Shown piece after piece: positions 1 to 38,146 of a stretch of 38,146 bases of DNA. The translations under genes and the position numbers were made by a program. Under the pieces are notes generated by a model. The model had not been told where the DNA came from and did not search any database. It saw only the letters and a list, made by a program, of their open reading frames with translations. The stretch is taken from NCBI GenBank assembly GCA_002722525.1, contig PBMJ01000027.1, forward strand, positions 1-38,146, given 5' to 3'. How positions within the stretch are numbered: the stretch's first letter is position 1; each line of letters opens with the position of its first letter. This DNA is from Acidimicrobiaceae bacterium. GTDB lineage: Bacteria > Actinomycetota > Acidimicrobiia > Acidimicrobiales > UBA8592.

Positions 1-774
1 ATTCAGCTTACGCTCGAGGAAAATATAGCAACCGTCACAATAAATAGGCCCAGCGTCAAAAATGCGATAACAAGTGAAATGTGGGATGAGCTCCAACGGG
101 TTTTCATTGAGCTTGGCTACACAGATGATGTCCGTGCAGTTATCGTTACCGGAGCCGGTGACGATTTTTGTTCCGGAGCAGATGTAAGTGGTATGGCCAG
201 TCGCAGTGAAGGGCCTCGCCTGCACCAGCTTGAATCTATGCGCAAAGTTGGCGATTGCTGCCTTTCATTATTCAACATGCCAAAAGTGACCATTGCAAAA
301 GTACCTGGAGTTGCGGTAGGGGCAGGCATGAATCTCGCATTATGCTGTGACCTTGTTGTCGCCTCTGAGAATGCTCGCTTTAGCGAGATCTTCGCGAAAC
401 GAGGGTTATCAGTCGATTTTGGAGGCTCATTTCTTCTGCCAAGAATTGTCGGCCTCCAAAAAGCAAAGGAACTTGTCCTTCTAGCAGAAGTGCTCTCAGC
501 TGAAGAAGCCGACAGAATGGGGCTAATTAATTATGTTGTTCCACATGATCAACTCGATGATAAGGCCCTAGAGTTAGCTAAAAAAGCAGCGAGCGGCCCT
601 CCTCGAGCTTTAGCTATGAGCAAAGCCATGTTGAATAAATCTTTCGCAAATTCTCTTCAAGATGCGCTGGATCAAGAGGGAACGTCCCAGACTGTCAATT
701 TCACAACAAAAGATATATCAGAAGCTATGAAAGCATTTCAAGAAAAGCGCCCTCCAAGGTTTAGCGGTTGGTAG
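1..774 (+). CDS. Enoyl-CoA hydratase/isomerase (crotonase) family protein, 5' truncated by window edge
   Basis: Frame 1 is open from base 1 (IQLTLEENIATVTINRPSVKNAITSEMW...) through the ORF at 79; crotonase motifs TGAGDDFCSGAD and AGAGMNLALCCDLVVASENARFSE. Confidence 0.9.
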   Translation: MQLTLEENIATVTINRPSVKNAITSEMWDELQRVFIELGYTDDVRAVIVTGAGDDFCSGADVSGMASRSEGPRLHQLESMRKVGDCCLSLFNMPKVTIAKVPGVAVGAGMNLALCCDLVVASENARFSEIFAKRGLSVDFGGSFLLPRIVGLQKAKELVLLAEVLSAEEADRMGLINYVVPHDQLDDKALELAKKAASGPPRALAMSKAMLNKSFANSLQDALDQEGTSQTVNFTTKDISEAMKAFQEKRPPRFSGW

Positions 775-1145
775 AAACGCATCGTCTGCATATCATTGCG
801 CCACTGATCGCTATATCTGCTCTGCTAATTGTGATTTTATCTAGCTGCGGTTCTTCTTCTGCACCTCAAATACCCGTTGGCCCTAACGGAGAGAGCGATA
901 CTGAGTTGTCGACGGGAAGGGCAGTTTGGACTAAGCACTGTGCTAGCTGCCATGGGAGTTCTGGACAAGGAGGAAGAGGGCACAAGCTCAATGATGGGGA
1001 AATATTCAGAATTTATCCAGAGGTAGATGGATTACTAAATGTTATTTCCGTTGGCAAAGGGCAAGGTATGCCAGCTTTCGGTTCCAAGCTCTCTGACGAA
1101 GAAATAGCTGCAGTCTCCAGGTACATACGAGAAATACTAAATTAA
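768..1145 (+). CDS. Single-heme c-type cytochrome, predicted lipoprotein
   Basis: Lipobox-like LSSC after hydrophobic N-terminus; CASCHG heme-binding motif; downstream GMPAFGSKLSDEEIAAVSRYI typical of class I cytochrome c; TTG start inferred. Confidence 0.8.
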   Translation: MVETHRLHIIAPLIAISALLIVILSSCGSSSAPQIPVGPNGESDTELSTGRAVWTKHCASCHGSSGQGGRGHKLNDGEIFRIYPEVDGLLNVISVGKGQGMPAFGSKLSDEEIAAVSRYIREILN

Positions 1146-1158
1146 GCCTGTATTTGCG

Positions 1159-1223
1159 TATCTAGGGTCAAAGTAGAATCGCCCAGTTACACACTCCAAC
1201 GAATAAAAAAAGTACCCTAGATA
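1159..1223. repeat. 10-bp inverted repeat TATCTAGGGT ... ACCCTAGATA upstream of xerC
   Basis: Arms 1159-1168 and 1214-1223, perfect; right arm ends 1 nt before the ATG. Confidence 0.75.
1213..1218 (+). promoter_or_regulatory. Candidate -10 (TACCCT) for leaderless xerC
   Basis: TANNNT followed by 6 nt then ATG 1225; no SD. Confidence 0.45.
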
Positions 1224-1224
1224 T

Positions 1225-2106
1225 ATGGCATGGGACACTGAATCATTCCTTTCTTCATTAATTTCCGTTAGTGATGCCACTGCATCCGTCTATAAGAGAG
1301 ACTTGAATGCGTTCATAAACTGGAGTGCAGAAACGGATGTCTATGAGCCTGAGGAGGTTAGTCGCCGGCACATTAGACATTATCTCGCATGGTTGCAGGA
1401 GAAAAACTATGCTCGCCGAACAATAGCCAGAAAAACATCAGCCCTGCGAAGGTATTTTCGATGGTCCCAGCAGAATGGAGTAACCTCCACTGATCCATGT
1501 ATTGAAGTTCAAGCAGCCCTCGGAGAGGGAAGGCTTCCAAGAGTCCTAAAGCAACAAGAGATCAAGGTGCTCTTAGATTCTCCAAGGGCATCAGTTCTCG
1601 ACCAAGATGGACCTCGACGTCTTAGAGACGACGCGGTGTTGGAATTGCTCTATGGGAGCGGGCTTCGAGTGAGCGAGTTATGTGCACTCACCTTGAAGTC
1701 ATTTGATTTTGAAAAAAATCTGGTGCGCGTTCTCGGTAAAGGAAATAAAGAGCGGCTTGTCCCTTTGTCGAAAAAATCAGTCAAGGCGATTAATGCATGG
1801 ATATCCGAAGGTAGGCCTGAGTTTCTGACTCAGGAACGGAGTCATAAGTCCCTTTTCGTTAATCTTCGTGGCAAGCCTCTTACTCCTCGAGATCTAAGGA
1901 GGCTCATCGACCGAAGAGCTCTTTCTCCAACGAATCCTCATGCATTTAGACATACATACGCTACTCATCTTCTCGACGGAGGGGCGGATCTCCGAGAAGT
2001 ACAAGAACTGCTCGGTCATGCTGATCTTGGTTCAACCCAAATATACACACATGTAAGTAAGGAAAGGCTCAAGAAAGTTCATAAGGATACTCACCCCCGG
2101 GCTTAG
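1225..2106 (+). CDS. xerC: Tyrosine recombinase, XerC/XerD type
   Basis: N-terminal SAM-like domain and catalytic motifs YGSGLRVSELCAL, HAFRHTYATHLLDGGADLREVQELLGHADLGSTQIYTHV. Confidence 0.88.
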   Translation: MAWDTESFLSSLISVSDATASVYKRDLNAFINWSAETDVYEPEEVSRRHIRHYLAWLQEKNYARRTIARKTSALRRYFRWSQQNGVTSTDPCIEVQAALGEGRLPRVLKQQEIKVLLDSPRASVLDQDGPRRLRDDAVLELLYGSGLRVSELCALTLKSFDFEKNLVRVLGKGNKERLVPLSKKSVKAINAWISEGRPEFLTQERSHKSLFVNLRGKPLTPRDLRRLIDRRALSPTNPHAFRHTYATHLLDGGADLREVQELLGHADLGSTQIYTHVSKERLKKVHKDTHPRA

Positions 2107-2201
2107 AGACCTCAGACATCGCAAATCTAGTTGTTATAGAAGTGGGAGATGGATTTCTGCTGGTAGACTTCTCTCTGTTCTGAAATCAGATCAAAAATTC
2201 A

Positions 2202-2258
2202 CCTGAAGCTAACCACGGTCGTTTTCGAGCGCAAACTTCAGGGTTCGTTTAACCGTGG
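2202..2258 (+). promoter_or_regulatory. Candidate structured rpsB leader (possible pseudoknot)
   Basis: CCTGAAG (2202-2208) pairs with CTTCAGG (2236-2242); CCACGGT (2213-2219) pairs with ACCGTGG (2252-2258); the pairs interleave and the last arm abuts AAGGAG before the rpsB ATG. Confidence 0.5.
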
Positions 2259-2270
2259 AAGGAGAAATTA

Positions 2271-3164
2271 ATGTCACCAGTTGTCACAATGAGTCAACTT
2301 CTAGAAGCAGGGGTCCATTTTGGCCATCAGACGAGACGTTGGAATCCAAAAATGCAGAGATTTATTTTTGGTGAGCGTAACGGGATATATCTACTCGATT
2401 TAAATCAAACCCTCGACTGTTTGGCTGCTGCATACACCCAAGTAAGAGATACCGTTGCAGGCGGTGGATTGGTTCTATTTGTCGGGACCAAGAAACAAAC
2501 TAGAGACTCCGTTGAACAGTACGCCGAACGGTGCGCCCAACCTTATGTAAACCAAAGATGGCTGGGCGGCATGCTTACAAATTTCGAAACAATGGCCAAA
2601 CGCGTTGCGAAAATGAAGGAATATCAACGTATGAGGGAATCCGGTGAGTTTGATGAGATGCCAAAGAAAGAAGCACTTATGCTCTCTAGAGAACTAGCAA
2701 AACTTGAGCGCAACCTAGGTGGTATCAGAACCATGCGTAGTCGGCCACAAATCGTTTTTGTGCTCGACACCAAAAAAGAACACATCGCAGTTACTGAAGC
2801 GAATAAGCTAGGCATCCCAGTGATAGCTGTTGTTGACACTAATTGTGACCCCGATGTTATCGACTACGTTATCCCAGGAAATGATGATGCTATCCGGTCA
2901 AGTGAACTCATGTGCCGAGTCATATGTGAAGCTGTAGAAGAAGGTCAATTAATAGCCTCCAAGAAACTCGGTAGTGAACCGCCTGTGCCAGAAGTGAACC
3001 AAGAGAGAACTGAAGAAGATGAAAAGGCGATAGCTGAGGAGCAAGAGCAGGCAAAAAAGGCTGCTGCAGAGGCATTCCGCGAAAAGGAGAAGAAAATAGC
3101 TGAAGAAATTGCATCCTCACCAGCCGAAGAATCGTCCGAACAAGAAAACCAAGAAACTAGTTAG
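2271..3164 (+). CDS. rpsB: 30S ribosomal protein S2, with acidic C-terminal extension
   Basis: [22 protein letters not shown]..., [24 protein letters not shown] upstream. Confidence 0.97.
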
Positions 3165-3171
3165 AGGTATG

Positions 3172-3969
3172 ACGATGGCAGATTTTACGGCGAAAGATGT
3201 TCAAAAGCTCAGACAGGCGTCTGGGGCAGGAATGATGGATGCTAAAAAAGCTCTTGATGAAGCTTCAGGAGATTTTGAAGCTGCCTTTCAAGCTTTACGT
3301 GAAAAAGGCCTTGCAAAAGCTGATAGTAGGAGCGACCGAGAGAGTTCTAACGGGGCAATTGCAGTCTCACGCGGAGAGTCGGCCGCTGCAATTGTAGAGC
3401 TGAAATCTGAAACAGACTTTTCTGCAAAAGCTGAAGACTTTCTTTTATTAGCTAAGAAGTTGGCAGATTTAGTTCTTGCTGAAGGAGACGAGGCGGTATC
3501 GCAGATTACTGATGCGATAGATGATTTAAGAATTTCGAAGAAAGAAAATATCCAACTTGGACTAGTGCGTAAAATCCAAGTTCCAGAAAATGCCATCATG
3601 GATGCTTATCTACACACCGATCAAGAGGGTAGGGGAATTAACGGGGTAGTAGTCGTTGCTGAAGGAATTTCAGAGGAAGACCTCCACGAAGTTGCACTCC
3701 ATATTGCATTTGCAAAGCCAACTGCATTAAGCAGAGAAGAAGTTCCAGAGGAAGAGATAGCCAAAGAGCGAGAGAGCGCATTGGGGGTTACCAAAGCCGA
3801 AGGAAAACCCGAAGCAGCTTGGGAGAAAATAGTAGAAGGTCGAGTGTCTAAATGGCTCAGCGAGCGTGTTCTCCTTGAACAAGGTATTTTTGGAGAAAAA
3901 GAAACCGTAGCTCAGCGAATTGGTAACGGTAAAATAGTGGAGTTTGCACAGGCCTACATTGGAGAATAG
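3172..3969 (+). CDS. tsf: Elongation factor Ts (ORF track start 3109 is probably too early)
   Basis: MADFTAKDVQKLRQASGAGMMDAKKALDEASGD; SD GAGG just upstream of ATG 3172. Confidence 0.95.
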   Translation, partial: TMADFTAKDVQKLRQASGAGMMDAKKALDEASGDFEAAFQALREKGLAKADSRSDRESSNGAIAVSRGESAAAIVELKSETDFSAKAEDFLLLAKKLADLVLAEGDEAVSQITDAIDDLRISKKENIQLGLVRKIQVPENAIMDAYLHTDQEGRGINGVVVVAEGISEEDLHEVALHIAFAKPTALSREEVPEEEIAKERESALGVTKAEGKPEAAWEKIVEGRVSKWLSERVLLEQGIFGEKETVAQRIGNGKIVEFAQAYIGE

Positions 3970-4056
3970 TTTCAGATCATCTACTCTTGTCGAGATGCAA
4001 ATTAAGCTAGCTCGTGGTAGCAATGAGGTAGCGAACTCGTAAAGGGCAAAATTACT

Positions 4057-4800
4057 GTGCAAAAAAAGACATCCAACTTACTAAATGGCCAATGGGGTCG
4101 AGTAGTGCTGAAAGTATCTGGTGAAGCCTTTGCCGGCGATGAGGGGCACGGCATTGATGGGCATGTAGTTCAGGAGATAGCCCGTCAAATTGTTAAAGTC
4201 CGGTCTGAATTCGATGTCGAGCTAGCTGTTGTTGTAGGCGGAGGGAACATATGGAGAGGTATGGTTGGCACTGGTGCTGGGATGGATAGAGCCCAAGCCG
4301 ATTATATGGGTATGTTAGCCACCGTGATAAATGGGTTGGCTCTGCAAGATACTCTAGAACAACTAGGTCAACCTACTCGAGTACAAACCGCCATACATAT
4401 GAGCCAGGTCGCCGAGCCATATATTCGCCGTCGCGCTATCCGACATTTGGAGAAAGGGCGAATCGTTATATTTGCTGCTGGAACAGGTAACCCATTCTTC
4501 ACCACTGATACCACAGCAGCTTTAAGAGCAGTAGAAATCGAAGCAGGGGCGCTACTAAAGGGAACACATTCAGGAATTCAGGGAGTCTATGATGATGACC
4601 CAAGAGTCAACCCAGATGCTGAATTATTGACCGAGGTGACTTACATCGATGTACTGCAGAAAGGGTTAAAAGTTATGGACTCAACTGCTATTTCATTATG
4701 TATGGATAATAATTTGCCAATCGTGGTTTTTGACTTAATGGGAGATGGAAATGTCGGGTCCATCCTTGCAGGGGAAGCAGTAGGTACTGTTGTTAAATAA
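4057..4800 (+). CDS. pyrH: Uridylate kinase (GTG start)
   Basis: [39 protein letters not shown]. Confidence 0.96.
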
Positions 4801-4812
4801 GGAAGGAAGACG

Positions 4813-5382
4813 ATGAGCGAAGAGCTGATCGAATTAGTAATGCTAGAAATGAGAGAGAAGATGGCTAAGGCCGTTAATCGAACTCGCCAAGAATTTTCAT
4901 CTATTCGAACCGGAAGGCCTAGCCCTGCTTTAGTTGAAAAAATTCCTGTTGATTACTTCGGTAGTGAAGTCCCACTCCAACAACTAGCAAGTTTTTCAGT
5001 ACCTGAGGCACAGCAGCTAGTTATTTCTCCGTTTGATAAAGGTGCCGTAGAAGCAATAGAAAAGGCCATCCAAATAGCGGATTTAGGTATTAGCCCATCG
5101 AACGATGGTTCTGTTCTTCGCCTTTCGTTTCCTCCACTTACCGAAGAGCGAAGAAAACAGCTCGTAAAGGTAGTTCGGTCGTTGGCTGAGGAAGGTCGAG
5201 TCACCCTTAGGAATGTTCGAAGATCCTCTAGGCAGGACTTAGATGCTCTAGTAAAAGATGGAGAAGTATCTTCCGATTCTGTAAAGAGGGCGGAGGAATC
5301 TGTGGACCAAATTACTAGAGAGCATGAGAATGAAATAAACGCGGCTCTAGGGCAAAAAGAAGAAGAGCTTTTAGAAGTATAA
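4813..5382 (+). CDS. frr: Ribosome recycling factor
   Basis: FSSIRTGRPSPALVEKIPVDYFGSEVPLQQLA; SD GGAAGGAAG. Confidence 0.96.
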   Translation: MSEELIELVMLEMREKMAKAVNRTRQEFSSIRTGRPSPALVEKIPVDYFGSEVPLQQLASFSVPEAQQLVISPFDKGAVEAIEKAIQIADLGISPSNDGSVLRLSFPPLTEERRKQLVKVVRSLAEEGRVTLRNVRRSSRQDLDALVKDGEVSSDSVKRAEESVDQITREHENEINAALGQKEEELLEV

Positions 5383-5402
5383 GATTTACTTAAAGGAGTG
5401 CG

Positions 5403-6569
5403 ATGGATACATCTGATGAAAGAGACAATGAGGAGTCAGGCTTGGCAGATCGCCATGGCCTGCCCCACTGGACTGAAGAAGGGACAGGGGAAGTGCCTCG
5501 GGTTCCTTCAGATTCATCTGAGGGTTTAGATACATGGACCTCTTTAAGTTCCGGGCCTAAATGGGCTGATGACCCCGATGGTTCCGCCATTTCTGAAGGA
5601 GAGTCAAGTCTCCAAGCTGCCCCGAAAAGAGTCGACCTCACTATTGGCGGGGATCCGTCTTCCGAAGACTTCTTTTCATATGAACAAAGTAAAACTTTGC
5701 CCGAAGTAACTGATTCCATCATTGCTGAAGGAAAAAAATCCAGGCGAGGTGCTAGGGGAAGTAGTGATCTCCTGACTCGAATAGCTACTGGGGTTGTTCT
5801 GGGTGGTGTAGCTATTCTCTGCCTAGCAATTAGTAAGCTTTTATCACTTTTACTTATCGCTGTTGTTTTACTCGCGGCATCAGCGGAGTTCTTTGGGAGC
5901 TTACGAAAGGTCGGTTATCAGCCGGCCACTCTTCTTGGGATGGTTAGCATAGTCGCTATGCCTTTATCTGTGTATTGGAGAGGTGAAGGGGCTATGGGCC
6001 TTGTCCTCTTCCTTTCAATTGTCGCCGGCGTTTTGTGGTACCTCCTAGGGATAGGCGGGGCACGTCCTGTCCCTAACTTAGCGGTGGTTATTTTAGGCAT
6101 AGTCTACATAGGGGTGCTGGGATCCTTTGGGGTGCTTCTTTTAGACTCCCCTGAAGGGCGAGGGCTATTACTAGCTGCAATTCTTCTAGCTGCTGGTTAC
6201 GATATCGGTGGATATTTTATCGGGCGAGCTCTAGGGCGCTCTCCGCTAACAGAAGTTAGTCCAAACAAAACAATCGAAGGATTGATCGGTGGAGCGATTT
6301 CCACGGTGGGTGTTTCTGTCCTCCTATCGTTGTTTGATGTCGGGCCTTTTGATGGAACTCCTTTTGGTTTCAGCGATACATTGATCGTAGGCATTGTTGT
6401 AGCATTCATTGCGCCTATCGGTGATCTAGCAGAATCTCTAATTAAAAGAGATCTAAGGATTAAGGATATGGGTACGATTCTTCCTGGGCATGGCGGAATC
6501 TTAGATCGGTGCGATGCGCTGTTATTTGTCCTTCCAACTGTTTACTTTGTGGTGAAAATTTTGGCGTAA
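5403..6569 (+). CDS. cdsA: Phosphatidate cytidylyltransferase with long hydrophilic N-terminal extension
   Basis: Multiple TM segments; C-terminal signature SPNKTIEGLIGG ... PIGDLAESLIKRDLRIKDMGTILPGHGGILDRCDALLF. Confidence 0.92.
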   Translation: MDTSDERDNEESGLADRHGLPHWTEEGTGEVPRVPSDSSEGLDTWTSLSSGPKWADDPDGSAISEGESSLQAAPKRVDLTIGGDPSSEDFFSYEQSKTLPEVTDSIIAEGKKSRRGARGSSDLLTRIATGVVLGGVAILCLAISKLLSLLLIAVVLLAASAEFFGSLRKVGYQPATLLGMVSIVAMPLSVYWRGEGAMGLVLFLSIVAGVLWYLLGIGGARPVPNLAVVILGIVYIGVLGSFGVLLLDSPEGRGLLLAAILLAAGYDIGGYFIGRALGRSPLTEVSPNKTIEGLIGGAISTVGVSVLLSLFDVGPFDGTPFGFSDTLIVGIVVAFIAPIGDLAESLIKRDLRIKDMGTILPGHGGILDRCDALLFVLPTVYFVVKILA

Positions 6570-6635
6570 TCAGTCGGCCGATATCAAAAATCACTAAATA
6601 AACATCTATGCTTTTATATGAGGTAGAGATTATCA

Positions 6636-7796
6636 ATGACTTCATTAGCGATATTTGGCTCCACGGGTTCCATCGGCGAACAGACACTTGATGTTATTAG
6701 GGCCGATAGAGCCGGTTTCGAAATAAAGGTATTGGCTGCCGGAAATTCGACTTCTCGGATACTTGAACAAATCAACGAATTCAAACCTGAATTCGTGATC
6801 ATGGCTGACTCCGATTCTGCTAAGAAAGTCCAAGATGCTTCTCCAGGAGTAGAGGTTGCTTGTGGAGAAAGCGCATTAAGAGAAGCTGCAAGTACAGCTG
6901 AAGTTGTCGTAAATGCTGTCGTTGGCTTTGCAGGTTTGCCTGTCACGATGGAAGCGCTTAAGTCAGGGCGCAGGCTCGCATTGGCGAATAAAGAATCCTT
7001 AATATCCGCAGGCCCAGTTGTTCAAATCGCAAGAGAAACTCCAGGGAGTGAACTTATTCCTGTAGATAGTGAACATTGTGCTCTTCACCAATGCCTTTAT
7101 GGCGGAAATAACAATGCTGAAGATATAAATAAGCTTCTTGTTACTGCTAGTGGAGGTCCATTTCGTGAGTGGCACCCAGATGAATTATCCAATGTTAGAA
7201 AAGAAGAAGCCCTTAACCACCCGACATGGAATATGGGTCCAAAAATTACAGTCGATTCCTCTACCTTGATGAACAAAGGGTTGGAGGTGATTGAAGCTCA
7301 TGAACTTTTTCATGTCGACTATGAAGAAATTGAAGTAGTTATACATCCACAATCTGTCGTTCATTCAATGGTTGAATTCACTGATGGCTCTGTTCTGGCT
7401 CAGCTTTCTATGCCCGATATGCGCCTTCCCATTTCGTATGCGCTGCACTATCCAAACCGATCACGAAAACTTTATGGCCAAATTAATTGGGATGACCTAT
7501 CTCAATTAACTTTTGAAACCCCTGATATGGGTAAGTTCCCATGTTTAAGTCTTGCCTACAATGCGGGTAAAGCTGGAAAGACAGCTCCAGCGTGGTTAAA
7601 TGCTGCTAATGAAGTAGCAGTTGAGGCATTTCTGCAAGACAAGATTAAATGGAAAGAAATTGCTGAAGTGATTGAGCGGACTATGGATTCGTATCCTGCT
7701 TTTTCGGCTGATACGGAACAATCTATTTATGAAGCAGATGCAAGCTCTAGAAGAGTTGCCGAGCAGTGTGTAGGTCGGATTTATGGGCAAAACTGA
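6636..7796 (+). CDS. dxr: 1-deoxy-D-xylulose-5-phosphate reductoisomerase
   Basis: IFGSTGSIGEQTLDVIR, LANKESLISAG, PVDSEHCALHQCL, HPTWNMGPKITVDSSTLMNKGLEVIEAH. Confidence 0.96.
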   Translation: MTSLAIFGSTGSIGEQTLDVIRADRAGFEIKVLAAGNSTSRILEQINEFKPEFVIMADSDSAKKVQDASPGVEVACGESALREAASTAEVVVNAVVGFAGLPVTMEALKSGRRLALANKESLISAGPVVQIARETPGSELIPVDSEHCALHQCLYGGNNNAEDINKLLVTASGGPFREWHPDELSNVRKEEALNHPTWNMGPKITVDSSTLMNKGLEVIEAHELFHVDYEEIEVVIHPQSVVHSMVEFTDGSVLAQLSMPDMRLPISYALHYPNRSRKLYGQINWDDLSQLTFETPDMGKFPCLSLAYNAGKAGKTAPAWLNAANEVAVEAFLQDKIKWKEIAEVIERTMDSYPAFSADTEQSIYEADASSRRVAEQCVGRIYGQN

Positions 7797-9081
7797 AAAC
7801 CTAAAGACAAAAAGCAAATGGAATACGGTTAGCCGTTCTGAAGCTGAACGAGAGCTGCGTGGCCCCAGCAATGGGGGTGCTGGCGGGATACTGGTTATCC
7901 TTCTCCTTGCATTGTTAGGTTTTTCTGCGGGATTCTCAGTCTTTATTGTCGTACTTTCTCTCCTTGTGATTCTTTTTCTCCATGAGCTAGGCCACTATCT
8001 TGTCGCAAAAAAAGCAGGTATGAAGGTGACAGAATTCTTTATTGGGTTCGGGCCTAAATTATGGTCATTTCGTCGAGGAGAAACGGAATATGGCATAAAG
8101 GCCATTCCAGCTGGCGCGTATGTTCGGGTTATAGGAATGAATAATCTTGACCCAGTACCGGAAGAAGATGAGGCTCGGACCTACAGAAGAGCTAGTTTGC
8201 GAAACCGACTTTTACTAGCTAGTGCAGGCTCTCTGATGCATTTCTTCATTGCGATTGTAATGCTTTATTTCTTGCTGACAGGTAGCGGGATTCAAATTGA
8301 TGAGTCCAAATGGAATGTTCGAGATGTTCTTTCAAACGGGCCTGCAGAACAGATCGGAATCCAACAAGGTGATGAGATCATTGCTATAGGAGGATCTGAA
8401 ATTACTACATGGGCCGATCTCGTTTCTGTAGTTTCATCTTCACCAGGAGAGGAGGCTACCTTTGAAATAATCCGAGACGGGCAAAGCCTTTTTTTATCTG
8501 GGGTTGTTGGCTATAACCCAGATTCGATAGAGGAAAAAGGTTTTCTTGGCATCAGAAGAAGCTCTTTAGAGACAATTCGCGAAGGCCCATTAGAAGCTGT
8601 GCCAGAAACGTTGACACAGTTTGTGACCCTTACGAAAGAAACACTTACCGGACTTGGCAATTTCTTTAGTCCCGCTGGGCTCAAGAGTTTCTTCAGCGAT
8701 GTGGTTCAAACAAGCGAAGAGACTTCTCAGGGGTCAGAAGCATCAATCAACTCAGGCGGTCAACAGGAGGGCCGTGTTGTATCAGTTGTTGGGGCTACAC
8801 GGATAGGGGCTGAATTAACTAATTCGGGATGGGAAGGGTTATTTGTATTTCTCATCACAATTAACGTTTTTATAGGATTTTTCAATTTGATTCCGCTTCT
8901 TCCTCTTGATGGTGGCCACATCGCTGTTGCACTTTATGAAGGAATACGAGGAATACGTAAGGAACGATACCACGCTGATGTTTCAAAACTTCTTCCACTT
9001 ACTTATGCCGTTGTATTCGTGTTAATTATTGTAGGTCTAGCAGCGGTATATCTTGATTTAAAAGACCCAATAGCATTGTGA
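7783..9081 (+). CDS. rseP: Site-2 (RseP-family) membrane metalloprotease
   Basis: HELGH active-site motif, PDZ-like segment, NLIPLLPLDGGHI; overlaps dxr end by 14 nt. Confidence 0.9.
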   Translation: MGKTENLKTKSKWNTVSRSEAERELRGPSNGGAGGILVILLLALLGFSAGFSVFIVVLSLLVILFLHELGHYLVAKKAGMKVTEFFIGFGPKLWSFRRGETEYGIKAIPAGAYVRVIGMNNLDPVPEEDEARTYRRASLRNRLLLASAGSLMHFFIAIVMLYFLLTGSGIQIDESKWNVRDVLSNGPAEQIGIQQGDEIIAIGGSEITTWADLVSVVSSSPGEEATFEIIRDGQSLFLSGVVGYNPDSIEEKGFLGIRRSSLETIREGPLEAVPETLTQFVTLTKETLTGLGNFFSPAGLKSFFSDVVQTSEETSQGSEASINSGGQQEGRVVSVVGATRIGAELTNSGWEGLFVFLITINVFIGFFNLIPLLPLDGGHIAVALYEGIRGIRKERYHADVSKLLPLTYAVVFVLIIVGLAAVYLDLKDPIAL

Positions 9082-9099
9082 GTCAATAGGCTTAAGCAT

Positions 9100-10320
9100 A
9101 TGGAAGTTGCATCAATACCTAACAGGCGCAAAACAAGACAAATAATGGTGGGTGATGTTCCAGTTGGTGGAGGGTCTCCTATTTCTGTGCAATCTATGAC
9201 TACAACTAAGACCTCTGATGTAGAGGAGACGCTAAAGCAAATCTATGATTTAGCTGCAGCTGGAGCAGATATTGTTAGATGCACCTGCAACGACTTGGCT
9301 GCCGCAGAAGGGCTAGCCCATATCGTCCCCCGATCACCTGTCCCGATTGTCGCCGATGTTCATAATCAATACAAGATGGCCCTAGCAGCAATAGCTTCTG
9401 GGGTTGACTGTCTTCGGTTGAACCCAGGGAATATCCGAAAAGTTGAACACATTAAAGCAGTAGCTATGGAAGCAGGCGAAAAGGGTATTCCAATTCGTAT
9501 CGGAGTGAATGGAGGGTCACTTCATCCTGATTTGTATAAAAAATATGGCGATACTGTTACTCCGGAGGCGATGGTTGAGTCGGCACTGAATGAGTTAGAG
9601 TACTTCCAAGATGTTGGCTTTGACATGGTCAAGATATCAGTCAAGGCGTCTAGCGTTCCATTAATGGTAGAGGCCTACCGGCAGCTCAGTAACGTCACGG
9701 ATTGCCCTCTTCATCTTGGTGTAACTGAAGCAGGACCCCCACCAGGGGGGTTGATAAAATCAACCGCTGGGATAGGAGCTCTTCTTATGGAGGGCATCGG
9801 GGACACCATCAGGTACTCCCTTACCGCAGATCCAGTTGAAGAAGCCAGGGCAGGAAGAAAACTGCTTGAGTCACTTGGGCTTAGAGAGCTTCAGAATGTA
9901 GATCTTATCGCTTGTCCAAGCTGCGGGAGAGCCGAAGTAGATGTTTATGCATTAGCGGAAGAAGCCCAGAAAGTTTTTGCAATGAAAAAACTGCCCCTTC
10001 AAATTGCAATAATGGGTTGTGTGGTCAATGGACCAGGTGAGGCCCGAGGAGCTGATCTAGGCATTGCAGCAGGCAACAAGAGGGGCCACTTGTTTGTGCA
10101 GGGAAGAAATGTCGCTGTTGTCGAAGAGAGTGAAATGGTAGAAGCGCTTGTGGAGTGGGCGGAGTACATCGTTGAGCATGGTGTAGATGCAGCTTTGGAA
10201 CGTGTGGATCTTGAAAAAGCCGAAAAAGAAGCAGAAAAAGATCGCGAAAAGTTTCTTATAGATCAAGGTGATGATGTCAATGACGGATTTCAGAAAGTGG
10301 AGCTCATCAGAAAGATTTAG
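9100..10320 (+). CDS. ispG: 4-hydroxy-3-methylbut-2-en-1-yl diphosphate synthase
   Basis: GGGSPISVQSMTTTKTSDVEETLKQI, IACPSCGR, IMGCVVNGPGEARGADLGIA. Confidence 0.96.
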   Translation: MEVASIPNRRKTRQIMVGDVPVGGGSPISVQSMTTTKTSDVEETLKQIYDLAAAGADIVRCTCNDLAAAEGLAHIVPRSPVPIVADVHNQYKMALAAIASGVDCLRLNPGNIRKVEHIKAVAMEAGEKGIPIRIGVNGGSLHPDLYKKYGDTVTPEAMVESALNELEYFQDVGFDMVKISVKASSVPLMVEAYRQLSNVTDCPLHLGVTEAGPPPGGLIKSTAGIGALLMEGIGDTIRYSLTADPVEEARAGRKLLESLGLRELQNVDLIACPSCGRAEVDVYALAEEAQKVFAMKKLPLQIAIMGCVVNGPGEARGADLGIAAGNKRGHLFVQGRNVAVVEESEMVEALVEWAEYIVEHGVDAALERVDLEKAEKEAEKDREKFLIDQGDDVNDGFQKVELIRKI

Positions 10321-10437
10321 CTAAAGATAAGCTCATAGTCGCTAACTCAAAGATAAATTGCTCAGATCAGAAAAGTTCTACCGAAGAGATCGTATTCTCG
10401 GGTATAGTGAAGGTAAGTCTTCAATCCTTAAGGAAAG

Positions 10438-10465
10438 AGGCGTGGGTTTCGCCCACGCCTTTCTT
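10438..10465 (+). terminator. Rho-independent terminator downstream of ispG
   Basis: 9-bp perfect stem AGGCGTGGG/CCCACGCCT with short TTTCG loop followed by TTCTT. Confidence 0.8.
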
Positions 10466-10509
10466 AGATATTGGGCTGTGATTAAGAAAATTGACTATGT
10501 AGGAGAGGT

Positions 10510-11034
10510 ATGAGCATCATTCGCCAGATTAATGAACTCACTGAATCTCTACTTTCCGGAACAAAGTTTTCTCTTTACGATGTGGAAAGAAATGGAGGAA
10601 ACCTAAAGGTCACAGTACAAGCTGACGACGGAGTTACGCTAGATGAACTTGCCGGAATCAATCGGCAAATTTCTAAAGCGCTAGATGTAAGTGACCCGAT
10701 GCCCAATAAATACACATTAGAGGTTTCTAGTCCCGGATTAGAACGGAAATTAAGAACCCAAGCTCATTTTCAAGGAGCTATAGGCGAAATTGTTGGAGTT
10801 AAATTAGCCCCCCATGTTGAGGGTGATCGACGATTTAAAGGCCGACTTAACTCGGTTTCCAACGAATCGATATCTCTTGAAAATGAATCAGGTGAAGTCG
10901 TAGAAATTTCATTAAATGATATTTCGAAAGCTACAACAGTGTTTCTTTGGAAACAGAACCAGAAACCAGGGAAAACTAATTCTAATGAAACGAAGATATT
11001 ACAAGGATCTGGAATTAAGGAGTATGAGAAATGA
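10510..11034 (+). CDS. rimP: Ribosome maturation factor RimP
   Basis: Position before nusA; YTLEVSSPGLERKL motif; SD GGAGAGG. Confidence 0.88.
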   Translation: MSIIRQINELTESLLSGTKFSLYDVERNGGNLKVTVQADDGVTLDELAGINRQISKALDVSDPMPNKYTLEVSSPGLERKLRTQAHFQGAIGEIVGVKLAPHVEGDRRFKGRLNSVSNESISLENESGEVVEISLNDISKATTVFLWKQNQKPGKTNSNETKILQGSGIKEYEK

Positions 11035-12281
11035 ACGCTGAAATGTTAGAGGCCATGCAGGCACTGGCCGTAGACAAAGGTATTTCCGTCGACAAGCTAT
11101 TTGCTGTTTTAGCTGATGCGTTAGAATCTGCCTACAAGAAAATGCCTGACGCTCACGAGTATGCATGGGTAACCATAAATCCGGAAACTATGGAGTACCG
11201 AGTAATGGCGCAAGAGTTGGACGAAGACCTGGAACCAATCGGTGAAGAATTCGATGTTACCCCTGACAACTTTGGGCGTATTGCAGCTGTGACAACGAAA
11301 CAGGTGCTAACGCAAAGAATTCGTGAAGAAGAACGAGAGCAAAAATATGAAGAATACGCCGGTCGAGAAGGGGACATCGTTACAGGGATTATTCAACAAA
11401 GCGATAGTCGGTATACGCTTCTTGACTTAGGTCGTGTTGAAGCCCTATTACCGCGTGCTGAGCAGGTTCCAAACGAGCGCCCAGACAGTAATACAAGGAT
11501 AAAGGCATACATTGTTGAGGTGCGAAAAACTGCGAAAGGCCCGCAAATTGTTGTCAGCAGAACGCATCCTGGTTTAATTAAGCGCCTGTTCGAACTTGAA
11601 GTTCCTGAGATAGCAGATGGGATTGTTGAAATCCGGTCATGTGCGAGGGAGCCTGGACATAGAACAAAAATTGCTGTCTGGTCAAATGACCCAAATGTGG
11701 ATCCAGTAGGTGCTTGTGTTGGGGCTAGCGGGGCAAGAGTTCGAATGATCGTCAATGAATTGCGCGGTGAAAAGATAGATATCGTTCCATTTTCCGATGA
11801 ACCCGAAGAGTTTGTCTCACGTGCACTTTCTCCAGCAAAGGTAAAAGAGGTACGAACCGATTTAGAAACCGGAACTGCTGAAGTGATAGTGCCCGATTAT
11901 CAGCTCTCTCTCGCTATTGGGAAAGATGGCCAGAATGCCAGACTCTCCGCCAGATTGACCGGTTGGCGCATCGATATCAAATCCGAAACTCAACTTGAAG
12001 AAGAAGAAGCATATGAGAAGGTCGATTGGGCTGAGGGTGAATGGGTTGTCGATCCTGACACTGGTGAGCAAGTGTGGCAACCTGCAGAGGGGGGTCCTGC
12101 AATTTCCGCCGAAGACTGGGCAGCAGGTTCCGAAGATGAAAAGGTTGAGGTTGAGGTTGAGGTTGAGCAATCGGTTGAGGAGGAAGAAGTTGAGGAATCG
12201 GTTGAGGTGGAAGAAGTTGAGGAATCGGTTGAGGTGGAAGAAGTTGAGGAATCGGTTGAGGTGGAAGAAGTGAAGGAATAA
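11031..12281 (+). CDS. nusA: Transcription termination/antitermination factor NusA
   Basis: NusA N-domain, S1 and KH segments (VGACVGASGARVRMIVNELRGEKIDIV; LAIGKDGQNARLSARLTGWRIDIKSE); acidic repeat tail. Confidence 0.95.
   Translation: MNAEMLEAMQALAVDKGISVDKLFAVLADALESAYKKMPDAHEYAWVTINPETMEYRVMAQELDEDLEPIGEEFDVTPDNFGRIAAVTTKQVLTQRIREEEREQKYEEYAGREGDIVTGIIQQSDSRYTLLDLGRVEALLPRAEQVPNERPDSNTRIKAYIVEVRKTAKGPQIVVSRTHPGLIKRLFELEVPEIADGIVEIRSCAREPGHRTKIAVWSNDPNVDPVGACVGASGARVRMIVNELRGEKIDIVPFSDEPEEFVSRALSPAKVKEVRTDLETGTAEVIVPDYQLSLAIGKDGQNARLSARLTGWRIDIKSETQLEEEEAYEKVDWAEGEWVVDPDTGEQVWQPAEGGPAISAEDWAAGSEDEKVEVEVEVEQSVEEEEVEESVEVEEVEESVEVEEVEESVEVEEVKE
12186..12266 (+). repeat. Tandem 27-bp repeat, three perfect copies, in nusA 3' end
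   Basis: gaagttgaggaatcggttgaggtggaa at 12186, 12213 and 12240, with a partial copy at 12267; preceded by four gttgag hexamers near 12144-12167; encodes VEESVEVEE repeats. Confidence 0.9.
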
Positions 12282-12357
12282 CCTTCTAATCGAAACAGGA
12301 ATTTTAAGAGAAAAGTTATTGAAAAAATAGCTATATACAGAACAGGTAGAAAAAAAC

Positions 12358-15072
12358 TTGCCAGCAAAAGTAAGAGTTTATGAGCTCGCTCGAGAGTTAG
12401 ATGTAACGAATAAAGAGGTAATAGCGCTATGCGATTCTCTTGGCATAGATGCTAAAAGTCATTCCTCTAGCCTCGTTGAAGCGCAAGCAGATCGTGTTCG
12501 TAAAAAAGCCGAATCTGAAGGGATAGTAGGAAGTCAATCAGCGAAATCGCAGCCAAGTGAAGAGAAGTCAGTAGATGAGAAAAAATCTGCTCCGGCGAAA
12601 AGTGCAGGATCGAATGCAGTAAGTTCTAAGAAGCCACCGAAAAAAAAGGTAGAAGCCCCTTCTCAGCCTGAAGAATCTGAGGCCACACCTGCTAAGCAAA
12701 TTATTAGCTCAAATAAGTCTTCATCTCCTAAACCAGCGCCGAGAAGTACTTCAGATACTTCAGACGATAAGCAAACACCCCCTAAGACCGCTGCAAAATC
12801 AAAAGTGGAATCACCATCTAATAAACAATCCGCTGACAGAGCTAAGACAGAGATACCTCAGGCTCCACCTGTCGCGCCAACTGGCAAAAAGATTCCACCC
12901 CCTCCTTCTCCTAGGTCGGCATCAGGAAAACCCATACCTCCACCACCAGGTAAAGGAGGACGAGGCCATACCAAAACTGATCGTGGAGCGCCTTCGTATC
13001 GGCCACGGCCAGATGGTAAAGCCGCCGAAAGTGGGCAAAATCGCCCATCTGGCAGAAGACCGGCCACTGGCGGTACTGAACGTCCAGCTCGAGGTGCAGG
13101 TTTTGCCCCTTCAGGGCCTGTTGGCCCAGCTCCAGGGAAGCCAGGATCTGGGCGCTCAAGTGGCCGCCCAGGAGGCGGCCCTCCTCAGAGGCCTCAGAGA
13201 AAGAAGAAGAGTAGACGGCGCCGGCGACAAGAGGAATTACAGCCAATGGATGCGCCTGCGTACACTCCTGAAGACGCTCCAGTTCCAGAGGGCGAGGTAG
13301 TTATAGAAAGGGCTTCTTCCCCAATCGATATAGCACCGAAATTAAATCGAACTACAGCCGACGTTGTCCGTTACATGATGGAGCAGGGAGAGATGGTAAC
13401 TGCTACACAATCTTTGAGTGACGAAATGATCGAAATATTCGCTGCTGAAATAGGAGCTGAAGTTCGCCTAGTTAATCCAGGTGAAGAGCAGGAATTGGAG
13501 CTAAGGAAGAAACTCGAAGTTGAGCAGGAAGATGTAGATTCCGGCAAATCAGCTATTCGGCCACCAGTAGTAACAGTTATGGGGCATGTCGATCATGGGA
13601 AAACAAAACTATTGGATCAGATTAGAAACGCGAATGTTGTAAGTGGCGAAGCCGGAGGGATTACACAACATATTGGGGCTTATCAAATAAACAGAGGTGA
13701 CTCAACTCTGACTTTCTTAGACACACCCGGTCACGCGGCGTTTACCGCCATGCGTGCGAGGGGAGCTAACGTAACAGATATTGTTGTTCTCGTGGTCGCA
13801 GCAGATGACGGCGTAATGCCTCAGACCATCGAAGCTATTAACCATGCAAAAGCAGCTGAAGTTCCAATAATCGTTGCTGTCAACAAGATTGATCTCGAAA
13901 GCGCCGACACCCAACGAGTTCTAGCTGAGCTTGCCGAAAGAGAGCTAGTTCCTGAAGCGTGGGGTGGGGATACCATTGTTATAGAAATATCGGCTTTGGA
14001 GAATACCGGTATAGACGATTTACTTGAGAACATATTATTAGTTGCTGAAGTCGAAGACCTTCAAGCTTCTGATGCTGGCCGTGGCCAAGGTGTTGTCCTT
14101 GAGTCTCATCTTGATATTGGGCGCGGGCCAGTTGCAACAGTTCTCGTACAGAAAGGAACTGTTAAAGTAGGAGAACCTCTTGTTGCTGGTTCATCATGGG
14201 GAAGAGTGAGGGCTTTGGTTTCTGATACTGGCGACCAGGTTAGTTCTGCAGGCCCATCATCCCCGGTTCAGGTTTTAGGTTTATCTGATGTTGCAATAGC
14301 TGGAGATGAATTCATTATTGCGCCGGATGAACGCACTGCAAGAGATGTGGCCGAAACAAGAGAGCACTTTCAACGAGTTGCTTCTATAGGCCGCGACTCT
14401 TCTGCTGGTTTAACCGGTGGACGCCTCGAAGACCTTTTCAGTCAAATCAGTTCAGGGGAGAAAGCCACGCTTAACTTGATTTTAAAGGCGGATGTTAATG
14501 GGTCGTTAGAAGCCGTAACTGAGAGCTTGAGGAAACTGGAAAGAGATGAAGTAAATATAGCTTTCGTTCATTCCGGAGTTGGCGCGATAACAGAAAACGA
14601 TGTTCAATTGGCTGCGACATCTAATGCAACGGTTCTAGGTTTTAATGTTCGTCCGGATCGAAAAGCACGAGAAATAGCTGATCAAGAGAATGTAGAGATT
14701 CGAAATTACGAAATTATCTACAAGCTTTTGGAAGATATTGAATCTGCCATGGTCGGAATGCTAGTTCCAGAGTTTGAAGAAATTGTCACTGGTGAAGCTG
14801 AAGTTCGAGAGATATACAAGATCCCAAGAATTGGAGCTATAGCTGGGTGCTATGTCCTGAACGGTAAAATTACTCGGGGATCAAAAGTCCGGTTCCTACG
14901 TGAAGGAGTCATCATATGGAAAGGTGATGTCTCTTCCTTGAGGAGATTCAAAGAGGATGTTACTGAAGTTGCATCTGGATATGAATGCGGAATTGGTTTG
15001 TCGGATTTCCAAGACCTAAAAAATGGAGACATTATTGAAACTTTCGATGAGCGTGAGATTGCACCAACGTGA
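12358..15072 (+). CDS. infB: Translation initiation factor IF-2 (TTG start)
   Basis: VRVYELARELDVTNKEVI; VTVMGHVDHGKTKLLD, FLDTPGHAAFTAMRARGA, VAVNKIDL. Confidence 0.96.
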   Translation: MPAKVRVYELARELDVTNKEVIALCDSLGIDAKSHSSSLVEAQADRVRKKAESEGIVGSQSAKSQPSEEKSVDEKKSAPAKSAGSNAVSSKKPPKKKVEAPSQPEESEATPAKQIISSNKSSSPKPAPRSTSDTSDDKQTPPKTAAKSKVESPSNKQSADRAKTEIPQAPPVAPTGKKIPPPPSPRSASGKPIPPPPGKGGRGHTKTDRGAPSYRPRPDGKAAESGQNRPSGRRPATGGTERPARGAGFAPSGPVGPAPGKPGSGRSSGRPGGGPPQRPQRKKKSRRRRRQEELQPMDAPAYTPEDAPVPEGEVVIERASSPIDIAPKLNRTTADVVRYMMEQGEMVTATQSLSDEMIEIFAAEIGAEVRLVNPGEEQELELRKKLEVEQEDVDSGKSAIRPPVVTVMGHVDHGKTKLLDQIRNANVVSGEAGGITQHIGAYQINRGDSTLTFLDTPGHAAFTAMRARGANVTDIVVLVVAADDGVMPQTIEAINHAKAAEVPIIVAVNKIDLESADTQRVLAELAERELVPEAWGGDTIVIEISALENTGIDDLLENILLVAEVEDLQASDAGRGQGVVLESHLDIGRGPVATVLVQKGTVKVGEPLVAGSSWGRVRALVSDTGDQVSSAGPSSPVQVLGLSDVAIAGDEFIIAPDERTARDVAETREHFQRVASIGRDSSAGLTGGRLEDLFSQISSGEKATLNLILKADVNGSLEAVTESLRKLERDEVNIAFVHSGVGAITENDVQLAATSNATVLGFNVRPDRKAREIADQENVEIRNYEIIYKLLEDIESAMVGMLVPEFEEIVTGEAEVREIYKIPRIGAIAGCYVLNGKITRGSKVRFLREGVIIWKGDVSSLRRFKEDVTEVASGYECGIGLSDFQDLKNGDIIETFDEREIAPT

Positions 15073-15117
15073 TCATAGAGTTTCTCGAAATTTAACTTGC
15101 AGATAGGGCATCTTGCT

Positions 15118-15495
15118 ATGGCTAGACGAAGGTCAAACAGAACTCGGGAATACCAGCGCAGTGCGAGGTTGAATGAGCTGCTTCGAGAAATTATTGCTGA
15201 AGAGTTTGAGCGAGTAGATGATGATCGACTTGATTGGGTAAGTGTAGTTTCTGTGGAAGTTGATAATGAATTAACGAAAGCGCGCGTCTATCTATCTTCA
15301 CTTGAAGAGAACGAGGATGAAATTATCAAAGTGGTTTCTGAATATCGAGGTCAGTTTCGAAAAGTTATTGGACGGTCAGCACGTATTCGTCGTGTGCCCG
15401 ACCTTATATTTATGATCGATCCATCTATCAGAAGCGGAAATCGTATTGAAGAGATCCTTTCCGAACTAGACATAGCGGAGTCTGAAGGTGGATGA
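15118..15495 (+). CDS. rbfA: Ribosome-binding factor A (ORF track start at TTG 15097; ATG 15118 preferred)
   Basis: MARRRSNRTREYQRSARLNELLREIIAEEFERVDD...; position between infB and truB. Confidence 0.88.
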   Translation: MARRRSNRTREYQRSARLNELLREIIAEEFERVDDDRLDWVSVVSVEVDNELTKARVYLSSLEENEDEIIKVVSEYRGQFRKVIGRSARIRRVPDLIFMIDPSIRSGNRIEEILSELDIAESEGG

Positions 15496-16375
15496 AAAAA
15501 AATCACAAAAAAGTGGTTTCGTAGTCGTAGATAAAGAATCTGGTTGGACAAGTCATGATGTCGTGGCTCGAACTCGCAAGAAATTAAATATGCGGAAAGT
15601 CGGTCACTCTGGGACCTTGGATCCTCCAGCAACAGGAGTTCTTATTCTTGGGGTAGGGAAGGCAACAAGATTGCTTAAATATATTACTGACTTACCAAAA
15701 CGTTATACGGCAACTATGGTTCTGGGTTCGGAAACTTCGACGTTAGACGCCGAAGGTGAGATTACGAGTACGCAGAGCACAGAAGGGGTTTGCCTGAAGA
15801 ACCTTCAAGAAGCAGGTACTCAATTCATAGGAGATATTCTTCAAATTCCCCCAATGGTCTCAGCAGTAAAAATCAAGGGTAAGCGACTATATGAAATTGC
15901 ACGAGAGGGTAAGGAAGTAGAAAGAAAACCCCGACAAGTCAGTATCTATGAACTTTCCATCGGAAAAACTGCTGTGAAGGATATCTATAGAATTAGTGTT
16001 ACCTGTGGTTCCGGAACGTACATCCGTTCTCTAGTCTCCGATATAGCCCGAGCTGCTGGAACAGTCGCACACGTAGGAGACCTGAGACGAAATGCTATTG
16101 GGTCGTTTACCGAGTCGTATGCAAGCCCTATTGAAGAGATTGGTATTATCGGAATGATCGAAGGCTTAAAGGATTATTCCCAGATTACTGTTAATGAGAG
16201 AGACGCAGCCCTGATCCGAGTTGGAAATGTCTTTGAAAAAACTCATTTTAGGCTTCAAGGTGTATCCGAACCTTGGGTATTCATAGATGAGCAAGGGAAT
16301 CTTTTGGCTGTTTACAAATCACATAAGGGTAAGACAATAAAGCCTGACGTAGTTATCCCACAAGATAGCGACTAG
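15488..16375 (+). CDS. truB: tRNA pseudouridine synthase B
   Basis: GFVVVDKESGWTSHDVVARTRK, KVGHSGTLDPPATGVLILGVGKATRLLKY. Confidence 0.95.
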   Translation: MDEKKSQKSGFVVVDKESGWTSHDVVARTRKKLNMRKVGHSGTLDPPATGVLILGVGKATRLLKYITDLPKRYTATMVLGSETSTLDAEGEITSTQSTEGVCLKNLQEAGTQFIGDILQIPPMVSAVKIKGKRLYEIAREGKEVERKPRQVSIYELSIGKTAVKDIYRISVTCGSGTYIRSLVSDIARAAGTVAHVGDLRRNAIGSFTESYASPIEEIGIIGMIEGLKDYSQITVNERDAALIRVGNVFEKTHFRLQGVSEPWVFIDEQGNLLAVYKSHKGKTIKPDVVIPQDSD

Positions 16376-16415
16376 AAAAAATTGGATATAGATAGGAACG
16401 AACGCGAGGGGTCGG

Positions 16416-16421
16416 TACTGT
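16416..16421 (+). promoter_or_regulatory. Candidate -10 (TACTGT) for leaderless ribF
   Basis: TANNNT followed by 6 nt then ATG 16428; no SD. Confidence 0.45.
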
Positions 16422-16427
16422 TTCAAC

Positions 16428-17381
16428 ATGGCGATACAAATTATTAATGATCAATCGAGTATTCCAGATAATGCTCAAGGGACTGCAGCCACAATAGGGG
16501 TGTATGACGGCGTTCACCTAGGACACCGCCAGCTCCTTTCCCAACTTCGAGAGAAATCCAAAGAGCAAGGCCTTGCCACCGCAGTTATTACCTTTGATCA
16601 ACACCCGACGAGGGTAACCAGTCCTGAAAATGCTCCGAAATTATTAACATCCTTTTCCCAAAAGATGGAACTATTTGAATCGCAAGGAATTGATTACGCT
16701 TACATCATAAAGTTTGATAAGAGGCGGTCAATGACCCCAGCAGCAGAATTTTTCCAATCAGTCTTCGTGGAAGGTGTTAAAGCAAAGGCCATTATTGTTG
16801 GAGAAGATTTCCAATTTGGCCATAATCGAGAAGGGGACGTAACTTTTCTCAAACGAGAAGGAGCTAAGGAAAGCATTGAGGTTCAGGGTTTACCTCTCTT
16901 TCGGCATTCATCCTCACCTGGCGATGTGGTCTCATCAACAACTATTCGGATGAAGCTGACTGATGGAGATATGAAGATGGCTACAGAAATGCTAGGTCGC
17001 AGATTCGAGCTTGAGGGAACTGTTATGGAAGGGGACCAGCGAGGTCGCCAAATAGGTTTTCCAACGGCAAATTTATCTATTCCTAAAGAAATGCTGTTAC
17101 CCAGAGATGGAGTTTATGCATGCTGGTACAAGCGCCCCGACGGCTCAAGACACATGGCAGCTGTAAATATTGGCCTCCGACCGACTTTTCAAACAAATGA
17201 CAGTAAATCTGTTATTGAAGCGCACCTTATCGATTTTGACGCAGATCTATATGGAGAATCAGGCCACATAGAGTTTGTGGAGTATCTAAGAGAAGAGCAG
17301 CAATTTGATGGGGTCGATGCCCTTGCTGCCCAATTGAAATCGGATGTTGAAGTATCCCAATCCATACTGGGAGCCGTTTAA
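16428..17381 (+). CDS. ribF: Bifunctional riboflavin kinase/FAD synthetase
   Basis: ATIGVYDGVHLGHRQLL, VVGEDFQFGHNREGD, GRQIGFPTANLSIP. Confidence 0.94.
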   Translation: MAIQIINDQSSIPDNAQGTAATIGVYDGVHLGHRQLLSQLREKSKEQGLATAVITFDQHPTRVTSPENAPKLLTSFSQKMELFESQGIDYAYIIKFDKRRSMTPAAEFFQSVFVEGVKAKAIIVGEDFQFGHNREGDVTFLKREGAKESIEVQGLPLFRHSSSPGDVVSSTTIRMKLTDGDMKMATEMLGRRFELEGTVMEGDQRGRQIGFPTANLSIPKEMLLPRDGVYACWYKRPDGSRHMAAVNIGLRPTFQTNDSKSVIEAHLIDFDADLYGESGHIEFVEYLREEQQFDGVDALAAQLKSDVEVSQSILGAV

Positions 17382-17531
17382 CTTTATAAAAATAGTTCTT
17401 AGGTGTAGTTTCTTCTCTACGCTGGTAGCCTTCGATCGTTCAATAAAGATTATTTTTTTGAGAATATTTGCTCTTTCGTTCGGAAATCGGCGATTGGGCA
17501 GGGTAAAAGACCCGAAGGAAAAAATTTAACG

Positions 17532-17801
17532 ATGGCAGCTAACCTCCCACCGAAAAACGAAACAATCGGGAAACACCGTCTTCATGAGTCGGATACTGGA
17601 TCTCCAGAAGTTCAGATTGCGTTATTAACTGACCGAATTGACCATTTGACTGAGCACTTAAAGGTTCATAAAAAAGATCACCATAGTCGACGAGGTTTGC
17701 TTATGTTGGTAGGCCGTCGTCGTCGAATGCTCGACTATGTCAGAAAGAATGATGTAGAGCGTTATAGAGAGATCATCTCAGCGCTTGGTCTTCGCCGATA
17801 G
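17532..17801 (+). CDS. rpsO: 30S ribosomal protein S15
   Basis: [53 protein letters not shown]. Confidence 0.97.
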
Positions 17802-17915
17802 TTATAAGTCATCACTTCAGGGTTTATCTGGTAGAAATCGGATACCCTAGAAATAGAAATAGTAAACTACTATAAGGAATAAACAAAAAACAATCCCGCT
17901 GCGATAAGTCAGCTG

Positions 17916-18028
17916 CCAGTTGAAGCGGCCTGAGTATTCTTTGATTTGGGCCTCTTCAACTGGGAAGTTGAACTCTGTAGCTGGTGGTCACCGGAACGTC
18001 CGGAGCCAAAGATTAAGGCATTCGCCTT
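17916..18028 (+). promoter_or_regulatory. Structured rpsO-pnp intergenic leader
   Basis: Hairpin 17916-17930/17949-17963 (14 of 15 paired); alternative TTCAACT/AGTTGAA hairpin 17955-17972; small hairpins CCGGA-ACG-TCCGG 17991-18003 and AAGGC-ATTC-GCCTT 18015-18028. Confidence 0.7.
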
Positions 18029-18042
18029 GAAAAGGAGTTCAA

Positions 18043-20436
18043 ATGGCTGAAGCCATTTCAGTATCTAGCGCAATAGGCGCCGAAGAGAAAGTATTATCAT
18101 TAGAAACCGGCGTCCTTGCTGGTCAAGCTAATGGTGCGGTTGTAGTGACCATAGGGAGAACCAAAGTTCTTGTCACTGCAACATCTAATAAAAATGTCCG
18201 ACCCGGAACTGATTTTTTTCCACTTACAGTTGATTTCGAAGAGAGAAATTATGCAGCAGGGAAAATACCGGGTTCTTTCTTCCGAAGAGAAGGAAGAGCA
18301 AGTGAAACAGCGATCTTAGCTTGCCGTCTGACTGACAGGCCTCTAAGACCTTTATTTCCAGAAGGATTTAGAAATGATGTACACATAGTAGCGACGGTTC
18401 TTGGAGCTGATCAGGAGAATCCGTATGATGTGCCAGCTATTAATGCTGCTTCAGCAGCACTGTGTATTTCGGATATACCTTTTCAAGGCCCACTTGGATG
18501 TGTCCGAATTGCGTATGACCAGAACGGAGAATGGGTTTCTCTTCCGACGTATGAGGAAGGGGAAGAATCAACATTTGAAATGGTTGTTGCAGGCCGATTG
18601 CTTGATGATGGCGACGTGGCTGTCATGATGGTGGAAGCTGGAGGAACACCTGAGTCCTGGAAGTATTACGAAGAAGGTGCTCCAAAAGTTGATGAAGGTG
18701 TCCTTGCTGCAGGATTAGAGTTTGCTAAAGGGCCGATTAAAGATGCTATTTCTCTTCAATCAGAATTAGTTCAGGTTGCTGGAGCAAAGGAAACTATGGA
18801 AGTAGAGATAGCTGTCGACTACAGCGAAGAGATTTTTGCTGCTGTTGAAGAAAAAGGTGCAGATTTAATCACTGAAAGCCAGAAGATAGCTGATAAATCG
18901 GCAAGAGGTGAAGCCGAAGCTCTTGCAGCCTCGAAGATTAAAGAAGACCTATCAGAAACATTTGATGATGAAGATGCTGAAAAGCAGATTAGTGCAGCAA
19001 TCCGTTCTTTAACCAAAAGCATAGTCAGAAAGAGGATCGTAGAAGACGGCCTTAGGATAGATGGTAGAACTGCAGCTGACCTTCGCCCTATATCCAGCGA
19101 TGTTGGGATGATCCCTACTGCTCATGGTTCCGGACTTTTCCAACGCGGCGAAACTCAAGTTCTCAATATCACTACTTTGGGAACGAAGAGAATGGATCAA
19201 ATGATCGATGGGATAGATCCCATAACCCGTAAGCGGTATATGCATCATTACAATTTCCCACCATTTTCGACAGGTGAAGCCGGATTTATGCGTGGTCCAA
19301 AGCGACGCGAAATCGGTCATGGTGCTCTTGCTGAGCGTGCCCTTCTTCCAGTTATTCCAAGTGAAGAAGAATGGCCCTATACCCTCCGACTCGTCTCGGA
19401 AGTTATGTCATCAAATGGATCTTCATCTATGGCTTCTGTTTGCTCTTCCAGCCTATCTCTGATGGATGCGGGAGTTCCTATCAAAGCTCCTGTGGCTGGA
19501 ATCGCTATGGGGCTTGTTTATGCTGAAGGAAAGTATACGGCATTAACTGATATTCTTGGAGCCGAAGATGCATTTGGAGATATGGACTTTAAAGTAGCCG
19601 GAACATCAGACTTCATTACAGCCCTTCAATTAGATACAAAGATTGATGGTATCCCCGCAGAAGTTTTAGCTGCTGCTCTTAACCAAGCGAAAGAAGCTCG
19701 ATTGGCAATCCTTGATGTGATGAAAGCAGCAATCTCCGAACCTCGAGATGATGTTAGTGATGTAGCGCCAAAGATTATTAGCTTCGAGATACCACTCGAT
19801 AAGATAGGTGAAGTTATCGGCCCCAAAGGTAAGGTAATCAACGCTATGCAGCAGGAGACTGGTGCAGAGATCATCGTTGATGATGATGGAGTTGTTGGCA
19901 CCGTAGCTATAGCCGGAACTGATCGTGATGCGGTTTACGAAGCTGAACGTCAAATTAACCTAATCCTTGACCCTCCGACAGCTGATGTGGGGGAGACCTA
20001 CGCAGGTAAAGTTGTTAACATTACTAATTTTGGAGCGTTTGTTAATATTCTTCCTGGGCGAGACGGATTGTTGCATATTTCTAAAATCGGAGGCAATAAG
20101 CGTATTAATAAGGTCGAAGATGTGCTCGAATTAGGTCAAGAAGTGGAAGTTCGCGTTGAAGACATTGATCCAAACGGAAAGATAAGCCTAGTTCCCGTAG
20201 AAGATGGCTCTTCTAAAGAAAACGTTGACGATGGGAATGATAACGATGAGAAAATTCCTGAAAAGACCGAAGGTAAAAATGAATCAACCAATGATGATGC
20301 TAGAAGCTTTGAAGATGAGTTCGAAGAAGGTTTAGTCGCTGATCTCGGTGATCTAGGACCTCAAGCTGTGGGCAGAAGGAATTCTGGTAACAACTCAAAT
20401 CGTAAAGGTAAAGGACGAGGCGGGAGAAACAGATAG
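18043..20436 (+). CDS. pnp: Polyribonucleotide nucleotidyltransferase
   Basis: Duplicated RNase PH domains (FFPLTVDFEERNYAAGKIPGSFFRREGR), KH (IGEVIGPKGKVINAMQQETG) and S1 (FGAFVNILPGRDGLLHIS) domains. Confidence 0.97.
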   Translation: MAEAISVSSAIGAEEKVLSLETGVLAGQANGAVVVTIGRTKVLVTATSNKNVRPGTDFFPLTVDFEERNYAAGKIPGSFFRREGRASETAILACRLTDRPLRPLFPEGFRNDVHIVATVLGADQENPYDVPAINAASAALCISDIPFQGPLGCVRIAYDQNGEWVSLPTYEEGEESTFEMVVAGRLLDDGDVAVMMVEAGGTPESWKYYEEGAPKVDEGVLAAGLEFAKGPIKDAISLQSELVQVAGAKETMEVEIAVDYSEEIFAAVEEKGADLITESQKIADKSARGEAEALAASKIKEDLSETFDDEDAEKQISAAIRSLTKSIVRKRIVEDGLRIDGRTAADLRPISSDVGMIPTAHGSGLFQRGETQVLNITTLGTKRMDQMIDGIDPITRKRYMHHYNFPPFSTGEAGFMRGPKRREIGHGALAERALLPVIPSEEEWPYTLRLVSEVMSSNGSSSMASVCSSSLSLMDAGVPIKAPVAGIAMGLVYAEGKYTALTDILGAEDAFGDMDFKVAGTSDFITALQLDTKIDGIPAEVLAAALNQAKEARLAILDVMKAAISEPRDDVSDVAPKIISFEIPLDKIGEVIGPKGKVINAMQQETGAEIIVDDDGVVGTVAIAGTDRDAVYEAERQINLILDPPTADVGETYAGKVVNITNFGAFVNILPGRDGLLHISKIGGNKRINKVEDVLELGQEVEVRVEDIDPNGKISLVPVEDGSSKENVDDGNDNDEKIPEKTEGKNESTNDDARSFEDEFEEGLVADLGDLGPQAVGRRNSGNNSNRKGKGRGGRNR

Positions 20437-20517
20437 TCTCCCTCTCTGCTTCCCTTTACAGAGCATAACAATCACATCATTTCGAGTAATTAGCGCACAG
20501 TGCCCTCGCCACCGTGG

Positions 20518-20523
20518 CACAAT
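20518..20523 (+). promoter_or_regulatory. Candidate -10 (CACAAT) for leaderless dapB
   Basis: CANNNT followed by 6 nt then ATG 20530; no SD. Confidence 0.4.
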
Positions 20524-20529
20524 CATAGT

Positions 20530-21297
20530 ATGACTATAAAAGTTGGAGTACTAGGTGCATCAGGACGCATGGGCTCAGAGGTGTGTAGAGCTGTCATCAA
20601 TGACCATGACACTTCTCTAGTATTAGCGATAGATGAGTTGAATGTTGGCGAAAACGTAACTGGTTGTGATTTGAGCATTACCGATGATTTTTCGGCACTC
20701 GAAGATGCTGATGTAATAGTAGATTTCACAGTTGCTGATTCGGCTAGGGAAAATCTACAACGTGTGGCGAAAGCAGGGATTCATGCCGTAGTAGGAACTT
20801 CAGGATTAACGGAATCAGACATCGCAACATTAGGTAGCCTGTTTAAAGATAGTAATTGTGTCGTAGCCTCAAATTTTGCTATCAGTGCTGTTTTGATGAT
20901 GCGCTTTTCGGAAATGGCGGCCCCACATTTCAATAATGTTGAAATCATCGAGTATCACCACAACTCAAAGATTGATGCTCCATCAGGCACAGCGCTAACA
21001 ACAGCTGAGCGAATAAGTGCATCATCTTCCGAATGGGACGAAAGCTCTACAAGTAACCGCATACTTGAGGGAGCTAGAGGGGGGATAACAGAAGACGGTA
21101 TCACAATACACAGTGTTCGTATGGAAGGGATGGTCGCTCACCAAGATGTGATTTTTGGAACAGAAGGACAGACGCTTACTATTCGCCAAGATAGTTATGA
21201 CCGCTCATCATTTATGCCTGGGGTGTTACTAGCAGTTAAAAAAGTGGGGGACTTCCCTGGCATCACGCTAGGACTTGAAGCACTGCTCAACCTATGA
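20530..21297 (+). CDS. dapB: 4-hydroxy-tetrahydrodipicolinate reductase (ORF track start 20500 probably too early)
   Basis: MTIKVGVLGASGRMGSEVCRAV; VVGTSGLTES; EYHHNSKIDAPSGTALTTAE. Confidence 0.94.
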   Translation: MTIKVGVLGASGRMGSEVCRAVINDHDTSLVLAIDELNVGENVTGCDLSITDDFSALEDADVIVDFTVADSARENLQRVAKAGIHAVVGTSGLTESDIATLGSLFKDSNCVVASNFAISAVLMMRFSEMAAPHFNNVEIIEYHHNSKIDAPSGTALTTAERISASSSEWDESSTSNRILEGARGGITEDGITIHSVRMEGMVAHQDVIFGTEGQTLTIRQDSYDRSSFMPGVLLAVKKVGDFPGITLGLEALLNL

Positions 21298-22049
21298 GAA
21301 AAGCGATTGTTCATGTTTTGATAGGAGCTGCTGTAATCATCATGGTCTTTATGGGCCTCTGGCAGCTAGATCGGCTCGACACTAAACAGAAATTAAATCA
21401 AGAAGTACAAGAAAGAACAGCCGCTACTCTCTTACCAATAGAAGAAGTAGTCGCAGCAAATGACCAATGGGCAGTTGGGGAATCTCTAAAATTTAGAAGA
21501 ATTACTGCAATAGGCGAGTATCGAGATGAGGACAGTGTCCTAATAAGAAACCGTTCGCTAAACGGGGCTCCGGGGTATTGGCTCCTCACACCCCTCCTTA
21601 TTCAGGAAGGCCTAGCAGTCATTGTCAATAGGGGATGGATTCCACTAAGTGCAGAAGACTTTTCTCCCGAAACAGTCGGAGAGGTACGAATCAGTGGCCT
21701 TATTCGAGAAACGACAGAAGCATCTGGTTTGCAGAAAAGTGATCGTCCAGATGGTGTCTTAGAAAGCTTTGGCCGAGTGGATCTCAAGCGATATCAAGAA
21801 CAATTGAGCTATGGGATATATCCTGTTTTCATACAACTGGAGTTCCAAGAGCCAGAAACTCAAGATCAAGGCCTACCACTTAAGCTCGAAATCCCCAATT
21901 TTGATGACGGCCCCCACCTCAATTATGCAATCCAATGGTTCTGTTTTGCTGCAGTATTTGCTATTGGATATCCAGTTGTTTTATGGCGAAATAAGAAAAA
22001 AACCGGAGGAAAAGCCAAACATTCGGAGATTCCAATCGACTATCTTTAG
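21294..22049 (+). CDS. SURF1-family cytochrome oxidase assembly protein
   Basis: N-terminal TM with GLWQLDRLDTKQKLN, VLIRNRSLNGAPGYWLLTPL, VIVNRGWIP, C-terminal LNYAIQWFCFA TM. Confidence 0.85.
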   Translation: MRKAIVHVLIGAAVIIMVFMGLWQLDRLDTKQKLNQEVQERTAATLLPIEEVVAANDQWAVGESLKFRRITAIGEYRDEDSVLIRNRSLNGAPGYWLLTPLLIQEGLAVIVNRGWIPLSAEDFSPETVGEVRISGLIRETTEASGLQKSDRPDGVLESFGRVDLKRYQEQLSYGIYPVFIQLEFQEPETQDQGLPLKLEIPNFDDGPHLNYAIQWFCFAAVFAIGYPVVLWRNKKKTGGKAKHSEIPIDYL

Positions 22050-22121
22050 TTACGTATTCGTAAAGAACTACTTCAAAGCGCTGCTATTCTCAAAGTAATG
22101 GCTTGTTAACGAAAGGCAACA

Positions 22122-23036
22122 ATGGCTCGATTCGGTAAAGTTTTAACCGCTATGGTTACGCCCTTCGGCGAATCAGGAGATTTAGATCTTGAAGTTGCCG
22201 CATCTCTTGCAAATTGGCTTATAGCTAATGGTAACGATGGCCTAGTTGTAGCTGGAACAACAGGAGAATCACCAACCCTGACTCATGACGAGCAAACTGA
22301 ATTGATCGCAACCGTAGTGAATGCAGTTGGCGCTCCTGTAATCGCAGGAGCTGGCAGTAACGACACCAGTGCTGCTATCGAGCTAACTCAAAAAGCAGAT
22401 CAGGCTGGTGCCTCCGCAATTTTAAGCGTAACCCCCTATTATAACCGACCCTCACAAGCTGGATTATTGGATCACTTCCGAGCGATAGCAGGAGCGACCG
22501 AACTTCCTATCGTTCTCTATGACATACCCACTCGAAGTGGAAGAAAAATTGAAACCGAGACTCTACTTGAACTTGCACATACTGTAGACAATATTGTGGC
22601 CCTCAAAGACGCAGCTGGAGACCCATCGGAAACAGCATATTTCTTGTCAGAAGCTCCCAAAGATTTTGAAGTATATTCAGGCGACGATTCATTAACTTTG
22701 CCACTTATGGCTATTGGGGCAGTGGGGGTTATCGGTGTAGCTACCCATTGGACAGGATCTGAGCATCAAAAAATGATGCTTGCTATCGAAAACGGGAATC
22801 TTGAAGAAGCAGTAAGAATAAACGCAAACTTACAGGAATCTTTTCTATATGAGTCATCTCTTGAAGCTCCCAACCCAATCCCAACGAAGGTAATGATGGA
22901 GTTAATCGGCTTCCAGGTAGGAAAAGGGCGCCCTCCAATGCATTCTGTGCCACCTAACCTCCGAGACCTAGCAGTAAAAGTCTTAGCAGAAACTGAAATT
23001 GGGAAAAGCATCGAGTCAGATCGATCAGGAGACTAA
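22122..23036 (+). CDS. dapA: 4-hydroxy-tetrahydrodipicolinate synthase
   Basis: TAMVTPFGESGDLD, VVAGTTGESPTLTHDEQ, YYNRPSQAGLLDHF, ALKDAAGD. Confidence 0.94.
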   Translation: MARFGKVLTAMVTPFGESGDLDLEVAASLANWLIANGNDGLVVAGTTGESPTLTHDEQTELIATVVNAVGAPVIAGAGSNDTSAAIELTQKADQAGASAILSVTPYYNRPSQAGLLDHFRAIAGATELPIVLYDIPTRSGRKIETETLLELAHTVDNIVALKDAAGDPSETAYFLSEAPKDFEVYSGDDSLTLPLMAIGAVGVIGVATHWTGSEHQKMMLAIENGNLEEAVRINANLQESFLYESSLEAPNPIPTKVMMELIGFQVGKGRPPMHSVPPNLRDLAVKVLAETEIGKSIESDRSGD

Positions 23037-23046
23037 TCCCAAAACT

Positions 23047-24708
23047 ATGGAAAAAGTACGAATAACCTTTCTGGGAGGTTTAGGGGATATCGGTAGAAAT
23101 TGTGCCGTTATCGAGACCCTAAACCAGATACTAATTCTAGATTGTGGTCAGCTATTCCCTGATGAATACATGCCTGGAGCAAATTCAGTGCTTCCTGACC
23201 TGCCATACCTTTTGGATAGAAAAGAAAAGATCGTTGGATGTATAACGACTCATGCCCATGAAGACCACATCGGAGCTCTTCCTTATCTCCTTGAACATAT
23301 AGAACTACCTATCTATGGATCTTCGTTTACTCTTGGAATGATTAGAAATCGGTTAGAGGAGCGCCAACTTCTAAATCGTTGTGAGTTAATAGAGGTAAGT
23401 GACGGTGAAAAGATCGCTATTGGGGATTTTCCCTGCGAGTTTTTACCTGTAACTCATTCTGTTCCTGCAGGTTTGATATCTGCAATCGAAACCCCTCAAG
23501 GCTTAATCGTTCACTCCAGTGACTTCAAGTTAGACCTGAATCCGGTTGATGGCCGACTAACTGATTTAAATCGAATCGCCGAGCTTTCCAGAGATCCAGG
23601 TATCCGCCTCTTGCTTTGCGATTCAACGAATTCGGATATGCCAGGGAGCACCATCTCCGAGTCCGATATCGCTATTTCCTTGGATAAGGCATTTAAATCC
23701 AATGAAAGTAACCGAATTATTGCAGCATGCTTTGCAAGTCATGTCCATCGAGTCGAGCAAATTGCTACGACAGCAATCAACGCAGGGAGAAAGATTTCCA
23801 CATTAGGGCTATCAATGAAAAAAAATCTTTCCCTAGCCCGCCAGTTGGGGATCCTAGAAATTAAAGAAGAGCACCTCGTAGATATTGATGACACTCGTGA
23901 CTACCCTCCACACGAAATATGCATTATCAGCACTGGAACACAGGCTGAGCCTCGTTCGGCTTTAGCTATGGCCGCAACTGGGCAAAGTCGTTGGATCTCC
24001 ATAGGTGCACAGGACTCAGTTATCCTATCGTCGAGGGCTATTCCTGGGAATGAAGAGCGTGTAGGAAAAATGATAAATGCCCTTATGAAACGAGGCGCAG
24101 ATGTTCTGCATTCAGACCATCTAGGACTTCACACTTCGGGGCATGGAAAACAGGAAGAGCTTCAATCACTTCATCAGGCTTCCAATCCGGATTGGTTCGT
24201 TCCAGTTCACGGAGAATATAGACATCTGGTTGCTCACAAAGACCTAGCTGTTGAGATCGGTATGCCTGCCGAAAGAATTCTCCTTGCTACAGACGGCGAC
24301 CAGATTGTACTTACTGACGACGGAATGGAACTTATAGAAAAAGTTACTTCAGGAGGTTACCCATTTGTGCAAGGGAGGATCCTTGAATATGAACACCAAA
24401 TATTCTCTGATAGAAGAATTCTCGGGAAAGAAGGATTCGTAATTGCAACAGTGCAAATTGCTAAAAAAGATAATGAAATCCTGGGAGATCCACAGATTGT
24501 TAGTAGAGGCTGGGTAAGTGCTCACACAGCCAACAGGCTTGAAGAAGAGATCGCAATCGCGGTCAAAAAAGGAGTTCAAAAAACACTTCTTATGGAAGAT
24601 GCAACAGATCAAGATTTAGAGCAACGAGTTAGGAGAATCACTGGGAGTCTCGTAAATGAATTAACAGGTCGTAGGCCTATGATTATCCCTATCGTTCGAA
24701 AAGTATGA
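23047..24708 (+). CDS. rnj: Ribonuclease J (metallo-beta-lactamase/beta-CASP)
   Basis: FLGGLGDIGRNCAVIE, THAHEDHIGALPYLL, beta-CASP motifs; ATG 23047 fits homolog start better than 22999. Confidence 0.92.
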   Translation: MEKVRITFLGGLGDIGRNCAVIETLNQILILDCGQLFPDEYMPGANSVLPDLPYLLDRKEKIVGCITTHAHEDHIGALPYLLEHIELPIYGSSFTLGMIRNRLEERQLLNRCELIEVSDGEKIAIGDFPCEFLPVTHSVPAGLISAIETPQGLIVHSSDFKLDLNPVDGRLTDLNRIAELSRDPGIRLLLCDSTNSDMPGSTISESDIAISLDKAFKSNESNRIIAACFASHVHRVEQIATTAINAGRKISTLGLSMKKNLSLARQLGILEIKEEHLVDIDDTRDYPPHEICIISTGTQAEPRSALAMAATGQSRWISIGAQDSVILSSRAIPGNEERVGKMINALMKRGADVLHSDHLGLHTSGHGKQEELQSLHQASNPDWFVPVHGEYRHLVAHKDLAVEIGMPAERILLATDGDQIVLTDDGMELIEKVTSGGYPFVQGRILEYEHQIFSDRRILGKEGFVIATVQIAKKDNEILGDPQIVSRGWVSAHTANRLEEEIAIAVKKGVQKTLLMEDATDQDLEQRVRRITGSLVNELTGRRPMIIPIVRKV

Positions 24709-24851
24709 CCAAAAGTTTTGCTATTATCCATAGGTCAGGTTGCTGATAGGGCACCCCGAAATGTCCTATAGTTAGTGTTAACGTTTAATTATCAACAAAC
24801 CTGAAAGAATTCTCAGCACAAGAATCAGAAGTTGGCAGAGAGTTAAAAGAA

Positions 24852-27296
24852 ATGAAAAAAACCTCATCCAAGAATTCCCAACCGTCAAAGAAAGTTTCGA
24901 CGCCGCCGCTGTTAAAGGGCTTAAGTAAAGCGGCGGGGAAAGCTTTTTCTGGACATAAATCAGACATCTTGGGCCTTGCATTTTTGGTTATTGGCCTTTT
25001 GTCCACCCTTGGTCTGTACTTTGACCTTGCTGGGGTAGTAGGAAAAATATTAGGCCCTTGGATTTTCTTGTCCTGCTTTGGATCGGTAGGTTACGCTGCC
25101 CCAGTTTCGCTCATAATCGCTGGCTTAGCTCTCTCATTCTACTCACCTAAAAATGAGACCGAAGCAGAAGATGATTCAGCTTTACCTGCGAGAATATTGA
25201 TCGGGGGATTATTCATCTTCGCTTCGATATGTGGTCTAGCTCATTTCTACGACAACGCATCAAATTATGGCCTATCAGATTTTGCTGAATTAAAGAAGAG
25301 GGGTGGGGCTCTAGGGTACTTGACCGGAACTCCTCTTCGTGCTGCTTTTGAGCAACTAGGTGCCTCCTTGGTGCTTGTTGCAGCAGGCCTATTTGGTGTC
25401 ATCGTTGCTACAGGTGTGACCTTTCGTGAGGCAGGCGGGAAAGTATGGCGCTTTCTTAAGGCGTTTGGAGAAATTATTTCGAAGTCAATCCGTCTTATAT
25501 TGGGAGAAAGTAAAGATGAAATCGGTAGTTTCCGTGATGAGCTTAGCCAGCCAAAAATTCAAATAGATGGTGAATCTCGAAATGTCGGAGTTCCGGTTCA
25601 GGACGACGCACCTGAGCCACCAGAAGAAAATGAAGCTAATTCTCATGGAGGGGACCAAAAGGAGGTCGAATCAATAAATGATGGTGCCACAACAGAACCA
25701 GAGAAAGTCAAAAAAGGGTTCAAGAAAGCAGGATTACTTGAAACAGGGGAACAGCTTGAGATTGAACTTGGACCTGGGGCGAAAGGTTCACCTTGGAAGT
25801 TGCCTTCGATTAAAGTTCTTGACCGTTCGACTACCAGAGATGTCAACGAAGCCCTAGTTGAAGAGAGAGGCCGCGTACTCGAGCGGGCATTAGCTACACA
25901 TGGGGTAGAGACCAGATTGGTAGGAATGGTTGTAGGTCCTACTGTCACAAGATATGAATTAGAGCTAGCACCTGGGGTCAAAGTTTCAAAAGTTACTGCA
26001 CTAAATAAAGATATTGCATATGCTATGGCATCTCCTGATGTCAGGATTTTAGCACCTATCCCAGGTCGTCAAGCTATAGGTGTTGAAGTTCCGAACAACG
26101 AGAGGCAAGTTGTCGCTCTAGGAGATATTCTGAGCGCCCCAGAAGCAAGAAAAGCAACTCACCCACTTGAGGTAGCAGTTGGACGGGACATTAACGGTCA
26201 ATCAATGTTAATGAACTTATCAGAGATGCCTCATATTCTTCTCGCCGGAGCAACAGGTGCAGGAAAAAGCTCATGCATAAATAGCATTGTGACATCGGTA
26301 TTGATGCGTTCAACTCCAGAGACGGTTCGAATGATCCTTATCGATCCGAAAATGGTCGAGATGACTCAATACGAGAAAGTTCCTCACCTTCTTACTCAGC
26401 CAGTCATTGATCCGAAAAAAGCCGCTAATGCTTTGCAGTGGGCTTGTAGAGAGATGGACAGGAGGTACGAATTACTTTCAGAAGTCCGATTCCGTGATAT
26501 CGGAGGCTATAACGCTGCTTATGACAAAGGGACTATTGAAGCTCCACCTAGCGCTGTTAATCCTGACGGTACGCACAAAACGTACGAGCGTCTTCCGTTT
26601 ATCCTTGTTGTTGTCGATGAGCTCTCAGATCTTATGATGGTCGCTCCAAGAGATGTTGAAGATTCTATATGTCGAATAGCTCAAAAGGCCCGGGCGGTTG
26701 GAATCCATCTAGTTATTGCAACACAGAGGCCTTCAACGAATGTGATTACGGGAGTGATTAAAGCCAACATTCCTGCTCGAATTGCATTTGCCGTCTCAAG
26801 TTTGACCGACAGTAGAGTTATCCTTGACCAAGGTGGAGCTGAACGACTTGTTGGTCAAGGAGATATGCTGCTGCTTGATCCTAAATCATCCTCACCTCAA
26901 AGAATTCAAGGAGCTTGGGTAAGCGAAGGTGAAGTTCGACGCGTTGTGGAGGGTTGGCGCAAGCAGGTTGCTCGGCTAAAGCAAGACCAGATTGATCCAG
27001 AAGAAGAAACTTCCATTACCGAAGAACAAATTACAGCTACTAGTAGCGGGATTCCAGGCGGTGGGACTGGGGACACAGAAGACGATGAGCTTTTGTTAAA
27101 GGCGATAGATCTAGTTGTCGATTCGCAGCTCGGCTCGACTTCAATGCTCCAGCGGAAATTACGTGTCGGATTTGCGCGTGCTGGGCGGATAATGGACATG
27201 CTGGAGGAAAGAGGGATTGTTGGCCCCAGTGAAGGTTCAAAACCGCGAGAAGTTCTCGTTACTCAGGAACAGCTTGCCGAAAGCGCCGATGCTTAA
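24852..27296 (+). CDS. ftsK: DNA translocase FtsK/SpoIIIE
   Basis: N-terminal TM region; MPHILLAGATGAGKSSCINSIV Walker A; VVVDELSDLMMVAPRDVE; C-terminal winged-helix gamma domain STSMLQRKLRVGFARAGRIMDMLE. Confidence 0.95.
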   Translation: MKKTSSKNSQPSKKVSTPPLLKGLSKAAGKAFSGHKSDILGLAFLVIGLLSTLGLYFDLAGVVGKILGPWIFLSCFGSVGYAAPVSLIIAGLALSFYSPKNETEAEDDSALPARILIGGLFIFASICGLAHFYDNASNYGLSDFAELKKRGGALGYLTGTPLRAAFEQLGASLVLVAAGLFGVIVATGVTFREAGGKVWRFLKAFGEIISKSIRLILGESKDEIGSFRDELSQPKIQIDGESRNVGVPVQDDAPEPPEENEANSHGGDQKEVESINDGATTEPEKVKKGFKKAGLLETGEQLEIELGPGAKGSPWKLPSIKVLDRSTTRDVNEALVEERGRVLERALATHGVETRLVGMVVGPTVTRYELELAPGVKVSKVTALNKDIAYAMASPDVRILAPIPGRQAIGVEVPNNERQVVALGDILSAPEARKATHPLEVAVGRDINGQSMLMNLSEMPHILLAGATGAGKSSCINSIVTSVLMRSTPETVRMILIDPKMVEMTQYEKVPHLLTQPVIDPKKAANALQWACREMDRRYELLSEVRFRDIGGYNAAYDKGTIEAPPSAVNPDGTHKTYERLPFILVVVDELSDLMMVAPRDVEDSICRIAQKARAVGIHLVIATQRPSTNVITGVIKANIPARIAFAVSSLTDSRVILDQGGAERLVGQGDMLLLDPKSSSPQRIQGAWVSEGEVRRVVEGWRKQVARLKQDQIDPEEETSITEEQITATSSGIPGGGTGDTEDDELLLKAIDLVVDSQLGSTSMLQRKLRVGFARAGRIMDMLEERGIVGPSEGSKPREVLVTQEQLAESADA

Positions 27297-27319
27297 CCTG
27301 AAAAGGTAGTTTATAACAT

Positions 27320-28273
27320 ATGATTCTGTCTCTAGCGCTTGTTCTTATCGGCATTGCTGTTTTGGTTTACAGCGCCAACACACTAGTTGAATCCTCAAGT
27401 GACCTAGCGCTCTACTGGGGCGTTTCACTAGCAGTTGTCGGAGCCATTGTCGTAGGTTTCGGGACGAGCCTCCCTGAACTAGCAGTTTCTCTTGCTTCTG
27501 CCGTCCGAGATGATATCGACTTGGCTACCGGCAATGTAGTCGGGTCAATGGTTGCGAATCTTTCTCTGGTTCTTGGAGGAGCTGTTCTAATAAGTCGATC
27601 CCCAATTTCGACTGGAAGTCGAAGTCTGTACCTTCCTCTTTCTCTGCTGTCTACTGTTGGATTTATCTACTTCATTCGCGATGGCATAAGTCGATGGGAA
27701 GGAGGGGTTATGCTTCTCCTTCTTCTGCTTTCACTTTCACTAATTTACAAATGGGGGGCAGACGACGAAGCTGGACTTCTTTCATCAGTCAAAGAGGGCG
27801 ATGACCCAACAACAGAAAAATATAATTTGTCGAAAGAGCTGCTTAAGCTTATTGCTTCATTGGTGGGAGTAGTAGTCGCTTCTTACGCTGTCACCGAAGG
27901 CGCTATTGACTTAGCTAACCGATGGGGAGTGAAAAGCGGATTTATCGGTATCAGCTTAATAGCAGTCGGGACTTCTCTACCTGAGCTTGTAGCATCCACC
28001 GTGGCGGCAAAAAAGGGTAAACATGCCTTAATAATAGGTACTGTTCTAGGGTCAAATGTTTTCAATGGATTTGGGATAGGTGGCTTCATCGGCGTGATCG
28101 CTCCCGGGAAAAGCAAGGATGGATCTATCGTTGGGACTCTCAGTACCACTATTACTCTTTCTGCGATTGCCTTAAGCGCCGTTTTTATTCTTTCAGGCAG
28201 GAAGATAGTTCGAGCTGAAGCAGGGGTCCTTCTTTCTGCATACATCGTGTGGATGATTCTAGTCGGCGCCTAG
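27320..28273 (+). CDS. CaCA-family Na+/Ca2+ exchanger-like antiporter
   Basis: Two repeats with GTSLPELAVSLASA and GTSLPELVASTVAA, GNVVGSMVANL and GTVLGSNVFN. Confidence 0.88.
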   Translation: MILSLALVLIGIAVLVYSANTLVESSSDLALYWGVSLAVVGAIVVGFGTSLPELAVSLASAVRDDIDLATGNVVGSMVANLSLVLGGAVLISRSPISTGSRSLYLPLSLLSTVGFIYFIRDGISRWEGGVMLLLLLLSLSLIYKWGADDEAGLLSSVKEGDDPTTEKYNLSKELLKLIASLVGVVVASYAVTEGAIDLANRWGVKSGFIGISLIAVGTSLPELVASTVAAKKGKHALIIGTVLGSNVFNGFGIGGFIGVIAPGKSKDGSIVGTLSTTITLSAIALSAVFILSGRKIVRAEAGVLLSAYIVWMILVGA

Positions 28274-28331
28274 AAGTGCAGCGGCACATAGAGAGTTGCA
28301 TTAGGTATCTGCATCAAACACCCTAGGACGG

Positions 28332-28337
28332 TACGCT
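28332..28337 (+). promoter_or_regulatory. Candidate -10 (TACGCT) for leaderless rimO
   Basis: TANNNT followed by 6 nt then GTG 28344; AAGGG directly abuts the start so is not a normally spaced SD. Confidence 0.45.
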
Positions 28338-28343
28338 GAAGGG

Positions 28344-29609
28344 GTGAAGAAAAGCTTTTGGATTGAAACTTTAGGCTGTCCCAAAAACAAGGTTGATAGC
28401 GAGAAGATAGCTGGAACACTCCTCGTAGATGGTATGAGCCCAGCAGAGGCTCCTACTGATGCGAATTTAATAGTTGTAAATACATGTTCCTTTGTTGAGG
28501 AAGCAAGACAAGAAAGTATCGCGACAGTTTTTGAATATAGTCAGATGCGTTCAGAAGATGTTCAAGTAGTTGTCACTGGATGTTTGGCAGAGAGGTATGG
28601 GGAAGAGATTTCAAATTCGTTAGAGGGCGATGTAGACGCGATTGCTGGTTTTGGTGTTCCGGTAAATATTTCTTCAAAACCAGATGTTGCCAAATTTGAC
28701 CTGCTTAATTTACCTCATCCTAAGAGAGAAGAGCCGTGGGGCTATGTGAAGGTTGCTGAAGGTTGCGATAGGGTTTGCGGATTTTGTGCGATTCCATCTT
28801 TCAGAGGGCCACAAAGATCTAGATCGATTTCGGAAATTCGAGAAGAAATCATATCACTCGAATTACAGGAAGTGGTCCTAGTGGCTCAGGATCTTGCCTC
28901 TTGGGCCAGAGACCAACGCGAGTCACCTGAGGGCATTGTCGATTTGGTAAAAGAGGTTAGCGATATAGTCCCGTGGGTCCGTCTTTTGTACTTGTATCCC
29001 TCTAGTCTTTCTGGTGAACTCGTTGAAATTATTGCCAACAGCCCAGTTCCGTATTTTGACCTAAGCCTACAACATATATCAGGACCGCTCCTTCGAAAAA
29101 TGCGACGATGGGGAGATGGGGAACGATTCACCAAGGTCATTAAAGACATCAGAAAAATCAGATCAGATGCGGCTTTTCGCACAAACTTCATAGTTGGCTA
29201 CCCCGGAGAAACTGAGGAGGACCATGATCAGTTGCTGCGCTTCCTTGAAGAGAACGAAATTGACTGGTGCGGATTCTTCCCTTATTCAAAGGAGGCTGGA
29301 ACATACGCCGAAACGCTCACGGAGGAGGTTGCTGAACCCCTAGTAATGGAAAGACTCCGAGAATTGAGTGAAGTACAGGATGTCATAACAGAAAAAAAAC
29401 GAGATTCCATAATAGGAGAAAAAGTAACCGTGCTTATTGAGAGTCAAGGCACAGGGCGCAGCCATCGCGAAGCTCCGGAGATCGATGGGTTGATCTATGT
29501 TCCAAATACCTTAGAGGTCGGAAGTTTCAAAACGGTAACTATAAGGGAAGCCTTAGGGGTAGACCTTAAGGCAGAACTTAGCGATTTTGCTTACCGAGAG
29601 GGGTCATGA
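28344..29609 (+). CDS. rimO: Ribosomal protein S12 methylthiotransferase RimO (GTG start)
   Basis: ETLGCPKNKVDSE, radical SAM CDRVCGFCAIPSFRGPQRSRS, TRAM C-terminus. Confidence 0.93.
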   Translation: MKKSFWIETLGCPKNKVDSEKIAGTLLVDGMSPAEAPTDANLIVVNTCSFVEEARQESIATVFEYSQMRSEDVQVVVTGCLAERYGEEISNSLEGDVDAIAGFGVPVNISSKPDVAKFDLLNLPHPKREEPWGYVKVAEGCDRVCGFCAIPSFRGPQRSRSISEIREEIISLELQEVVLVAQDLASWARDQRESPEGIVDLVKEVSDIVPWVRLLYLYPSSLSGELVEIIANSPVPYFDLSLQHISGPLLRKMRRWGDGERFTKVIKDIRKIRSDAAFRTNFIVGYPGETEEDHDQLLRFLEENEIDWCGFFPYSKEAGTYAETLTEEVAEPLVMERLRELSEVQDVITEKKRDSIIGEKVTVLIESQGTGRSHREAPEIDGLIYVPNTLEVGSFKTVTIREALGVDLKAELSDFAYREGS

Positions 29610-30193
29610 CTGAAAGCCAACCAAGCTATTCTTCGGCGGGTCTAGCGACCCCAGCCAATTTAATAACAATGGCCAGAATTGTGGCGTCACCGATACTCTT
29701 CATAATTATTCTGAACGCAGAAGACCATGGGGGGACTTCTTGGGCAGCATTTACTCTAGGCGCAATCTTCGGAGTCAGTGATGCTGTCGATGGTCGACTT
29801 GCGCGAGCTACTGGAAGCGTAACTAAAGCAGGGGCATTCCTTGACCCGTTAGCAGATAAAGTTGTGGTCCTTGGATGCATGCTCTCACTTTGGTCAATTG
29901 GGCGCTTCTATTGGCTTCCGGTTCTTCTTATTGTCCTAAGAGAGCTATGGATTTCTGCTTATAGGTTCTGGCTGGCAAGAAAATCTCTGGTTGTCCCAGC
30001 CACAGAGCTAGCGAAATGGAAAACCTTCGCTCAGAGGACAACACTGATGATTGCAGTTATGCCCACCTTTGAGAATGTTGATTGGCTGATAACTCTTCTG
30101 CTGTGGGTCGCAGTAGTAATGACGTTAATTACCGGATGGCAATATGTTCAATCTGGTTATCGTGCGTCGGCTTCTGGAAGTTCGTTAACTTAG
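29606..30193 (+). CDS. pgsA: CDP-alcohol phosphatidyltransferase (PgsA-like)
   Basis: DAVDGRLARATGSVTKAGAFLDPLADK signature (DG..AR...G..D...D). Confidence 0.9.
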   Translation: MTESQPSYSSAGLATPANLITMARIVASPILFIIILNAEDHGGTSWAAFTLGAIFGVSDAVDGRLARATGSVTKAGAFLDPLADKVVVLGCMLSLWSIGRFYWLPVLLIVLRELWISAYRFWLARKSLVVPATELAKWKTFAQRTTLMIAVMPTFENVDWLITLLLWVAVVMTLITGWQYVQSGYRASASGSSLT

Positions 30194-30219
30194 ATGATGT
30201 CACTATTGGTTGTCTAGGT

Positions 30220-30225
30220 TAAAGT
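30220..30225 (+). promoter_or_regulatory. Candidate -10 (TAAAGT) for leaderless cinA
   Basis: TANNNT followed by 6 nt then ATG 30232; no SD. Confidence 0.45.
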
Positions 30226-30231
30226 CAGGCC

Positions 30232-31479
30232 ATGGAACGATTTAGCTGTGAAGTGGTTGCCGTCGGAACTGAGCTCTTACTAGGACAAATAGTAGATACC
30301 AATTCCTCATGGATTGGAGAGCAACTGGCGTTGAACGGTATAGAGAGTTACTTTCAGACAAAAGTCGGAGATAACCCAGAACGGATCAAGAAGACTTTAG
30401 AGCAAGCTATAGGTCGCTCCGATTTTGTCATTGTGTGTGGAGGTCTAGGGCCGACTCAAGATGACCTGACGCGGGATGTTATAGCTGAGATTATGGGGGT
30501 TGAGCTTGTCACAGATAATGAGCTTGTCGATCGAATCTCAGCAATCTTTGGTAATAGAGGTCGTGAAATGCCGTTAAATAATCTTAGGCAAGCACAAGTT
30601 CCACTGGGCGCTGAAACTTTGTCAGTGATGCCTGGTACTGCTCCCGGGCTCAAAGCGGTGATTAACGGTAAAACCCTCTACGCGGTTCCAGGAGTTCCAT
30701 GGGAGATGAAGCAAATGATACTTGAAGACATTTTGCCTGATATGAGAGCAAAAGCAGGTATTACCAGCATAATCGGTTCAAAAACTCTAAGGACTTGGGG
30801 TGATTCAGAATCGGGTTTGTCAGAGAAATTAGCTGATGAAATTGAAAGGTTGGACCAAGTGGGCGGTGCAACCATTGCGTTTCTAGCAAGTGGGATCGAG
30901 GGGCTCAAAGTTCGACTTACGACCAAAGGAGATTCAAAATCAGAAGTTGAGAATGCCCTGAATGCCGAAGCCGAGATTGTTGCCTCTATCCTCGGAGATA
31001 AAATTATTTTTTCTTACGATGATCAAACAATGGAAGAAGTCGTTCTGGATATGTGTAGAGGTAAGGGTCTTACCTTAGGGGTGGCAGAGTCTTTAACAGG
31101 GGGATTGATAGGAAGCCGTTTAACCTCGATTTCTGGGTCTAGTGAGGTATTCAAAGGCTCAATTGTCGCTTACTCTTCCGATGTTAAGCGTGCACTTTTA
31201 GATACTCCCGATGTCCCTAGTGTTTCCCAAGCTGCTGCAGAAGCGATGACTGTTGGTGCCTGTAGGACCTTAAATGCAGATATTGGCTTGGCTGTTACAG
31301 GTGAAGCCGGACCAGAGCCCCTTGAAGAGGAGGTCGGCAGGGTTTGGATGGCTACTTCGGTTGGGGGAGTGGTCAAATCTTCTACCGTTAAATGGCCCTT
31401 TGATCGAGAAAGAATAAGGCAATTCACTACGATCACAGTGCTTAATGCTCTTCGGCTTCGATTAGAAGATGAAATTTAA
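30232..31479 (+). CDS. cinA: CinA-family protein, full length with PncC-like C-terminal domain
   Basis: AVGTELLLGQIVDTNSSWIGEQLA, GGLGPTQDDLTRD, C-terminal VAESLTGGLIGSRLT and AVTGEAGPE. Confidence 0.93.
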   Translation: MERFSCEVVAVGTELLLGQIVDTNSSWIGEQLALNGIESYFQTKVGDNPERIKKTLEQAIGRSDFVIVCGGLGPTQDDLTRDVIAEIMGVELVTDNELVDRISAIFGNRGREMPLNNLRQAQVPLGAETLSVMPGTAPGLKAVINGKTLYAVPGVPWEMKQMILEDILPDMRAKAGITSIIGSKTLRTWGDSESGLSEKLADEIERLDQVGGATIAFLASGIEGLKVRLTTKGDSKSEVENALNAEAEIVASILGDKIIFSYDDQTMEEVVLDMCRGKGLTLGVAESLTGGLIGSRLTSISGSSEVFKGSIVAYSSDVKRALLDTPDVPSVSQAAAEAMTVGACRTLNADIGLAVTGEAGPEPLEEEVGRVWMATSVGGVVKSSTVKWPFDRERIRQFTTITVLNALRLRLEDEI

Positions 31480-32231
31480 CGAGTTTGAGCGTAAACGAAG
31501 GCTAAAAGCTGCTCGGTTAATTCATCCTTGTGTTCGGCGAATAGATTTGTCCCGTGCTGGCTTCCTGTCATTTCTAGGTATCTGGTCGTTGAAGCAGCAG
31601 CCAAGAGACTTTCTGCGTACCCATTAAAAGGTGGGTCGTCTTCGGCGACAATAAGAAGAAGTGGAGTTGTCATCGTTGAAGCTGCCTCGAGTGCATCTAT
31701 ACGCCCGTATGTTATTGACGGAGAAATAGCGGCCACTGCAGCAACGTTGTACTCATCAGCGATGGTTATCGCAGCAGTGCCGCCCATCGATGCTCCGATA
31801 ATGACAACTTTCCGAACATTTTCGACAAACAACATGTAACGAACTGCCGCTTCTAAATCTTTATCCATCCGTTTGTCTTTTGCACCAGTCGAATCTCCAT
31901 ATCCTCTAAAATCAAACGTAAGGACCACATAGCCAGAATCACTTGCTTCTATGGCGAACTCAGTCCAAGATGACTGGCCTCGCCCACGCATATGTGCAAG
32001 AACAATTCCTATATCGCCCTGACCGTAGACTAGCCCTGAAATCTCCTCGCCATCCCCTGTAGCGAACCTCGCCTGATCTGTTGCTGCCGGTTCTGCAACT
32101 ACTTCAGATGTTTCTTCTAAATTTCCAGAAGCCTGGGGTGAGGATACTGGACTCTCACTAGTACAGGCTTGAAGGAGCAGTGCAAGTAATGGAATTAAAA
32201 TACAAAAGGATTTGAAACGTCTTGCGATCAC
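31476..32231 (-). CDS. Alpha/beta-hydrolase (dienelactone hydrolase-like), predicted lipoprotein
   Basis: Lipobox LLLQAC; GASMGG nucleophile elbow; late DD and H residues (VAEDDPPF, GSQHG); GTG start. Confidence 0.82.
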   Translation of the reverse strand: MIARRFKSFCILIPLLALLLQACTSESPVSSPQASGNLEETSEVVAEPAATDQARFATGDGEEISGLVYGQGDIGIVLAHMRGRGQSSWTEFAIEASDSGYVVLTFDFRGYGDSTGAKDKRMDKDLEAAVRYMLFVENVRKVVIIGASMGGTAAITIADEYNVAAVAAISPSITYGRIDALEAASTMTTPLLLIVAEDDPPFNGYAESLLAAASTTRYLEMTGSQHGTNLFAEHKDELTEQLLAFVYAQTR

Positions 32232-32234
32232 TAA

Positions 32235-32636
32235 TCAACTATCTGTATTTGGTTGAAGTCGAAGTGAAGCCGAATTCATGCAGAAGCGTTCTCCAGTGGG
32301 TGGGGGTCCATCATTAAAGATGTGTCCCAGGTGTGCGCCACACGCATTACAAATTGCTTCAGTTCGAACCATGCCATATGAGCGGTCTTCCACTCGGCGA
32401 ACTTTTTCAGAGGCAGTTGCCTCATAGAAGCTTGGCCACCCGGTACCAGAATCAAATTTCGTTGAGCTCGAAAAGAGTTCAGTATCACAGACAACACAGT
32501 GATATACCCCTGCCTCTTTCGTATCCCAGTAGCATCCACTAAAGGCAGGTTCTGTGCCTGCTTCCTGAGTAACGTAATATTGGTCGGCGGTAAGACGGTT
32601 TCTAAGATCTTCGTTTGCTTCTTTGGGGGTATTCAT
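32235..32636 (-). CDS. msrB: Peptide-methionine (R)-S-oxide reductase
   Basis: GCYWDTKEAGVYHCVVC, FDSGTGWPSF, CNACGAHLGHIFNDGP, RFCMNSASLRL; SD GGAGG. Confidence 0.94.
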   Translation of the reverse strand: MNTPKEANEDLRNRLTADQYYVTQEAGTEPAFSGCYWDTKEAGVYHCVVCDTELFSSSTKFDSGTGWPSFYEATASEKVRRVEDRSYGMVRTEAICNACGAHLGHIFNDGPPPTGERFCMNSASLRLQPNTDS

Positions 32637-32709
32637 GGTGCCTCCGGTCTTTCTCTAGATTAGTACCCATTTGTTTTATGGTCATTTATGGCCAAATTTG
32701 CCTAAATGC

Positions 32710-32738
32710 TTGACCGAACAAATGTTCGTAGTTACACT
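32710..32738 (+). promoter_or_regulatory. recA promoter: -35 TTGACC, 17-nt spacer, -10 TACACT
   Basis: TTGACC 32710-32715 and TACACT 32733-32738, correctly spaced. Confidence 0.7.
32715..32728. promoter_or_regulatory. LexA/SOS (Cheo-type) box
   Basis: CGAACAAATGTTCG matches CGAAC-N4-GTTCG perfectly, upstream of recA. Confidence 0.88.
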
Positions 32739-32835
32739 ATTGTTATTCGCATTAAATAATGTCACACCAATGATTTATGGTGATTATAAGTTCAAACAGG
32801 AAGTTACTTTAACCCCCACTAGATAAGAGGTAAGC

Positions 32836-33873
32836 ATGGAATCAGATAAAGCACTTGATATGGCGTTAAGCCAAATTGAAAAACAATTCGGTGAAGGCGC
32901 CGTAATGAAAATGGGTGAAAAGACCACAATGCAAATTGAATCGGTACCCACAGGGGCTTTGGCCCTTGATTTAGCTCTCGGCGTCGGAGGCTTACCACGA
33001 GGTCGAATAACAGAAATTTATGGACCTGAGTCCTCGGGAAAGTCAACCCTCGCTACACATGTTGTGGCTGAAGCACAACGTAATGGAGGGATATGCGCAT
33101 ATATCGATGCGGAGCACGCTATGGATCCGGTGTATGCAAGGGCTATTGGCGTTGACGTTGATGAATTGTTAATCTCACAGCCTGATAATGGAGAACAAGC
33201 ACTTGAAATTGTTGACACACTGGTACGTTCAGGCGCTATCGATGTCATAGTTATTGACTCCGTTGCAGCTCTCACTCCGCGTGTCGAACTAGAAGGAGAA
33301 ATGGGGCAGAGCCATGTGGGATTACAAGCGCGCCTTATGTCACAAGCCCTTAGAAAATTAACAAGTAATTTAAACAAAACTAAGACTATCTGTATCTTCA
33401 TTAATCAACTACGAGAAAAAATTGGAGTAATGTTTGGATCGCCTGAGACTACACCTGGAGGTCGTGCACTTAAGTTCTACTCTTCAGTTCGGTTAGACAT
33501 TCGCCGAATAGAGTCTCTCAAATCTGGTGTTGAAATAGTAGGGAACCGAACCAGGGTAAAGGTTGTTAAGAACAAATGTGCCCCACCATTCCGACAAGCA
33601 GAATTTGACATTATGTATGGAAAGGGAATTAGTCGTGAAGGCTCACTCCTTGATACTGGTGTTGATATGGACATAGTGAAAAAATCTGGCGCTTGGTATA
33701 CCTACGAAGGTGAACAACTTGGCCAAGGACGAGAGAAAGCAAAGATTTTCTTGAGCGAGAACCCTGAAATCATGATGGAAATCGAAAATCGTATTTGGGG
33801 CAATGTCCATCCAGATGATACAGAAGACCAATTTACAGAAGCTGATGATCAACCAATTTCAATTGAAGATTAA
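32836..33873 (+). CDS. recA: Recombinase RecA, no intein
   Basis: [65 protein letters not shown]. Confidence 0.98.
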
Positions 33874-33915
33874 TCAATCAATGTGAATATTGGTGCTAGC
33901 TGAAATGATTCCCTC

Positions 33916-33921
33916 TAGTCT
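33916..33921 (+). promoter_or_regulatory. Candidate -10 (TAGTCT) for leaderless miaB
   Basis: TANNNT followed by 6 nt then GTG 33928; no SD. Confidence 0.45.
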
Positions 33922-33927
33922 ATAAGA

Positions 33928-35391
33928 GTGAACGATCAGTACATAATCCAGACCTTTGGCTGTCAGATGAATGAACATGACTCCGAACGTATATCTGGAA
34001 TTCTTGAAAGTTCTGGAATGAAAAGAACGCAGGAAGTTGCCGATGCTGATGTCATTGTTATAAATACATGCTGTATACGTGAAAATGCTGACAATAAGTT
34101 CTATGGGCATCTAGGAAACTTGAAGCAACTTAAGGAGCAAAATCCTGAATTAAAGATTCTTGTCGGTGGTTGCCTAGCGCAAAAAGATCAGGAACTGATC
34201 CGTGATAAAGCTAATCACGTAGATGTTGTTTTCGGAACACACAATCTAAACCGCGTAGCTGATTTATTAGAATTAAGCAGGAGTGAAGGTCCAATTGTTG
34301 AGATTATCGATCAAGGAGAAATGGAAAATGAAGTTCTTTTTGACTCCGCTTTTCCCGTTCGGCGGGAACTGGAGCATGCTGCCTGGATGACGATTCAAAG
34401 CGGATGCGACAACTCATGCGCATTCTGTATAGTTCCGCAAGTGCGGGGAGCTGAAGTCAGTCGACTATTTGGTGATCTCTTCGATGAAGCGAAACGCTTA
34501 GTTTCTGAAGGCGTAATCGAAATAACGCTTCTGGGTCAAAATGTGAATAGTTACGGTCGAGATCTTACGACTCAACTTAGATCAGCTGTTCCAGATTCTA
34601 AGGATAACTTCCGAGCTGGACTAAGGTGGGCGCAAGACGACAAGCGACGTCCCCGAACTCTCTTTCCTGACCTTCTTCGTGATATCGGTTCAATCGATGG
34701 TCTTCGCCGTCTAAGATTCACAAGCCCCCACCCCAAAGATTTTCGTCGTGAAGTCATTGAAGCAATGGCTGAAACATCCGCGGTCTGTGAACACCTACAC
34801 CTGCCATTGCAATCCGGAAGTGACCATATTCTTGCCGCCATGCATAGGGGATATAATAAATCGAAATACATGGAAAGGCTAAGTGAAGCACGCAAGCATA
34901 TTCCAGATCTTGCGGTAACTACCGACATTATCGTGGGCTTTCCTGGAGAAACAGAAAGGGATTTTGAAGAAACTCTCGCCTTAGCTGCTGAAGCTGAATT
35001 TGATGGGGCGTACACGTTTATTTTCTCTCCGCGGCCCGGAACTGAAGCTGCGGAAATGGTAGAAAGTTACTGTGATCCCTCAGTAGCAGGAGAGCGGTAT
35101 GACCGATTGAGGTCAGTAATTTTACGGTCCGCTCTTCGTAAGCATGAGAAACGGATAGGTAAAAGCGAAGAAGTTATTGTTGAAGGGCCAAGTAAGAAAA
35201 ATCCCGACACAACAACAGGAAGGACGAGGCAAAACAAGTTGGTCCATTTTGATAGTCCACGTAAGTTACCGATTGGCTCTGTAGCAAAAGTTGAAATTAT
35301 TAGTGCATCTCCCCGCTACCTTCAAGGGAATTTGGAAGAGGTAATTGCGACACCAGCGAGGAAGACTCGAATACCTGTGGTTGCTGTGTGA
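33928..35391 (+). CDS. miaB: tRNA-2-methylthio-N6-dimethylallyladenosine synthase MiaB (GTG start)
   Basis: IQTFGCQMNEHDSERISGIL, CDNSCAFCIVPQVRGAEVSR, LPLQSGSDHILAAMHRGY. Confidence 0.94.
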   Translation: MNDQYIIQTFGCQMNEHDSERISGILESSGMKRTQEVADADVIVINTCCIRENADNKFYGHLGNLKQLKEQNPELKILVGGCLAQKDQELIRDKANHVDVVFGTHNLNRVADLLELSRSEGPIVEIIDQGEMENEVLFDSAFPVRRELEHAAWMTIQSGCDNSCAFCIVPQVRGAEVSRLFGDLFDEAKRLVSEGVIEITLLGQNVNSYGRDLTTQLRSAVPDSKDNFRAGLRWAQDDKRRPRTLFPDLLRDIGSIDGLRRLRFTSPHPKDFRREVIEAMAETSAVCEHLHLPLQSGSDHILAAMHRGYNKSKYMERLSEARKHIPDLAVTTDIIVGFPGETERDFEETLALAAEAEFDGAYTFIFSPRPGTEAAEMVESYCDPSVAGERYDRLRSVILRSALRKHEKRIGKSEEVIVEGPSKKNPDTTTGRTRQNKLVHFDSPRKLPIGSVAKVEIISASPRYLQGNLEEVIATPARKTRIPVVAV

Positions 35392-36317
35392 ACTCAGTCT
35401 CCGATTCTCCGATCCTCTCGATAGTAGGAACAACCGCATCAGGAAAATCTTCTATAGCTATGGCAATAGCTCGAGAGATACCAAATCTCGAAATCGTTTC
35501 CATAGACTCAATGCAGGTTTATAAAGAAATGGATATCGGTACCGCAAAACCACCTCTTGAAAATCAAGGAGAAGTTCCCCATCATATGATCGACTTAGTA
35601 GAACCTGATGTTGAATTCTCTCTAAGCGAATTTCAACGTGAGGCAGTAAGTGCGATTAGAGACATCGAAGAGCGCGGTGCAATTCCGCTACTTGTGGGGG
35701 GAACTGGCCTACATCTGCGCGCTGTTATAGATAATTTCGAAATACCTAAGCAGTATCCGACAGTTGAGCGAAGGTTGGATAGCGAAGCAGATACTGTTAA
35801 ATTACATAAGTTACTTACGCAGCTTGATCCAGTAGCAGCTGGCCGTATGGAAAGTACCAACAGAAGGAGAATACTTCGTGCTTTAGAAGTAACTCTTGGT
35901 AGCGGAAGACCATTTTCAAGTTACGGACCGGGAATGCAGAAGTATGCCCCTACGAGATTTCGAATGGTTGCTCCCAGATGGGAAAGGGAGAAAATAAACC
36001 AGCGCATAGATAAGAGATTTAATGTACAAATGGAAATGGGTTTTTTCGAAGAGGTTTGTAGATTAACTGAAAACTATGGGACCTTATCGCGAACTGCTCG
36101 TCAAGCATTGGGTTACCGTCAATTCCTAGATCACTTGAGCGGAAATATTAGTTTGGATGAAGCGATTGATATTGCGAAACGACAAACCAGGAAATTTGCG
36201 AGAAGGCAAGAACGATGGTTTCGAAGAGATCCCCGAATTCAGTGGTTTGATATTGATGAAAATCCATTAGAGGTCCTCCCTTCTCTTGTGGAAGAATGGC
36301 GACATGCGCCTAATTAA
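35388..36317 (+). CDS. miaA: tRNA dimethylallyltransferase
   Basis: VGTTASGKSSIAMAIAREIPNLEIVSIDSMQVYKEMDIGTAKP, VGGTGLHLRAVID. Confidence 0.95.
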   Translation: MNSVSDSPILSIVGTTASGKSSIAMAIAREIPNLEIVSIDSMQVYKEMDIGTAKPPLENQGEVPHHMIDLVEPDVEFSLSEFQREAVSAIRDIEERGAIPLLVGGTGLHLRAVIDNFEIPKQYPTVERRLDSEADTVKLHKLLTQLDPVAAGRMESTNRRRILRALEVTLGSGRPFSSYGPGMQKYAPTRFRMVAPRWEREKINQRIDKRFNVQMEMGFFEEVCRLTENYGTLSRTARQALGYRQFLDHLSGNISLDEAIDIAKRQTRKFARRQERWFRRDPRIQWFDIDENPLEVLPSLVEEWRHAPN

Positions 36318-37101
36318 GTATGAAGGACTCGGGAACAAGTTTCTGGTAGTCATACAAGATAGTGTCCCTAAGGACAGCAGTCAGTTGGCAGTATCAGTCT
36401 GCAACCCTGAAAACGGGTTTGACGCAGATGGGTTAATTTTCGGGACGCCTTCTAGTTCCGACGGAATAGATATCCATATGACGCTCTTTAACGCTGATGG
36501 AAGTTCAGCGGAAATTTCGGGTAATGGCATTAGATGTCTTGCCCAAGAAATATTTTCAAGATCTGAGGAAGAGTCATTGCAAATTTTGACGGGGTCGGGA
36601 GTTCGTAACGTTACTTTAAATGATCTTAGGGACGGTGAGGCTGAGATCAGTGTGGATATGGGCCTAGTTAGAGAAGGTCCTGAACTGCCATTACTGGACT
36701 TTCTACATCATGAATCAATAAATATTGTTAAGGCAGCTACCGCTGATATTGGGAATCCTCACGTGGTAATAGAAGTAGAAACGTTAGATAGCGTAGATGT
36801 CGCTGCAGCGGGACCTCATATTGAGTCCCTATGGCAACCTGTGGGAATAAATGTGCACTTCTTTAAAGCCCAAAATAGAACTGAGTTCTCCATGTTGACG
36901 TGGGAGCGTGGAGCAGGAGTTACCTTAGCATGTGGTACGGGAGCATCAGCCTGTGCCTTCGTTGCTAATGGATGGGGACTAATTGATGAAACATCCGAGG
37001 CAACGATGGCGGGAGGATCTGCGAAGATTAACTTAGCGAATGACAAAGTTCTGTTGACGGGTAAGTCTAGACGTGTAGAAGAAATTGAGCTTCCCTTCTA
37101 A
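36304..37101 (+). CDS. dapF: Diaminopimelate epimerase (ORF track start 36286; ATG 36304 preferred)
   Basis: MRLIKYEGLGNKFLVV, FNADGSSAEISGNGIRCLA, ACGTGASACAF. Confidence 0.93.
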   Translation: MRLIKYEGLGNKFLVVIQDSVPKDSSQLAVSVCNPENGFDADGLIFGTPSSSDGIDIHMTLFNADGSSAEISGNGIRCLAQEIFSRSEEESLQILTGSGVRNVTLNDLRDGEAEISVDMGLVREGPELPLLDFLHHESINIVKAATADIGNPHVVIEVETLDSVDVAAAGPHIESLWQPVGINVHFFKAQNRTEFSMLTWERGAGVTLACGTGASACAFVANGWGLIDETSEATMAGGSAKINLANDKVLLTGKSRRVEEIELPF

Positions 37102-38146
37102 TGGATAATGGAATGGGAGAGATTGAAGGTAAATCACACCGCGGAGGGTTCGGTGATCTTGGTGGTGAAGAGCGAGGCCTCATTGATAGAACATTCAGGG
37201 AGCGAATAATTGCAGTGGGTTTTGTTGGAGAAGGGAAAGATGAAGCATCAGTGCTTCTCGAACTCGAAGAGCTGTGCAGTCTTATAAATACGGCAGGTGC
37301 TGACGTTGTTGAAATCGTAATACAGAAAAAATCCTCTCCTGACCCAGCAACTTTTATCGGCAAAGGAAAAGCAAGAGAAATATATGACCTAGCAGAGACC
37401 TTGGACGTTGATACTGTTGTGTTCAACGATGAGTTGACCCCTGGACAACAGTTCAACTTGGAGAAGATATTCCACCGATCTGCTCTAGACCGGACAGCTG
37501 TCATCCTTGATATTTTTGCACAAAATGCGAATACCCCTGAAGGGAAAGCACAAGTAGAACTAGCTCAGCTTCAGTACCGGCTTCCTCGCCTTAGGGGTCA
37601 AGGCCAGAACTACAGTCAGCAGGCTGGGGGCATAGGTACACGTGGGCCAGGAGAAACAAAACTTGAGGTTGACCGAAGGAGGTTAGTTCGTCGTGTCCAC
37701 AAACTAAAACGACAGCTGAAAGCCGTTGGTGCACATAGAAAAAATCAATCGAAAAAGCGACGTCATTCCTATAATCAGTCGGTGGCAATAGTGGGCTACA
37801 CTAATGCTGGGAAATCTACCCTCCTCAATCTGCTTGCCGACTCGGATGCAGTCGTAGCTGATCGCTTATTTGCTACCTTGGACCCATTGACACGTCGGAT
37901 CCAACTTCCAGGTGGAGAGTCAATATTCCTTACCGATACCGTTGGATTTGTTCAGAAACTTCCACACCAATTGGTCGAAGCGTTTAAAACTACTTTAGAT
38001 GTCGTTATTGAAGCTGACCTTCTACTGCACATTGTCGACTGCAGTCATGCTTCACCTGAAACTCAAATACTGGCTGTTCGAAGTGTCCTAGAAGAAATCG
38101 GGGCAGGAGAGGTGCCCGAAGTGCTGGTCTTTAATAAGTCAGATAG
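37101..38146 (+). CDS. hflX: GTPase HflX, 3' truncated by window edge
   Basis: Open frame from ATG 37101: TFIGKGKAREIYDLAE, ALDRTAVILDIFAQNANTPEGKAQVELAQLQYRLPRLRG, GGIGTRGPGETKLEVDRR, VAIVGYTNAGKSTLLNLL, TDTVGFVQKLP; absent from ORF track because no stop is in the window. Confidence 0.95.
   Translation, partial: MDNGMGEIEGKSHRGGFGDLGGEERGLIDRTFRERIIAVGFVGEGKDEASVLLELEELCSLINTAGADVVEIVIQKKSSPDPATFIGKGKAREIYDLAETLDVDTVVFNDELTPGQQFNLEKIFHRSALDRTAVILDIFAQNANTPEGKAQVELAQLQYRLPRLRGQGQNYSQQAGGIGTRGPGETKLEVDRRRLVRRVHKLKRQLKAVGAHRKNQSKKRRHSYNQSVAIVGYTNAGKSTLLNLLADSDAVVADRLFATLDPLTRRIQLPGGESIFLTDTVGFVQKLPHQLVEAFKTTLDVVIEADLLLHIVDCSHASPETQILAVRSVLEEIGAGEVPEVLVFNKSD

Follow-up and report, generated by a model that had tools for sequence, protein, structure and literature searches.

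The question raised by this locus is whether two interleaved complementary segments, located directly in front of the gene for ribosomal protein S2 (rpsB), form an RNA pseudoknot able to control the translation of that gene. The locus lies near the beginning of a window of 38,146 nucleotides, the whole stretch of DNA that was analysed, and the source genome, 1.22 Mb in size, is that of a marine actinobacterium of the Acidimicrobiia type. The analysis points to a cis-acting regulatory pseudoknot in the rpsB-tsf 5' leader, likely a compact Acidimicrobiia variant of the known rpsB motif that would act through an S2-stabilised block of the Shine-Dalgarno (SD) sequence.

Organization of the rpsB leader

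The following features have been assigned to the leader and the adjoining gene:

2164-2169, plus strand: TAGACT, a -10-like hexamer proposed, from its conservation in the genus, as the likely promoter for rpsB
2176-2193, plus strand: small 5' hairpin, tentatively assigned, with a UCUG-AAAU-CAGA core at the predicted mRNA 5' end (local fold -4.1 kcal/mol)
2202-2208, plus strand: P1 5' arm (A), part of a perfect pair in which all seven base pairs covary
2209-2212, plus strand: 4-nt loop across the pseudoknot helix, read directly; relatives usually have a few nucleotides between the A and B arms
2213-2219, plus strand: pseudoknot 5' arm (B; J2-3 of the rpsB motif), with an almost invariant CGGT core and covarying outer pairs
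2220-2231, plus strand: P3 hairpin CGUU-UUCG-AGCG, four pairs, continuous with the pseudoknot helix
2236-2242, plus strand: P1 3' arm (A'), assigned on the same basis as the 5' arm at 2202-2208
2243-2251, plus strand: 9-nt loop across P1, its last base being the first A of a conserved AACC
2252-2258, plus strand: pseudoknot 3' arm (B'), abutting the SD, assigned from the covariation of the outer helix and the spacing to the start codon
2259-2264, plus strand: Shine-Dalgarno sequence AAGGAG, read directly
2271-3164, plus strand: rpsB (ribosomal protein S2), followed by tsf; an ORF with an S2 N-terminus and 80 S2 relatives by tblastn

The earlier note had described two perfect 7-bp pairs, CCTGAAG with CTTCAGG (helix A, or P1) and CCACGGT with ACCGTGG (helix B), interleaved in the order A-B-A'-B' with loops of 4, 16 and 9 nt, as well as AAGGAG immediately behind B' and an ATG at 2271. 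Direct reading of the sequence bears out this description. The proposed H-type geometry is also plausible, as loops of 4 and 9 nt can plausibly span two 7-bp helices. The middle loop has the length of 16 nt given for it; the P3 hairpin inside it, which joins the pseudoknot 5' arm without a gap, had been overlooked. Together, P1 and helix B would make up an H-type pseudoknot, into which the P3 hairpin is inserted. The distance from the end of B' to the AUG is 12 nt in the window, with a median of 14 nt in 87 loci, and the SD is located directly 3' of B' in nearly all loci; in some relatives, such as L030, B' overlaps the SD purines.

The rpsB ORF starting at this ATG encodes 297 residues and, according to our reading of the ORFs, appears to be followed by tsf and then by pyrH- and frr-like ORFs; tsf is presumably co-transcribed with rpsB. 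A transcription start downstream of 2208, named in the earlier note as an event that would exclude arm A, is made unlikely by the -10-like hexamer, which takes the form TACACT or TAGAAT in eight loci of the same genus, 29-34 nt 5' of P1. Its conservation puts the likely start upstream of P1, and arm A would then belong to the transcript. A scan with the sigma-70 consensus found no full promoter and no -35 match. By eye, relatives also carry a hairpin at the place of 2176-2193; in other Acidimicrobiia it is longer and seems to covary.

When the 167-nt leader was shuffled 20,000 times with its dinucleotides kept, 462 of the shuffled sequences (2.3%) contained an interleaved perfect 7+7 pair, and the window contains five other such sites (417-508, 4935-5016, 13008-13102, 24687-24798 and 28645-28708), so that the lone window sequence is weak and unconvincing evidence for a pseudoknot. 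Most of the five other sites lie inside ORFs and presumably arose by chance. The pseudoknot-free fold of the leader is not unusually stable (z -0.70).

Conservation and covariation in Acidimicrobiia

A match at the DNA level is present in 13 of 20 genomes of the same family, the window's own genome included, and 80 loci were found through the S2 protein alone by tblastn. By eye, nearly all Acidimicrobiia leaders share one plan, composed successively of a variable A arm, CACGGUCG, a small hairpin, the A' arm, AACCG(N)UGGG and the SD; AACC is present in nearly all aligned leaders. Two of the loci, L032 and L072, are titled Acidobacteriota and Acidobacteria yet possess an rpsB and leader of the Acidimicrobiia type, and they probably represent mislabelled MAGs.

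When A arms were paired with their own or with foreign A' arms, the mean stem score was 21.1 against 13.7, and for the outer part of helix B it was 10.7 against 8.8; in both cases none of 20,000 permutations was as good. Because such permutations are inflated by relatedness, changes were also counted with the help of an alignment and a tree. Since MAFFT by itself set arm A out of register from clade to clade, a model-based alignment was used, A5, which was fitted to P1 and P3 and whose model does not contain helix B. In A5, 94.2% of cells are paired and 11 pairs show double changes: (i) in P1, all seven pairs, with 96.7% of cells paired; (ii) in P3, two of four pairs, with 99.4% of cells paired; (iii) in helix B, two of seven pairs, the four core pairs being invariant. 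The covariation score of A5 was reached by none of 500 shuffles, and sliding the partners by one column reduced it from 0.427 to about 0.1, with a collapse of the paired fraction as well.

On a quickly built maximum-likelihood tree of 89 S2 proteins, P1 requires no fewer than 122 switches from one Watson-Crick pair type to another, and P3 requires 20. In helix B, the first outer pair changed 11 times and occurs in all four types, and the 3-bp outer helix takes 14 distinct forms through 14 changes; fewer than two outer pairs are formed in 14 of the 89 leaders under the simple registers allowed. The CGGU/ACCG core of helix B is nearly invariant and thus provides little covariation by itself. Its sole compensation is found in L034, where a core C-G pair is replaced by U-A with both sides changed (CCUGUGGU / AACCACAGG; UGGU/ACCA). 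Compensatory covariation of both helices, proposed in the earlier note as a check, is therefore abundant, and comparison of the leader sequences shows helices A and B, together with P3, to be kept as base pairs by selection.

The element is also specific to its position. A covariance model built from 51 leaders (R2) was run on 198 whole genomes of the class Acidimicrobiia and 297 of the phylum. All 33 R2 loci fetched, down to an E-value of 4.5e-5, are located directly upstream of rpsB, and strong R2 matches stand only before this gene. Outside the class, R2 gave fifteen further matches (E 5.7e-5 to 0.01); as none has an rpsB in its vicinity, they are regarded as chance hits. The genome-wide tally of 46 out of 198 is a lower bound owing to a strict pre-filter; among the 31 protein-found Acidimicrobiia loci outside the building set of R2, the element precedes rpsB in 21 by our own count (E < 0.001).

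Relationship to the rpsB motif

The earlier note had regarded the architecture as unfamiliar. This view is not borne out, as P1, P3 and the J2-3 pseudoknot are arranged in the leader, in compact form, as they are in the known rpsB (S2) motif (Meyer 2009, PMC2704228). The described motif comprises P1, variable P2 and P3 elements, either of which may be short or absent, and a pseudoknot between J2-3 and a 3' extension after P1; it is known from Proteobacteria, Cyanobacteria and some Firmicutes, Actinomycetota not being among them (PMC2704228). The window element shares with it (i) a location directly upstream of rpsB; (ii) a base-paired P1, here with seven covarying pairs; (iii) an absent P2 and a short, covarying P3, as the motif allows; (iv) pairing of the strand before P3 with the 3' extension after P1. 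The likeness to E. coli extends to a GGU...AACC pseudoknot core, which by our reading corresponds to GGGGU 502-506 and ACCCC 546-550 of L095.

There are also differences between the two forms. These relate to P1, which is described as long and is short in the window, its inner part and the internal loop being missing; to the pseudoknot, of 3-5 bp in the description and 7 bp in the window; to its distance from the start codon, as 24 nt separate its end from the AUG in E. coli and 12 nt in the window, where it lies against the SD; and to the signatures CACAC before P1 and GGAGG after P1, which are lost, the window having TTCACC and GTTCG instead.

The Rfam model of the E. coli element, RF00127 (t44), scores 83.5 bits on the E. 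coli leader. With a model threshold of 44 bits, it gave no match to the window even at E<=5 and none to the 14 relatives searched, compact Acidimicrobiia leaders among them. Among 297 Actinomycetota genomes, 24 contain a sub-threshold RF00127 match (L144-L168, outside the class), and in 23 of these it is located immediately upstream of rpsB. The classical S2 leader thus occurs in Actinomycetota; it is under-covered by Rfam and typed there as an sRNA gene.

From 18 of these classical leaders, all from Actinomycetota outside the class, a further model (R3) was constructed. It matches E. coli t44 (E 3e-9) as well as the Acidimicrobiia leaders L065 (1.9e-5), L046 (5.6e-4), L122 (6.2e-4), L119 (0.0017) and L052 (0.02), and four of these, L065, L122, L119 and L052, are located independently by R2 in the same positions. 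The leaders found by R3 carry CACAC and GGAGG or close forms, for instance the transitional L122 and L052, and the compact ACGGUCGC hairpin core is also present in L119, L122 and L052. A search of the window with R3 gave nothing meaningful. Since the window escapes both RF00127 and R3, its family membership rests on a chain of models, leading from E. coli through other Actinomycetota and the transitional Acidimicrobiia leaders to the window. This chain supports common descent. On this view, the compact form would have shed both signatures together with the inner P1, and its pseudoknot would have become longer and come to lie against the SD.

A description of the compact form in Actinomycetota was not found in Rfam or in the searchable literature, where subscription papers are partly covered. 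Among described actinobacterial leaders, that of mycobacterial rpsO (S15) is similar in that its autogenous repression is mediated by a pseudoknot located 5' of the start site (PMC8470358, PMC10931766); it differs in gene and protein, and the two are likened by description. In L092-L094 (Plantactinospora, Micromonospora), CCUGGUC, a hairpin and AACCAGGG precede the SD and may represent the same pseudoknot, expanded by a hairpin inserted into it; none of the models scores these three loci.

Proposed function and alternatives

In E. coli, S2 represses rpsB-tsf through the leader with the help of S1, and the S2 operator excludes the ribosome binding site (RBS) and the SD (PMC10931766). Since the RBS lies outside the operator, the mechanism of S2 repression in E. 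coli is unresolved, and SD occlusion is not the established one (PMC10931766). We infer that excess S2 probably shuts off its own production via the Acidimicrobiia leader. S2 made beyond the need of ribosome assembly would bind and stabilise the leader fold; the stabilised helix, 12 nt before the AUG and within the ribosome footprint, would keep the 30S subunit from the SD, and S2 and EF-Ts would be lowered together. When S2 is scarce, the pseudoknot would open or melt and translation would go on. The broader proposal, that Acidimicrobiia possess a class-wide compact S2 leader whose operator, unlike that of E. coli, was rebuilt so that the S2-stabilised pseudoknot blocks the SD, is put forward tentatively, as somewhat short of probable.

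The same pseudoknot may act otherwise, by entrapment or as a ribosome standby site or enhancer, with S2, perhaps together with S1, freezing a 30S-bound or upstream-bound state. In favour of such action, the model leaves the SD unpaired, S1 binds pseudoknots with high affinity, entrapment is the mode of action of S4 and S15 in E. coli (PMC10931766), and the RBS is no part of the E. coli S2 operator. The contact of B' with the SD in nearly all relatives, and its overlap with the SD purines in leaders such as L030, suits occlusion better. Because the pseudoknot ends at the SD, S2-stabilised occlusion is judged most likely and entrapment or standby second, as a rather unlikely reading.

It is improbable that helices A and B are mutually exclusive hairpins of a two-state switch. 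Such a switch agrees with the similar predicted energies of the alternatives taken alone (-8.4 kcal/mol for P1 with P3, -9.9 kcal/mol for helix B with P3) and with the pseudoknot-free minimum free energy structure, which contains helix B without P1; loop lengths that fit a pseudoknot, the description of the related motif as a pseudoknot (PMC2704228) and the single conserved partner of each arm speak against it. Slighter still is the chance that the pseudoknot is real and responds to EF-Ts, another protein, temperature or ions rather than S2: tsf lies directly downstream, but rpsB is the gene that the element precedes, and the chain of models links the element to a family with an S2-responsive member in E. 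coli. Chance complementarity, to which the shuffles and the other 7+7 sites of the window might point, is refuted by the class-wide compensatory changes and has a negligible probability.

Significance

These results extend a ribosomal-protein leader with narrow Rfam coverage to a whole class of Actinomycetota, in which leaders intermediate between the long and the compact fold are seen. With a length of about 60 nt and in contact with the SD, the compact version offers a small system in which the unresolved question of S2 repression in E. coli can be tested, and it is a minimal candidate S2-binding RNA.
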